Positions 1 through 64,000 of a stretch of 64,000 bases of DNA are shown piece after piece. Below the pieces are notes generated by a model. It was not told the origin of the DNA. It searched no databases and saw only the letters and a list, made by a program, of their open reading frames with translations. The DNA is from Lentisphaerota bacterium (GTDB lineage: Bacteria > Verrucomicrobiota > Lentisphaeria > Oligosphaerales > JABHEG01), in contig JABHEG010000218.1 of the NCBI GenBank assembly GCA_018676675.1, forward strand, positions 50,111 to 114,110. The letters are read 5' to 3'. The first letter of the stretch is position 1, and each line of letters opens with the position of its first letter. The translations under genes and the position numbers were made by a program.

Positions 1-298
1 CTCCTCGCTTTGCCTCGACAACCACGCCGTCCTCAAACACGAGCGACTGATTACTCTCAAGGAAAATCGGCCGAACAATCCACGGGCGCCCTGGGTCGTC
101 AACGATGAGCTTGGTAACACCTGAACGTACGGCAGTCTGCAGTTGCTCAGTGGCATCGTCGGCCGGACATCCCCACCATGACGCCTTCGCTTCCTTCAAC
201 TCGCCACTCCGGACCTTGGCCACCAAATCCGGGCGCTCCTGAGCGCTGCAACACGCTCCCAGCAACACAAACAACACTCCGACTGTCCGCTGACTCAA
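1..298 (-). CDS. Secreted right-handed beta-helix / pectate-lyase-like protein, N-terminal part (runs off the left edge of the window)
   Basis: Not in the ORF track because the start is TTG. Minus-strand translation (M)SQRTVGVLFVLLGACCSAQERPDLVAKVRSGELKEAKASWWGCPADDATEQLQTAVRSGVTKLIVDDPGRPWIVRPIFLESNQSLVFEDGVVVEAKRG is open to the edge, has a signal peptide, and has AAGGAG 7 nt before the TTG. The 'ASWWG..ADDATEQLQ.A..SG...' block is typical of beta-helix proteins. Confidence 0.7.
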   Translation of the reverse strand, partial: MSQRTVGVLFVLLGACCSAQERPDLVAKVRSGELKEAKASWWGCPADDATEQLQTAVRSGVTKLIVDDPGRPWIVRPIFLESNQSLVFEDGVVVEAKRG

Positions 299-621
299 TG
301 CTCATCTCCTTATTGTCGTTTTGGAGCGGAAGGCATCCGGCCCCATGGGCACCATAGAAGGTTACTGGAACATGCCGTGCAGGTCAATGTCCGACCACTT
401 GCTTACGCTCCGATCCACTTTGCCTTGCTGGCCGTCGTCCCGGCAGGTATAATCTACTCAGTGCCGGCTCTGTCCCACGTCGCCAATCGAACGAGACTCG
501 TGTGCACAATAATCCCGCCAAAATGTCGTTATCTGAGACAGAGCCCCGCCAGACGACACGTCGATCCACACGGTCCAGGAAAACGCCGGCAATGCAGAGC
601 TACCGGTCTCGCGCCAGACAC

Positions 622-2184
622 ATGCAAACCAGCCTGTCCGTCCTTGCGCTCATCGCGTTCGTGGGCACAGCGTTCGGCCTGGGTGATATCGTGGAACCGT
701 TTGAGAGCAAGACGGGCCTCGGCCCGGCAAGTGCCGTCGACGAACTCGTCCTTACGGCCCTTGAGAAGCAAGGGATCAAGCCGGCGCGACGCTGTTCTGA
801 CGAAGTTTTCCTCCGACGTGTCGCCATCGATGTGACGGGGACAATCCCGACGGCCCATCAAGTCCGACGCTTCCTGGCCGATCAGCGCCCCCGGAAACGG
901 GCGCTGGTCATCGACTCCCTGCTGACTCATGGACTCTTCGCCGATTACTGGTCCCTCAAGTGGTGTGATCTGCTCCGGGTGAAGGCTGAATTCCCGATCA
1001 ACCTCTGGCCCAACGCCGTCCAGGCGTACCACCGGTGGATCCGAGACTCGATTGCAGCAAACAAGCCGTACGACCAATTTGCTCGCGAACTGCTCACCTC
1101 CAGCGGCTCGAACTTCCGCGTACCCGCCGTCAACTTCTACCGGGCCATCCAGGGGAAGGAGCCAGCCGCAATCGCCACGGCCGTAGCGCTGACGTTCATG
1201 GGAACACGGCTGGGAACGTGGAGTTCGGACGACCGGGTCGATATGGAAACTCTCTTCTCACGTGTGGCCTTCAAAGGAACGGCAGAATGGAAAGAAGAGA
1301 TCGTTCATCTGGACCCCACCCCAACCAAGTCTCTGATGGCCACACTCCCGGGTGGAGAGCAAGTCAGAATCAAACCGGGGAAAGACCCGCGGGTCGTCTT
1401 CGCAGACTGGTTGATCAGCCCTGACAATCCCTGGTTCGCACGCAACATCTGCAACCGAGTCTGGTCCTGGTTGATGGGACGCGGAATCATCCATGAACCG
1501 GATGACATCAGAGCAGACAATCCTCCGAGCAACCCGGAGCTCTTGGCATTCCTTGAGCAGGAGTTGGCCGAGAACAACTATGACCTCCTCCACCTCTACC
1601 GACTTATCCTCAACTCCCGAACATACCAGCAATCGTCCATCCCCCGCAGCGACCATCCCGAAGCAACTGCCCTGTTCGCCCACTACCCCGTGCGACGGCT
1701 GGATGCAGAAGTGCTTATCGATGCCCTCTGTCAACTGTTTGGGTCATCAGAAAACTACTCGAGTCAAATCCCTGAGCCGTTCACCTTCATCCCGCAGAAA
1801 CAGCGCACGATCACGTTGGCCGACGGCAGCATAACAAGCCAGTTCCTCGAAATGTTCGGACGGCCGGCCCGGGATACGGGGCTCGAATCCGAACGCAACA
1901 ATGCCCCCACTGATGCACAGCGACTGCACCTGCTCAACTCAACCCACATCCAGAGCAAGATAGAGAAAAGCTGGGCCGTCAAGGGACTCGTAAAACAATC
2001 AAAGGGCAAGCCGGACCTGCTCGCGCGTGCAATCTACCTCCATGTGTTATCACGACACCCGACGGCAGAAGAACTGGCTGTAGTGCGGGACCACGCCAAA
2101 GACGGTTTTGTCAACAGGAGGTTCGTCGCCACAGACCTGTGCTGGGCGTTGATCAACAGCAAAGAATTCCTGTACCGCCACTGA
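622..2184 (+). CDS. DUF1549/DUF1553 domain protein without cytochrome c motif
   Basis: VDELVLTALEKQGIKPARRCSDEVFLRRVAIDVTGTIPT (DUF1549-like) and FARNICNRVWSWLMGRGIIHEPDDIRADNPPSNPELL (DUF1553-like). Signal peptide MQTSLSVLALIAFVGTAFG suggests the start at 622 rather than 502. Confidence 0.88.
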   Translation: MQTSLSVLALIAFVGTAFGLGDIVEPFESKTGLGPASAVDELVLTALEKQGIKPARRCSDEVFLRRVAIDVTGTIPTAHQVRRFLADQRPRKRALVIDSLLTHGLFADYWSLKWCDLLRVKAEFPINLWPNAVQAYHRWIRDSIAANKPYDQFARELLTSSGSNFRVPAVNFYRAIQGKEPAAIATAVALTFMGTRLGTWSSDDRVDMETLFSRVAFKGTAEWKEEIVHLDPTPTKSLMATLPGGEQVRIKPGKDPRVVFADWLISPDNPWFARNICNRVWSWLMGRGIIHEPDDIRADNPPSNPELLAFLEQELAENNYDLLHLYRLILNSRTYQQSSIPRSDHPEATALFAHYPVRRLDAEVLIDALCQLFGSSENYSSQIPEPFTFIPQKQRTITLADGSITSQFLEMFGRPARDTGLESERNNAPTDAQRLHLLNSTHIQSKIEKSWAVKGLVKQSKGKPDLLARAIYLHVLSRHPTAEELAVVRDHAKDGFVNRRFVATDLCWALINSKEFLYRH

Positions 2185-2218
2185 TCAGGTGTGCCCCGGT
2201 GGGCAAGGAAGAGTTACC

Positions 2219-3550
2219 ATGAAACACAAACAACTCGCAGATGCACTCTCCCGACGTGACGCCCTGAAAATGGGACTTCTCGGGACTGCCGGTTTGGGTC
2301 TCCTTGGAAGAAATGATCTGCTGGCCAAACCAGCTGGAACGCAACCGCGGGCGAAGTCCGTGATCCAGATATGGATGTGGGGCGGTCCTGCTCACACGGA
2401 CACCTTCGACCCCAAGCCGGACTCGGGCGACGACTACTGCGGCCCCTTCAAGGAGACGATCCACACCAACGTGGACGGGCTCATTGTCAATAAACACCTT
2501 CCCCTCTTGGCGAAACAAGCTGACAAGTACGATGTCATCCGTAGTATGACGCATGGGATCAATGGCCACGAGACCGCCTCCTATATGGTCCAGACGGGAC
2601 GGAGACCGGGGCGCTTGGTGTATCCCTGTGTCGGCGCCGTCGTCTCCCGCTTCCGGGGCTATGAGAACGGATACAGAGGGATCGTTCCCCCATACATCGT
2701 GCTGACTCAACCCCAGGGGCGCTTCTCGGAGGCCGGCTTCCTCGGCCAACGCTACAAGCCCTTCGCCACAGGAGGAGACCCGAGCCGTGACCCCTTCGCG
2801 GTGGAAGGGATCGTCGCCAGAGGCATCACTGACAAGCGCCAACGGACCCGACGTGACCTGCTGCACGCGCTCGACTCCCTGGGCAGGGCCATGCCGGGAA
2901 ACGACCAGTTCAAGGCACTGGACGCCTCTGAGGAAGGCGCCTATGACATGATGTTCGGAGATGCCCGGAAACTCTTTGATCTCTCTCAGGAAGGCGGGAA
3001 AATGAGAGATCGCTACGGACGCAACACCTTTGGTCAATCGTGCCTTATGGCCCGCCGGCTCGTCGAACATGGCGTCCCGTACATCACCATCAACTACACG
3101 GGCTGGGATACCCACAAACAGCACTTTGAGGCCATGCGCAGGAAGCTGCCGGAGATGGACCAGGGAATGGCCACTCTCTTTCAGGACCTGCACGAACGCG
3201 GACTGCTTGACAGCACGATCGTCTGGTGGAGTGGTGAGTTCGGACGCGGCCCGAAGGTCCAATGGGAACCGCCTTGGAACGGGGGACGCTCGCATTACGG
3301 GAAGTGCTTCTCTGCCGTCGTGGGGGGCGGGGGCTTCAAAGGCGGCCACGTGGTCGGGGCTTCTGATGAAAAAGGTATGGAAGTGGCAGAACGCCCCGTC
3401 TATCCCGTTGATATCATAGGCAGCATGTACGAGCTCCTGGGGATCGACCCGGAAGGAGAACTGCCGAACTCGCGTGGTCTCGAAGCCTACGTCCTTCCTT
3501 CGGAGGAGGAGGATCCGGATCGAGGGGGACGCCTGTATGAGATCATGTGA
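2219..3550 (+). CDS. DUF1501 domain protein, Tat signal
   Basis: MKHKQLADALSRRDALKMGLLGTAGLGLLGRNDLLA Tat-like leader; QIWMWGGPAHTDTFDPKPD and WWSGEFGRGPKVQ typical of DUF1501. Adjacent to the DUF1549/DUF1553 gene, the common pairing. Confidence 0.9.
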   Translation: MKHKQLADALSRRDALKMGLLGTAGLGLLGRNDLLAKPAGTQPRAKSVIQIWMWGGPAHTDTFDPKPDSGDDYCGPFKETIHTNVDGLIVNKHLPLLAKQADKYDVIRSMTHGINGHETASYMVQTGRRPGRLVYPCVGAVVSRFRGYENGYRGIVPPYIVLTQPQGRFSEAGFLGQRYKPFATGGDPSRDPFAVEGIVARGITDKRQRTRRDLLHALDSLGRAMPGNDQFKALDASEEGAYDMMFGDARKLFDLSQEGGKMRDRYGRNTFGQSCLMARRLVEHGVPYITINYTGWDTHKQHFEAMRRKLPEMDQGMATLFQDLHERGLLDSTIVWWSGEFGRGPKVQWEPPWNGGRSHYGKCFSAVVGGGGFKGGHVVGASDEKGMEVAERPVYPVDIIGSMYELLGIDPEGELPNSRGLEAYVLPSEEEDPDRGGRLYEIM

Positions 3551-3628
3551 CGTGACGGAGTCCGAGTTCGCCGACCACCAATCACCAATCACCAATCGCC
3601 TCTGTTCCCACACCGACGGAGCCCCTCA

Positions 3629-6007
3629 ATGAAAGCTGCCCAAACAGCTTTGCTTACCCTCTTGTCTGTGTCCCCGGCAGTCTGCCGGGGCCAGGTAAAT
3701 CGCGCACCCCACATCGGCTATCTGTTCCCCGCGGGAGCTCAACGTGGCAAGACCATTGAGGTGTTGGTTGGCGGCCAGCGGCTACGGGCTGCGAAGGGAG
3801 TCCACGTTACCGGCAAAGGGGTCCGAGCAACCGTGGTGGAACACTACCGCCCGCCACGCAATATCATGAGGGAACAGAGGGAGGAGCTGAAACGACAGTT
3901 GGGCGAGCTCCAACAAGCCCGAATAGCCGAACTTCCTCCTGCCCAGCGCAAGAATGTGAGGTCCCTGAAAAAGCTGGGACAGAAGACGAAGGCCAATGCC
4001 GACGACGCGAAAGAAGGGCGTGTGAAGCTGCCGGATCACCCAATGCTGCGCGATCTTGAAAACGAAAGCCTGCGCGGTCTGCAGCATCTCATCAACGAGT
4101 TTGTCTACGTCCGCAGCTACCGGAAGAGGCAACTGAACGCGCAGCTTGCGGAGATCTTAGTGATCAAACTGACGGTAGCCTCGAACGCCCTCCCCGGAGA
4201 CCGCGAACTCCGGCTCATCACACCACAGGGACTGACCAATCCCGTGTGCTTCCAGGTCGGCACCCTCCCGGAAAAGACCGAACAGGAGCCAAATGAACCG
4301 GGGCCGACGATGGGACTCCCGCCGGTCCCAGCCAGCGACCTGCCCGTTCTGCTCAATGGCCAAATCATGCCGGGCGATGTCGACCGCTTCCGCTTCCGAG
4401 CCAAACAGGGCCAGCAACTCCTCGTCCGCACACATGCACGCCGGTTGGTGCCGTTCCTGGCGGATGCCGTCCCTGGATGGTTCCAGGCCACTGTGGCCGT
4501 GTTCGATGCGGCAGGACACGAGATCGCGTTTGCCGACGATTTCGCCTTCGATCCGGATCCCGTACTCCACTGCGAGATTCCGGAAGATGGCGAATACGAA
4601 CTGGAGATCCGTGACGCCATCTACCGGGGAAGGGAAGATTTTGTCTACCGGGTCGCGATCGGCGAGCTGCCGTTTGTGACAAGTGTGTTCCCGCTGGGAG
4701 GAAGGGCCGGAGCCAAGACGGTGGCGGCACTGGGGGGATGGCATTTGTCGCGGAAGCGTCTCCGCCTGGACACGCGTCCGGGACCTCTCGGGATCCGGAA
4801 AATGAGACTGGCCAAAGGCCTGCCTTCTAACGAAATCCTCTATCACGTCGACACCTTGCCCGAGTGCCATGAGAAAGAGCCCAACGACGACGCCAGAAAA
4901 GCTCAGAAAGTCTCACTCCCTCAGATTGTGAATGGGCGCATAGATCAACCCGGAGACCTGGACGTGTTCGCCTTCAGAGGCAGAGCCGGTCAAAGGGTCA
5001 TCGTTGAAGTCCTGGGGCGACGGCTGCACTCCCCCATTGATTCGCTTCTGCGCGTAACCAATTCGCGCGGCGAACTCCTCGCACTCAACGATGACGCTGT
5101 TCGGAAGGAAGGTCACCTTCACACCGACATGGGATATCTGACCCACCATGCTGACTCATACGTAAACCTCAAACTGCCACGAAACGACCTCTACTACGCC
5201 CACCTGTCAGACGCCCAAAACCAGGGCAGCGATGCCTGTGCCTACCGTCTTCGCATCACCCCGATCCGGCCTGACTTCATGCTCCTTGTTGCACCATCCA
5301 GCCTGACTCTGCAGGGCGGACGGGTTCTCCCGATCACAGTCCACGCGATCCGCAAGGCCGGGTTCAATGGTGAGATCGAGCTTGGTCTGAAAGACGCGCC
5401 CAAGGGATTCAGCCTCAGCGCCGCACGAATTCCCCCGGGAAGAAACCGTGCCGGCCTAACCCTGACTGCCCCAAAGGAGGCGACCGACCACCCCATACCT
5501 CTGCAGATCGTGGGCCGAGCCAAGGTCGGTGGAAGGCAGACCATCCGCCAGGTCACCCCCTGCGACGACGTCATGCAAGCCTTCCTCTGGCGCCATCTGG
5601 CGCCCAGCCAGGATCTCCTGGTGACCGTCACCAAGGCGAGGTGGAATGGGCTTCCGTTAACCATGCCAGATGATGAGATGATCCGCGTCCCGATGGGAGG
5701 AAAGGGAGAGGTCCGGATGCAGACGAAAGTGCCCCGGAGGCTGAACAATGTTGAACTCGAGCTGAAAGACGCTCCCGAGGGGGTCAGCGTCGAAGACATC
5801 GTAGCGACACGCAACGCTCTGGAGTTCAGCATAAAGGTCGCCGGCGAGGCCGCGAAGCCCGGCTTCTCGGATAACTTGATCATCGAGGCATTCGCACAAT
5901 ATCCAGCCCGGGGCAAAGGCAAGAACAAGGACAAGTCGACCAACAAGACGCGTCGAGTTTCAGTCGGCTATCTACCCGCTGTCTCCTTCGAGGTCGTGCG
6001 CCGGTAA
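3629..6007 (+). CDS. Secreted PPC (pre-peptidase C-terminal) repeat protein
   Basis: Signal peptide; repeated 'G.I..PGD.D.F.F....GQ....V..RRL.SP.D....V' PPC-like blocks. Third gene of the DUF1549/DUF1501/PPC triad. Confidence 0.8.
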   Translation: MKAAQTALLTLLSVSPAVCRGQVNRAPHIGYLFPAGAQRGKTIEVLVGGQRLRAAKGVHVTGKGVRATVVEHYRPPRNIMREQREELKRQLGELQQARIAELPPAQRKNVRSLKKLGQKTKANADDAKEGRVKLPDHPMLRDLENESLRGLQHLINEFVYVRSYRKRQLNAQLAEILVIKLTVASNALPGDRELRLITPQGLTNPVCFQVGTLPEKTEQEPNEPGPTMGLPPVPASDLPVLLNGQIMPGDVDRFRFRAKQGQQLLVRTHARRLVPFLADAVPGWFQATVAVFDAAGHEIAFADDFAFDPDPVLHCEIPEDGEYELEIRDAIYRGREDFVYRVAIGELPFVTSVFPLGGRAGAKTVAALGGWHLSRKRLRLDTRPGPLGIRKMRLAKGLPSNEILYHVDTLPECHEKEPNDDARKAQKVSLPQIVNGRIDQPGDLDVFAFRGRAGQRVIVEVLGRRLHSPIDSLLRVTNSRGELLALNDDAVRKEGHLHTDMGYLTHHADSYVNLKLPRNDLYYAHLSDAQNQGSDACAYRLRITPIRPDFMLLVAPSSLTLQGGRVLPITVHAIRKAGFNGEIELGLKDAPKGFSLSAARIPPGRNRAGLTLTAPKEATDHPIPLQIVGRAKVGGRQTIRQVTPCDDVMQAFLWRHLAPSQDLLVTVTKARWNGLPLTMPDDEMIRVPMGGKGEVRMQTKVPRRLNNVELELKDAPEGVSVEDIVATRNALEFSIKVAGEAAKPGFSDNLIIEAFAQYPARGKGKNKDKSTNKTRRVSVGYLPAVSFEVVRR

Positions 6008-6031
6008 ACGTCTCTCCCCTTCTCCTGCCTT

Positions 6032-6103
6032 CAATGTGGGAGGCGCCGCCGTGCGCCGATCTGCCGGATCTTCCCAATGTGGGAGGCGCCGCCGTGCGCC
6101 GAT
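6032..6103. repeat. Pair of perfect 29-bp direct repeats, caatgtgggaggcgccgccgtgcgccgat (6032-6060 and 6075-6103)
   Basis: Direct reading; the unit contains an internal GGCGC...GCGCC inverted repeat and lies between convergent genes. Confidence 0.9.
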
Positions 6104-6119
6104 CAGCCTTTCGGTTCCC

Positions 6120-6824
6120 CTAGCCCAGCGGCTTGATGCACACATTGCGGAACTGGATCAGGCTCGAAGCCGGACTCATCTCACCGGTCTGAGCATTCAT
6201 TCCACCGTGATGCTGCAGCGCGATCGGGCCTTCTTCCGGCACCCCGGGAAGCTGCGCGCCATCAATGACCACCTGCCCGTTGAGCGTGACGGTAATCCGG
6301 TCGCCTTTCATGGTGACCTCATACGTGTTCCATTCACCGACGGGGTTGTCGGCACACACCTTCGGCACACAGGCAGCCCTGACTTCAGGCGGCATTGATG
6401 CGTCCGTACGGTAGCCCCAGATCTCACCGGAGCCGATCGGCCAGCACCAGATATTGATCTGGGCCTTGCTGGTTCCGCGCACGTAGACACCCGAGTCTGC
6501 ATTCGGACGCAACACCTTTATCACTTCACCATCCGCATCTGTCTCGTACGAACCATCCGGCAGAACAGTCGGCATGGGGTAAAGGCCGGTCGTCTCCTTC
6601 AGTCGCCACTCAACATGGAACACAAAGTCACCGAAGGAATCCGCCGTCCACAGGTTCTTGTCCCCCGTCGCCTCCGACCTGGCATCGTAGTCAATCACGC
6701 CATCCACGACCTTCCAGTGCCCATTGTCACCATCGGGGACAGCCCACCCACGCAGATCCTCCCCGTTGAACAGTTTCACCCAGCCCGTTTCACAGCTTCC
6801 AGAAGAACAGCAGCAGTCCGACAT
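6120..6824 (-). CDS. DUF1080 (3-keto-disaccharide hydrolase-like) protein with Cys-rich N-terminus
   Basis: MSDCCCSSGSCETGWVKLFNGEDLRGWAVPDGDNGHWKVVDGVIDYDARSE... LFNG.DL.GW is the DUF1080 hallmark. AAGGAG lies 6 nt before the ATG at 6824; the longer ORF (to 7355) is likely not coding. Confidence 0.85.
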   Translation of the reverse strand: MSDCCCSSGSCETGWVKLFNGEDLRGWAVPDGDNGHWKVVDGVIDYDARSEATGDKNLWTADSFGDFVFHVEWRLKETTGLYPMPTVLPDGSYETDADGEVIKVLRPNADSGVYVRGTSKAQINIWCWPIGSGEIWGYRTDASMPPEVRAACVPKVCADNPVGEWNTYEVTMKGDRITVTLNGQVVIDGAQLPGVPEEGPIALQHHGGMNAQTGEMSPASSLIQFRNVCIKPLG

Positions 6825-7001
6825 GGTCATCTCCTTCACGCCCACCACGGTAATCAGGACACTCCGCAGTATCGCCGACCAACGCCCGATTCTCAAGCGC
6901 TTCCACCCGGCGCGCCGTCTTCCTGGAGGGCGTGCCTGGCCTCCGTAGCCTCTTGGGCAGAGGAGGGTCGTCCCCGACCTCCGTGTCTTTCCCCTGGGAA
7001 C

Positions 7002-7019
7002 GCCGAGCTTTAGCTCGGC
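7002..7019. repeat. Short intergenic hairpin GCCGAGCT-TT-AGCTCGGC
   Basis: Perfect 8-bp stem read directly, within a hairpin-rich divergent intergenic region. Confidence 0.75.
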
Positions 7020-7224
7020 ATTGCTTCTTGCCTTCCTCGAGCCCCGGTTCTTCTCCCACAATGAGTTACGACTTCGCTTGACGCGCATGCGCGACTTACG
7101 GGAGCGGTCCTCGTCTCCAGCCCAGCCCCCCCTCGCGCGGCGCGACCATGGCGCTCCGCGATTGGGTGCCGTATCGTAACGACTCACCGATACGGGACGA
7201 TATCCTCGAAGCAAGGGCAACCAT

Positions 7225-10200
7225 ATGATCACGGTGACAACAAGGGCTCCATTCGTCAGCGCTCTGCTGCTGTTGGGCGTGTCGGCGGCGCCCGCCGCTG
7301 AACTCACGACACGCCGCGACCTGCACGTGCGCACCAACCTGATCGACGGCGGCATGCCGACAGCCCTTATCGTGAAGCCCGGGCTCGGGGACTACAACGC
7401 CGCGATCGACGTCCTCCAAGTGCGCCTCAAGAAACTCACCGGGAAGCGTCTCCCTGTCAAGATCGGCCAAGACCTCGTCGAAGACGACTTCCGACAACAC
7501 ATCATCGCCATCGGGAACGCGCAGGATAGTGCGTTCGTCCGCCGCCTGCTCTGGGAACGCTGGGTGCTGGACCGCTGGTATCCGGGCGACACGACATGGG
7601 CTGTCCGTTCCGTTCACGATCCATATGGAACCGGCAAGAATGTCCTTTTCGTCGGAGGCGAGAATCCGGGCACCGTTGTGCAGGCCGCAGTGGGCCTCGC
7701 GGACGAGATCACGGGGGAAAACGACACGGCAACGACGGGTTGGGTGATGCGCTTCGAAACGCCCAAACGCGGTGCTCCCCTCGACGAGGCGAAAATCCAG
7801 TACGCCACCAAGCGGGCGGCCGAGGGCCTCAAATTCAAGAACGGGCGCAAGCTGATCTCAGCAGCAGCTTCAGCAGGCCATCAGTACTACAAAACGGGGC
7901 AAGACGGCTGGGCGAAGAGCTTCCTGATCTACATGCGGCACCACGATCAACTCGACGGCCCGGGAATGGGGACGCACATGAACGTCTATGACACCATCTC
8001 AGTCTGGGACCTGATCGAGGAAAGCCCCGTTTTCACTGACGAAGACCGCCTCTTTGTCGCAAAACGCCTTCTCGCCATCATGCGTTCGAAAGAAGGAGCT
8101 CACCACGGCTTTTTTCGCAAAGGGACCAAGCCCCCGTCAGGTGTCCGCCACAACCACCAGACGCTGCCCGGACTCGCCTGTCTCTTCGGCGGACGTTACT
8201 TCAAGCGTGGCTACGGCTTGGCCGAAGCCGATGAGTGGCTCGCGGCGGCCCAAGCGCTGTTCGATGGTCAGAAGATCTCGCACAAACCCCAATGTGACTG
8301 CAACTGCTACGAATGGGGCACGCTCTACCAGACGGCCTGGTGGTCACGAGCCGGCGGAGACCACTCCTTCTTCGAGAACGGCAGCTACCGGACGGCCGCC
8401 GAACGGGCACTGCTGGAACTCGACAACCGGGGCTTCTCCGCCCCCAACGGCGACTTCTGGTCCCTCACTTACTTCCCTGCTTACGTATTCCGGCATGCGG
8501 CTGAGTTCTATCGGGATGGCCGCTACGAGTGGGCGCTGCGTCGGAACCCGGCCCAGAAGCGCGTGCCGGCTGAACGCCGGGGCATCGCTGACGTGGTGCG
8601 CGGCCTTGAGCCCGTGGAGCCGGTTGACCTGATCGGCATCAGTGTGGCCCCCATGGCCCCGCATTTCTACAACGCCCGGAACACGACCATGCCAAGCGAA
8701 CCGGAAGCGAACATCCCTCTCGACCAGAGCTTCGACAAACTGGCCTTCCGAGGAGGCCTTGATGCCAACGACCATTACCTGCTTATTGACGGAATCGGTA
8801 TGGGCAGCCATGGCCATGTCGATGTCAACGGGTTCTCACATTTCACCGCGAACGACCGGATCTGGTTCACAGATGTCTGCTATGCCGAAGGCCCCAACAT
8901 GGGCGACCACAATGTGGTCACGGTCATGCGAGATGGACGGACGGCTCCGCCGCCGCCGTTAGCCAAACTCGCGGGAACCCACTACGACAAGGACATCGGT
9001 TTCAGCGAGACACAGTTACCCGACTACTTCGGGCAAGACTGGAATCGACACATCATCTGGAGCAGGAACCGCTACTTTCTGGTACTGGACGAACTCACCG
9101 CCCGACAAGCAGGGGATTACACCCTCCGCTGCCTTTGGCGCAGCCCGGGAGTCGGCACACTGAGCAAGCACACGTTGACGTTGTCGCAGCAGCTGAAGCC
9201 AGGTTCAGAAACCGTCCGGACCATTCGGCGTGACGACGCCGATGGGGAAACGTGCGTCAAGATCGTGGACCAAAGCGGAGTCCTCTGCACAGATGTAGAG
9301 CTCAGCAAAGGGCGGTGGACAGTGGCCGTCGTCGGTTGTGGCCATCACCCCGGTGATGATTCCTTCTTCGTCGATCTGGATGGCAAGCGGGTGGGCGTGC
9401 TGTCTCTCTCTCAAAATAGGATTGCGCCGACCACTCCCCTCAGGATGGAAGTCACCGTGGCGGGGATGCACACGATCTCACTGTCGTTGCGGGAGAGGCC
9501 TGGCAGTATCTGTGACAAGCTGATTCTCCGCGGTCCCGGTGACCAAGAGATCATCATTGATGGCCTGGACTTGGATACACCGAAGCCCCATCGCCCCATC
9601 GACACGCTCACTCTCGCCTGCGTAGGGGCGGACAAGCTGTCGATCGTTCGAGACACCGACAACTTCGGCAAGTGGTTCAAGAGCTATGCCTATGCCGCCC
9701 CCGTCCTGAACATTGTGCAGCAGTCCGCATCCCGACAGATGGTCCCAGGCGACCGCCACGTTTTCGCCAACCTGTTCTTCGTCAGCAACGACTCCCGCCC
9801 CATCGACGCCGCCGTCAGGCAAGTAGTCGATGGCGTCTACCTTGTTCGCGACGGAGACGGCATCGTCTGTGCCGGCATTGGCCCGGCATCCTTCAGAGTG
9901 GGGGGAGTGCCCGTCGAAGTGGATGCACGGGAGTTCGTGCTCACGCCGACTCATGTCGCCCTGAGGGAAGGCACACAGTGCCGCTGGGGAGACATGACGT
10001 TCACCGAACCCCGCCGGTTTTCCGGACGTCGCCCACTGACCGACAATCCCGAGCGACGTCGTGAGTCCCTCGCCAAAGCGTGGGCGAATGCCATGGAACC
10101 AGACGCGGTCTCAGCGATCCCGGATGACGTGACGACATCCGGCCTGGTAACGAGTTGGTCCCGGGACACAGGCGTCACGATCAATGATATGGCCATCGGC

Positions 10201-11238
10201 TCAAGCGGAATCGTCCTCGGCTGCGGAGATGGGACGGTGCGTCTCCTTACCCTCGACGGCAAGCCCCGCTGGAGCTTCTCAGCTAAAGGCCCAGTCAACA
10301 GTGTGGCGATTGCGGACGTCGATGCCGACGGGAAGGAAGAGGTCATCGCCGGCAGTGATGATCGCTGCTGCTACCTGCTCAATGCCAACGGCAGCGAACG
10401 CTGGCACTATGAGGGGGCAGCCGGCCACGATCCCTACTGGGCACGCTACTGGCGAGGCGGGGAAGTTGAAAAGGTCCTGGTTGCTGACATCAATGGGGAC
10501 GGCAAGCCGGAGATCATCTTCGGAGCGGCCAACATGCACATCCACGCATGCGATATCAACGGCGAGCTTCTCTGGCGCTTCACGCAGTACGGAATCTGCA
10601 CCTCGCTGTGCGCAGCCGACCTGACTGGGGATGGTAAACAAGAAGTAATCGGTGGCCCCGCAACCATCACCTGCTACAGCAACTGCCTCGTGATTGACGA
10701 GGGAGGGGAGCTGCTGAGCAAATACAGCAACGATGGCTGGGCTTCGGCCCTCACGGCTGTCTGTACAGCTGATCTGGATGGCCAAGCGCCCCTCGAAGTG
10801 GTCTGCGGGACCAACATGAATAACGTTTACGCACTGAACACCACTGGAGGAGAGCTCTCCAAGCGCTGGAAATTCGCTCTGGGAGACGTCGTCACAGCGC
10901 TCTGCCCCGCCAGGCTGACACCCGGATCGGCACAGTCGCTCATTGCCGGCTCGGGAAGCGAGTATGTCTACGCGCTGAACGCCGATGGGAAGCTGCTCTG
11001 GACAGCAAATCTCTACGCCCCTGTCCAGCAGATATCGGCACGGAAATCAGACCTGGCAGGGGTGGATGAAATCGTCGTCGCTGCGGATCGACGCCTCCAT
11101 GTCCTTGACGCCACAGGCGCGGTCATCGCCGGCTGCGAAACAACGTCCCCGATTGTCCATTTCGTGTTCTCCGGCAACGCATTGATCGTGGCAACGGAAG
11201 ATGGGCAGGTCAAAGAACTCGCCGTCAAGAGGCCATAG
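7225..11238 (+). CDS. Secreted heparinase II/III-like protein fused to a C-terminal FG-GAP/PQQ-like beta-propeller
   Basis: Signal peptide; heparinase-type toroid region followed by GMGSHGHVDVNGFSHFTANDRIWFTD; C-terminal repeats such as VAIADVDADGKEEVIAGSDD and LVADINGDGKPEIIFGA. Confidence 0.78.
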   Translation: MITVTTRAPFVSALLLLGVSAAPAAELTTRRDLHVRTNLIDGGMPTALIVKPGLGDYNAAIDVLQVRLKKLTGKRLPVKIGQDLVEDDFRQHIIAIGNAQDSAFVRRLLWERWVLDRWYPGDTTWAVRSVHDPYGTGKNVLFVGGENPGTVVQAAVGLADEITGENDTATTGWVMRFETPKRGAPLDEAKIQYATKRAAEGLKFKNGRKLISAAASAGHQYYKTGQDGWAKSFLIYMRHHDQLDGPGMGTHMNVYDTISVWDLIEESPVFTDEDRLFVAKRLLAIMRSKEGAHHGFFRKGTKPPSGVRHNHQTLPGLACLFGGRYFKRGYGLAEADEWLAAAQALFDGQKISHKPQCDCNCYEWGTLYQTAWWSRAGGDHSFFENGSYRTAAERALLELDNRGFSAPNGDFWSLTYFPAYVFRHAAEFYRDGRYEWALRRNPAQKRVPAERRGIADVVRGLEPVEPVDLIGISVAPMAPHFYNARNTTMPSEPEANIPLDQSFDKLAFRGGLDANDHYLLIDGIGMGSHGHVDVNGFSHFTANDRIWFTDVCYAEGPNMGDHNVVTVMRDGRTAPPPPLAKLAGTHYDKDIGFSETQLPDYFGQDWNRHIIWSRNRYFLVLDELTARQAGDYTLRCLWRSPGVGTLSKHTLTLSQQLKPGSETVRTIRRDDADGETCVKIVDQSGVLCTDVELSKGRWTVAVVGCGHHPGDDSFFVDLDGKRVGVLSLSQNRIAPTTPLRMEVTVAGMHTISLSLRERPGSICDKLILRGPGDQEIIIDGLDLDTPKPHRPIDTLTLACVGADKLSIVRDTDNFGKWFKSYAYAAPVLNIVQQSASRQMVPGDRHVFANLFFVSNDSRPIDAAVRQVVDGVYLVRDGDGIVCAGIGPASFRVGGVPVEVDAREFVLTPTHVALREGTQCRWGDMTFTEPRRFSGRRPLTDNPERRRESLAKAWANAMEPDAVSAIPDDVTTSGLVTSWSRDTGVTINDMAIGSSGIVLGCGDGTVRLLTLDGKPRWSFSAKGPVNSVAIADVDADGKEEVIAGSDDRCCYLLNANGSERWHYEGAAGHDPYWARYWRGGEVEKVLVADINGDGKPEIIFGAANMHIHACDINGELLWRFTQYGICTSLCAADLTGDGKQEVIGGPATITCYSNCLVIDEGGELLSKYSNDGWASALTAVCTADLDGQAPLEVVCGTNMNNVYALNTTGGELSKRWKFALGDVVTALCPARLTPGSAQSLIAGSGSEYVYALNADGKLLWTANLYAPVQQISARKSDLAGVDEIVVAADRRLHVLDATGAVIAGCETTSPIVHFVFSGNALIVATEDGQVKELAVKRP

Positions 11239-11268
11239 CCTTGACCACCACTCACGTCTGGCCCCACT

Positions 11269-11790
11269 ATGAACATCATCACACACTCGCTGCTACCTGT
11301 CACGGCCAGGCAGTTGTCCGAACTGAGGTCCCCGGAGCCGTCCTCCTACCGAGACCAGATCCGGGGCTGGCTGTTGATAGCTGTCTTTGGGTCACTTCCT
11401 GACCTCCTCGACCCGCACATCAGCTTGGGGGCGCGCTGTAACTCCTACTCACACATGTGGCCCTGCACACTCATCGTCGTCTCGGGTTGCCTGGCCGGGG
11501 CGCTCGTTTTCAGGAAGCGCCGCTGGGGTCATCTCCTCCTGTGGTGTGCCCCGGCTTACGCGCTCCACGTGGCCGGCGACATCGTGAGTGGCGGGCTCGA
11601 CTTCCTCGGCACAGGACGTGCCCTCGGCGATTGGTGGATTCCCCCGGAAGCATGGCCGGCATTCGATCTCGTGTTCATCACGACGTTCATACTCATCCAT
11701 CGCCGGGTCCGACGCAGACACGGCCTTGAGCCCTCCATCGTGAGGGCGTTCGGGGAACGTCTGTCGAAGCGTCAAGCAGGTCCTCCGTAG
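11269..11790 (+). CDS. Small membrane protein, metal-dependent hydrolase (DUF457/YdjM-like)
   Basis: MNIITHSLLP...AVFGSLPDLLDPH...SYSHMWP...HVAGDIVSGGLDF: His/Asp motifs in multiple TM helices. Confidence 0.5.
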   Translation: MNIITHSLLPVTARQLSELRSPEPSSYRDQIRGWLLIAVFGSLPDLLDPHISLGARCNSYSHMWPCTLIVVSGCLAGALVFRKRRWGHLLLWCAPAYALHVAGDIVSGGLDFLGTGRALGDWWIPPEAWPAFDLVFITTFILIHRRVRRRHGLEPSIVRAFGERLSKRQAGPP

Positions 11791-11956
11791 CTCCGCCCTC
11801 CGGACGGAGTTGCTCTTCCATGGAGCCGCCGCTCAGAGTGCGGCGCTACAGTCAGAAGGGACATCGAGAAGCCGTAGCCGTTCCTGATCGGGCCGCTATA
11901 CTAGTCGACGTGATGCGTGCCTTTCCTCGCCATTACGGCAGCCAAGGAGTCGACCG

Positions 11957-13081
11957 ATGTCTTCGACAACCGCAATGTCCCCAATGTCCACACGTGATCG
12001 CATCGCAGCCACGTTCCGTGGGGACCCGGTCGACCACTTCCCAGTCTGGCTGAAAATGGCCAACATCACCTGGAAGAGCTTCCAGCCGGAGCCGTATCAC
12101 TCCATGGAAGGCAATGAACTCCTCAGGTCCTGCGGGTGTGATATCATGGGGGGATGTTCCTTCCCGGGGACCGCGCTCAGGGCCGAGAAGCCACACGTCA
12201 AGACCACCGTGACGCGCGACGGCAATATCCAACGCACGGTCTTCAAAACGCCGGAAGGGGATCTGGTCGGGGAGAACTCGCTTGATCCGGCCACCAACAC
12301 CTGGCACCCGACCACGTATTGCGCCGAGACACTCGACGAGTTCCGCGCCCTGCGCTGGTGCTACACCGACACAGCCTACGCTGTCGACGCGGAAGCCGCC
12401 CGAGTCGGGCTCGATCACCAACGTGACCTGGAACAGCAGGACATCTACACCATGTCCGGCATCGGGCCCTCACCGATCATGCACCTCGTCCAGCACCTCT
12501 GCGGCCCGGAAGCGGCCATCTTCCACATGGTGGACGATCCCAAGCTCTTTGACGAGGTGGTCGACCTCATGCACCAGGACCGCGTGCGACACTTGGCGGC
12601 CATCCTGCCTCACGTCCCTTCGGACAGCTTCTGGCTCACTGAAAACACGACCACCACCTTGATCAGCCCGACCATCTTCAAGGACTACTGTGTCCCCCAT
12701 CTGACTACGTATGGAAACATGGTATTGGGGCACGATCTCGTCCCTGTCCATCACATGTGCGGCACGCTGAACGCAATACTCGAGATGATTGATGAGCTCC
12801 CCGCCATCGCGAACGAGGCCTACACGACCCGCCCTGTGGGGGATTGTTCACTCGCCGAAGGCCGAACGCGAATGCCCTCCAAAGCACTGATCGGCGGAAC
12901 AAACGCAAGCCAGTGGCTCAAACCGGCCGAAGCCATCATCCAGGATGTCGCTCAGGATCTTGCCGCCAGCCCCGACCGGCGCAAGGTCTTTCTCACCTCA
13001 GCGGGTGTGCTTCCCCCGCAGGTGTCTTTTGAGAAAGCAAAGCAGGTGGTGGCCGGATTGAAAGCCCTCCCATGCGATTGA
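11957..13081 (+). CDS. Uroporphyrinogen decarboxylase (UroD/MtaA-like) family protein
   Basis: STRDRIAATFRGDPVDHFPVW start block, VPVHHMCGTLNAILEMIDELPAIANEAYTT, LIGGTNASQWL: UroD-superfamily pattern. Confidence 0.82.
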   Translation: MSSTTAMSPMSTRDRIAATFRGDPVDHFPVWLKMANITWKSFQPEPYHSMEGNELLRSCGCDIMGGCSFPGTALRAEKPHVKTTVTRDGNIQRTVFKTPEGDLVGENSLDPATNTWHPTTYCAETLDEFRALRWCYTDTAYAVDAEAARVGLDHQRDLEQQDIYTMSGIGPSPIMHLVQHLCGPEAAIFHMVDDPKLFDEVVDLMHQDRVRHLAAILPHVPSDSFWLTENTTTTLISPTIFKDYCVPHLTTYGNMVLGHDLVPVHHMCGTLNAILEMIDELPAIANEAYTTRPVGDCSLAEGRTRMPSKALIGGTNASQWLKPAEAIIQDVAQDLAASPDRRKVFLTSAGVLPPQVSFEKAKQVVAGLKALPCD

Positions 13082-13100
13082 GGCAACACCGGAGCCCCTA

Positions 13101-14498
13101 ATGCAACGTCCGAACATCCTGCTCCTTTACACCGACCAGCAACGCTGGGATGCCCTTGGCGCCAACGGCAATCCTGCGATCAAGACACCCAACCTCGACC
13201 GGTTGGCCGCTGACGGCCTGAACTTCGATCACTTCTTCGTGCAGAACCCCGTCTGCATGCCCAGTCGCCTGAGCTTCCTAACCGGGCAATACTGCTCCAC
13301 GCTGCAGGTGTTGATCAACGGCGTACCGGTCCCGGAGAACACTCAGACGCTCCCGCAGATGCTCCACAACTACGGGTACGCCTCCGCCAACATCGGGAAA
13401 CTTCACTTCCTTCCTCACGCCAACCGTGACCACCGATCAATCCATCCATCGTACGGATTCGATCATCTGGAGATCAGTGATGAGCCGGGATGTTACGAAG
13501 ACGCATACCGCGCCTGGGTTCGCCGGAAAGATCCTGACGAACTCGAGTTCGCGAGTCTAGGCCTTCCCCCGGCTTCCGGGGAGTGGGAGAAGATCACCCG
13601 CGTTGGCGACAACGTTCCACACCCGCCCGAGCGATTCCCCAAGAAAGCCCAGCCCTATCGGGGCGGCAGTGAGTTCACCCATACGGCATTCGTGGCAGAA
13701 CAGACGATGCAATTCCTGGGCCAGCAGGGCGACTCCCCGTTCTTCTGCATCGCAGGATTCTACTCCCCACACAGCCCGTGGGTGGCTCCCCAGGAGTTCC
13801 TGGACCTCTACGATCCCAATTCACTTCCCCTGCCCCACTACCCCCGGGAACTCGAACAGAAACGCGCGGAAACGGGCAAGTGCCCGCAGGACGAACTACG
13901 CTCGGCGACCCACGGTTACTACGCGATGGTGAGCGAAGTGGACCACCATGTAGGCCGAATTCTCGACTGCCTGGAAGCAAGAGGTCTGCGTGACAACACC
14001 ATTGTCGTCTTCACCTCTGACCATGGCGAATTTCTGGGTGAGTTTCTCAATTACGGCAAGGGCTACCCCTCCCCTGACTGCATCAGCCGCGTCCCCATGA
14101 TCATCCGCTGGCCCGACGGCGTCGACCAGCCTGGGCGAACGATCCCCCACATCACCGAAGCCGTTGACGTCATCCCGACACTCCTGCAGTGCTGCGGGAT
14201 CCCGCTCCCAAGGCATCTACAGGGGACACCCCTGCCCATGTCTCCCGGAGCATCGAAGACACGGACCTCAGCGCTGACCGAAATGCAGGGCTCAAAGGCT
14301 CTGCGCACAGCACAGTTCCGCTACGTGGTCCGAGCCAATGGCAGCGAGTTCCTGTACGACTTGAACCAACCTGGTGGGCAGTATCGCAACGTCGCAGCAG
14401 CGGACGAGTACGCCGACGACCTGGCCCGAGTGCGTCACACCCTCATCCGGCGTTTGCTCGAGCAGGAACGACATCTGCCGAGAACCGTGCAGTACTGA
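13101..14498 (+). CDS. Sulfatase (Cys-type)
   Basis: RPNILLLYTDQQRWDALGANGNPAIKTPNLDRLAADG; active-site NPVCMPSRLSFLTGQ (CxPSR); FTSDHGEFLGE. Confidence 0.93.
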   Translation: MQRPNILLLYTDQQRWDALGANGNPAIKTPNLDRLAADGLNFDHFFVQNPVCMPSRLSFLTGQYCSTLQVLINGVPVPENTQTLPQMLHNYGYASANIGKLHFLPHANRDHRSIHPSYGFDHLEISDEPGCYEDAYRAWVRRKDPDELEFASLGLPPASGEWEKITRVGDNVPHPPERFPKKAQPYRGGSEFTHTAFVAEQTMQFLGQQGDSPFFCIAGFYSPHSPWVAPQEFLDLYDPNSLPLPHYPRELEQKRAETGKCPQDELRSATHGYYAMVSEVDHHVGRILDCLEARGLRDNTIVVFTSDHGEFLGEFLNYGKGYPSPDCISRVPMIIRWPDGVDQPGRTIPHITEAVDVIPTLLQCCGIPLPRHLQGTPLPMSPGASKTRTSALTEMQGSKALRTAQFRYVVRANGSEFLYDLNQPGGQYRNVAAADEYADDLARVRHTLIRRLLEQERHLPRTVQY

Positions 14499-14507
14499 CC
14501 GCCCCGC

Positions 14508-17201
14508 CTACCTCCTCTTCAACGCCGTGCCGGCAATGCGAAAGCGCGCTTCGCCCTTGATCCCCCAGCCGGGGTAATACTCCAGCTTCACTAGCCCCGG
14601 CGTGATCGTCATCCCCGGTTCGCCAGTGATCTCGATCGCCCTCCTTCCCCCGACCTCTGAAACACCCGAAATCGTGAAACTCTGCGTCAGGATTCGCCCC
14701 TCGTCAACTATCAGCGTGTGCCCCGCCAGATCACGTCCGAACGGAACAGGGGCATCTGTCAGGAACGCGTTTCGGTCTTGGCCCGCCTCCACGCGCAGCG
14801 TCCCGCAGATCGTGCCCTCATAGGAGGGCGCCGCAGCTGTATCCGCATCGTGCCTGGTCTGCTCAGCAGCCACGGCGTACAGCCATCCGCCACCGGTTCC
14901 CGAAGAACGGGCGTGCGCGACATGCCCCTTCAGCTCTGATCGGCCATCGGCCGTCAGCAAGTGTCCATCCTCCCCCTGCGAAATCAAAACCGTATCCACC
15001 GCTCCCGGGAGCACGATCCTTAGGGCGACCCCATCCGCCTGCCCCCGACTCAGCGGAACAGCCTCAACGCTCTGCACCTGCGACGCCTGGCTAAACGGAT
15101 GGTGCACGGCAACAAAGACGCTTTCGCCACCACGCTTCCGCACGACCAGGAAGGGAGCCGTTCCCTCCCGCCGCATTGCCGGAGCCTTCCCGACCACGAC
15201 TGCAGCACCCTCCTGCCCCAAAACAAACGTCCGAAGCCCCCCCTTTCCGCCTTCCATGGGGAATGTCGCGTGCCAGGCCCGGCTCGCATCAGCCGATTGA
15301 AGTTCAGTGATGTACTTGTGAAGAACAGCCCCGCGGCCCTCCCAAGGCGATAACGGTAAGGAAACAACGACTTCGTGAGGAACATCCAGGCAGGAGTGCA
15401 GCATGTAATCATGGGTCGTTCCCCCACTCACTCGAAACACGTCGACAACATATGTGTCCGTTTCATTGATCTTCACGAGCAAGAGAGTCCGGCGGTATGT
15501 GTCCAGTGCCACCAATCCCCCATAGGACCTTTCGCCATCCGCTTCTACCACCTGCACCATGTCGAAGTCCCTGTTGAACAGCCGGAGCTTTCCATCGTTG
15601 AGCGCATTGCCGTGGCCCATCCAACGCCAACGCCAGTCCGGAATACCGGCAATCGCGTCTTCTGGTTGCCTTTCCCGACGGTACGGCGTTCCCCTCGCCG
15701 CGGGGCTTTGGCGGTCAGTCTGATCCATCTCATCCACGACTACGGTCGCGTGGCCTGCCGTCATGCCATGCCACTCCCGGGTGGTATTGGAGATGCTCTG
15801 CGGCCGATAGCGGGTCTCTGAGATCAACTCGTGCCCCTTGGCAAACAGCGTCAGGCTGAGGCAGTCAAAATGCTCGTGTCCGTGCGTCCCGCCAAAGCTC
15901 AGCGACGCCTGGACCATGTTCCCTTTGCCCGAGCCTGTCCCCAGAATGGCATGCCCCATGCAGCCGAACAGAATCGACCGGCCCTGCGTCATTGGTGGAG
16001 TCCACCACACCGGCTGTGGAAACACCGTGTCATTGAGCACTTGACAGATGCGGTTCGGTTGCTGAATGTCGCGCAATGCCGCATCGGCCCGTTCCAGAGC
16101 CCCACCAACGAGGGCCTTGAAGTCCAGAGCGTCGTAACGAGTGCCGTCTTCGGAACTCACAAAGCCAGGCGGATCTGAATACCCCTGGAGGTATCGTCTG
16201 ACGGTCCCCTGCAGATTGTGGTGAATCTGCTTGTGGTACGACGGCGTCCCTTCGTGCCACCATCCATCCGCATAGAACTGGGTCCTGTAAATCGCGGCCA
16301 CCCAGTTGGCACACATGTGGACCCACTCCGGCTCACGCAGGACCCGGGCAAACCGGAGGATACCACGGATCTGAGTCCCATCCATATTGCCCAACGTCCG
16401 CCCGTAGTTCTCCTGGACCCGGACATGCCGACGAAGCACCGCCTCAACGCTCTCCAGGGCCCCGGCATCCTGGAGAACGCCGCTCGCATGAATGAGATCA
16501 TAGGCATCCAACAACGGCTGGGCCGCATCAAGATCCTGGTAGATCCACGTCCCCCACAGACCGGTCGCATCCCAGTCTCTGTAGAATCCCTTGGCAGTCT
16601 GCGGGCACGCTTTCGACCACTTGTCATCGCCGTAATGAGGAACGTAGATCGACCACGTGGGAATCACTTCCGCGAACCTCGCAAGCAGGGCACCCGTCCG
16701 GGCCGCTGACCGGGAATCGCGCACGAGATGGTAGTGCAGCGCATAGAGGCGACACGCATCGCGCAGCAGGAAATGCTCGGCGTTCTTCACCCCGCGTTCA
16801 TCGATGCGTCGAGTCAGTTCCCCCAACGGGGCCGAGTCCAACTCCCCCAATGCTGCGATGCAGAAACGGGCCCCGAGTTCGCGCCACTTGACATCCTCAG
16901 TCGCTTCCCAGAGCCCTGCGGCCGACCGGACAGCTGAACTTGCCTCGCCTATCCCCCCCGGCTTGTTCCATCGCTCCCGCAATTGCTCGTCCGAAAGCCC
17001 CATGAGAGGCCTGACCACCTTCGTCTGCACTCGCACATCGCCAGCGAAGGTCTGCTGCGGGTGCGCCTTGCCCCAATCAATGGTGTCGCTGGATGCAGAG
17101 ATAGTCATGACCAGACTCCCCATGACAAGAAATGGCCTCCAGACGATCCGGATGCTGGAAAATCTCACGGCATTCCTCCACGTCAACAAGAGATTGCTCA
17201 T
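14508..17201 (-). CDS. Heparinase II/III-like protein
   Basis: Secretion leader around MSNLLLTWRNAVRFSS...MGSLVMTISASS; SLSFGGTHGHEHFDCLSLTLFAKGHELISETRY typical of heparinase II/III C-terminal domains. Start uncertain. Confidence 0.72.
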   Translation of the reverse strand: MSNLLLTWRNAVRFSSIRIVWRPFLVMGSLVMTISASSDTIDWGKAHPQQTFAGDVRVQTKVVRPLMGLSDEQLRERWNKPGGIGEASSAVRSAAGLWEATEDVKWRELGARFCIAALGELDSAPLGELTRRIDERGVKNAEHFLLRDACRLYALHYHLVRDSRSAARTGALLARFAEVIPTWSIYVPHYGDDKWSKACPQTAKGFYRDWDATGLWGTWIYQDLDAAQPLLDAYDLIHASGVLQDAGALESVEAVLRRHVRVQENYGRTLGNMDGTQIRGILRFARVLREPEWVHMCANWVAAIYRTQFYADGWWHEGTPSYHKQIHHNLQGTVRRYLQGYSDPPGFVSSEDGTRYDALDFKALVGGALERADAALRDIQQPNRICQVLNDTVFPQPVWWTPPMTQGRSILFGCMGHAILGTGSGKGNMVQASLSFGGTHGHEHFDCLSLTLFAKGHELISETRYRPQSISNTTREWHGMTAGHATVVVDEMDQTDRQSPAARGTPYRRERQPEDAIAGIPDWRWRWMGHGNALNDGKLRLFNRDFDMVQVVEADGERSYGGLVALDTYRRTLLLVKINETDTYVVDVFRVSGGTTHDYMLHSCLDVPHEVVVSLPLSPWEGRGAVLHKYITELQSADASRAWHATFPMEGGKGGLRTFVLGQEGAAVVVGKAPAMRREGTAPFLVVRKRGGESVFVAVHHPFSQASQVQSVEAVPLSRGQADGVALRIVLPGAVDTVLISQGEDGHLLTADGRSELKGHVAHARSSGTGGGWLYAVAAEQTRHDADTAAAPSYEGTICGTLRVEAGQDRNAFLTDAPVPFGRDLAGHTLIVDEGRILTQSFTISGVSEVGGRRAIEITGEPGMTITPGLVKLEYYPGWGIKGEARFRIAGTALKRR

Positions 17202-17276
17202 TCGTGACGTCGGGCTGTCCGACAGAGCCGCGGCTCTGTTCGGACGTACGCCGCACGGCCCTCCGGGCGGCATCTT

Positions 17277-18920
17277 CTACTGGGGTGTCAGTCTGGCCAA
17301 CCCACCACGGACTGTCGGCACATGGATCACGGTCACAGTCGGGAGTGCAAGCCCTTCTGCGATCGCCGCCTTGAGTTCGGCTTCGCTCTCGACATAGACG
17401 CCGCGCGCACCAAATGCCTCGGCCACCTTGTCGTAGCGAATCTCGCCCAGCTCACTGGCGATGAGCCGGTCGTCTCCCTGACCATCGGCCACGATGCCCC
17501 ACGCACTGTCGTGAGCGATTACCGCGACGTAGGGAGCGTTGAAGCGCAACCCGGTCTCAATCTCGCTGATCGTGAAGCCTGCGGAACCGTCGCCACTGAG
17601 GAGCAGAACAGGGTGATCGGGGCGGACGAGATTCGCAACGATCCCGCCGGGAAGCCCCCAGCCGATCACGCCACTGATGCCACAGGTCGCCCAGTGGCTC
17701 GGATGTCGATTGGCGAGCAGCGTGTACGCCCAACGGCCGATATTCCCGCCATCGAGCAGGAACGTCACCTCCTGGTCGAGAAACTCACGCAGTGCCATGC
17801 AGATGCGATACCCCGGCAATGGCGCATTCCCGTCATGCTCAACCGCTTCCCAACCGGCGACGGATGCATCGCGCAAGTCACGGAGTTCTCCGAGCCACTC
17901 GGATGCATCCATGCCTCCCAGGTCGCGGACCTCACTCAGAAGCTGCTCCAGCACCATGGCGACGTCACCGACGATGCCCACCTCCGGAACGATGGTCCGC
18001 TGGATCTCGTCGGGATCCGAATCCACGCGCACGAAAGTCACATCCGGGCTGAAGACCGGCGGTCGGCCATGTCCCAGGCGGAAATCGACCCGCGTTCCCA
18101 GAACCAGAGCCACGTCACACTCGGAGACTTTCGGGAAGGCCGCGTTGAGCTCGGCCGTACTCACCCCAATGTACTGGCGCAACGGCTTCTCAATGCAGCA
18201 CCGGTCCCACAGCTGTGAGATCAACGGCACGTTTGTCTCTTCAGCCAGCGTCTCAAGCACGCCGCCGGCCTCTCTCGCGTAAAACGCACCACTGCCGACG
18301 AAAACAATCGGCTTCCTGGCCTTGCACAGCAGCTCCGCCGCCTCGCGGACCAGCGTAGGATTGCCTGCTCCGGCTCGGAAGACATCGGCCGGAATCGGGC
18401 ATCCATCCCCCAGGCCCGCTGGCATCGCAGTGGCCCAGACATCGCAGGGAATGGTCAGGTGGACAGGGCCTGGACGCGGAGAGATCGCGGCAGCAACGGC
18501 CCGATCTGTGTCGGCGACCAACGTCTGGACCGAATCCACATAGGACGCGAACTTGCAGAGCGAGCGCACCATGGAGACCTGATCCAGTTCCTGGAAATGA
18601 TCCAGACCCCGCGTCTTGGCCGGACTGGATCCACTGATGAGCAACATCGGACCGCCATCCCATGCGGAGTTCGCCAACCCGGTCAGCGCATTCGTGTGCC
18701 CCGGGCCGCTGCTGACCGCCACCACACCGAGTCGCCCCGTCATGCGTCCATACAAGTCGGCCATGAACGACGCAGCCTGTTCGTTGCGGACATCAATCAG
18801 GGGCATCCCCTCGTCCAGGCAGGCGTCGAGAAACGGGTTGAGCCCGTTTCCACATAGGACGAATACTTGCTCAACTCCACGCTGGCGAAGATTCCTGACA
18901 AACCACTCTGCACCATTCAT
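17277..18920 (-). CDS. Thiamine-pyrophosphate-dependent enzyme, acetolactate synthase-like
   Basis: MNGAEWFVRNLRQRGVEQVFVLCGNGLNPFLDAC...DVRNEQAASFMADLYGRMTG...SSGPGHTNALTG; C-terminal GDGSAGFTISEIETGLRFN. GGAGG precedes the ATG at 18920. Confidence 0.88.
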   Translation of the reverse strand: MNGAEWFVRNLRQRGVEQVFVLCGNGLNPFLDACLDEGMPLIDVRNEQAASFMADLYGRMTGRLGVVAVSSGPGHTNALTGLANSAWDGGPMLLISGSSPAKTRGLDHFQELDQVSMVRSLCKFASYVDSVQTLVADTDRAVAAAISPRPGPVHLTIPCDVWATAMPAGLGDGCPIPADVFRAGAGNPTLVREAAELLCKARKPIVFVGSGAFYAREAGGVLETLAEETNVPLISQLWDRCCIEKPLRQYIGVSTAELNAAFPKVSECDVALVLGTRVDFRLGHGRPPVFSPDVTFVRVDSDPDEIQRTIVPEVGIVGDVAMVLEQLLSEVRDLGGMDASEWLGELRDLRDASVAGWEAVEHDGNAPLPGYRICMALREFLDQEVTFLLDGGNIGRWAYTLLANRHPSHWATCGISGVIGWGLPGGIVANLVRPDHPVLLLSGDGSAGFTISEIETGLRFNAPYVAVIAHDSAWGIVADGQGDDRLIASELGEIRYDKVAEAFGARGVYVESEAELKAAIAEGLALPTVTVIHVPTVRGGLARLTPQ

Positions 18921-19164
18921 AGATTGCCTCCGCATGCTCAAACCAGCAGGCTCCCCGGCAACAAGCGCCCGGTCGCACGAACTCCTTACATCGAACGCTC
19001 TGGACGGTCTCCCGTCGCTACGCATCCCGCCAACCCTACCCTCCACACACGTTGGATGCCAGCCTCACAGTCACCAACACCCAAAGCACTTGCCCCAGCC
19101 CCCCCAGAAGACTATGCTCCCGCACTCCCTTCAAACGCAGCCGAGAAACCAGGAGAGACACGGA

Positions 19165-19752
19165 ATGGGCGACTGGATCACTCTTTTTGACGGCACCACG
19201 CTGAATGGCTGGAAGGCCACCGGAAATCCTGAAGGTTGGATCGTTGAGGACGGGTGCATCAAGTGCCTGGCTCTGAAGGGCGGCTACCTGGCCACTGATG
19301 CCCAGTTCGAGAATTTCGTGCTCGAACTCCAGTACAAGACGGAGGCCGATGTCAACAGTGGCATCTTCTTCCGGTGGTCGGATCTGGCAGACCCAGTCCA
19401 TACAGGCCTCGAAATACAGATCCTTGACACGTTTGCCAAAGAAACCCTCGGCAAGCAGGACTCGGGCGCCCTCTACGACCTCATCCCGCCATCGACGAAT
19501 GCGGCGAAACCCGCCGGGGAGTGGACAGACTTTCGGCTTGAGTGCAACGGCCCGATGATCCATCTTGATCAGAACGGCAAACGCATCCTGGATGTCGACA
19601 TTGGTGTGTTCGACACGCCCGGAAAGAGCCCGGATGGGACCGACAACAAGTTCAAATACGCGTGGAAGGATATGCCTCGCCGGGGACACATCGGTCTTCA
19701 GGATCACAACGGGGTGATCTGGTTCCGGAATCTGCGCATCCGCGAGCTTTAG
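19165..19752 (+). CDS. DUF1080 (3-keto-disaccharide hydrolase-like) protein, no signal peptide
   Basis: MGDWITLFDGTTLNGWKATGNPEGWIVEDGCIKCLALKGGYLATDAQFENFVLELQYKTEADVNSGIFFR; AGGAGA upstream of the ATG at 19165. Confidence 0.9.
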   Translation: MGDWITLFDGTTLNGWKATGNPEGWIVEDGCIKCLALKGGYLATDAQFENFVLELQYKTEADVNSGIFFRWSDLADPVHTGLEIQILDTFAKETLGKQDSGALYDLIPPSTNAAKPAGEWTDFRLECNGPMIHLDQNGKRILDVDIGVFDTPGKSPDGTDNKFKYAWKDMPRRGHIGLQDHNGVIWFRNLRIREL

Positions 19753-19778
19753 TCTACCGATAACAAAGGACTCGCGAT

Positions 19779-22700
19779 ATGGCTCCTCGACATCGCTACG
19801 TGGTACTGCTGCTGGTCTCGATTGCATCCGCCTGGGAAGGCCGCGTCTGCGCAGAACTGCCACACCTGACCGCCTGTCGTGCCGCGTCCCCGATCACAGT
19901 TGACGGGAAGCTCGACGAGCCGGCCTGGGACCTGAGCATCGTCGCAGGCGAAATGCGCCTTCTAAGCTCACGACAGGCCGCCGCCCGGGCGACCACGTTC
20001 AGCATCCTCCACGACGATGCGGCCCTGTACATCGGCGTCACCTGCAGCATTCCCTCAGGCGGCAGCCAACGGCTCCCGAAGGCAAAGGCAAACGTGCACG
20101 ACGGACCGGCGTACGCCGACGAAGCCATCGAGTGCTACCTCCAGCCAGCCGGCTCCTCGGACTACTACCACTTCGCGGTCAACGCCATAGGGACGCGCTA
20201 CGACGGCAAGGGGTTCGACAAGAGCTGGAACTGCGATTGGGCCGTCACGTGCACCCGGAACGAGAAGGCGTGGGTCGCGGAGATGCGCATCCCGTTCGCC
20301 GGTCTCGGGATTGAACGGGCGCCAACCGCCCTGGCGGACTGGCGCTTCAACCTCTCCCGTAACGACAAGATAAACCAGCAATACCACACGTGGGCCGACC
20401 TCAAGCGCGGCTTCCATGAACCGCAGAGCTTCGGCGTTCTTCATTTCTCCCAAGCCACGGTGGGCTGGGGCCCTGCCAGCCTCTACCGGGAAGGCAAAGA
20501 TGTCGCCTTGACAGCCCCCGTCCAGGCAGGAAAGACGGTAGCAACCATCAAAGGCGAACTGCGCATCCGGTCAGCAGCCGGAGACTTTTTCCTCGAGCCG
20601 ACAGTGCCCCTTGCTGCCGGGAAGGGAGGGCAGATGCACGCCGCTGCCGCCGATGCATTCCAGCCGGGAACGGGTATCTGGTTCCATGCGCGCGTACGTC
20701 TTGCAGACGCCGTCCTTTACAGTTCCCCGCCCCTCACCGTTCCTCCTGATGCCCTGCGTCCACCCGAGCCGGAGAAGCCATCCCCCGTCACCATCGGGAA
20801 TGACAGTGTAGCACTGACCTTTGATCGGCACACCGGGCGACTCCTCGCGGCTCGCAACACACCAAACGGGCTCGATGTGACTTTCGGGGAGAGGGGCTTA
20901 CCGATCGCCGAAATCGAGACCGTCCGGTACCTCAAGAATCCCCGGTTCTTCCGCGAGGAGGACACCACGCAAGTCGTCCCCGACCACGAAACACTGGTCA
21001 AGATGACCAAGGCAACCACGGAAGCAGGCCAGGAGCTGACCATCGAGCACCGCATCGCCGGGTATATCCCTCTGCAGTTGCGCGTTGTGGTCCCGCCGAA
21101 AGGCGTCGAAACGCAGTGGTACATGCGGCTCGACAACCAACGCACGTTGCGCCCAAGCAAATCCGTCGTCGTCCACCGGATGCGTTACCCTTGTCTAGAC
21201 GGCCTGCCGGAAACACTGTTCGGCGAAGCGCCTTTCGTAGTGGTGCCCGTGTTGATGGGGCAGAAGTTCCCGGACCCCGGGAGAACGCTCGGACAGAAGC
21301 GCCCGGTCTCCTACATTGGCCAGGCAACGATGGGGTGGTTCGATTTCTACGGCAGCAACGGTGGCCTGTACATCAAAGTCGGAGACCTCGGGCCTCTCCC
21401 TCAAACGGACCTCATCCTCCAGAGCGACACCACCACGCGTCGACTGCGGCTCGGAGTCCAGCGTTGGGCGCTCTGTTGGCCGGGCGAGGTGTTTGAGCCC
21501 GGTCCATGCGGTGTGGCTGTCCACGGCGGGGATTGGCACCGGGCTGCCGATCTCTACCGGACCTGGTTCCGCGGCAATTTCTCCCCTCACCCTGTGCCGG
21601 ACTGGCTCAGGGAAGCAGACGGCTATGTGATGAGCGGCGGGCCGGGCTACGAATTCGCCGACTTCCCGCGCGCAATCCGGCATGCTCAGGCTATGGGAAT
21701 CAGCTACATCCAGCTCTGGAGCGAGATGACCGGAGGCGATATCTCTTACCACGCGTTCGCCTTCCCCAACCCGTACATGGGAACCGAGCAGGAGCTGACA
21801 CGCGCCGTGGCCGAGCTGCACAAGGCAGGGGGACACGTTGGGGTCTATCTCAATTTCAACACGGGTGATCCGCTGCTCGGGACCTTCGTGCGCCAGCCTC
21901 GCCTCGCTCAAAAAATCCCCCGGAACATCCCACGCCCAGCTCCAGACTACATGACCGACAACTGGGTGCAGCAGAGCCTCATGAGCCATGCCGGCAGCTA
22001 CTCAATGTGGGCCACCACCGTGCCCGGCTACATCGACGACTACTGGAACCAGTGCCCCGCCGCCGAAAAGTGGACCGATTTTTATCACTACTGGGTGGTC
22101 AACAAATGGGCCAAGGAGTACAAGATCGACGTCTGGTACCTGGATAGTTGCCCCGTCTCCCGAGGGAGTCCGTGTTTCGCCTTCGATCACGGTCACACCA
22201 GGCCCGTGCCGGAGGGGCAAAGCATCATCAACTTCTACAAGCGTTTGAAAAGAAACAAGCCCAAACGGTTCTGCATCATGCAGGAATACTCCTCCGACCG
22301 TCTCCTGCCCTACAGCACCCATGCCCTCGGCCTAATGTGGCACCCGAAGCACGCACACCCGGAGGTGGTTCGCTACACCTTGCCCGAATACCCGCTCTTC
22401 TCAGGAATGTGCAACGGGCGGGCGGGCCTCAAGCAGTTCTACCCGGACGAAAAGCCAACCCCAAGAGACGGCAGCGAACGGGTCTTTCTTATCGGCAACC
22501 GTTTCGAATTCCCCATGAACACACGTCCGCCGGATATGGTCGATCCGTGGAAGCGCGACATTGTCGCCCTGCGCAGAGCCTGCGGACCGGAGATGAACCA
22601 TGGTGATTTCCTGGACAACATTGGACTTGGCCCGCTGCCCGAACACGTGCACGCCCGAGCGTTCCGCAACCTGGGCCACACGCGCATCGTCATCACACTC

Positions 22701-22931
22701 CTCGACCGACGACGCGAGAAACGCTCACCGTTCCCTCTTGCCCTCGCCCTCAGCGACATGAAGGTTGGGGCTCCCCGAAAGGCGGTACTCAGAACACTGG
22801 CAGGAAAGACACACGATCTGGCCCCAGTCCATGCCGCGGGCCTCTGTACAGTCGAGATCCCCGTCTACAACGACCGGCCCGCCGCCGTTTTCATTGACAC
22901 CGATGTACCCGCCGCCGCGGCCGCAGAGTAA
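19779..22931 (+). CDS. Secreted CBM9-like + DUF6259-like glycoside-hydrolase-type protein
   Basis: Signal peptide; ASPITVDGKLDEPAWD (CBM9-like); later YIQLWSEMTGGDISYH...YKIDVWYLDSCP TIM-barrel-type segments. Confidence 0.65.
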   Translation: MAPRHRYVVLLLVSIASAWEGRVCAELPHLTACRAASPITVDGKLDEPAWDLSIVAGEMRLLSSRQAAARATTFSILHDDAALYIGVTCSIPSGGSQRLPKAKANVHDGPAYADEAIECYLQPAGSSDYYHFAVNAIGTRYDGKGFDKSWNCDWAVTCTRNEKAWVAEMRIPFAGLGIERAPTALADWRFNLSRNDKINQQYHTWADLKRGFHEPQSFGVLHFSQATVGWGPASLYREGKDVALTAPVQAGKTVATIKGELRIRSAAGDFFLEPTVPLAAGKGGQMHAAAADAFQPGTGIWFHARVRLADAVLYSSPPLTVPPDALRPPEPEKPSPVTIGNDSVALTFDRHTGRLLAARNTPNGLDVTFGERGLPIAEIETVRYLKNPRFFREEDTTQVVPDHETLVKMTKATTEAGQELTIEHRIAGYIPLQLRVVVPPKGVETQWYMRLDNQRTLRPSKSVVVHRMRYPCLDGLPETLFGEAPFVVVPVLMGQKFPDPGRTLGQKRPVSYIGQATMGWFDFYGSNGGLYIKVGDLGPLPQTDLILQSDTTTRRLRLGVQRWALCWPGEVFEPGPCGVAVHGGDWHRAADLYRTWFRGNFSPHPVPDWLREADGYVMSGGPGYEFADFPRAIRHAQAMGISYIQLWSEMTGGDISYHAFAFPNPYMGTEQELTRAVAELHKAGGHVGVYLNFNTGDPLLGTFVRQPRLAQKIPRNIPRPAPDYMTDNWVQQSLMSHAGSYSMWATTVPGYIDDYWNQCPAAEKWTDFYHYWVVNKWAKEYKIDVWYLDSCPVSRGSPCFAFDHGHTRPVPEGQSIINFYKRLKRNKPKRFCIMQEYSSDRLLPYSTHALGLMWHPKHAHPEVVRYTLPEYPLFSGMCNGRAGLKQFYPDEKPTPRDGSERVFLIGNRFEFPMNTRPPDMVDPWKRDIVALRRACGPEMNHGDFLDNIGLGPLPEHVHARAFRNLGHTRIVITLLDRRREKRSPFPLALALSDMKVGAPRKAVLRTLAGKTHDLAPVHAAGLCTVEIPVYNDRPAAVFIDTDVPAAAAAE

Positions 22932-22944
22932 CAGGAGCCGCCGT

Positions 22945-24480
22945 ATGACCATCCCTCTTCGCTCCATAGTCTCTTCTCTCGCCTTCTTCTCACTCGCCAT
23001 GTGCGCAGTGTCCGCGGATGACGACGTACGCATCAGCACGTACGACACGATGCCCCAAATTCTCGTCCCCGGTGGGACGTTTCTCATGGGCACAGATGAT
23101 GACGGCGCATTCGGGCGGACCGATGAGTTCCCCCCACACCGCGTCGTCCTGAGCCCGTATTGGATGGATCGCCATGAAGTCACCAATGAGCAATTTGTCA
23201 CCTTCCTCAATACCTCGATCAAAGGTGACCGGGCACGTATCTATGCCTACTGCGATCCGGGAAGCCCCGATTGCCGGATCATCTGCGATCGGGAGAACGG
23301 GGTCTGTACGGTCGAACGAGGCTATGGACAGCATCCCGTGCTGACAGTCTCCTGGGACGGTGCCAACACCTACGCACGATTCGTCCACCGGCGACTGCCG
23401 ACCGAAGCAGAGTGGGAGTTCGCCGCCCGAGGAACAGACGGCCGCCGCTACCCTTGGGGTAGTGACTGGATCCCCAGGCAAACCACCGTGCGGGAGTCAA
23501 GCCGCGGGAAGCCACGCCCGGTCGAAGTCACCAAGGGAGATGTCTCGCCATTTGGCGCCCACGACATGGCCGGCAACGCCCGCGAGTGGGTGGCTGATGC
23601 CTGGCAGGAAGACTACTACCAGACAAGCCCTGTCCACGACCCCATCAACGAGGGCCCCGCTTCACGCCACACAGTCCGAGGCGGCGCCTGGTGCCTGACC
23701 GAGTGGGACGCACGGGTGACGTCGCGCAAGGGATTGATTCGCCCATGCAAACGTCGCTACCTGGGGTTCCGTTGCGCAGAAACAGTCCCCAAGCCCCTCC
23801 CTCCGCCCGAGAAGGTCAGCGACGATGTCCTTTTCTATGCGCCCATGGACGGCGCCCTCCATGCGGCCGCGGCCTGCGGTAGCCGACGACCACTCAAGGA
23901 ACCAAAGGCGGTCACATTTGTGAAAGGCCACAGAGGACAGGCAGCTCTGTTGGGGGCCGACCCGCAGCGCCGCTATTGGGTCGACTACGTGACCGAGAGT
24001 AACATCGACCTGGCAAAGGGGACGCTGGCGCTCTGGGCGCAACCCCTGGGCTGGGACGGCGACGCAAAGGGCTTCCGCTACTTCTTCATGATTCGCGACG
24101 AATCCCTGGCAAAATTCTACCTGTATCGCTTCATCACCGACAACCTCATGGTGCTGGCCGGCAATGGCATAGAAGGCCAGTGGGGGGCGATATCGAAGCC
24201 GACGACTGGATGGAAAGATGGCGAATGGCGTCACCTGGCGGTCACGTGGGATGGCCCTGATGTTGTCCTGTACGTCAACGGAACGCCGCTCGGAAAAACG
24301 CGTGTTCCTGAAGGAAAGAGGTTCCGCGGACTCCCGCAGTTCTTCAGTGTCGGGCAGGCCCAAAACTGGGATGCCTCAAAGTACCCCGCGCAGACCGCGA
24401 TCGATGAAGTCGTGATCTTCTCCCGGCCGCTCAGCGCTCGGGAGATCCTCGCGGAACGCGACCGGCAGACGACCCCGTAA
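22945..24480 (+). CDS. Formylglycine-generating-enzyme-like (SUMF1/FGE-sulfatase) domain protein with C-terminal LamG/concanavalin-like domain
   Basis: MPQILVPGGTFLMGTDDDGAFGRTDEFPPHRVVLSPYWMDRHEVTNEQF...RLPTEAEWEFAARGTDGRRYPWG...VRGGAWCLTEWDARVTSR...YLGFRC; C-terminal GTLALWAQPLGWDG...GEWRHLAVTWDGPDVVLYVNG. Confidence 0.88.
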   Translation: MTIPLRSIVSSLAFFSLAMCAVSADDDVRISTYDTMPQILVPGGTFLMGTDDDGAFGRTDEFPPHRVVLSPYWMDRHEVTNEQFVTFLNTSIKGDRARIYAYCDPGSPDCRIICDRENGVCTVERGYGQHPVLTVSWDGANTYARFVHRRLPTEAEWEFAARGTDGRRYPWGSDWIPRQTTVRESSRGKPRPVEVTKGDVSPFGAHDMAGNAREWVADAWQEDYYQTSPVHDPINEGPASRHTVRGGAWCLTEWDARVTSRKGLIRPCKRRYLGFRCAETVPKPLPPPEKVSDDVLFYAPMDGALHAAAACGSRRPLKEPKAVTFVKGHRGQAALLGADPQRRYWVDYVTESNIDLAKGTLALWAQPLGWDGDAKGFRYFFMIRDESLAKFYLYRFITDNLMVLAGNGIEGQWGAISKPTTGWKDGEWRHLAVTWDGPDVVLYVNGTPLGKTRVPEGKRFRGLPQFFSVGQAQNWDASKYPAQTAIDEVVIFSRPLSAREILAERDRQTTP

Positions 24481-24742
24481 CCCCGTTTGAGGGCACCCCG
24501 GGCAGGAACCGCGAAGAAGCAGTCGGGGGATGACCTTCGACTGTGCTCAGGTTCTTCGAGCACCCCCTCCCACCTTGGCTGTCTTCCTATGGCCTCAATC
24601 TGGGAGGAACCGCCGTGCCCCGACGGACCAGATCTCGAAGTCACCCCCCGGAGGGCAACCCCCGCATGCTTGCAGACCATCCGCACTGAGCGTATGATGT
24701 ATGCACTCTGCTCATCCCACCGAACAGATATCGGAGACGCAA

Positions 24743-26326
24743 ATGAACCAACACGGCCTCCGCTTCGACACGGACCGCCGCCCGTTCCTGCGCGCCCTGA
24801 TGGCCGGCGCTGCACTGACAGCTACCGTCTGCACCAGGACTCTCGCAGCCCCCCCCAAACCCGAGAAGCTCAACATCCTGCTGATCGTAGCGGAAGACAT
24901 GGGGGCCCAATTGGGGTGCTATGGCGATGTCCAGGTCAAGACGCCACGGCTCGACCAGTTCGCAAACGAAGGCGTTCGCTTTGAGAATGCGTTCGTCACC
25001 CAGGCATCCTGCAGCCCCTCCCGGAGCAGCATCCTGACAGGGCTCTACCCCCATCAGAACGGCCAGCTGGGCTTGGCACACTACGGCTTCCGGATCCCGA
25101 AGGGGCTCCCCAATATCCCACGCCTTCTCAAAGCAGCGGGCTACCGAACTGGCATTATGGGCAAACTCCATGTGAACCCGGAAAGCGAATTCCCATTCGA
25201 CTTCCGCGGAACCGCACACGGCAAGACACGTGACGTCCGAGCCACGGCCAAGACAGCCGCAGAATTCATGGGACAAAACGGTGAGAAGCCTTTCTTCCTC
25301 TACCTCAACTTCGCGGATGCCCACACGCCGTTGAGCAACCAGGTAGCAGGCGAGCCCAAAGTCCCAACCAAGGCTGCCGACGTAATCCCCTGGCCCTTCT
25401 TGGGCGTGGACACCCCGGACCTGCGCAAGCGCGTTGCGGGGTACTACAACTGCGTACGTCGTGTGGACCTGGGTGTCGGCCTTACACTGGACGCTCTGCA
25501 AGAGGCAGGGCATGCGGAGGACACGCTGGTCATCTTCATCGGTGACCACGGCCCGCCGTTCTGCCGCGGGAAGACAACCTGTTACGAAGCCGGTCTCCGC
25601 ATTCCGTTCATTGTCCGCTGGCCGGCCAAAAGTAAAGCCGGTCTGGTCAGCAACCAGCTCATCTCCACCATCGACCTTTTGCCGACAATCGCGGAAGCTG
25701 CCGGCGCGCCCTGCCCCGCCGGTCTCCCCGGTGAGTCGCTGAGCCGTTTGCTCACAGGAACGCCGGCCCCCTGGCGCAAAACACTCTTCGCAGGGTTCAC
25801 CAACCACGGGCCAACCGGATATTTCCCCCAGCGCTCGATCCGCGATTCCCGATACAAACTGATCGCGAACCTACTCGCCGACGACCGAGGACACCCGGGC
25901 GGCCCGGTTGATGGATGCCCGGCCTTCAAGCTGTCGCAGACAGAAGCCTGCACAGACAAGAAGGTCGTGGCCGCCTACAAAATGATGAAGGCCCCACCAC
26001 CGGAAGAGCTCTATGATCTGCAGGCAGACCCTGCCGAGCTGACTAACCTGGCGGGGCGCCCAGAGCTCAATGAGGTCCAGACACGTCTCCGCGCCGCGTT
26101 GCAGGACTGGCGCACACGAACGCAGGATCCCACCACAACCGCCGCAGGGCTCGCCGCACTGACAAGATTCCAGGACCAGGCGAAGGCGCAGATCAAGAAG
26201 AGGATCGCTGCCGGCAAGGCGAAGGCCAAGAAGGAAGGCCGCGCGTTCCGTCGCCGTGATTTCCACAGGTGCAGCCAGCTCAAAGCAACCTACTTTGTGC
26301 CGACCGCACCGCGAGAGACCAAGTAG
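24743..26326 (+). CDS. Sulfatase (Cys-type), Tat-like leader
   Basis: DRRPFLRALMAGAALTATV leader; KLNILLIVAEDMGAQLGCYGDVQVKTPRLDQFANEGV; QASCSPSRSSILTGLYPHQNG (CxPSR). Confidence 0.93.
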   Translation: MNQHGLRFDTDRRPFLRALMAGAALTATVCTRTLAAPPKPEKLNILLIVAEDMGAQLGCYGDVQVKTPRLDQFANEGVRFENAFVTQASCSPSRSSILTGLYPHQNGQLGLAHYGFRIPKGLPNIPRLLKAAGYRTGIMGKLHVNPESEFPFDFRGTAHGKTRDVRATAKTAAEFMGQNGEKPFFLYLNFADAHTPLSNQVAGEPKVPTKAADVIPWPFLGVDTPDLRKRVAGYYNCVRRVDLGVGLTLDALQEAGHAEDTLVIFIGDHGPPFCRGKTTCYEAGLRIPFIVRWPAKSKAGLVSNQLISTIDLLPTIAEAAGAPCPAGLPGESLSRLLTGTPAPWRKTLFAGFTNHGPTGYFPQRSIRDSRYKLIANLLADDRGHPGGPVDGCPAFKLSQTEACTDKKVVAAYKMMKAPPPEELYDLQADPAELTNLAGRPELNEVQTRLRAALQDWRTRTQDPTTTAAGLAALTRFQDQAKAQIKKRIAAGKAKAKKEGRAFRRRDFHRCSQLKATYFVPTAPRETK

Positions 26327-26341
26327 GCAGGAGGTGCCAAC

Positions 26342-28516
26342 ATGATAGCCGGAAAGAACATCATCTCATTGTTGAGCGCCACGCTCCTCACGGTCAGTGC
26401 CGCCGTTTGCCTGAGCCAGGATGCCGACGAACAGGAGTCTGTCGAGGCTCCCCCTGAATGGACCCTGCGCCTCAGCATTCCCAACACCGCCCTGCTCTCA
26501 CAGACCATCGGGCAATCGGAGGGAATCGTCAAAGCCCGCCAGGATCCCCTATGGAGCTCGGCGGAGCAGTTCATGAGTAGCGCCCGGGCCCTCGTGTGCC
26601 AGTACCTAACCAGCGATGGCCCCGCTTCACTCGACAAGCTCTGGCCAAAACGCTGGGACCTCTACGTCTTCGCCCTGCCGGAAGACACAGATGAAGTGGA
26701 GGAACCCGTCGTTGTTGTCATCGGTGATATGGCCGGCAACGGAACAGCTCTGCACGAGCTCTGGGAAGACCGCGTGTTGCCGCGTCTCAAGACCGTCGCA
26801 CCGAAGGTCGTGGTAACGTCATCTTCCCTGGAGGAGGGACTCCTATACACGCTGGAGACCAGAGGGAAACCGACTCTGGGGATGGTGTTCAGCGGGGAGT
26901 CACTGATTCTTGGACTGCCGGACAATGTGGCTGCCATCGCCGACGTGCCCGCCAAACAACGTACGCTCCTCCCCGAAGCTCAGCTCTGGAAGGACGTGAC
27001 CTCAAACGCTCTCCCCAACGCGATTGCCCAGGTGGCCATGGATGGAGCAGCGGCCATGCAGCGCGTCCTGTCCGCCTTCCCCGAAGGCAGTCAGGAACGA
27101 CGGCAGGCTCAGTTTTTCGGCCTCGAGGCGGTGACCAGTGTCATGTGTAGCACAGCCCCGGAGTCAGGGCGCTTCCAGGAACGGTACGTGGCAACACTTG
27201 CCCCAGACCGGATTATGGGCCTGCAGCGCATCCTGCTCGGTCGAAAACCCATTGTATCCAAGAGCCGCCTGTTCGTGCCCGGAGACGTGGCGTTCTACCT
27301 GGCCTTCTCAGTCACCAACGGTCTGGATATGTGGACCGCCGTCCGCGATGAACTCGTGCCCCTGCATGGCGATGAAGTCAGGGCAAAGTCGGAAAAGGCC
27401 ATCGCCCACATCAGCTCCCAGTTGGGCCTGGACTTCGAGCAGGATGTCCTTACCCAGATCGGCCCGGAAGTGTTCGTCGCCGTCGATATTCCACCGAATG
27501 CGGACTGGAGTAGTAAAGGCAAGAAGAGGTTCCGCATGCGTGAGGCCCCAATCCTGGTAGGTTTCCAGATTCAGGACAGGACGGTTGCTCAGGACCTGCT
27601 CAAGACGATTCTCACCAGCCCGTTGGCGGTCGGTGCCGGAGTAACCGATCAGGTCGAACGGTATGAAGACGTGGAGATCCACTTTGTTGACTTCCCCAAG
27701 GCCAAACGGGGTGGTCAGTTAGCCTACGCGCTGATCGCGGACTTTGCGGTGTTCGCGCGTGACGGCGACACGCTGCGCGACGCAATTGACGCGTTGGTCG
27801 ACCGGGAGAGTATTGCCGCAACCGAGCTCTATGCCGCCGACGGGAAAAGCGCCCCGGCCCCGCTGCTCCTCGACCTCTATGCCAACCTGCTCCCTATTGC
27901 GAAGGATGTCGTAACGGCACGGCTGCCCGACGAGAAGCCGGTACTCGCCCCGCTTGTGCCTGCCCTGACGGCAGTTCTGGAACACACGGGGCCGTCGCGT
28001 TTTTCACTGCGCGCAACCGATACGGAACTCCAAATCGATGGGCACGCTCCACTCCCACTGCTGACAGGTGGAACGACCGCAGCCGGACTTGACCAGCTGG
28101 TGAAGCCGCCGGCCGCACGCAAGGCCAAACTGGCACGGCAGCGAATGCGACAACTCTCCCGGAGCCTCCGCCGGTACCATCGCGTTAACAAGACACCTCC
28201 CGAAGCCCTGGAGGCCCTCACACCACGCTTCGCAAAGAAGCGACCGACCGACCCCTTCACCGATGGCGCCGACTTTGGGTACGGTGTGTCCCACAGCGGA
28301 AAGAACTGGGTACTGACCAGTGTGGGACCCGATGGCGTTGCCGATATCCCGGTGGACGAATTTGTCCAACAGGAATGGGAGGCCATTCGACGGGCAGACA
28401 CACCGGAAGCAAAAGCCGAGGCCGAACGCCTGGTCTATCGGTTCAAAGCGGAGAGCAGCCAGGCCGAAAAGGGCTGGGGAGATGAAGGCGACATCGTCGA
28501 GACCGGCAAGTGGTAA
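26342..28516 (+). CDS. Secreted DUF3352-like protein with a GspG-like C-terminal segment
   Basis: Signal peptide MIAGKNIISLLSATLLTVSAAVCLS; C-terminus SLRRYHRVNKTPPEALEALTPRFAKKRPTDPFTDGADFGYGVSHSGKNWVLTSVGPDGVADI resembles pseudopilin GspG C-termini. Confidence 0.5.
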   Translation: MIAGKNIISLLSATLLTVSAAVCLSQDADEQESVEAPPEWTLRLSIPNTALLSQTIGQSEGIVKARQDPLWSSAEQFMSSARALVCQYLTSDGPASLDKLWPKRWDLYVFALPEDTDEVEEPVVVVIGDMAGNGTALHELWEDRVLPRLKTVAPKVVVTSSSLEEGLLYTLETRGKPTLGMVFSGESLILGLPDNVAAIADVPAKQRTLLPEAQLWKDVTSNALPNAIAQVAMDGAAAMQRVLSAFPEGSQERRQAQFFGLEAVTSVMCSTAPESGRFQERYVATLAPDRIMGLQRILLGRKPIVSKSRLFVPGDVAFYLAFSVTNGLDMWTAVRDELVPLHGDEVRAKSEKAIAHISSQLGLDFEQDVLTQIGPEVFVAVDIPPNADWSSKGKKRFRMREAPILVGFQIQDRTVAQDLLKTILTSPLAVGAGVTDQVERYEDVEIHFVDFPKAKRGGQLAYALIADFAVFARDGDTLRDAIDALVDRESIAATELYAADGKSAPAPLLLDLYANLLPIAKDVVTARLPDEKPVLAPLVPALTAVLEHTGPSRFSLRATDTELQIDGHAPLPLLTGGTTAAGLDQLVKPPAARKAKLARQRMRQLSRSLRRYHRVNKTPPEALEALTPRFAKKRPTDPFTDGADFGYGVSHSGKNWVLTSVGPDGVADIPVDEFVQQEWEAIRRADTPEAKAEAERLVYRFKAESSQAEKGWGDEGDIVETGKW

Positions 28517-28641
28517 GTACACCGTGTTCCCTCCGGCAGAGACGTCCTTCGGCCTTTGCAGGGCGCTTGCGCGCCGGCCAACGCGAGTGTCTATTACATG
28601 AAGCGAAATGACGTTATCAGAGTGGATGCCGCCCAGTAATA

Positions 28642-29304
28642 ATGCACAGAAACCAACACACAAAGTCCACGTGCAGGCACGACCAGACGTTCACTCTGAT
28701 CGAGCTTCTGGTGGTGATTGGTGTGATCGCCCTGATCGCGGGGATGTTGCTGCCGGCACTGGCCAAGGCGCGGGAGAGGGGCCGCCGAGCCACCTGCCTG
28801 AACAACCTTGCCCAGATGGGCATCTCCCTGAAGTCTTACTCCTCCGACATGGATGATTGGCTCCCCCCGAACCTCTACATCCTGCGCGACCATGGAATGG
28901 TGCCGGAGATGTTCGTCTGCCCCAGTACCCTGACCGAACCTGCCCCCGATCTGACCGCTTCCGCCTTCCTGCGGGAGAACTCCAGCTACAACCTGGTCGT
29001 CTACAAGACGGCCGGGACAGGGGGGTGAAGGGGTGCCCCAATGTCCGGCAGGATGTCGGAACACCTAGAGCCAGAGCTGATGACCGTATCTGACAAGACC
29101 GGTGTGGGCCTGGACATCTGGAACGGGGGCAACGAGTCCTTTGGGGGGAATCACCGCGGAGCCGGGGGGCACGTGTTGAGGCTTGCCGGCTCTGTAGAAT
29201 GGCGCAACTCGACCGAATGGCGCTGCATGTCGGGCCGAGCAGAAGTCCTCGGGGGGGTCACTCTGGGCGCCAGTCGTCCACCGAACAACCTCGTTGGCCG
29301 CTGA
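28642..29304 (+). pseudogene. Type II secretion-type prepilin/pseudopilin (H-X9-DG family) interrupted by an in-frame TGA at 29026-29028
   Basis: FTLIELLVVIGVIALIAGMLLPALAKARERGRRATCLNNLAQMGISLKSYSSDMDDW, then YKTAGTGG*RGAPMSG...NHRGAGGHVLRLAGSVEW in the same frame; the latter is the expected C-terminal block. Confidence 0.6.
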
Positions 29305-29374
29305 GTTTCCGCCCTCATTTTGGCTCCCCCCTCTTCTGCAGGATACGCCCCCAACCGCCCCATGGAGCCTGAAC

Positions 29375-30019
29375 GTGCCGACCAAGACCGACTACTCCCT
29401 CTATCTCGTGACTGATCGCACGTGGCTGCACACCCGGACGCTCTGCGAGGTGATCGAGGAAGCAGCCACGAACGGCGTGACAGTGGTCCAACTCCGCGAG
29501 AAGAGCGCGTCTTCGCGAGAGATGTATGAGCTGGGAAAGGCCGTTCACGAAGTCACTCGAGCCCATGGCATCCCGCTCATAATCAACGACCGGGTCGACA
29601 TCATGCTGGCCCTCGATGCCGAAGGCGTTCACGTTGGTCCAGAGGACCTGCCGGTCGCTGCCGCCCGGGCGTTGGCAGGCGGGAAAATCATCGGAACGTC
29701 CGTGAACTCCCCGGACGACCTGGCCAAAGCCCACGCAGAAGGGGCTGATTACATCGGTATCGGCCCCGTGTTTGCCACCAGCACCAAGAAGGACACGCGC
29801 CATGTGCTGGGGGTGAACGGCCTGAAGAAACTGGTTCACGAGACGCACCTGCCATGCGTGGCCATCGGCGGAATCAACGCGGAGAATGCCGGAGCCGTCA
29901 TCCAGACCGATGTCACGGGCGTGTGCTCAATCTCGGGAATTCTGGCACAGCCCGACGTCGGTCGGGCCGTCCGAGAATTCCGGGACCTTCTCGACCAGCG
30001 TGGTGAAAAACTCGCCTGA
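29375..30019 (+). CDS. thiE: Thiamine-phosphate synthase
   Basis: YSLYLVTDR...VVQLREKSASSREM...LIINDRVDIMLALDAEGVHVGPEDLP...ADYIGIGPVFATSTKKD...CVAIGGINAENA. GTG start at 29375 with upstream GGAG. Confidence 0.93.
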   Translation: MPTKTDYSLYLVTDRTWLHTRTLCEVIEEAATNGVTVVQLREKSASSREMYELGKAVHEVTRAHGIPLIINDRVDIMLALDAEGVHVGPEDLPVAAARALAGGKIIGTSVNSPDDLAKAHAEGADYIGIGPVFATSTKKDTRHVLGVNGLKKLVHETHLPCVAIGGINAENAGAVIQTDVTGVCSISGILAQPDVGRAVREFRDLLDQRGEKLA

Positions 30020-30089
30020 CGCCCCCAATGCTATCAACTACTTCCTGCCCCCTGCACGGGAATAGAGGTCGCCGGATGGCCCCCCCGTT

Positions 30090-30170
30090 CGTCAGAGCCG
30101 CGCACAGCGTAAGCGGTCTTGCCCTGCCCGGCCGAGAAGAAGCCCCCTCCCGTTGGTCAGGGCTCTGACG
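30090..30170. repeat. Intergenic inverted repeat CGTCAGAGCC (30090-30099) / GGCTCTGACG (30161-30170)
   Basis: 10-bp perfect inverted repeat flanking a ~60-bp spacer, read directly. Confidence 0.75.
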
Positions 30171-30360
30171 GAACCGAACCGCGATCCACCGCCGTCGAGA
30201 ACCCGGGAGACATGTCGAAGGGGGTAATTTGCGGTTGCTCAGTACTTGAACAGAGCCCCGACTTTGACGGACAGTCCGAAGTCACAGACGAACGGGCGCC
30301 TCTGCCGAAGGTCCGGCAGTCATATCGAAGGGCGTAACTTGCCTCCGGATGTATGGAGCG

Positions 30361-30406
30361 CCGGTTCTCCTATAGTAACCGGTCTGGCCGCATGCGGAAA
30401 TGCGGC
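30361..30406. repeat. Composite hairpin unit CCGGTT...AACCGG + GCCGCAT...ATGCGGC
   Basis: Stems at 30361-30366/30377-30382 and 30387-30393/30400-30406; a related GCCGCAT...ATGCGGC unit occurs at 62272-62296. Confidence 0.7.
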
Positions 30407-30429
30407 ACCTCCAACGGTGTATTCTGTGC

Positions 30430-31944
30430 TCAAAACGCGTGAAGTCCCACACGAGGACGCACCACGCGACCCGGCTCGCACGCAAGCACGAACCTGGTCG
30501 GGCTGGACCACACCTTTCCACCGCCAACGGTAGTCGCCCGCACGTAGTAGTAGGCAAATCGCGCAGCCCCATCGTCCGCCGTCAACGCGACCTCATCCAG
30601 CGGGGTCGTGTCTCGCCAATTGAGTTCAGTCTTCCACCCTTCAGGGGTCGCAGAGTGAACCACTTGGCCATTGCGGATAATCTCAACTGATTCCAGATCG
30701 GTGATGCCGGCCACTTGGGCTCGAACTGTCCGGGCACGTCGGGCGGCTTCCAGCGAAACGGTCCTCTCACTCCCCATCCGTGCGCCGCTGATCCGGACGT
30801 CAATCAGCATGCGTTCTCCGCACGCCGCATAGCACTGTCGACGCTGAATCCCCCGGAAAATCCCCCGTCGCGAGAACTCATTGGTCTGCACGGCTGTAAG
30901 CCCGGGCAGTCGATCGATGTGCGGCGACTCGATCCCGCGGGCAAAAGTCAGTGTCGTGTGGGTGTCAGTTCCGCCCACAAAGCCAAGATGGTAGCCCTGC
31001 GCGAGCAGATCCCGCACGAAGCTGGGAGCATCCGCCACGCCGTGTTTGAGAGGCGTGGGATTGCCACGGAACTCACTCGTTCCCCACTTCGAATGGATCT
31101 CGACCACCGGCATCACGTCGGCCCCCGGGTAGATCTCACGGGGGATCGCCCCGTGCTTCCCCGGCCGCGATGTGTGATGGGGCACAATGAAAAACGCTCC
31201 TTGTGGGAGACGCTCTCCGAGCTCTTTCGCGAGAGTCAGCGTGTTCCCCGAGTCATACTCGTCTACGTAAGCTGGGAGGTCATTGAGCAAGTACACATTG
31301 TTGTCCCCACCCGACCACCCCTGTAGCGATGCTTCATACCCTGGCAGCATCACGAAGCCCCCTGGGTCATCGAAGAGGTCAACGGCCGTCCACATGGCCT
31401 TCCACTTGCCCTTGCTGCTTCGGCCATTCGACACATGGTCCGCCAGAGTTACCCAATCCAGGAAGTAAGCATCGCGGGACGCAATGCACGCAAGGTTCAG
31501 CGAGCGACAGCGGTCTGGATGGCAGTCAGACAGGATCGTGTGGATGTGAGGATCCCCCCAGAGGATCTGCCTCCGGCGGGAATCCGCCGTGCACAACGTT
31601 GGGTTGCTGTGGAAGGTCTGCCCATTGAGGCGACAGGCCAATCTGTGGAGACCTTCCCGCTCAAGCACGATGCCGTGTACTCGGACAATCGCAGGCTGAT
31701 CGGCAGAGAATGACAAAGCCATCCCGTCTTTGTCCTCGTCTCCCGCCGAGAGGCGAACATCGTCTGCGCCCTCAAAGCTGGGGAGACGGAATCGATCAAG
31801 AATCGACACTCCAACCGTAAACGGCTCCCCCGGGCGAGTGATCGTGGGGACGACAACCATCGCTTCGCAGGCGTCTCCGCCTCGGGCCTCACACGCCAGC
31901 ACACGGTTGGAGAACGGATCTGTCCGCTCAAGCTTCACGTCCAT
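30430..31944 (-). CDS. DUF3604 / PHP-like protein
   Basis: ILWGDPHIHTILSDCHPD...DWVTLADHVSNG...FFIVPHHTSRPGKHG...VEIHSKWGTSE...LGFVGGTDTHTT: metal-binding His/Asp motifs of the DUF3604/PHP type. Confidence 0.75.
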   Translation of the reverse strand: MDVKLERTDPFSNRVLACEARGGDACEAMVVVPTITRPGEPFTVGVSILDRFRLPSFEGADDVRLSAGDEDKDGMALSFSADQPAIVRVHGIVLEREGLHRLACRLNGQTFHSNPTLCTADSRRRQILWGDPHIHTILSDCHPDRCRSLNLACIASRDAYFLDWVTLADHVSNGRSSKGKWKAMWTAVDLFDDPGGFVMLPGYEASLQGWSGGDNNVYLLNDLPAYVDEYDSGNTLTLAKELGERLPQGAFFIVPHHTSRPGKHGAIPREIYPGADVMPVVEIHSKWGTSEFRGNPTPLKHGVADAPSFVRDLLAQGYHLGFVGGTDTHTTLTFARGIESPHIDRLPGLTAVQTNEFSRRGIFRGIQRRQCYAACGERMLIDVRISGARMGSERTVSLEAARRARTVRAQVAGITDLESVEIIRNGQVVHSATPEGWKTELNWRDTTPLDEVALTADDGAARFAYYYVRATTVGGGKVWSSPTRFVLACEPGRVVRPRVGLHAF

Positions 31945-33445
31945 TCCGTCCTCCTTCAACTGGGCTCGCCCTACGTGCAGAAACGCCCAGGCGTTCGAAC
32001 TGCTCGACTGGAGCGTCGTTGGCTTCCATCAAGCCGACCATATGCGCAATCATCTGGTCCTCGATCTTCAGATCAACAAGTGGGTTTTCCTGTTTTGGGT
32101 CCGCCTCCAAGTCGAAGAGAAGCGTCCCATACTGCTTCAGATTCCGCCCGTTTCGAGCGGGAATCTGCATGACCCGACACCCCTTCATAAACGAGAATGG
32201 TTCGGCGATCTCGGTCTTCTGCAGTTCCCCCACTTCGAAGGTGTGACGCATGTGGGTAGGCATCAAGGTGTACTCGTACAGCGGTAGATTGTCATCCCTC
32301 ACCATCGCTCTCATGTACACGTATCGCCCGTCAGTGACATTCACATGTCCGCCATGGATACCGAAGAGAGCCGCTTCACGTACGGGGGTATCAGACGCGA
32401 TGGTTTCCCCAAGCGGGACACCTTGCATGGCACTGGGCCGGTCCAGCTCAAAGTACTCCAGCAGTGTCGCCGGGAGGTCGATCGTCTGGACGAGGCTCTC
32501 ACGCCGTTCCCCCTGCTTCCGTGACCGCGGGTCCCATATGAACAGTGGTGTGTGAGCGATCTCGTTGTAGAACGGGGCCCAGCACTTCGCCCAGCAATCG
32601 TGTTCGCCCAGCAGGAACCCATGGTCAGTGTTCACGATGAGCATGGTGTCGTCCCACAGACCACGCTCGTCCATCACATCCATCACCTTCCCAAGGTACG
32701 CATCACACATGCTCACAAGGGCTGCATTCTCATAGCGCATGTGTGCCACGGTCTCTGCATCCTCTGTGACAGGCCGGTAGGGAGGCCAGTCGAAATGGGC
32801 ACCGGAGTAAGCGTGCGGGTAGAGCTGTTTGTACGTGTCAGGTGAGAAATAGGGCTCGTGCGGATCAAACGTCTCAATGTGCAGGAACCAGTTGTCCTCT
32901 CCGGCGTTCGTCTTCAGAAACTCGATGCCCATCCCGAACGTCTGTGCCTGCGATGTCTCTGCCTCGTCCTGCATGTAGTGGCGATTCACCCAGTCATGAC
33001 GGAACAACTGGGAGGCCCGTCCTCCGCCATTGCGCGATTCCGGGATGTCTACAGCGTCAGTCAGGTCTGCTTTCCACTTGTCGCCCTCCTGACCACGCGA
33101 GATCTCGAACGACTCATAGCGGGTGTGATAATTGGCCCCGCCCTCCTCCCAGTAGTGGTAGTGGTCTGTCACCAGGTGACTGTAGATCCCGTTCTGTTTG
33201 AGAAGTTCGGGCATCGAGTCATCGAATGGCTCAATGGGACCCCAACTCCGATGCAGGAAGTTGTAGCGCCCCGTGTGCAGTTCACGTCGCGCAGGCATGC
33301 ATGGCAGACTCCCTGCGTAGCAGTTGTCAAAGGTAACGCTGTGGTCGGCCAGTCGCTGGAAGTTGGGAGCATGCACCCAGTCACAGCCGTATGGAGGCAG
33401 CATGTGGCGGTTCAGCGAGTCAAACATCACCATGACAGCTTTCAT
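31928..33445 (-). CDS. Sulfatase (Cys-type, CMPAR variant)
   Basis: MKAVMVMFDSLNRHMLPPYG; AGSLPCMPARRELHTGR; NTDHGFLLGEHDCWAK. Its 3' end overlaps the start of the DUF3604 gene. Confidence 0.92.
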   Translation of the reverse strand: MKAVMVMFDSLNRHMLPPYGCDWVHAPNFQRLADHSVTFDNCYAGSLPCMPARRELHTGRYNFLHRSWGPIEPFDDSMPELLKQNGIYSHLVTDHYHYWEEGGANYHTRYESFEISRGQEGDKWKADLTDAVDIPESRNGGGRASQLFRHDWVNRHYMQDEAETSQAQTFGMGIEFLKTNAGEDNWFLHIETFDPHEPYFSPDTYKQLYPHAYSGAHFDWPPYRPVTEDAETVAHMRYENAALVSMCDAYLGKVMDVMDERGLWDDTMLIVNTDHGFLLGEHDCWAKCWAPFYNEIAHTPLFIWDPRSRKQGERRESLVQTIDLPATLLEYFELDRPSAMQGVPLGETIASDTPVREAALFGIHGGHVNVTDGRYVYMRAMVRDDNLPLYEYTLMPTHMRHTFEVGELQKTEIAEPFSFMKGCRVMQIPARNGRNLKQYGTLLFDLEADPKQENPLVDLKIEDQMIAHMVGLMEANDAPVEQFERLGVSARRASPVEGGRNGREA

Positions 33446-33647
33446 TCACGGAACTCCACGTTGGCGATTATCAGTGGCATCGAACAAGGATACACCCGAC
33501 AGACACGGCCCTACACTGCCTCCCTCCTTCGCAAAGGCAAACGCCCTTTGAGAATGCCGAACAGAGGAGAAGACGGTACGTTACTCCCGACCAGACTCGC
33601 TCAGCCTTCACTGTTTGACTTGCGACCACCATCTGGGAATACACACC

Positions 33648-35651
33648 ATGACCACATCTGCTTCCACCAACGAACCGACTCGGCAGATCCACCTCGATTT
33701 CCACACGTCAGAACACCTGCCGGGAATCGGTAGTCAATTCAGCAAAGAGCAGTTCCAGAAGGCGCTGAAGCTTGGGTGTGTGAACCTCATTAACATCTTC
33801 GGGAAATGCCATCACAGCTGGAGCTACTACCCCACCGAAATCGGCATTCCGCATCCGAATCTGACCTGTGACCTGCTCGGGGGGCAGATCGAGGCATGCC
33901 ACGAGATCGGGGTAAAAGCCCCCGTCTACTTCACCATGGGGTGGTCAGCCCACGATGCGGAAACGCATCCGGAGTGGTGCATGAGAAACGCCGACGGATC
34001 AATCGTCGGAGCCTGGGATTCGGAGATCGCTGCGGACGCCGCAAAGCCGGGGTTCCAGTGGAAGAAGCTGTGCCCATCCGGCGAATACCACGAACTCATG
34101 GTCGCCCAAACCGAAGAGATCTGCCGCCTCTACCCCATCGATGGATTCTGGTACGACATCTATCAAGCGCAGAGGGTCTGCTACTGTGACAACTGCCGAC
34201 GTGGTATGGCCGATGCCGGAATGGACGTCGAGTGCCCGGAGGATGTGGAAAAGTGGCGCGCTCAGACACTGACCACACATGCGGAGGAGCTCAAGGCACT
34301 CATCCTGGCACGACACCCTGAGGCGAGCGTCTACTTCAACGGGATGACGACGCTTGGCCGACACGAAAACGCCCGGCATCGACTCTACGCAGTGAACACC
34401 AAGAACGACCTCGAAGACCTGCCCACCACCTGGGGCGGATACGACAAATTCCCGATCCGAGCCAAGTTCTTCCACAAGGAAGGTAAACCCATCGTTGCCA
34501 TGAGCGGGAAATTCCACACCGCCTGGGGGGAGTTTGGTGGTTTCAAGGATCCAGAAGCGATCCGCTATGAGGCAGCATCGATGATCGCTTTCGGGGCGTC
34601 CTGCAACGTCGGTGACCAGCTCCATCCATGCGGACAAATGGACCTAGGGACGTACGCCAATATCGGGCATGCCTATGAGTATGTGGAGGAGATTGAAGAC
34701 TATGGGGTCGGGGGCCTCCCCGTGGCTTCGCTCGGGCTCTGGCTGGCGCATTCAGCAGCAGAAGATGAAGGTGCGGCCCAGATGCTCATGGAAGAGCAGA
34801 TCGACTTCGACGTCATCAGCCCGGGAGACGATCTCACGGGCTTTGAGACCATCATTGTGCCTTCCCGAGCAGGAATCCTCGACGACTCCCGCGACGCGTT
34901 TGCAGCCTACCTGTCCAGTGGCGGCAAAGCTCTCATTCTGGAGGAAGGCGCACTGAACGCCACCCGAGACGCCTGCACCGTCGATATCGGGGCTGATTAT
35001 GCAGGCCCAGGCGAGTATGACGTGGATTACACGGTGGTGGCCTCTCCGCTGAGCGAAGGAGGGCTCGTGACCTCTCCGTTCCTCAACTACGAATCCGCCG
35101 CGCGCGTCACGCCGAAACCTGGCGTTACCCCCCTTGCCTCCATCCGTGAGCCCTTCTTCAGCCGTACGTACGGTGCCTACTGCGGGCACCAGAACACCCC
35201 CTACCAACTGGAACCGGCGGATCATCCCGCAGCAATCCAGAACGGCAATGTCGTCTGGCTGGCTCATGCCGTCGATCGGATGTACTTCAAGAATGGAGCC
35301 AAGGTCCACCGCCAGCTCTTCACGAACGCCCTGCGCCTGGTCCACGCCAAGCCAATGGCCGAGGCCGGGATGCCCAGCTCAGGTCGTATCAGTCTCCTGC
35401 ACCAACGAGACCTGCGGCGCTACGTCCTCCATCTCACGTATGCCTCCCCCCTTCAGCGCGGGCGCTGCCTGGTCATCGAGGACCTACCCGAATTGCGCAA
35501 CGTCAGCGTGAGGCTGCGTCTTCCTGAGACGCCCTCCTCACTGCAGCTCATACCCGCAGGAACGAGCTTACCGATGGCCATGGCGGACGGTGTGATATCG
35601 ACCACAATCCCTGCTTTCAGCTGCCACTGCGCAGTGGTGGCCGCCTACTGA
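33648..35651 (+). CDS. Cytoplasmic GHL6-like / beta-galactosidase trimerisation-like glycoside hydrolase
   Basis: VKAPVYFTMGWSAHDAETHPEWCMRNADG...YPIDGFWYDIYQAQRVCYCDNCRRGM; the C-terminal half resembles a trimerisation (Rossmann-like) domain. Confidence 0.6.
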   Translation: MTTSASTNEPTRQIHLDFHTSEHLPGIGSQFSKEQFQKALKLGCVNLINIFGKCHHSWSYYPTEIGIPHPNLTCDLLGGQIEACHEIGVKAPVYFTMGWSAHDAETHPEWCMRNADGSIVGAWDSEIAADAAKPGFQWKKLCPSGEYHELMVAQTEEICRLYPIDGFWYDIYQAQRVCYCDNCRRGMADAGMDVECPEDVEKWRAQTLTTHAEELKALILARHPEASVYFNGMTTLGRHENARHRLYAVNTKNDLEDLPTTWGGYDKFPIRAKFFHKEGKPIVAMSGKFHTAWGEFGGFKDPEAIRYEAASMIAFGASCNVGDQLHPCGQMDLGTYANIGHAYEYVEEIEDYGVGGLPVASLGLWLAHSAAEDEGAAQMLMEEQIDFDVISPGDDLTGFETIIVPSRAGILDDSRDAFAAYLSSGGKALILEEGALNATRDACTVDIGADYAGPGEYDVDYTVVASPLSEGGLVTSPFLNYESAARVTPKPGVTPLASIREPFFSRTYGAYCGHQNTPYQLEPADHPAAIQNGNVVWLAHAVDRMYFKNGAKVHRQLFTNALRLVHAKPMAEAGMPSSGRISLLHQRDLRRYVLHLTYASPLQRGRCLVIEDLPELRNVSVRLRLPETPSSLQLIPAGTSLPMAMADGVISTTIPAFSCHCAVVAAY

Positions 35652-35681
35652 CGGGCAGCGCTGAGTCACACACGATCTCCC

Positions 35682-35718
35682 ACGGGCAAGCGCTGAGGCC
35701 CACCTCGCGCTTGCCCGT
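35682..35718. terminator. Strong hairpin between convergent genes, possible bidirectional terminator
   Basis: ACGGGCAAGCGC (35682-35693) / GCGCTTGCCCGT (35707-35718): perfect 12-bp stem, 13-nt loop, no clear T-tract. Confidence 0.6.
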
Positions 35719-35745
35719 TCCGTCTCGCCGACCACCAATCACGAC

Positions 35746-38139
35746 TCACCTCTTCTCACCGTCCTCTCCTATCGGAGGCTCCGCGATACCAGCCTGCTTC
35801 CACCACTCCGCCCCGGCAAACCCCTTCACGTGTCCGTCCGCGAACAGCACATGTCCGTACTTGGTGTGATTGCCCACCCGATCGCAGGCCAAAGGTGTCT
35901 TTGTTGCCCCGCCCTCTCCCCCATCCTCAGTCAGTCCTGCGAAATACACGTAGTCACTCCTGAGCGTTGCTCGCGTGACATTCTCCGTCCTCTTCTTCCT
36001 CTCCCGCCTTGAGCGTTGTCGTTGAACGGTCGGGCACTGGTAGACCTTCAACGTCGTCAAGTAGTCACCCTCAACAAGAGGCCCGAAGTCGGGGGGAAAG
36101 ACCTCATCATGGTCTCCCGAATACATCCGCATCGCCAGGCCGATCTGTTTCAGGTTCCCCGAACAGTTGATTCGGTACGCCGTATGACGGTGCCCAACAC
36201 TGTTACAACAGGGGGCCAGGAAACCAAAGACCACTACGGTGATCACGAGGACCAGTACAGATCGAACGAACACGCCGGATGCCTTCGAAATTGCCGGACC
36301 GAATCCACGCACTCCCTCAAGCGCGCGACGAATATGGCTGTTGTTGCGCCGCAGCGCGCCTTTGACAGCGCTTATCACAGCCCCCACACCGAACAAAAGA
36401 ACACCGACAACAACCACCCCGGTTCCCTTTGGTAAGTTCGCCATCCGCAGGCACCCGCTCCCCGACCAGGCAAGCCGTCCCCCCAGGACAAGCGCCTGCC
36501 CGCCCGCAGAAACGAACACGTACGGGCAACGCTTCAGTACCGCACCCACAACAGTCAAGACAAGAACGGCGGCCGCGTAGATCAGGGCCACGGGCACCGG
36601 GAGGTCGAACGGGAGAGCCTGATTCGCGATCAGCACGACAGCCCCGGCCAACAGGAATGTCGCCAGTGAGGCGACGGCACGCAATACCCCGGCGAAACGA
36701 TCACGCTCAACCAGCCCCGCGACCCAGATGACCGCAAGCAGCAGGTGCACGGGAATGGCCGCGTGGTGGTCGGTGAACGCGGTCCCGTCCAGCCGAACCC
36801 AGAGCGTGATGATCGGGACAGCTCCGGCCAAAGCCAGCCGCCATGAACCACGCCGGCGGAAATACTCCCGCGCAAGCCAGAGCGGCAGAGCGGCTGTGCC
36901 CACCACCGCAAGACTGTTTGAAAGGGGAACGGCCGACTGCACGTCCCCTAGACGCCCGAACAAGGCCATCCCAAGCCCCACTGCGATCAGATACCGACCT
37001 CCGGGGGCCCGAACCCACAGCATGCATGCCGCGAAAGCCAGAAAAAGGAGAGCATTCAGCTCAAACGGCGTCGCCAGCCAGCTACTGAGTTCCAGGACAT
37101 ACGCTCTCCCAACCCCGCCACTTGCCCCGAAACACGCCATCGGGATCGTGGCCAACGGCAGGAGCATCGCTGCCCGAAGCAACACCCGGTGCCGTCCCTC
37201 AAGTCCCAGAGCAAGAAGGAGGGCAGCGATGCTGTAAACCAACGGGATCAGCCAGAACACACCAAAGGGACTTGCGTCCCCATGGATGGGGAAGAACGAC
37301 AGCGTGAGATAGTAACTTCGTCCTGCGGCCACAATGGCAAGCCCAACCACAGCAAGCCATGGGAAAGCAGGAAAGGGCCACGGAGTCCCATTCTCCTTCA
37401 TCCCAGCCCGGCCCGCTCTGGCAGCAGGCAGGAAGGCCAACAGCAAGAGCGCACAGCCGAACGGGAAGAGAGCAAGCCCATTGTAGAGGGGCTGCAGTGC
37501 CTCGTTGGGTAACCACCGCAGCAATACCAGGGGATAGGTGTAGAGGAATGTGCTCAGGACGTAGAAAGGAACACGATACGTCGCGCGCAGACGGATCCGG
37601 CTTCCCTTGAGAACAAGCTCGAGGATCACCACCGAAGCGAGAGCTCCGGCCCACACCAGACGGGCTCCCGTCTCCGGCTGATTCAGAACCATGTCGTCCA
37701 GTGCTACAGCCGCCGCCCCCAGGAAGACCAGCAGGATCAGCAACAGTGATCGCGCATCCTCCCAAACGTGCCCCCAGCGGACCACCGCCACACTGGTGCC
37801 GGCTGTCAGAATGGTATACCCAGCAAGCACGCCCAACAAGACGTGGGAATCGCCGGAAGATATCCCCGCACCGAACAGCCGCCGAAGCCCAAACAGCACC
37901 AAGACTGCACTAATCGCGTAGAACGGGTTGTGATTCACCAGGATGCGGGTGAGCAACCCCGGTGAGGACGGCCGGGCCAGCACTCCCTCCCCCGGCCCAC
38001 AGGCCCCGGACACCTCTGCGTCATGCACACCATCAGGCATGCCCCCTCCAGGCGCGATTGCCGAACCACCATCTTGCCCTTCAGCCTCGGGACACATCGA
38101 CGTCTGCTCAATCGAGTCCATTGCACCGCCCTCCACCAT
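35746..38139 (-). CDS. Large polytopic membrane protein with C-terminal pseudopilin-like (H-X9-DG) segment
   Basis: Many hydrophobic helices; C-terminus NCSGNLKQIGLAMRMYSGDHDEVFPPDFG...VGNHTKYGHVLFADGHVKGFAGAEWW. Confidence 0.6.
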   Translation of the reverse strand: MVEGGAMDSIEQTSMCPEAEGQDGGSAIAPGGGMPDGVHDAEVSGACGPGEGVLARPSSPGLLTRILVNHNPFYAISAVLVLFGLRRLFGAGISSGDSHVLLGVLAGYTILTAGTSVAVVRWGHVWEDARSLLLILLVFLGAAAVALDDMVLNQPETGARLVWAGALASVVILELVLKGSRIRLRATYRVPFYVLSTFLYTYPLVLLRWLPNEALQPLYNGLALFPFGCALLLLAFLPAARAGRAGMKENGTPWPFPAFPWLAVVGLAIVAAGRSYYLTLSFFPIHGDASPFGVFWLIPLVYSIAALLLALGLEGRHRVLLRAAMLLPLATIPMACFGASGGVGRAYVLELSSWLATPFELNALLFLAFAACMLWVRAPGGRYLIAVGLGMALFGRLGDVQSAVPLSNSLAVVGTAALPLWLAREYFRRRGSWRLALAGAVPIITLWVRLDGTAFTDHHAAIPVHLLLAVIWVAGLVERDRFAGVLRAVASLATFLLAGAVVLIANQALPFDLPVPVALIYAAAVLVLTVVGAVLKRCPYVFVSAGGQALVLGGRLAWSGSGCLRMANLPKGTGVVVVGVLLFGVGAVISAVKGALRRNNSHIRRALEGVRGFGPAISKASGVFVRSVLVLVITVVVFGFLAPCCNSVGHRHTAYRINCSGNLKQIGLAMRMYSGDHDEVFPPDFGPLVEGDYLTTLKVYQCPTVQRQRSRRERKKRTENVTRATLRSDYVYFAGLTEDGGEGGATKTPLACDRVGNHTKYGHVLFADGHVKGFAGAEWWKQAGIAEPPIGEDGEKR

Positions 38140-38219
38140 TCACTCTCAAGACACGGCCACGGTCCCCCCCGCCTCAAACGCCACTCGAGCAGAAGGGAAC
38201 CCCCGAAGACAGAACACGC

Positions 38220-38247
38220 TTGACGATCAGGAACGTTCCTATACAAT
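38220..38247 (+). promoter_or_regulatory. Candidate sigma70-like promoter with 12-bp palindrome AGGAACGTTCCT in the spacer
   Basis: TTGACG (38220-38225), 16-nt spacer containing the palindrome (38229-38240), TACAAT (38242-38247). Inspection only. Confidence 0.35.
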
Positions 38248-38427
38248 CTCGCATGCTCATACACTATCATACACATGCATTCACAAGCTTTCAAGGACTT
38301 TCACGAACTATCGCGTCCGCTTTTCTAGCGCGCAGAGCGCCTCTGAAGTGTGTGGGCAGGCAGAAGGGAACATCAGACGGACGCCAGGAGAAAGAAATCA
38401 TGCGCAGGGGAATATCAGTAGCGCCCT

Positions 38428-38456
38428 ACTCCTGTTCAGCGGAACCGAACAGGAGT
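38428..38456. repeat. Stem-loop ACTCCTGTTC-N9-GAACAGGAGT
   Basis: Perfect 10-bp stem in otherwise non-coding sequence. Confidence 0.7.
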
Positions 38457-38705
38457 GGCCGCCTCAAAGGCCTGGGCTGGGACGGGAGAGAGGTAAAGTG
38501 AGCTCAGCAAAGGTCCATCGGAGCCCGGTGAATGGCGCCAATTCTGGCGGAAAGAACGGCACTCCGCTGCTCTATGGGCCTTACTACAGACGCCGTCCTG
38601 TTTGGTAACAAAACTCGTCCGTAGTGAGCGACGTAGGCCCCCGGAGTCGCGTTGGTCAGGCACTGATACACGCCCCAAGAGCCCTTACCTTCGTGCCACG
38701 ATGCG

Positions 38706-39791
38706 CTACCGGTACGTGCCCACCTCAAGCCCCCGCTCGACGAAGAACTTATAGCTGGCATGATCAACCGTGTTCGGAATCGAGTGGTCGCTGTGCAGCA
38801 CGTAGCCGCTGCCCTCCATCATGGCCGGCACACGATCCATGATCTCCTGCTCAATCTGGGCGAGGTCATTCGTGTAGAGCTTCCGGACATCGATTCCACC
38901 GATGAATGACAACTGGTCCCCGTACTGCGCCTTCAGCCGACGACAGTCCATCCCAGCTTTCACTTCCATGACCTGAAGACAGTCCATTCCTGCGTCGAGC
39001 AATCCTGGGATCAACCCCTCGACAAAGCCGCACGAGTGAACAATCACCGGCAACCCCAGAGAGTGAGCGAAGTCGAACGACAGCTTGTGGGCAGGAACAA
39101 CCAGTTCCTCATACATCGCCGGTGACATGAACGGACGCTCCTTGAACCCCATGTCCTCATAGAACCAGATGCCGTCCGGTTTGCCTTCCTCGGCAAAAAG
39201 CGTTTCCATGTGCTCCACGATCAGGCGGCTGTAGGTGTCCGCCATCTCTTTGACCCAATCCGGATCGAGTGCCATCCCGACCAGCATGTGTTCGTGACCG
39301 GCAACACTCTTCATAATCTCGAAAACGTGAGCAGCTGACCAGCAGAAATAGCGTTCCTTCTGAGCTGCCGCCGTCCGGGCATTCCGGTAGCCCTCGAAGT
39401 TGATTCGCCGCCGATCATAGGCAAGGCGAGGTACAACGAAGTCCTCCCACCCCGTTCGGTCTTTGACGGTAAAATCCACATGTTCAGGGGTACTGGCATG
39501 CAGCTTGTGTCGCCGCATGATTGTGCCGTTGCCATCACGGACCAACTGCGTTTCCTCGTCCTCCTCGAGGACCTCCGCCACGAAGTCAATATCCGCCACC
39601 ATGTTCAAGCCGCCGCAGGTGGTGATGTCAAAGCCGAAGTGATCGTGGAGGTTCTCGTCTTCGCGAATGTCACCGGCCTCGATCCAAGCCTTCCGGGTAT
39701 CTCCCCAGAAGTGCTCGAAGACACCGATACGGTCGACCGGCTCGCGCTTCAGAATGCGAGAGATGCGTTCGCGACTGGTGAGTTCCTTCAC
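38706..39791 (-). CDS. Uroporphyrinogen decarboxylase (UroD/MtaA-like) family protein
   Basis: VKELTSRERISRILKREPVDRIGVFEHFWG...LSFDFAHSLGLPVIVHSCGFVEGLIPGLLDAGMDCLQVMEVKAGMD...SFIGGIDVRKL; GTG start with AAGGAG upstream. Confidence 0.85.
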   Translation of the reverse strand: MKELTSRERISRILKREPVDRIGVFEHFWGDTRKAWIEAGDIREDENLHDHFGFDITTCGGLNMVADIDFVAEVLEEDEETQLVRDGNGTIMRRHKLHASTPEHVDFTVKDRTGWEDFVVPRLAYDRRRINFEGYRNARTAAAQKERYFCWSAAHVFEIMKSVAGHEHMLVGMALDPDWVKEMADTYSRLIVEHMETLFAEEGKPDGIWFYEDMGFKERPFMSPAMYEELVVPAHKLSFDFAHSLGLPVIVHSCGFVEGLIPGLLDAGMDCLQVMEVKAGMDCRRLKAQYGDQLSFIGGIDVRKLYTNDLAQIEQEIMDRVPAMMEGSGYVLHSDHSIPNTVDHASYKFFVERGLEVGTYR

Positions 39792-39967
39792 AGCAATCTC
39801 CTTGTCTACAGTGGGTGGACATATGGGATCGAAGGCCACATGATAGTCAGCCCGAATGTACCGCAAAAACGGTGTCTGTCTTGCACGGCGGCCCCCGAGG
39901 CAGCATGCTGTCCGATGTCCACTGTATTCACAGGCTTTGCGGGCACTCCTGCAGGAGGATACAAAAT

Positions 39968-42900
39968 ATGCCACACTCCGCGCTCAATCGGCTCATCCAC
40001 CTGCTGGCTTCGGCAGTCATGGCCTCTACGCTCTGCGCAGAGCCCCCTGCCCTCCTCTCGAATCCGTCATTCGAAGACGGGACAGGAAACGGACCGACCG
40101 GATGGGAACTCACCGGAGAGGGGGAATGGACGACTGGCAGAACAGCGCATGGAACGCGCGCCGTCACGGTGACCGGCGATGGCGAAGGCCAGTGGCGCAG
40201 CAATTCGCTCGATCTCCAGCCTGGTGGGACGTACGAGCTCCGTTTCCGCTGCAGGTACCGGCCAAACGTCCTGTTCGCACCGGCCTATGCGGTCGCCGGC
40301 CCGGAGTTCGCCATCCAGGTGATCCCTCTCGCGGCCGACGAAGCAACGCCGCAATGGAAGCAGCACGTTGTGCGTTTTGTGGTCCCTACGCCTCTCCCAC
40401 CTGCCGCAAGCCGCATCGGTCTCGGGCAGTGGCGGCTGAAGGGCGCGATTGACTATGATGACCTGGAGCTCTATCCCGTCAAACTCGCCCATCGTGTCCA
40501 CGGGGCCACGACTCTCGGTGAAGGTGAGAGTATCACCGGGGGAGCCTACCGCTTCGCCGCCCCGCTCGCCACATGGCGGACGGTGAGCCGGCCCCTCGAT
40601 TCCTACACCGATCGATTCCACGACAACCGGTGGCGCTTCTCAAAGGCAGACGCAACCCTCGTCTATCGTCACCACATCGCCGGGCATCGCCAGACAAAGG
40701 TGTCAATCCAGCCGGAGGTGTGGTTCCATCAGGAGACGAGCTGGGTGCTGCACGTCGAGGTCTCCGCAGATGGCATCGGCTACCGGTCGCTTGGGACGTT
40801 CCACTACGACGGCGACAAACCGACTCTTAGTATCCCGCCGGACATGCTGCCGGCCGAGACAATCTGGGTGCGATTGCGTAACGACGCTTCCGATGGTTCG
40901 ACCCCGGTCTTCTACCAACTCCGGGGGTACGAATACAGCGCCCGCCTCGATGGCCAACCGGTCGAGTTCTCAGGAGTAACGACGTTCGTCACCGTACTGG
41001 GAAGCGATCGCTCTCTCTCAGTGGCCCCGCGGGCTCCCATCCCGGGAGAAGCCGTCTTCGGCCTGGATATCGCCAACAACGGGACAACGGCGGTGTCTCT
41101 CAGCCCTTCCGTGGTGGTTACACACGAATCGGGGAACTCCCGACGCCTCCACGGGCAGAAGCGGACGCTTGCACCGGCTGCCTCCGCCCGAGTGGACATC
41201 CCGTACTCCACGCCACAGCCGGGCACATACTCCCTCACCTGCTCGCTGGGCCCCGCGTTGAAAACGGCCCTGGCCACTGAAACCAGGGTCCCGATCCTTG
41301 AGGCCAACCACTACGGCAAGCGCCTGCCGTCCTCAAACGATGGGGTTGCGCTCTGGTGGGCGTCTTCCGGCTGGAAAGTCAGCCGGACACGGCGACCGCC
41401 TGAGGAGGAAGCATCCGCCATCCACATCAGCGTGGCACGGAACGAGGCCGAGTGTGCTCAACTGGTTGTCCGTCCGGACGTGGAGATCCACAGCCTGAAG
41501 GCCATCGCAGGCGCGTTCCGCACCGCTTCCGGAGACCTTCTGCCGGCGTCTGCCGTCGATCTCCTGCGGGTGCGGTATGTGAATGTTGATTACGTATCCG
41601 ACGCCTTTGGGGCCATCGGTTCCTGGCCTGATCCATTGCCCCCTCTCGGCACCGGTTGCCGCGTCCCCGCCAACCAGAACCAGCCACTGTGGCTCCGCGT
41701 GACTCCCCCCAGGGAAGCCACCCCAGGTGTCTATCGAGGAACGATCACGGTGAACGCTGATGGAGCCAGCACTGACGTCTCTGTGGAGGTCAACGTGTAT
41801 GACTTCGCACTCCCGGACCAGACAAGCTGCCGTTCGCTTTTCGGCTTCTCGTGGAACAACGTCAACCAATACCATCGCCTGACCACCGACGAACAGCGCC
41901 GCACTGTGCTAGACAAATACCTGCGCAGCTTCAGCACACACCGTCTCAGTCCTTACGACCCAGCCCCTCTGGATCACGTCACCTATACCTGGAACACCAA
42001 CCTGGACTGGGAAGGAGGCCGTCTGGACGAAGGCCAGGCCCACTCGGGCAGGAAATCGCTGCTCGCGGAAGACACCAGCGAGACAAGCAATTCCTACGCA
42101 CATCTCAGATCGCTGCTCCCAATTTCCGGCAAACCGCTACGGCTCGGCCTCTGGTATCGTACCTTGGGCTCAAACGAGAGCGCCGCTATCTACATCTGCC
42201 ACTTCGACAGCGCCCGGCAATGGTATAGCGGGAAGAACCGACACATTGACCTCCGGGCAGACACAAACTGGCGAGAGCTAACGAGGACCATCGAGGAGTT
42301 CCCGGAGGGCACAGCCTTCGTACGCCTGATGGCCCACGGCTGCCGCTATTCTGATCCCGGTGAACGCACAGGCAGCGTTTGGGTCGATGACGTGTCACTT
42401 ATCGACACAGACACTGGCGCGGAACTGGTCGTGGACGGCGGCTTCGAGGACGCCAAAGTCATCGGTCCGGAACTCGGTGTCACGTTCGACTGGAAGCGAT
42501 GGGATGGTGCTCTGGACAAAGCAGTCAACGATTACCATTTCAACTCGTTCGTCTTCCGAGTCCCCGGACTCGGAGGCGGCACGTTCTACGCACGCCGCCC
42601 GGGGGAACTGCTCGGCCACGCCCAAGGCACTCCGACACACCGTGCGCTCTTCCAGACGTGGTGCGGGGAAGCCCGCGCACACCTGGAGGCACGTGGACTC
42701 CTCAAACGAGCCGTCTGCTATCCCTTCGATGAACCGGCCGAGAAAGACTACGACTTCGTGGTGGAACAACTCCTATTCCTGAAAGACGGATTCCCGGGAC
42801 TCAGCCGCATGATCCCCATGAATCTCGGCGCGGCCGACGCCTTCCTCGGTTGGGTCGACTACTGGTGCCCCGTTCTCTCTTCACACAACCGCGACTTCGC

Positions 42901-43504
42901 GCGGGAACGTCGGGAGGCCGGCGATCGCTACACCTGGTACATCTGCTGCTCCCCCAAGGCCCCGTACATCGCCAACTTCATCGATCGCGCGGGAACGGAC
43001 CTGCGAGTATGGCTGTGGCAGACCTGGCAAGAAAACGTCGACGGCGTCCTTATCTGGCAGACCAACTACTGGCACAGTCGCCCAGCCTATCCCGATGCGC
43101 TCCAGAACCCTTACGAAGACTCCATGAGCTGGGTCGGCGGATACGGCACGAAGCCCGGCGAAAAGCGCCGCTGGAACGTAGGCGATGGGCGTTTCATCTA
43201 CCCGCCGGAGGCTGCCACTGGATCCCAAATCGAACCAATACTTGATGGCCCCGTCTCAAGTATCCGCTGGGAAGCACTCCGCGATGGGATGGAGGATTTC
43301 GAGTACCTGAGTATGCTGAAGCGGTTGCTGGCCCGGAAACGCCAGTCCCTGAGTTCTGAAGAGGCCCGGCAATGCCAGGCATTGCTCACAGTTCCTGCAG
43401 AGATCTCGGAATCGCTGACCTCTTACACCCGGGATCCTGGCCCCATCGAGGCTCGCCGCCGGGAGTTGGCCCAAGCCATCGAGGCACTAGTGTGCCGTCC
43501 CTGA
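39968..43504 (+). CDS. Secreted glycoside hydrolase 123 / DUF4091-like protein
   Basis: Signal peptide; LLSNPSFEDGTGNGPTGW carbohydrate-binding-type start; AVCYPFDEPAEKDYDF, WLWQTWQENVDGVLIWQTNYW, SIRWEALRDGMEDFEYL typical of DUF4091. GGAGG before the ATG at 39968. Confidence 0.8.
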   Translation: MPHSALNRLIHLLASAVMASTLCAEPPALLSNPSFEDGTGNGPTGWELTGEGEWTTGRTAHGTRAVTVTGDGEGQWRSNSLDLQPGGTYELRFRCRYRPNVLFAPAYAVAGPEFAIQVIPLAADEATPQWKQHVVRFVVPTPLPPAASRIGLGQWRLKGAIDYDDLELYPVKLAHRVHGATTLGEGESITGGAYRFAAPLATWRTVSRPLDSYTDRFHDNRWRFSKADATLVYRHHIAGHRQTKVSIQPEVWFHQETSWVLHVEVSADGIGYRSLGTFHYDGDKPTLSIPPDMLPAETIWVRLRNDASDGSTPVFYQLRGYEYSARLDGQPVEFSGVTTFVTVLGSDRSLSVAPRAPIPGEAVFGLDIANNGTTAVSLSPSVVVTHESGNSRRLHGQKRTLAPAASARVDIPYSTPQPGTYSLTCSLGPALKTALATETRVPILEANHYGKRLPSSNDGVALWWASSGWKVSRTRRPPEEEASAIHISVARNEAECAQLVVRPDVEIHSLKAIAGAFRTASGDLLPASAVDLLRVRYVNVDYVSDAFGAIGSWPDPLPPLGTGCRVPANQNQPLWLRVTPPREATPGVYRGTITVNADGASTDVSVEVNVYDFALPDQTSCRSLFGFSWNNVNQYHRLTTDEQRRTVLDKYLRSFSTHRLSPYDPAPLDHVTYTWNTNLDWEGGRLDEGQAHSGRKSLLAEDTSETSNSYAHLRSLLPISGKPLRLGLWYRTLGSNESAAIYICHFDSARQWYSGKNRHIDLRADTNWRELTRTIEEFPEGTAFVRLMAHGCRYSDPGERTGSVWVDDVSLIDTDTGAELVVDGGFEDAKVIGPELGVTFDWKRWDGALDKAVNDYHFNSFVFRVPGLGGGTFYARRPGELLGHAQGTPTHRALFQTWCGEARAHLEARGLLKRAVCYPFDEPAEKDYDFVVEQLLFLKDGFPGLSRMIPMNLGAADAFLGWVDYWCPVLSSHNRDFARERREAGDRYTWYICCSPKAPYIANFIDRAGTDLRVWLWQTWQENVDGVLIWQTNYWHSRPAYPDALQNPYEDSMSWVGGYGTKPGEKRRWNVGDGRFIYPPEAATGSQIEPILDGPVSSIRWEALRDGMEDFEYLSMLKRLLARKRQSLSSEEARQCQALLTVPAEISESLTSYTRDPGPIEARRRELAQAIEALVCRP

Positions 43505-43769
43505 AGTAATGGTGCACGAACGTCGGCCATTCGGGTCGCTTCAGGTGCATCTCCGGGCGTAAGTCGATGCTGAGCCATCGTCGTCGCCCGGCGATGTCGA
43601 CTGAGCGCCAGAAGGGTCACGCCCCAAAGGGGTTTCGCGCTCTTGGCGCAGGCGACACCCCGCCGGGGTCGGGAGTTATCCTCCGGATAGCCCCGCTCCC
43701 CCGGTGGAGCGCCTCTGCATCCAAGACAGCTGCAATTCGTGCTTCATTACTTGCGGGACGGCACACTAG
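43487..43769. mobile_element. MITE-like element with ~34-bp imperfect terminal inverted repeats and multiple internal hairpins
   Basis: Left ctagtgtgccgtccctgaagtaatggtgcacgaa; right end reverse-complemented ctagtgtgccgtcccgcaagtaatgaagcacgaa. Internal palindromes accccgccggggt, gcgctcttggcgc, ccccaaagggg, gctcccccggtggagc. Confidence 0.7.
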
Positions 43770-43898
43770 CCAAACGGGAATAGCGTTGAGCGATACGTCC
43801 TGCCGAGGCCATCCCTCCTCCACTGCCCCTTGCGGAAATGGGACAACACTCTCGGTCCAGAGATGGGCCGAGCCCCTGCAGCAGCATGCTTCACCCGA

Positions 43899-45764
43899 TT
43901 ACTCGCCCAACCCCACTCCTTCGGCCGCATGCAGTCTCAGCAGTGCCTCAAGGAACGTGGCCCGTTCACGCAGTCGCCACCAGTCGGGACAACGGACACC
44001 TGCCAGGGCATCACACTCCCGGTCCGCAAGCTCACGTGCCCACTCAAGAAACCGCCCTGCCTCCACGCCCCTCTTCGCCAACAACAAGCACAGTTTGATG
44101 TATTGCCCAGTTGCTCGAAAGGTCCAGCGTCCTTCGGGCGTGAAAGCACCGTCCAGCTTCCGGCTCTCGTCCAACGCATCCCCGGCGACGGCAGACAACC
44201 TGTCAAACAAGTCAGATGGAGGACACTCCATGAGCGTTGCGGCCTGCCCCAGCTGGAACGGAATGTCCGTCCCCGCACAGTGCTCGTAGTAGTTTGGGTG
44301 CCGGTAAAGGCCCGCCCCGATGTAAACCTGTACCTGGGCCATCTCAGGGGCTTCGTCCACGGCTTCCGCTTTCTCCGCTTCGCTGGCGAAACAGTACCGA
44401 GCCGTCCCCTGCCAGGGCCTTCCGTCAAGCTCGAGATGCTCGCGGAAAATGCGCGCTTCGGGATCATAGGAAAACGTCGCCACACCGAGAGCCAGTCGGG
44501 ACGCCATCTGTTCGAGCTGCTGCGACAAAGTCTCACCCCCGCTGCTCTGCCGCAGCTCCTCAACAGCCTGCATCCAGGATACAGCAGTCAGAGCAGCACC
44601 ACGTGTTTCTACCCATTGTCCTGGCGGTTGATCCTCCCCTGGCGCATACCCCACGGCCCCAAAGAAATTGGGGATGAGCCCTGATTCGGGGTGCTGAACC
44701 GCCTCCCACTTGTCCGCCATCCTCTGAGCCCAGTCGAGACAGTCAGAATCGCCCGTGCGGCGCCAGCACGAACACCACCAATGAATCATGCGTCCACCCG
44801 CCGTATCGAAAGCACAGTGGCTGGGTGTCTTGACCAGGCTGTGCACCCCCGCACGATCGTCAAAACCGTATTCGCAGAAACGGTTGTAGTCGAAGTTCTC
44901 CGGGTCGGTGATCAAGCCGTAAAACATCGCTCGGAAGCAACGGTGAAGCTGCCTGGGCATGTAAGGCCACACTCGATCCAGGCACAGCTCCGGGCAGTTC
45001 CCCGAGTTCAACGGTTTGAACTTCGGGACGTCAGTCGCCCCCTTGCTGTGCGCCTCCCCCGTCCGGACGTCAAAGTCACATTCCTGGCTCAGAAACATCA
45101 GTCCGGAACGCGAATCAAAACCATGTTCAGCGACAATCTCAAGCATCTTGTCGACGAGTTTCCGATAAACCGGCCTCCCGGTTGCCTCGCTGAGCAGATC
45201 AAGAATCGGCCACAGCTCACGGTCGGCTCGGAACGTCTCATATTCGAAAGGCCGCTCAGGGAACCAGTAGGTTCGGTAGACGCCATTCTCCCGGTGGCCC
45301 AACGAGCGGTAGCCAAGCGTGACCGGCCGGGTCACTGTCACAAACGGGACACCATCGGGAGCATCAAGAAAACGCCGGGCCTGCTGCGCCAGGATGGCGT
45401 CCACAGCCTGCGTCACGACGTCCAAGTAGCCGGCAGCAGGCCGCCCGCTGCTCTTTCCCCTTGTCCCGAGTGCAACCGTGACACAGATGGAGGGAAGACA
45501 GCCATCGACCGTTAAGTCGTAGTATCCCGGGGCCAAATCACCCACGGGAATCGCGAAAGACTGGTCGCTCTCTTCCTCCGACTCAAATGGCAGTAACGCA
45601 TACTCCCAGACCACGGTGGGACGTTCCTTGCCGCGAAGGCTCAAGGACATGCTCCGGTCCGACTCACCCAAGCCACGCACCACCCCGTGCAGTTCCTTAC
45701 GGCCATCGAGTACAAAGTAGGTGTCGAGCTCAAGTGCGATCCTGCCTGCAGTCTCTCCTGACAT
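43899..45764 (-). CDS. Putative (alpha/alpha) six-hairpin-type glycosidase or lyase, function unassigned
   Basis: Long ORF with W-rich helical segments (DRELWPILDLLSEATGRPVYRKLVDKMLEIVAEHGFD; GGRMIHWWCSCWRRTGDSDCLDWAQRMADKWEAVQH). Fold-level assignment only. Confidence 0.5.
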   Translation of the reverse strand: MSGETAGRIALELDTYFVLDGRKELHGVVRGLGESDRSMSLSLRGKERPTVVWEYALLPFESEEESDQSFAIPVGDLAPGYYDLTVDGCLPSICVTVALGTRGKSSGRPAAGYLDVVTQAVDAILAQQARRFLDAPDGVPFVTVTRPVTLGYRSLGHRENGVYRTYWFPERPFEYETFRADRELWPILDLLSEATGRPVYRKLVDKMLEIVAEHGFDSRSGLMFLSQECDFDVRTGEAHSKGATDVPKFKPLNSGNCPELCLDRVWPYMPRQLHRCFRAMFYGLITDPENFDYNRFCEYGFDDRAGVHSLVKTPSHCAFDTAGGRMIHWWCSCWRRTGDSDCLDWAQRMADKWEAVQHPESGLIPNFFGAVGYAPGEDQPPGQWVETRGAALTAVSWMQAVEELRQSSGGETLSQQLEQMASRLALGVATFSYDPEARIFREHLELDGRPWQGTARYCFASEAEKAEAVDEAPEMAQVQVYIGAGLYRHPNYYEHCAGTDIPFQLGQAATLMECPPSDLFDRLSAVAGDALDESRKLDGAFTPEGRWTFRATGQYIKLCLLLAKRGVEAGRFLEWARELADRECDALAGVRCPDWWRLRERATFLEALLRLHAAEGVGLGE

Positions 45765-45796
45765 GGTCCAACTCCCCGTTGCCGCCGTCCGAACGC

Positions 45797-47473
45797 TCAC
45801 TTCGTTCCTGGCAGAGGCCAATGCGTGCCCGCCACGTGAGTAACATTCTCATTGTCGTTGATGTAGTAAAGCGTGAAGACATCTCCGTCCGTCTTCTGCG
45901 CGGAGATCGGGTAGCCATTGTCCCCACCGTTTCCAGTCCCGTCGGCTCGGACAATGATCTCATTCTTCAAGTCCCACGTGTGTCCGCCATCAGCACTGAC
46001 CAACGCCCGCACCCCCATGGCATCACGGCGATACCCACGACTCCAGAGCAGCCGACCGTCTCTGAGCAAGAGTACGTGGCTCGGATAGCCCCAGGCACCG
46101 GTGTCCTCCGGGGGCCCCCAGGTCTTCCCCCCGTCTGACGAGAAGCACTGGAACGTGTTCATGGCCCCATCCTTCGGGCGCATCATAGCTACCATCTCGC
46201 CCTGTCCGTTGGCGCAAACTGCCGTCTCATTGAACCCCAGCCCTATCGACCGCGGCGCGGCGATCTGGACCACGTCCCACGTTTCTCCGTCGTCCTCGGA
46301 GCGAATCCCCCAAACACCCGAACGCCCTTTCGGGGATTCGCTACCGTAAATCGCTGTCAACCATACCTTCCCGAGCCGAAGGAATGAACAGCTCTGGTGG
46401 AAACTCATGACCCCTGCGGGAGCAGGACACGGCAGCTCGAGAACACGTGACGTCGTGCCATCCGGATGTCTGAATCGAACGCGTGGATCCCCCAGGTAGG
46501 CCACCGTTCCCTTGCGAACACTCATCCAACGACGGCCCCGCTCCCGAATCGCCGGAAGCTCGGCCTCATCGACGTAGACCCACCCGCGCGCATGAGGATT
46601 GATAGCGGTGCCGTCCTCTCGCACCATGCGCGGATCCGGTAGGAGCTCACTCGATCGAGCCCACGTCAGCCCTTCGTCGTTGGATACATACCGTGCAGAG
46701 CCCCCGGTGTTGTCGATGTGCGAACGCCGCGAACGCGTCCCGAAACTGGTGATCCAACGCCCATCGGGAAGGACCTTGAGATTCGGGAAGCAGGCGTATA
46801 CGCCCTCACGTCGGTAGATGATGACATTGTTCGCCCCCTCTACCTGTTCAGCTGCCACGATCGCCGATGCGAAGCGCACATCCTTCCAGTAGGCCTCTCC
46901 CGTTGCCGCGCTGGAGATCGAGCCAAACATGACAGTTCGGCGCCCATTGTGTGCCGGCTTGATAAAGCTGCCCCATCCGTCAATTGCCAACTTGCCATCC
47001 ACCCAGACCTCGATATTGATCCCGGCAAACCGAATCAAGTAGGTGTGAAACGTATCGGTAGTGTCCATCGCGTACTCGAGATCGCTGCCCGCCAGACGGA
47101 TCCGGTCCGGATAGAACGTGACACTGTCCTCGTGCGTTCCGTCAGAAACGTGCAGGCACATCCCTGATCGCCCAGTACATGAGATGAGCCGCAGAGTCGC
47201 CTGCGCTGCCCCTCCCCGTTCCGCCCGGGCCGACCAACTCCGACTGAAACAGTGCAGTTGGGTGGTGCGTGTCCCCCCGTCGACGATGTGCAGTCCGTCC
47301 GGCGTCAGTTCAGACCGTGTTTCCGCTCCTTTGCTGGTCCCCCAGCCACACGCGTCCGGCAACACATCAGCCGAGTAGACGCGCGTCCACGCGATCCCGG
47401 GCCCAACCGGTTCGGCCCGGATGGCCCCGACTGCAGCAAACACGAACGCCGCAAGCACACCACGAGTTACCAT
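45797..47473 (-). CDS. Secreted sialidase-like (BNR) protein
   Basis: Signal peptide MVTRGVLAAFVFAAVGAIRA; BNR-like blocks ARYVSNDEGLTWA, IRSEDDGETWDVVQ, CFSSDGGKTWGPPE, LVSADGGHTWDLK. Confidence 0.82.
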   Translation of the reverse strand: MVTRGVLAAFVFAAVGAIRAEPVGPGIAWTRVYSADVLPDACGWGTSKGAETRSELTPDGLHIVDGGTRTTQLHCFSRSWSARAERGGAAQATLRLISCTGRSGMCLHVSDGTHEDSVTFYPDRIRLAGSDLEYAMDTTDTFHTYLIRFAGINIEVWVDGKLAIDGWGSFIKPAHNGRRTVMFGSISSAATGEAYWKDVRFASAIVAAEQVEGANNVIIYRREGVYACFPNLKVLPDGRWITSFGTRSRRSHIDNTGGSARYVSNDEGLTWARSSELLPDPRMVREDGTAINPHARGWVYVDEAELPAIRERGRRWMSVRKGTVAYLGDPRVRFRHPDGTTSRVLELPCPAPAGVMSFHQSCSFLRLGKVWLTAIYGSESPKGRSGVWGIRSEDDGETWDVVQIAAPRSIGLGFNETAVCANGQGEMVAMMRPKDGAMNTFQCFSSDGGKTWGPPEDTGAWGYPSHVLLLRDGRLLWSRGYRRDAMGVRALVSADGGHTWDLKNEIIVRADGTGNGGDNGYPISAQKTDGDVFTLYYINDNENVTHVAGTHWPLPGTK

Positions 47474-47622
47474 GCTGCCAACACTCCATACCATGCCAAA
47501 GCTCTGGAACACCGCAGGCACCATAGGTGTCCTCGCCAACCGTGAAAAGAACTCTACCCGGAGGACGCAGATGCCATCGCTGAAGCCTACAGGAGAGGCG
47601 AAGGTTAGGGGCGGAGACTGCC

Positions 47623-47889
47623 CTACCTGTAGTCCTTACCGTTGAGACTGCGCAGTACGGACGCCTGCCAGCCCTCCAGCGCCACCTGCATCGACGCGAC
47701 CCTTCCCGACTCGCCGGCGCACAGGTCTGTTGTTTCCATGGGGTCCTGCTTCAAATTGTAAAGCTCCGTCCTAACCAGTTTGCCTTTGCTGGGGACACGA
47801 TGGAGCTTTCAGGGCCAATCCAGCCATGCTACGTGGCCCGGGAAGACATCTTCAGGATACTGCTTCTCAGTCACACCGGCCTCCGGGCG
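47623..47889 (-). pseudogene. C-terminal remnant of a sulfatase with in-frame TGA
   Basis: Minus-strand reading directly after the isomerase stop, same frame: RPEAGVTEKQYPEDVFPGHVAWLDWP*KLHRVPSKGKLVRTELYNLKQDPMETTDLCAGESGRVASMQVALEGWQASVLRSLNGKDYR*. 'KLHR..S...ELYNL..DP.E..DL' is the sulfatase C-terminal signature. Confidence 0.75.
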
Positions 47890-48732
47890 TCAGGAGTCCT
47901 CCGTGATGGAGACCAGGATCTCAGTCAAGCGACGCCCGTAGTTCACATACGTTTCATACATCACGCGAGGGTCACTCGTTTTTCCCGTGTGGACGACCGC
48001 GGCGATGTGCGGTTCGATAGACACGAACCCGCCGTAGCCAGAAGCGTGCAGGTCGGCCAGAATCTCCGGGACCATCGCGTCGCCCTCTCCGCACACCACG
48101 GTGTGCCCCAAGGCACGACTGCTGTCTTTGATGTGCACGTAAACGATGTAGTCCTTCACCGTACTGTAAAATTGCCACGGATCCTGGCCGTGACCGACCA
48201 CGTTACCGGTGTCGTACAGCCACTTGAGTGACGGGGAGTCGACCGCATCCATGAACGACACGGCGTTCTCAGCCGAAAGTCCGGCCCAGCCGCGACAGTT
48301 CTCAATCCCCATAACAACTCCCCCATCCTCAGCCATCTTCGCAAGCTCACGCACTCGCCGCAGTGACTCGTCTCGCCAGGCTCCGTCCTCGAGCGGCGCA
48401 TCGGTATCATTCGGCCAGGTCATGATCCGGACGTACGTCGTTCCCAGCCGCTGCATGCGGGGAATAACACGCTTCAATTCGTCGACGTCCTCCTGGAATT
48501 CCCCGGAAATGCTCTTCGCCCAATTGCCGATCGTTCCACCAAAACCTGAGACCTTCATACCGGCTTCACTGACCGCGGCGTAGACGCGATCAAACGTCGC
48601 GTCATCAACGCAGGACAGATTCTCGCCATCCACGAGTCGGAGTTCCATGTGCTCCCAGCCGAGCGCCCTGTGCGCCCGAATCTGTGTATCCAGGGACGCA
48701 CCCGCTTCGTCACTGATTCCTGAACAGATCAT
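47890..48732 (-). CDS. Sugar phosphate isomerase/epimerase (xylose isomerase-like TIM barrel)
   Basis: MICSGISDEAGASLDTQIRAHRALGWEHMELRLVDGEN...GIENCRGWAGLSAENAVSFMDAV...YDTGNVVGHGQDPW...YVHIKDSSR...GYGGFVSIEPH. Confidence 0.9.
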   Translation of the reverse strand: MICSGISDEAGASLDTQIRAHRALGWEHMELRLVDGENLSCVDDATFDRVYAAVSEAGMKVSGFGGTIGNWAKSISGEFQEDVDELKRVIPRMQRLGTTYVRIMTWPNDTDAPLEDGAWRDESLRRVRELAKMAEDGGVVMGIENCRGWAGLSAENAVSFMDAVDSPSLKWLYDTGNVVGHGQDPWQFYSTVKDYIVYVHIKDSSRALGHTVVCGEGDAMVPEILADLHASGYGGFVSIEPHIAAVVHTGKTSDPRVMYETYVNYGRRLTEILVSITEDS

Positions 48733-48750
48733 GTGCTTGCTCCATTGGTG

Positions 48751-51297
48751 CTACTCGGCATCAGCCTTCTCTACACTCGGCATCACCCACGCCGCACCAC
48801 TGTGCAGCCAACCGGGTCCACCAACTACGTTGGCTTCCAGACGAAGCACCTTGACACCCTCAATATCAGCCTTTATTGACCCGATCGGCTGCCGCCAACT
48901 GACCACAGCCGTTCCCTTGGGTTTGCCGTCCCCCTTAACCACGAACTTCACCCGCTCACTTCGTTCACGCACCACCGAGAGGGCCGTGTCAGGCCCGTTC
49001 CGCAACTGCACAACAGATGAGAACGAACTGAAGTTATCCCCGACCTCGTACTCGAGAAAGCAGGGGGCTCGCACGCCGATGCTTCGCAGCAACGGTCTGC
49101 CGTGGTAGGAACGGCCCAGGCCCAGAGCTCCACGCATCTGTTCCATCTTTCTGGGTCTCACCTCCGCGAGAAAGACCTCTCCCCAGTCGTGCGGAACACT
49201 CGCAAGCTGAGGAAACGTCTGCGCACCAAGCCTCTCTCGAACAACGCTGGAGCCCCCGTAATGGACACCTGTTTCAAGGCCCCAGTCCGTCCCAAAATAG
49301 CCAAAGCAGAGGAAGCTCTCAGGAGACACGCTGCGAGAATCGAATACCGCGTAATCAAAGTACTTCCTGGAGTCGAACACCCCCCAGTTAAACCAATTGC
49401 CAAATCGTTTCCAGCTCTGATAGATCGCCCCTGGACCATTCCCGCCCACAAGCACCACGAGGCGATTGGGGTACAACGGGTTCGGGTAGAGCATCATGAG
49501 CCCTACGTCGGACGCCTCGTGAAGCCCTGTAAGACGCAGTTCCGAGCGATCGCTCGGTAACCGTTCCAGAACCTGCGTTTCCAGTTCCCTCATCGGGAGG
49601 CCGCTGGCCACCGTGGCGGAAACCAGGTTGTCGGCAGGCCCCCCCAGGAGAACCAAGTTCCGACTGCTCGCGATGCTCTCCGTCCAGTCCACGTCCCGAA
49701 TCACGGGACAGAAACTGTTGTTTCGCCGCTTCCACTCCGCCGCGAACTCACGGCCTTCCGCCATCCATAGGTCTCGGGTCAACCGGTCCTGTCCCACTGT
49801 TCCCACCACCACGACGAACGGCCCCATGAGTGCCTCGCTTATCGGCCCTTCCAAGCCCGCTCGCTTGGCGAGAGCATCCTCCTCGCGATCCTCCGCCGGA
49901 GAACAGCACCAAGAGCCATCCGCCTCACGCAGAAGACGCACCCACCGAGGCTCTCCAGTGGCCGGCACTTCAACCGCACACCCGTCGGCTTCAACGACCA
50001 GAGCCCGAGTGACATCGAACAACTCAGGAGCCACCTCAAGCTCCATCGCCGCAAGATTCCGGGTTAGCAGCTTTACTCGATTCGGCTCAACGACCTCAGC
50101 CTCGATTTCGCCAAACTCGACCGGTCTCTGCAAGCGGACAAATCGTACCCAGTAGGCCTTCCCGGTCCTCAACAGGGCACTTCGCCAGAGAACACGCCTG
50201 GGATACCGCTCCCTCACGCGACCGCACATCCACGCAAGTCCCTCCCGTGTCAGCACCCCAGGAAAGCCTCCATGAGCGACACCCGGGAACTCTCGAAACT
50301 CGACAGTAGCGTCGAAAGCGCGTAGCGCAGCGACCATACGACGGGCATGCTCAGGGGGAACGACGCTGTCACCACTGCCGTGGACGACATAGGTCGGCAG
50401 GTTGACCAAATTCCGGGCGTGTGCCCGGGCGCTGTGCGTCTCTTGGAGCCAGTCCCGAAACGCAGTGTTCCGGCTATCAAAGCTCTGGTTCCAGCCCCAC
50501 CGCTCTGTCCATGCCTGCGAGTCGGCGTTCCCCGCAATCGGCATGATCCCGGCAAACCGGTCTGCATAGCCGCAACCGAGCTGCCAGCTCCCGGTTCCCC
50601 CCATCGAGCCGCCCGTCACATAGATCCGCTCCCTATCTATGTTGTAGTCGAGGCAGACATCTTCGATCGCTCCCAGGACCGCTTCCTCGCCCTGTTCCTT
50701 ATAGTCCGTTGCTCCCCGACCGTGGGGCGACAGCGAGAACACGCCACGGCGATCGGGCGCGGGATGCCCTTGGAATGGTCTGTACCACCCATGGCCATGG
50801 AGAGAGACAACCAGTGGCCAGGAGACTGTGGGGTCATACCCGTGGGGGAAGCGAAGAGAATAAGGCTGGAGTGTTCCGTCGATGCGGGACCAGCAAGCGC
50901 GGAGCTTTGCCCCTCCCTCCTCACGCATCTCACGCACGCCGTAGAGGCTCTGTGAGCGGGCGACCATCAGGCGGAAAAACGTCCCCCGTAGTCGGTCCCG
51001 AAGTGCTTTTGACGCGACGGTTTTGGGATCGTTCGGCTTCGTCTGATGCAGAATCAGCTGGGCTTTGACTGCATTCCACGACGCCTGCCGTGAAGCAAGC
51101 CCCGGGTAAGCCCAGGCCCGTTTCCGTTCCAGGATTTGCAGAGCACGCAGCTCTTTGGCAAAACGGCGTATCTGAGCTCGAAGAGCTGGTTCCCTGGGGG
51201 GATCCGCATGGTCGACACGCCACGCGCGTGCCGCCGTCATCACAAGGCAAACCGCCACCCCTCCCGCAAGCCATCGCTGCCACTGACGCCGTATCAT
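48751..51297 (-). CDS. Alpha/beta-hydrolase (prolyl oligopeptidase/esterase-like) with large C-terminal extension
   Basis: SWPLVVSLHGHGWYR...IYVTGGSMGGTGSWQLGCGYADRFAGIMPIAG...TYVVHGSGDSVVPPEHARRMVAAL...VAHGG: nucleophile GGSMGG, Asp and His motifs. N-terminal TM/signal. Confidence 0.75.
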   Translation of the reverse strand: MIRRQWQRWLAGGVAVCLVMTAARAWRVDHADPPREPALRAQIRRFAKELRALQILERKRAWAYPGLASRQASWNAVKAQLILHQTKPNDPKTVASKALRDRLRGTFFRLMVARSQSLYGVREMREEGGAKLRACWSRIDGTLQPYSLRFPHGYDPTVSWPLVVSLHGHGWYRPFQGHPAPDRRGVFSLSPHGRGATDYKEQGEEAVLGAIEDVCLDYNIDRERIYVTGGSMGGTGSWQLGCGYADRFAGIMPIAGNADSQAWTERWGWNQSFDSRNTAFRDWLQETHSARAHARNLVNLPTYVVHGSGDSVVPPEHARRMVAALRAFDATVEFREFPGVAHGGFPGVLTREGLAWMCGRVRERYPRRVLWRSALLRTGKAYWVRFVRLQRPVEFGEIEAEVVEPNRVKLLTRNLAAMELEVAPELFDVTRALVVEADGCAVEVPATGEPRWVRLLREADGSWCCSPAEDREEDALAKRAGLEGPISEALMGPFVVVVGTVGQDRLTRDLWMAEGREFAAEWKRRNNSFCPVIRDVDWTESIASSRNLVLLGGPADNLVSATVASGLPMRELETQVLERLPSDRSELRLTGLHEASDVGLMMLYPNPLYPNRLVVLVGGNGPGAIYQSWKRFGNWFNWGVFDSRKYFDYAVFDSRSVSPESFLCFGYFGTDWGLETGVHYGGSSVVRERLGAQTFPQLASVPHDWGEVFLAEVRPRKMEQMRGALGLGRSYHGRPLLRSIGVRAPCFLEYEVGDNFSSFSSVVQLRNGPDTALSVVRERSERVKFVVKGDGKPKGTAVVSWRQPIGSIKADIEGVKVLRLEANVVGGPGWLHSGAAWVMPSVEKADAE

Positions 51298-51347
51298 CCA
51301 CCACCTCAAAACCCGGGCTTCCTGCATTCCGGAACAGGGCTCACCAA

Positions 51348-52259
51348 TCAGTATGCCACGCTCCGCTGAATCCCTCCCGGGCGCAGATCATCAGGCAATA
51401 GGAACAACAACTCCAGAGCGCTCTTGGCGCGCTCCTCGCGATCCGGAACAATGGCCCGGGCCACCATTTCGTCAATCCATGCGGGAAGCTCGCCATTGAT
51501 CTCAGTTGGCTTCTCAAACGTCACACGGTCATACCCGGTCGCCAACCGATACAGCATCACACCGAAAGAAAATACATCAGAACGCGCGTCCAGGGGCTCT
51601 CCATCCATCTGTTCGGGGCTCATGTAGTCGTAGGTCCCGCTGAAATTCCCATCCACCTCATCGCTTCCCCCCTCCTCGGCCTCATCGTCATCCGTCGTCT
51701 CACCCTCACCCTCTTCCCAGGACGGGCGCCAAATGTAGTCGGAGTCAACCGTGACACTGGCCAAACCAAAATCTCCGAGCTTCGTCGTCAAACCACCATA
51801 GGTATTTTCCTGCAGAAGAACGTTCTCCGGCTTGATATCGCGATGCACCATTCCGAGTTGGTGAGTGTAGGAAAGCGCCCAACAGATCTGGGGCACGAGC
51901 ACCTTGAGCGTATGGACTTCAAGGACGCCATTGCAGCGCTCCGCAAGCGCGCCCAAAGATAGGGAAGCACCGTTGCGGTCCGTGCAGAATTCAGTGACGA
52001 GATAGGGCACGCCGTCCTCGACTCCGTAGTCGATCAACTCCAGGATGTGAGGATGCTGGACGTGTTCCAGCGCTTTGCACTCCTGCAGGAAACGCTTCTT
52101 GTCCTCCTCGCTATCGATGTTGGTCACGGAAAGCAGCTTGACGGCATAGTGCTCCTGCCCATCATCGCTTCCTCGATGGGCCTGGTAGACAGCGCCCATC
52201 CCGCCTTCACCAACCTTCTCACCAAGCACATAAGGACCAAATGTCGCTTTCGCGGTCAT
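51348..52259 (-). CDS. Serine/threonine protein kinase, apparently catalytically complete, no TM segment
   Basis: GEKVGEGGMGAVYQAHRG, YAVKLL, MVHRDIKPENVLL, LGDFGLASV, GTYDYMSPEQMDGEPLDARSDVFSFGVMLYRLATG; acidic insert WEEGEGETTDDDEAEEGGSDEVDG in the activation segment. Confidence 0.93.
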   Translation of the reverse strand: MTAKATFGPYVLGEKVGEGGMGAVYQAHRGSDDGQEHYAVKLLSVTNIDSEEDKKRFLQECKALEHVQHPHILELIDYGVEDGVPYLVTEFCTDRNGASLSLGALAERCNGVLEVHTLKVLVPQICWALSYTHQLGMVHRDIKPENVLLQENTYGGLTTKLGDFGLASVTVDSDYIWRPSWEEGEGETTDDDEAEEGGSDEVDGNFSGTYDYMSPEQMDGEPLDARSDVFSFGVMLYRLATGYDRVTFEKPTEINGELPAWIDEMVARAIVPDREERAKSALELLFLLPDDLRPGGIQRSVAY

Positions 52260-52272
52260 GTGTTCTCACTAC

Positions 52273-53238
52273 CTATGAACATCGGAGTCGCTTCAGCGCT
52301 TCATGCATCTCCGTGATGCTGCGGAAGCGCCGGCTCTTGTTCTGGGCGGTTGCCCGGAGAATGAACGTGTCCCAGTCAGAATCGATCCCCGGACAGATCT
52401 TGCTGGGAGGCTGGAAACCGATAACCTTCTTGCCGGTCAACAAATGCAGGAACATCAATCCCAGCGAGAAAACGTCCGAACGCCGACTCGACCCCTGCCC
52501 CTTGCGCTGCTCAGGGCTCATGTAGTCGTAGCTCTGCAGAATGGCCTTGGCATCGGGAGGCAGGGCCCGACGCGTCACCGTTGCCGAACGGGCATCTTTG
52601 GCCTGGACCGTCTTGCGCACCGATTCCACCACAAAGTCTGTTCCCATGATCCGGGACAAGCCAAAATCCGACAGGACAACCTTCGCCTCCCACGTCTCCT
52701 CAGTGCGGCTCACGCAGTTCAAGAGCACATTCTGCGGCTTGATATTGCCGTGGACAATTTTGTGAGCATGGAAGTGGCCAAAGGCCTTGAGAAGCAGGTC
52801 GAAAAGCTCAAGGACCTCGCTGGGAGCAACCATCCCCTCAAACCAGTTCGCGTACTCCTGCAGGCTGACCGGCCCTTCTTCGGGCCCGAGAACAAGATCC
52901 ATCACCAAATAGCAGATGTCTGCGTGGCGCCCGATATCCCGAATGGAAACCACACTCTCGTGCCTTAGCCCGGCCAGCAGCGCAGCCTGGACCCGGAAAC
53001 GGGCAAGTGTATCAACCTGTCGACGCTGTTTCGGGGGCACCAAAGCCTTGATAGCCACGAGATCACCCGACGTCGTGTCCTCCGCACGAAAAACAGCTCC
53101 CATCCCTCCAACCCCAACACGTTCCCTGAGAACATACTGACCAAGCTGGGAGTCCGGCCGGAGCCGTTCGGTCAGGTCACGCATCTCCTGCAGGAAGAAA
53201 CGATCGTCCTGTTCATTATTCGGAAGTGGAATCTCCAC
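52273..53238 (-). CDS. Serine/threonine protein kinase homologue, candidate pseudokinase (HRD to HGN)
   Basis: ERVGVGGMGAVFRAED, LVAIKAL, KIVHGNIKPQNVLL (HGN instead of HRD), LSDFGLSRI, SYDYMSPEQRKGQGSSRRSDVFSLGLMFLHLLTG. GTG start at 53238 inferred. Confidence 0.88.
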   Translation of the reverse strand: MEIPLPNNEQDDRFFLQEMRDLTERLRPDSQLGQYVLRERVGVGGMGAVFRAEDTTSGDLVAIKALVPPKQRRQVDTLARFRVQAALLAGLRHESVVSIRDIGRHADICYLVMDLVLGPEEGPVSLQEYANWFEGMVAPSEVLELFDLLLKAFGHFHAHKIVHGNIKPQNVLLNCVSRTEETWEAKVVLSDFGLSRIMGTDFVVESVRKTVQAKDARSATVTRRALPPDAKAILQSYDYMSPEQRKGQGSSRRSDVFSLGLMFLHLLTGKKVIGFQPPSKICPGIDSDWDTFILRATAQNKSRRFRSITEMHEALKRLRCS

Positions 53239-53602
53239 ACGCGATCTCCAGCGGCGCAGTGTTCCCCTGGGCCTCCTGGGAAACCTGCCATCTGCAACTG
53301 CCAAGGCTGCTCAATATAGGCCCTGCGTGAGCCGGTTGCCAAAAAGCCCCCTCCTGACCCGATCGATTCGCTCCCAATCGCCAGCGCAATCCGGGCAAAC
53401 TGGACCGGGACCATGGCTGCCTTTGGTAACCTAGGGTCTCTGAACCTATATTCACCTGTTGCCACCTGACGCGGAGAGCACCTCAAAGCATCCCACCAAG
53501 TGGCCCGCTCATGTGCACCGCAGCCGATCGAGAACGTGGCCTCGGCCCCGGCAGTACGGCGGACGTGCATCCAACCGATGCTTGCGGAGACGGCCAAGAG
53601 AC

Positions 53603-55162
53603 ATGCGCAGTTGGTACTACTCACGTGAAGGCGAAGTCCACGGCCCATTCAACGACCGCGAGATCCTTCTCCTCGCCAGAACCGGGAGAGTTTGGCGCGA
53701 TGACCCGGTAACGTGTGATGAATTCGACCTTTGGTATCCAGCCGAGGATATCACCGGGTTTGAGTTCCCAGCAGCCGCACCGGAGCGGAAACCACCTTCC
53801 ACCGAAGCAGCTTTGGAAGACCTGGACGACGACCTGCAAGACCCCACCGACTTGGCTCCCACGCCGCAGCCGAAACCCGATGCCGAAGCCGTCCCAGGCT
53901 TCTCCATCCCAACGCTCTCTCTGCCCCCGACCGCCGCCGGTTCACACCCCGACATCATGACTCAGCTCCCAAGCGAAGTCTCCGAGACCGGCCCGGAAAT
54001 CCCTGAGTCAGCCCCCACCGACAACGGACTCAACGAGACTGAGGTCGTCCAGGAATACATTGAAGCCAGCCCGGAAGATCCCCAACCCAGAGAGGACGAG
54101 GAAGACTTCTGGGTCGACGAAGAGGGAGCTGCGGATGGATGGAAACCGGGGCTCAGCTACTTCAAGAAGGGCAGAGAACCAAGGAAGTCGACCACAGACA
54201 CACACGTTGATTATGCAGGCGGCGACTCATCGGGCTCAGCCCCCGGTGGAGACGATGGCGAGTGGCGCCCTGACCTCACCATTGTCCGGAAACGGACGAC
54301 TCGGTCCCGCCGGCGGCTTGAAGACGAACCCGAAATCAGCTACGGGGGAGTCGCCGACGGCCAGGAGAAGAAGGAGCTCACACTCCGCGATGTAGTCCGT
54401 CAACGCCCGGCCCTGTCTCTGCTGGGGGCGTTGACAGTGCTGGCCATCGTCATCATGGGCCCCACCGCCCTCTTCAGGAGCTGCAAAGGCAGCGACGGAG
54501 AAGGGGAGACCGTCGTGGTCGATTACACCGAGAGAAGTGAAATCGCCGGACGCCTCATGGGCGAGCACCTGGCCCAGCTGCACAAAGGGAGTCAGGCGCT
54601 GGTCATCGTCCAGCCCGGTGGGACGGATGGAGGCAAAGAAGGGCGACGAAGGAAGAATGCCTTCCTTGACGGCTTACGCGCAGGCTTCGCTGACCAGGTA
54701 ACGCTTCACGCCGTAGACTTCCCGAAGTTCCGGGCCGTGGTCGAGACCGACGAAGGTGATGGTGGGCAGGCATCATCGGTATCTTCCTCTTGGAACCCGC
54801 CCCTTCAGTATTGGTACTCTGCGGAAGTCTTGGACAGCCTGCTGAAGGAGTATGCAGTCTGCAACCTGGTTGTCTCATACGTCGATTTGCCATCTGACTA
54901 CGAACGGCTCGAGACTTGGAAGCTCCCCAGCGACAAGCGCCCCGCCTTTGCCCTGGCCTCTGGGTCACTCGCAGGCATGCTCCCCGCCATTCAACGCGGT
55001 TGGGTGGTGGCTGCGTTGGACTACCGGTCCGCTCGTACAGCCGCACGAGCGACGTCAGAGGATGAAGCCCGGCGTATCCTCAGAGACCAATGCCGAATCG
55101 TCACCCCCAAGAACGTGGAAAAATTCGCGGCGGACTATCCGCTCCTCTTCCGAAACCGCTGA
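53603..55162 (+). CDS. GYF_2 domain membrane protein with C-terminal periplasmic-binding-like region
   Basis: MRSWYYSREGEVHGPFNDREILLLARTGRVWRDDPVTCDEFDLWYPA (GYF_2); acidic/Pro linker; one TM LLGALTVLAIVIMGPTALF; C-terminal ALVIVQPGGTDGGKEGRRRKNAFLDGLRAGF... binding-protein-like. Confidence 0.65.
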   Translation: MRSWYYSREGEVHGPFNDREILLLARTGRVWRDDPVTCDEFDLWYPAEDITGFEFPAAAPERKPPSTEAALEDLDDDLQDPTDLAPTPQPKPDAEAVPGFSIPTLSLPPTAAGSHPDIMTQLPSEVSETGPEIPESAPTDNGLNETEVVQEYIEASPEDPQPREDEEDFWVDEEGAADGWKPGLSYFKKGREPRKSTTDTHVDYAGGDSSGSAPGGDDGEWRPDLTIVRKRTTRSRRRLEDEPEISYGGVADGQEKKELTLRDVVRQRPALSLLGALTVLAIVIMGPTALFRSCKGSDGEGETVVVDYTERSEIAGRLMGEHLAQLHKGSQALVIVQPGGTDGGKEGRRRKNAFLDGLRAGFADQVTLHAVDFPKFRAVVETDEGDGGQASSVSSSWNPPLQYWYSAEVLDSLLKEYAVCNLVVSYVDLPSDYERLETWKLPSDKRPAFALASGSLAGMLPAIQRGWVVAALDYRSARTAARATSEDEARRILRDQCRIVTPKNVEKFAADYPLLFRNR

Positions 55163-55163
55163 T

Positions 55164-55188
55164 TGCCCTGCACCTGTGCCCCAGGGCA
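55164..55188 (+). terminator. Hairpin downstream of the GYF_2 gene
   Basis: TGCCCTG (55164-55170) / CAGGGCA (55182-55188) immediately after the stop codon; no T-tract. Confidence 0.4.
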
Positions 55189-55445
55189 GGCAATGCGTCA
55201 GTCTCATGTGGCGGGACGACGGAGTCTTTGGCTCCAGGGATTGCTTGGGCCACCTGCGTCCGATGGAGGGAGAAAGTCCCCCGAGCCATGTGGAAGCTCC
55301 CCCACTTGGCTGAGGGGGTGCCAGGGCAGGTCGTTTGCTTTTGTATTCCAAGGTCGCTTTCGCTATATTGCCAACTCAGGACACAACGGCCAGGAACCTG
55401 CATTGGGCTTGGCTCCCGGTTCAGTCAGACTGAATGAGGTGTAAG

Positions 55446-56864
55446 ATGGCCTTGAAGACAAAGCGCATCGCAGAGCTTTCCAGCCCGCAGAAAGGGACAT
55501 TCGACCGCGCGAAGGACGCCATTGCCCAAAAGAACTACAGCTACGCGTTCCAGATGCTACGAACGCTGCTTCAAAACGAGCCAGGCTGCACCGAAGCCCG
55601 CCTGGCCCTTCGCCTGGCACAGCTTGAGTCCCATGGCAGCACAATTAGCATGGGCACCAAAATATCAGCCCTGCTGAAAAGCGCTCTGGCGATCTTCATC
55701 AAAGGGCCGGGTCTGCTCCGGAAAGGGCGAGTCGCCGAAGCTCTGGATATCGCCGAGCAAGCTATGGAGGCAGATCCCTCCAGCGTCCCCGCCGTCATGT
55801 TCCTGGTCCAGTGTGCCGTAGCCGCCGGGTGGCCGATGGTCGCCATCAACGCGTTGGAGGCAACCGCAAGGTACAACCCCAAGCACATCGGGACGCTTCA
55901 GAAGCTGGCCGAACTCTACGAGAAGGTGGGCGACCGGTCCAAGTCACTGCAGGTACGGCAACAGCTTTGCGCGCTCCGCCCCAACGACCTCTCCTTCGAG
56001 AACGCACTCAAGCAGGCCACAGCCATGGCCGCCTTGGAAGAAGGAAAGTGGGAGCAGGCCTCGAGCTACCGCGATATCATCAAAGATAAAGACGAAGCCC
56101 AGACCTTGGAGCAGCAGGAACGCATCGGGGCTCGGGATGAGGAAACGCTCCATTCGCTCATTCGCGCGGCCGAGGAGAAGCTGGCCGAACAGGCAACCGC
56201 CGGGAACCACAAGAAATTGGCCGACCTATACAATCAGGACAGGCAATTTGACAAGGCCCTGGAGCACTACAATGCAGTGGCCGAAGTCAGTGGTACCATG
56301 GACCCCGCCATCGACAGCGCAATCACCGGTGTACTCAGCGCCCGATTCGACGACGCCATCGCCCAATGGCGTGACTACGCCTCCGAGGATGCCGCGCGGG
56401 AAGAGGAAGCAAACGAGAGAATCGCCGAAATCGAGCAGCAGAAACAGGACAACATCCTCGAACGGTACGAGCAGCGCGTGAAACGCTACCCGAACGACGC
56501 CTCCTACCACTTTGAGCTGGGCCAACTCTACTTCAACAACGAACGCCTTGATGAAGCTCTCAAGGAGTTCCAGTCCGCTCAGAGGAACCCGCAGTTCCGC
56601 CGCCGAGCTCTCACCGCCATGGGAAAATGCATGGCCGCAAAGGGCCTGAACGACATGGCCATCGAGCAGCTCACCGCGGCGTTGGGCGAGTGCGACAAAA
56701 TGAACGACGAAAAGAAAGACATCCTGTACTCTCTGGCCCTGCTAATGGAAGAAGCCGAGCGCCCGGAAGAGGCGAGCCAGGCCCTGAAAGAGATCTACAC
56801 AGTCGACGTCAACTACAAGGATGTGGCTGAACGGATCGAGAAGCTCTACAAGAAGGGCGAATAA
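55446..56864 (+). CDS. Tetratricopeptide-repeat protein
   Basis: Repeated TPR-like helices (AKDAIAQKNYSYAFQMLRTLLQNEPGCTEARLALRLAQLE; YHFELGQLYFNNERLDEALKEFQSAQRNPQFRRRALTAMGKCMAAKG). Confidence 0.8.
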   Translation: MALKTKRIAELSSPQKGTFDRAKDAIAQKNYSYAFQMLRTLLQNEPGCTEARLALRLAQLESHGSTISMGTKISALLKSALAIFIKGPGLLRKGRVAEALDIAEQAMEADPSSVPAVMFLVQCAVAAGWPMVAINALEATARYNPKHIGTLQKLAELYEKVGDRSKSLQVRQQLCALRPNDLSFENALKQATAMAALEEGKWEQASSYRDIIKDKDEAQTLEQQERIGARDEETLHSLIRAAEEKLAEQATAGNHKKLADLYNQDRQFDKALEHYNAVAEVSGTMDPAIDSAITGVLSARFDDAIAQWRDYASEDAAREEEANERIAEIEQQKQDNILERYEQRVKRYPNDASYHFELGQLYFNNERLDEALKEFQSAQRNPQFRRRALTAMGKCMAAKGLNDMAIEQLTAALGECDKMNDEKKDILYSLALLMEEAERPEEASQALKEIYTVDVNYKDVAERIEKLYKKGE

Positions 56865-56888
56865 GCGCGATTCTGCGTTGAGGGCCAG

Positions 56889-57992
56889 TCAGCGTCCGAT
56901 CCTGAAGAAGAGAATGTCCCCGTCCTGGACCACGTAATCCTTGCCTTCCACCCGCATTCGGCCATGCTCCTTCGCCTCGTGCCGGGAACCGCACGCCTCA
57001 AAATCCGCAAATGCAGTTGTTTCCGCCCGGATGAAAAGCGTCTCAAAGTCCGTGTGGATCACCCCACCGGCCTGCGGTGCCGTGCTGCCGGCTCTGGTTG
57101 TCCACGCCCGGACTTCCTTCTCGCCAACGGTGAAGAACGTGATCAACCCCAACTGCTTGTAGCATTCCTGCACCACTCGGTCGAGGCCACTCACTTCCAG
57201 CCCCAGTTCAGCCATAAACTCTGCCGCTTCCTCCGGATCAAGCTCAGCCAGCTCGGCCTCAACCCCGGCACAGATGGGGAGGACCGTGTTCCCTTCCTCG
57301 ACGGCGTATGAGCGTATGGCCGCCACCATCTCGTTCTCAAGCCCGGGAAGGCAGCCTTCATCCACGTTGGCAACGTACATCACCCGTTTTCGAGTCAGGA
57401 AGCGATAGTCGCGGATGGCTCGCCATTCCACTGGACTCAGCCCCGCCGTTCGGGCAGGTTGCTCGGCGTCAAGGTGGTCGTGGAGCTTAGTCAGGGCCGC
57501 CAGTGCTTCCCGAGCAGCAGGATCCCCGCTTCGGCTCTTCTTCGTCAGATTCTGGATGGCCTTCCCCGCTGTGCTCAGGTCGGCCAGAAGAAGCTCCAGG
57601 TTGATCGTCCGGATGTCGTCCAAGGGATCCAGGTCAGCCCGTACATGGGCAACATTGGGGTCGCTGAAGCAGCGCACGACATGGACCAGAAGGTCGACGT
57701 GATGGATGTTCTCCAGGAAGTCGTTGCCACGCCCCTCACCGCGAGAAGCCCCCTCAACCAAACCGGCAATGTCAACAAACTCGACCGCGGCAGGAATCGC
57801 CTTGGGACGTTGCTCAACCGCGTTTAGACGGGCAAGCCGTTCATCCGAGACAGCCACCGTCCCGATATTGGGTTCGATGGTGCAGAAGGGAAAATTCGCG
57901 ACCCGAGCCCCCGACCGCGTGATCGCGTTGAAGAGCGTCGACTTGCCGACATTGGGCAGGCCGATGATGCCGCATGATATCCCAGCGCCCAT
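56889..57992 (-). CDS. ychF: Redox-regulated ATPase YchF
   Basis: CGIIGLPNVGKSTLFNAITRSGARVANFPFCTIEPNIGTVAVSDERL; ...VGEKEVRAWTTRAGSTAPQAGGVIHTDFETLFIRAE...VEGKDYVVQDGDILFFR. Confidence 0.97.
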   Translation of the reverse strand: MGAGISCGIIGLPNVGKSTLFNAITRSGARVANFPFCTIEPNIGTVAVSDERLARLNAVEQRPKAIPAAVEFVDIAGLVEGASRGEGRGNDFLENIHHVDLLVHVVRCFSDPNVAHVRADLDPLDDIRTINLELLLADLSTAGKAIQNLTKKSRSGDPAAREALAALTKLHDHLDAEQPARTAGLSPVEWRAIRDYRFLTRKRVMYVANVDEGCLPGLENEMVAAIRSYAVEEGNTVLPICAGVEAELAELDPEEAAEFMAELGLEVSGLDRVVQECYKQLGLITFFTVGEKEVRAWTTRAGSTAPQAGGVIHTDFETLFIRAETTAFADFEACGSRHEAKEHGRMRVEGKDYVVQDGDILFFRIGR

Positions 57993-59122
57993 TAGTGGTA
58001 GGGCACCAGAATCTTCATGTTCTCCCGCAGATCCGCATCACTCTTTATCGTCGGATTGGCAGCCTTGACCTCCTGAACCTTGGTATCATACATGTCAGCG
58101 ATGATCTCCAGCGTCTCATCTTTGCTTACCGTATGCTCAAGGGTCTTGGGAAAGGAACGGTCCAACGCCGGCACGGTAGTGGGGACCTTGATGGTCTCAA
58201 CCACGGACTCCTTCACCGGGGGCAGCAACACCTTGGATTGACTGCCGCTGGGAGTCACCGTCTTCTTCGGGGGAAAAACTGCCCCGCCCGACGATGTCTT
58301 CTTGGGCACGGTAACAGGAACGAGGACAGTCCCGCCCTGCGGTTTCGGAAGCACCAGGACTTGGCCCGGCTGCAGCACATCTGTCTTCAGACTGTTTGCT
58401 TCACGGATCGCGGCGCTCTTCAGGCCGAAACGCCTCGCAATCACCCACAGGCTGTCCCCGGACTTAACGATATACTTGCCATCAGCGGGAAAAGCCTGCC
58501 GGGCTACCGTCGCAGTGCCGCTTGACGATGACGTCACGGTCGTCTTGATCGTTTTCCTCGGAGTCGAGGCCTTAGGCTTGATCTTGGGGCGCTTCTCCGG
58601 CGGGATGAACCTGCCGCCCGGCGGAATTTCCAGAACAGTTCCCGGCTTCAGCTTCTTCTCGGCGCCCGGATTGATGTTATTCTGGACGGCCATCTCCTGC
58701 TGCGTCACGCCATACATGAGGGCGATGCCCCAAAGCGTATCGCCCTTCTTCAGCGTATACGTCAGGGGTTTGCTCTTGATCGGCGGAGGAAGCACAAGTG
58801 TGGGCTCGACCGGAACAACCACAGGATCAACCGGCCGGACCACCGGAGTAGGCAGCTCGATAACCGTCGGGGAAACCGTGGCAGGGATCATCAGCGGACT
58901 AGGCCCGCCAGACATCCCGCCAGACATCCTGACCGACGCCGTCGGCGCCCGAAACGGAGGAGGAACGATCTCGCGTGGCCCAAGCAACACAGCAGTCGGT
59001 TTACGTTTCGGCATCCTTAAGCGCAGTCTCCGACAGCCGCTTCCCAGTGGCACAACGCAGGCCAAAGCAACCACAATTCCAAGCGACCGGACTGTCAAGC
59101 GGATCGGCGTCAGGCTGATCAT
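57992..59122 (-). CDS. Lipoprotein with three LysM domains
   Basis: Lipobox PLGSGC; LTYTLKKGDTLWGIALMYGV, KYIVKSGDSLWVIARRFGL, LEHTVSKDETLEIIADMYDT. Confidence 0.9.
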   Translation of the reverse strand: MISLTPIRLTVRSLGIVVALACVVPLGSGCRRLRLRMPKRKPTAVLLGPREIVPPPFRAPTASVRMSGGMSGGPSPLMIPATVSPTVIELPTPVVRPVDPVVVPVEPTLVLPPPIKSKPLTYTLKKGDTLWGIALMYGVTQQEMAVQNNINPGAEKKLKPGTVLEIPPGGRFIPPEKRPKIKPKASTPRKTIKTTVTSSSSGTATVARQAFPADGKYIVKSGDSLWVIARRFGLKSAAIREANSLKTDVLQPGQVLVLPKPQGGTVLVPVTVPKKTSSGGAVFPPKKTVTPSGSQSKVLLPPVKESVVETIKVPTTVPALDRSFPKTLEHTVSKDETLEIIADMYDTKVQEVKAANPTIKSDADLRENMKILVPYH

Positions 59123-60507
59123 TCCCCAACTCTCCTTCTAACTAGCGCACAGAACTCTCGTCCACGATCGGCATAATCGGAAAACATGTCGTGACTAGCG
59201 CACCCCGGTGAGAGCAAAACCGTGTCCCCGGAGTCAGCGCTGTCAAGAGCAGCATCGACTGCCGCTGCAAGCGATACAAACATCTTACAAGATACCACGT
59301 GATTCCATTGTTTCGCCAGTCGCTCGCGGCATCTTCCGACTAGAAAAACGTCCTTTACGTGTCGAGCGACCACCGGGGCTTGAGAATCGAAATCCTGCCC
59401 CTTCGCCACACCACCCGCAATCAAGAGGATTCCGCCCGCCCCTCCCTGCTCGGCGCACGTCAGGATGGCCTTTGCCATGGCGTCGGCATTCGTGGCTTTC
59501 GAATCATTGATAATCCGGATCCCGCGATGGACGGTCACAAGCTCAAGTCGATGAGCGCTGGGTACAAATGTCCGCAGATGCGGGACCAGCTCCGCGGGGG
59601 CAATGCCGGCGATCTTTGCCAGCGCCAGCGCCGCAAGAACATTCGCCGCGTTGTGCCGCCCGCTCAGCCTGAGGGCAGCTTGGTCAAGCAACGCCACGCA
59701 CGTTCCCTCAACCCGCTCGTAGAGCACACCATCGTCTCCCAGAAAAAAATCTGCGACCAGACTCTCGCTGGGAGCGAACAGGATAGGAATCGCGTCATCA
59801 CACTGACAGCTGTCCTGGAACTCCGGCGTGCCGGTCAGATCCTCGCAAATGACAAGGTCGCGGGGCGAATTCAGCGCCGTGGCCAACCGGAACTTCGTCT
59901 GTCGATAGGCCGAAAAGGAAGGGTACCTGTCCAAGTGGTCAGGGGTCACGTTCAGAATGGCCCCGGCCAGCGGCGCGAAGTCTACAATATGCTCAAGCTG
60001 GAAGCTGCTGACCTCGACGATGAGAAAGTCCAGATCGGACGAACGGGCGGCCGCATCGGACAGTGGGCGGCCCGTATTCCCCGCGGCAAGAACCGAGTAT
60101 CCCGCATGTGTGAGGACATGAACGAGAAGCTCGACCGTCGTGGTCTTCCCATTCGTCCCAGTGACGGCAAGTATCGGGCAGGAACAGTACCGGTACCCGT
60201 ACTCAATCTCCCCCACAACCGGACAAGAACTGCTCTGCGCGATCCGCCCCAGGAAACTGTCCGGAGGAATGCCGGGACTGATCACCACCAACTCCGGTGC
60301 CACCTCACTCCACGTGTCCTCGTTCCACTCAAGCCGGGTGTCCACACCCCGCCGCCGCAGTTGTTCTCCGCGATCTCGCAGTTCAGGGGAACCACCCTCG
60401 TCCAGTACGGTCACAGCAGCGCCCCGAGATGCCGCCAGTTCGGCTGCGGCAAAACCACTCTTCCCCAGCCCCAGCACCAGAATCTGCTCTTGACTCTCGC
60501 TCGTCAC
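59119..60507 (-). CDS. murD: UDP-N-acetylmuramoylalanine--D-glutamate ligase
   Basis: ILVLGLGKSGFAAAELAASRGAAVTVLDEG...VVISPGIPPDS...ILAVTGTNGKTTTVELL...EVSSFQLEHI...LNVTPDHLDRY...INDSKATNADA...LLSPGCASHDMFSDYADRGREF. GTG start at 60507 inferred. Confidence 0.95.
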   Translation of the reverse strand: MTSESQEQILVLGLGKSGFAAAELAASRGAAVTVLDEGGSPELRDRGEQLRRRGVDTRLEWNEDTWSEVAPELVVISPGIPPDSFLGRIAQSSSCPVVGEIEYGYRYCSCPILAVTGTNGKTTTVELLVHVLTHAGYSVLAAGNTGRPLSDAAARSSDLDFLIVEVSSFQLEHIVDFAPLAGAILNVTPDHLDRYPSFSAYRQTKFRLATALNSPRDLVICEDLTGTPEFQDSCQCDDAIPILFAPSESLVADFFLGDDGVLYERVEGTCVALLDQAALRLSGRHNAANVLAALALAKIAGIAPAELVPHLRTFVPSAHRLELVTVHRGIRIINDSKATNADAMAKAILTCAEQGGAGGILLIAGGVAKGQDFDSQAPVVARHVKDVFLVGRCRERLAKQWNHVVSCKMFVSLAAAVDAALDSADSGDTVLLSPGCASHDMFSDYADRGREFCALVRRRVGE

Positions 60508-60853
60508 ACGACTCTCCAGAAAACACCGTCCCCTCCCGAACATGGGACAGTAAAAAAGGTGACACGGCAGGCCTCGGCTCGGAAGGGCGAACTGCTGAAC
60601 GAATGCAGTATACCCCGGGGTGAAACGATTGAAAGAGACGGACGGAAGAACCATCCCTTCCCGACGAGTCTGGACGAGAGCCTCATGGCCCACTATTGGT
60701 AGATAAGAAAATGCGGCAGTTGGGACAGCCCACTGCCAAGCGACGAGGATCAGTGTGCGCCCTGACCTGAACCGCTTGGAACGAGGGTGCGCCGTGCCCC
60801 CCCCTGGGAGCGCGGCGCCAGGCCCGCACTCCTTGAGAAAGCGAACCCTGAAC

Positions 60854-61402
60854 ATGTTGCGAGTAACTGTCTCTGACCTGTCAATCTCCAATGTCGGCCC
60901 AGTTGTCCTGCTCAAGAGCGAGTCGGACGACCGCACCCTGCCGATCTTCATCATGCCGCCCGAAGCCCAGGGAATCGTGTTCCGCCTGAATGGGGTGGAA
61001 TTGCCCCGACCAATGACCCATGACCTCTTCACAAATGTGCTGGAAGCCCTGGGAGCCGAACTGAAGCGGATTGAAATATGGAAACTGGAAGAGGGTACGT
61101 TCTACGGAAGACTGGTCATGTCGGCCCATGGGAAGACCCTCGTCATTGATTCCCGGCCAAGTGACGCCATCAACCTCTCCCTCCGAACCAAAGCACCGAT
61201 CTTCGTCGATGAAAAGGTCATGGCCGAAGCCGCTCTGGTTCTGAATGAAACAACGGAAGACAAAGAAGATCTCGACGAGGCACAGCCCAGCAAACAGCCG
61301 CGGCTCAAGGACCTGAAAGGCAGACTGGCTCAGGCCATAGAGTCAGAGCGCTATGAGGAAGCAGCTATGCTGCGCGACCAGATCCGAGCCGCCGATCAGT
61401 AA
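60854..61402 (+). CDS. Bifunctional nuclease (BFN/DUF151) domain protein with C-terminal UVR motif
   Basis: MLRVTVSDLSISNVGPVVLLKSESDDRTLPIFIMPPEAQGI...SRPSDAINLSLRTKAPIFVDEKVM; C-terminal LKDLKGRLAQAIESERYEEAAMLRDQIRAAD. Confidence 0.93.
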   Translation: MLRVTVSDLSISNVGPVVLLKSESDDRTLPIFIMPPEAQGIVFRLNGVELPRPMTHDLFTNVLEALGAELKRIEIWKLEEGTFYGRLVMSAHGKTLVIDSRPSDAINLSLRTKAPIFVDEKVMAEAALVLNETTEDKEDLDEAQPSKQPRLKDLKGRLAQAIESERYEEAAMLRDQIRAADQ

Positions 61403-61449
61403 GCCCCCTCCCCTCGCAATTCCGCCATTGAACAGGAGAGTCCATCCCC

Positions 61450-62217
61450 GTGCGCTTTAGGCCCTGTATTGATCTGCACGCGAACCGCGTCAAGCAAATC
61501 GTCGGCTCAACCTTCCAGGACGGCGACGCGAGCGCGATAGAAACCAACTTCGAAGCCCGGCAACCGGCCTCCTACTTCGCCGAACTCTACCGCCGCGATG
61601 GCTTGGTGGGTGGGCACGTTATCATGCTCGGGCCAGGCAGCGAGGAAGCCGCAGTCGAGGCACTTGAGGCCTACCCGTCAGGATTGCAGATCGGTGGTGG
61701 GATAACTCCGGAGACTGCCGGTTCCTGGCTCGAACACGGAGCAGCGAAAGTGATTGTTACATCGTACGTCTTCTGCGAGGGGCGAGTCCACTGGGACCGC
61801 CTTGGGCGCCTCGTCCAGGCAGTCGGGCGTGAACGCCTTGTCCTGGACGTCAGTTGCCGGCAGACAGAGGCCGGGTATGTCGTTGCGGCTGATCGTTGGC
61901 AAACACTGACCGGAGTGACCGTGGACCACGACAACTTGACCAGGCTTGCGGAACACTGCTCTGAGTTCCTCGTGCACGCCGTCGATGTTGAGGGGCGCCA
62001 AGCCGGCGTCGACGCTGTGTTGCTCGATAGACTCGCCAACGAGAGTCCCTTACCCACCACTTACGCAGGAGGTATCGCCGGCCTGAACGATATCGAGGAA
62101 ATCGACCGAGTTGGGAACGGGGCCGTCGATTTCACCGTCGGGAGCGCACTGGATATTTTTGGCGGCGACCGCCTCAAATACCAGGATATGGTCGCCCTGG
62201 ACCGGGAGAACCGCTGA
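61450..62217 (+). CDS. hisA: Phosphoribosylformimino-5-aminoimidazole carboxamide ribotide isomerase, eukaryotic (HIS6)-type HisA
   Basis: FRPCIDLHANRVKQIVGSTF...NFEARQPASYFAELYRRDGLVGGHVIMLGPGSEEAAVEAL...LQIGGGIT...AAKVIVTSYVF...LVLDVSCRQTEAGYVVAADRWQTLT...FLVHAVDVEGRQAGVD...TYAGGI...VDFTVGSALDIFGG; follows yeast HIS6 as I recall it. Confidence 0.88.
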   Translation: MRFRPCIDLHANRVKQIVGSTFQDGDASAIETNFEARQPASYFAELYRRDGLVGGHVIMLGPGSEEAAVEALEAYPSGLQIGGGITPETAGSWLEHGAAKVIVTSYVFCEGRVHWDRLGRLVQAVGRERLVLDVSCRQTEAGYVVAADRWQTLTGVTVDHDNLTRLAEHCSEFLVHAVDVEGRQAGVDAVLLDRLANESPLPTTYAGGIAGLNDIEEIDRVGNGAVDFTVGSALDIFGGDRLKYQDMVALDRENR

Positions 62218-62635
62218 CTCCCCTCCCCTTTTCCCGACCGGACCCTCGCTTCTGAGAACGCGGCCGTCTGGGCCGCATGCGCATAGGAGATGCGGCGCCT
62301 GCATCACGTGTCCCTTTGACGACGCCCTTGGAGGAGCCGGTTTTCCGTAACCAGCCTCTTGTTTCAGGAGAGCCAGGCGAAAGCGCCTCTCGCGTGCGGT
62401 CACTCAACAACCAATCACTCCCCGTGAGTTGACAACAGCGCTTCTCTTCGTACTGTGAGAACGTGACGCATCGGCAGGCTATGCCTGTTGCAGGGATGGG
62501 CCGCACGCGCTACCGGGGAAACCTGCGGACCAAGACAACGCCGAAAAGGCCTGGATGAGGATCCTGCGACCACCAGGAACGCTCATCTGGACCGAAAGAC
62601 AAATACGACAGCAAGCAGCAGTTGGAACGACAGCA

Positions 62636-63628
62636 ATGGCAGATCTCGCAACAACCTACCTTGGCCTCGAGCTCAGGAATCCCCTTGTCATCGGAGCGTG
62701 TTCCCTCACGATGGATGCCAAGGGCGTCAAAAAGTGTGCCGACGCAGGAGCAGGGGCAGTCGTACTGAAGTCCCTCTTCGAAGAACAGATCCGCATGAAT
62801 AGCTCAGGACTCGACAACTCACTCGCCGCTGAGGAACAATGGCACAGTGAAGTATTCGAGTACATGGAAGCGGACATCGGGATGCAGTACGGGACGCGTG
62901 AGTACCTGGCGGTCGTCAGCAGCTGTAAGGAAAGCGTCGACATTCCTGTAATCGCCAGTATCAACTGTGTCTCAGCAGAATGGTGGCAGGAATACGCCAC
63001 TGAAGTTGCCGCCGCCGGGGCGGACGCCCTTGAACTGAATATCGCCATCATGCCGGAAACGTTGACCGTTACCAGCGAGGAGATTGAGGAACGGTATGTG
63101 CAGATCGTGCAGACCGCCCGGGAAGCAGTCGACATCCCCATCGCCGTCAAGCTTGGTCCTTACATCACAAGCGTCCCACAGCTGATCCTCAGACTCCGAC
63201 AGGCGGGTGGCAACGGATCCGTGTTGTTCAACCGGTTTTACCGCCCAACCATCGACCCCAACAAGCTCTGTGTCACGGTTGACAATCCCTACAGCTCACC
63301 TGCCGAGCTGAGCGTGGCCCTGCGCTGGATTTCGCTTCTCTCAGGCAAGATTGCTACCGACTTCTCGGCCGCCACTGGAATCCACACCGGGCTGGACGTT
63401 GCCCGCGCTCTGCTGGCGGGAGCCCGTACCGCCCAGATCTGTTCCGCGCTGTATATGCACGGCCTCCCTCAGATCGGGCGCGTTCTGGATGAACTGGAGC
63501 AGTGGATGGAGACCTCCGGCTTCGCCACTGTGGCCGATGCTCGCGGGAAGCTGAGCCAGCACAAGAATCCGGGCAGTGAGCTCTTCGGACGGTGCCAGTA
63601 TATCAAAGGGCTCGTCGGGCTCGAGTAG
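62636..63628 (+). CDS. Dihydroorotate dehydrogenase-like protein
   Basis: MADLATTYLGLELRNPLVIGACSLTMDAKGVKKCADAGAGAVVLKSLFEEQIRMN...IPVIASINCVSAEWWQEYATEVAAAGADALELNI...IPIAVKLGPYI...GSVLFNRFY. Confidence 0.88.
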   Translation: MADLATTYLGLELRNPLVIGACSLTMDAKGVKKCADAGAGAVVLKSLFEEQIRMNSSGLDNSLAAEEQWHSEVFEYMEADIGMQYGTREYLAVVSSCKESVDIPVIASINCVSAEWWQEYATEVAAAGADALELNIAIMPETLTVTSEEIEERYVQIVQTAREAVDIPIAVKLGPYITSVPQLILRLRQAGGNGSVLFNRFYRPTIDPNKLCVTVDNPYSSPAELSVALRWISLLSGKIATDFSAATGIHTGLDVARALLAGARTAQICSALYMHGLPQIGRVLDELEQWMETSGFATVADARGKLSQHKNPGSELFGRCQYIKGLVGLE

Positions 63629-63703
63629 CCCTTCGGGAAGCGCGTTGCGGAAACAAGCATCCTGCGGGGTTCGAGGTCGGCTGGGCGCCGTTCCAGAGAA
63701 GCC

Positions 63704-63741
63704 GTGAGCCGCTGAACCGCTGAACCGCTGAACCGTGAACC
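63704..63741. repeat. Short tandem array of GCTGAACC-type 7/8-mers
   Basis: gtgagcc-gctgaacc-gctgaacc-gctgaacc-gtgaacc read directly. Confidence 0.9.
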
Positions 63742-63821
63742 ATCTGCCACGATCCGTCCTCAGTGGAGCTTGAATCACTCTCCGTGCACAGTACAGTATG
63801 GGCTCTCCGAAAGGAGCACGT

Positions 63822-63898
63822 GGGGCTGTAGCTCAGTTGGCTAGAGCGGTACGTTCGCAACGTACAGGTCGTCGGTTCGATCCCGATCAGCTCCACCA
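63822..63898 (+). tRNA. tRNA-Ala (anticodon CGC), CCA encoded
   Basis: GGGGCTG/CAGCTCC acceptor stem, TAGCTCAGTTGGCTAGAGC D-arm, GTACG-TTCGCAA-CGTAC anticodon arm (loop anticodon CGC), GGTTCGATCCC T-arm, CCA end. Confidence 0.96.
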
Positions 63899-64000
63899 TC
63901 TTCCCTAACATCCTCTTCTACAGGACGTTACGTAGCCATCGGTCTTTTTGGGTACACGGGAGGTACCGCAACCATGACTGGTCCCGATCCGCAAGGAGGA

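Follow-up and report, generated by a model that had tools for sequence, protein, structure and literature searches.

A 283-bp, hairpin-rich segment lies at the 3' end of a GH123-type gene in the 64-kb stretch of DNA analysed here (the window), and the preliminary description called it MITE-like. Whether it is a mobile element, where it came from and why its interior is so highly folded are the questions raised by this locus. Its features are listed below; the conserved motifs of the element are read on the minus strand.

39815–43504, plus strand: GH123-type gene, the last four codons and the stop from the element
43488–43768, minus strand: whole element, including both target TAs
43487–43520, plus strand: left terminal inverted repeat, 30/34 against the right terminus; gives the upstream gene its codons V-C-R-P-stop
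43736–43769, minus strand: right terminal inverted repeat, 30/34 against the left terminus
43488–43489, no strand: left TA target-site copy, within CTAG 43487–43490
43767–43768, no strand: right TA target-site copy, within CTAG 43766–43769
43633–43735, minus strand: arm A hairpin of the cloverleaf, helices 3–5 of the alignment
43622–43632, minus strand: junction mini-hairpin CCCC-TTT-GGGG, with covariation between elements
43521–43621, minus strand: arm C hairpin with covarying stems; model R1 matches 43520–43648 with 135.7 bits
43560–43584, minus strand: sequence-conserved arm C tip, ACGACGATG-N4-AGCATCGMCTT, near-invariant in 72 non-redundant elements

The element, its insertion site and its copies

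The interval 43487–43769 first assigned to the element equals 43488–43768 plus the outermost base of CTAG at each end, C on the left and G on the right. Its termini are near-identical over about 34 bp, as described, and they are the only inverted 34-mer pair with at least 27 matches when all pairs spanning 100–500 bp are compared over the whole window. CTAG is depleted about five-fold in the window, with 18 occurrences observed and 98 expected, and two of the 18 are the ends of the element. Despite this depletion, three CTAG occur within 200 bp at 59142–59343. The element contains no transposase ORF.

The gene at 39815–43504, which specifies an enzyme of sugar degradation, encodes a GH123 catalytic domain (PF13320), which we take to be the former DUF4091, the name first given to it. 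The element sits between this gene and a convergent gene at 43899–45821 on the minus strand. The reading frame stops inside the left terminus, which confirms that its final V-C-R-P-stop is element-derived. When the flanks are joined with a single TA between them, the frame stays open and ends in ...IEALAKRE-stop, compared with ...EALVCRP-stop in the presence of the element; therefore, the insertion swapped A-K-R-E for V-C-R-P. The predicted element-free allele, built from the joined flanks of one genome, is GAGGCACTAGCCAAACGGGAATAG. The element would thus have entered the TA of a CTAG near the gene end, with duplication of the TA and replacement of the last four codons.

A location at gene ends is not peculiar to this copy. 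Eleven of the 52 insertion sites examined are traversed by an ORF of 360 nt or more; the TA is inside the stop codon in seven of the 11 and at most 30 nt before the stop in two, including the GH123-type gene. Most elements begin with TAG, and therefore insertions at stop codons rebuild a stop. The rare CTAG at stop codons, together with selection against gene disruption, explain the gene-end location without a special function.

The preliminary description had named a single copy with no related termini elsewhere as contrary to a mobile element. That condition does not hold. The same 14.1-Mb assembly harbors two further full copies, 98% and 97% identical, and one internally deleted copy of 170 bp. 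About eight diverged copies were recovered in this genome by the initial copy search, which holds about 20 diverged relatives overall. The flanks of the copies are unrelated, and their ends are sharp at TA. The 170-bp copy (contig C114, 52855–53024) belongs to the window's subfamily; its mini-hairpin and large parts of both arms are gone with the termini intact, making it a natural internal-deletion product. The diverged copies are complete elements of 282–283 bp, with two of 331–335 bp; they have the same predicted fold and different terminal repeats, for instance CTAGTGGTCTGAGTTACTAATCC, TTAGTGTGCTGATTGG and CTAGTGTGGTGACACGC. Over about 55 elements with recognised ends, a few of these end assignments being weak, the lengths are mostly 267–287 bp, with a group of 330–380 bp and one element of 1,323 bp.

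Many related elements have TA-bounded inverted termini, in agreement with the TA duplication first suggested from the CTAG at both ends. TA is constant among them. In the CTAG group a G lies just inside the left TA and a C just inside the right TA, and the bases outside vary. With the inner G and C fixed and the outer bases variable, TA is probably the duplicated target, with a preference for CTAG. Duplication of the 4-bp CTAG is ruled out by TTAG...CTAG and CTAG...CTAA pairs, which are oriented as a TA with fixed inner G/C predicts. A preference of IS630 for CTAG is attributed to Tenzen and Ohtsubo (1991) in PMC2170065. For two core-bearing elements (L085 and L180), the best terminal-repeat match gives GTAC, not CTAG, contexts.

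A covariance model built from the mini-hairpin and arm C matches 28 places in the window's genome. Matches occur in 23 of 198 Lentisphaeria genomes, often with many copies in each, and in three genomes outside Lentisphaeria among 388 of the phylum. Two genomes outside the class, G207 and G301, carry a version of roughly 330 bp with terminal repeats agreeing at 27–30 of 30 positions and mostly CTAG ends. The named records that contain the tip motif come overwhelmingly from Lentisphaeria or from MAGs of this class; the motif scan gave three genome matches outside Lentisphaeria, weak at 15–21 bits. Phages and plasmids were rejected as carriers, their records being without a match, and viral carriers were rejected as well, the four motif matches scoring 18–20 bits over 25 positions. 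No description of a cloverleaf element family was found in the open-access literature, and the family is apparently undescribed.

Three further observations concern individual genomes. In the genome G074, at least six copies (among loci L079, L099 and L182–L193) have identical model scores and nearly identical termini, which suggests a recent burst of transposition. At the start of three contigs of the assembly G000 (C337, C338 and C339, position 6–104 in each) lies an identical portion of a core-bearing element; the assembly thus seems to break at the repeat, and copy numbers from drafts are probably underestimates. The genome G337, of the same phylum, contains elements of 182, 274 and 313 bp (L233–L236 and L242–L271) whose terminal repeat is GGGCACTTCGATTAACC and whose target duplications measure 4 bp (TTTA, TAAA, TCTA, CATA and others), a non-TA transposase type; they match the core model weakly, at 34–39 bits, and lack the tip motif.

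An IS630-type relative and a proposed origin of the 283-bp form

The 1,323-bp element, L039, is located on contig C114 of the same genome; its termini end in CTAG and extend over 30 bp or more. Its gene is broken; it matches DDE_3 and, weakly, HTH_32, and by these domain matches is an IS630-type transposase gene. The right end of L039 scores 43 bits with the model (arm C), and the left end contains arm A. The transposase gene is flanked by GGTAACCCGAAGGGCGGG and GGCAACCCTTCGGGCGGG, which are direct repeats of the form GGYAACCC...GGGCGGG. The termini (CTAGTG...) are related, not identical, to those of the 283-bp subfamily, and the inner arms are common to both. In five elements of 344–380 bp (L071, L074, L088, L209 and L226), a short spacer separates two mini-hairpins; elements of 283 bp contain a single mini-hairpin.

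The preliminary description suggested looking for an autonomous IS with matching termini. L039 is of IS630 type with related CTAG termini and the same arms, but no intact transposase with the termini of the 283-bp subfamily was found. Searches with the L039 protein over the class and the phylum, and with DDE_3 over 23 genomes, recovered only the broken gene of L039, a single element, between arms. The dispersed copies, the TA-bounded termini and this IS630-type relative support the first assignment to the MITEs.

From this anatomy, the 283-bp form looks like an internal-deletion product of an L039-like element, and a simplest path is proposed. The left end of the ancestral IS630-type element would comprise the terminal repeat, arm A and a mini-hairpin, and the right end a mini-hairpin, arm C and the terminal repeat. 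Deletion between the direct repeats of the mini-hairpins would remove the transposase gene and join the two ends into the 283-bp cloverleaf.

IS630 elements without arms occur in the same genomes; IS630 transposition in general thus does not require the arms, which are an addition to it. One of these arm-less elements, L149 of G125, has the terminal repeat TACCGTTTTGCAATCATTTAG, which resembles at 15 of 20 positions the TACCGATTCGCAATCTTAAAG termini of core-bearing MITEs in that genome; it is a candidate partner transposase for them.

The cloverleaf interior and the upkeep of its arms

Folding of both strands, as recommended earlier, gave structures far more stable than those of shuffles (z = -9.6 and -9.5, one per strand). 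The hairpin richness is therefore borne out, but what was called several nested palindromes is actually one ordered cloverleaf. An alignment of 14 elements from three genomes yields one common four-way structure of terminal stem, arm A, mini-hairpin and arm C. Compensatory changes were found in 61 of its 92 pairs, including 18 of 24 in the main stem of arm A and 11 of 12 in the middle stem of arm C. The compensated cells number 240, compared with 73.7 ± 6.9 in shuffles, and the covariation score is 0.547, compared with 0.197 for shuffled alignments and 0.08–0.12 with slid partners. Covariation of the terminal stem is expected for any transposon whose ends are inverted, but the arms, which do not belong to the terminal repeats, covary as well. 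The interior is a conserved covarying structure common to elements with different terminal repeats, a feature absent from the preliminary description. Global alignment was uninformative for comparing terminal-repeat and core identity, shuffled cores performing equally, and covariance-model scores were used instead.

The tip stem of arm C and its loop flanks, CGACGATG....CATCGCCTT, are almost invariant, with pairs 33–36 the same in 66–70 of the 72 non-redundant sequences. The exceptions are one divergent group and L039, which carry CGATAT....ATATCG. An asymmetric loop that is never paired, ACGA opposite CCTT, persists across genera.

Covariation, however strong, is not in itself proof of an RNA. 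A structured RNA made from one strand should strongly favour G·U over A·C. On the motif strand, the mispairs over all sequences comprise 107 G·T and 97 A·C, those in the subfamily consensuses 23 and 16, and those in the terminal repeats 38 and 44. The near equality indicates that the constraint acts on both strands, and the absence of a wobble excess in the first two counts speaks against an RNA acting on one strand and in favour of folded DNA. A known RNA family was rejected as well, the Rfam 15 covariance models giving no match. Constraint on two strands may come from DNA hairpins or cruciforms, from RNA of both orientations, or from replication template switching that repairs palindromes. 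That the tip is conserved while its stem changes freely points to recognition of the folded form, and the invariant tip with the persistently unpaired asymmetric loop argues against pure self-correction.

The element is probably a non-autonomous MITE of the IS630/Tc1-mariner type that arose by deletion, is mobilised in trans and keeps its arms as DNA hairpins. Mobilisation by IS630-type transposases is inferred because the termini and the target fit. Each arm would be kept as a self-complementary DNA hairpin. Most likely the hairpin, extruded or single-stranded and with the conserved tip, either is recognised by the transposase or a host protein or helps to bring the two element ends together.

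The same MITE might instead possess stems that correct themselves, replication template switching in imperfect palindromes copying one side of a stem onto the other and leaving "compensatory" changes without function. Such a process agrees with a constraint that is equal for the two strands. It occurs preferentially at long palindromes and was proposed to create and maintain hairpin stems (PMC8794818). However, correction would tend to pair or invert the tip and the ACGA/CCTT loop, both of which persist across genera, and the same arm order is found in different genera and outside the class. We consider this explanation rather unlikely.

It is unlikely, too, that the cloverleaf core is an independent mobile module, a folded DNA structure known by its conserved hairpin tips and re-attached to the termini of different transposase families. 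The CTAG/TA types and the GGGCACTTCGATTAACC elements with 4-bp duplications would be its examples, and selection would then favour the core for a function not tied to a particular transposase.

That the structure of the MITE acts as RNA in read-through transcripts of neighbouring genes, stabilising or terminating them or offering a site to RNase III, whichever way the element is oriented, as was suggested for Correia/NEMIS, appears quite doubtful. The frequent gene-end location and the very stable fold of both strands are consistent with such a role, and RNase III has been proposed to target the RNA hairpins of NEMIS (PMC2229807); nevertheless, G·U does not exceed A·C on either strand, Rfam gives no match, and the gene-end location is accounted for by CTAG/TAG targets and selection against disruption. 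The hairpins between convergent genes might suggest an immobile structure, inherited vertically, that regulates or terminates the GH123-type gene; this is refuted by the 97–98% identical copies at unrelated loci with abrupt TA ends, and the in-frame reconstructed empty site also speaks against it.

Comparison with known elements

We conclude that the element is probably an IS630-type MITE but belongs to a structured family. RUP of Streptococcus pneumoniae, a MITE of 107 bp for which mobilisation by IS630-Spn1 has been proposed (PMC2229807), is likewise a short non-autonomous repeat with TA ends and termini related to an IS630-type element. The terminal repeats of RUP measure 9 bp, and neither further structure nor function motifs are reported for it (PMC2229807), whereas the present element has 283 bp, repeats of about 34 bp and an ordered cloverleaf covarying across genera. 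Correia/NEMIS and ERIC/RU-1 are also TA-ended small mobile repeats with stable stem-loops, and a role in mRNA processing was proposed for NEMIS RNA; they are described, however, as a single long stem-loop of two ends with no four-way junction, and their parent transposase is not identified in that review (PMC2229807). The CIR repeats of Caulobacter and Brucella have two hairpin arms with a motif exposed at one loop, but they lack terminal inverted repeats and the exposed motif is a GANTC methylation site (PMC2229807). The present element has IS630-type termini and the tip CGACGATG....CATCGCCTT; its terminal repeats and different arm C tip motif exclude a CIR repeat.

The likeness to IS630/ISY100 (Tc1/mariner) extends to the probable TA duplication, the CTAG preference of IS630, the inverted termini and the DDE_3 domain in the presumed parent L039. 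It differs in that the element has no transposase, and the ordinary IS630 elements of these genomes have no hairpin arms.

The usual picture of a bacterial MITE is one hairpin between short repeats, with scant evidence for selection on the inside. In the cloverleaf family, compensatory changes number in the dozens across genera, the two strands are equally constrained and the tip is conserved. This makes testable whether a DNA transposon uses folded DNA inside its ends. For one MITE family there is also a covariance model together with a likely parent IS, and deletion between direct repeats is a plausible route of birth.
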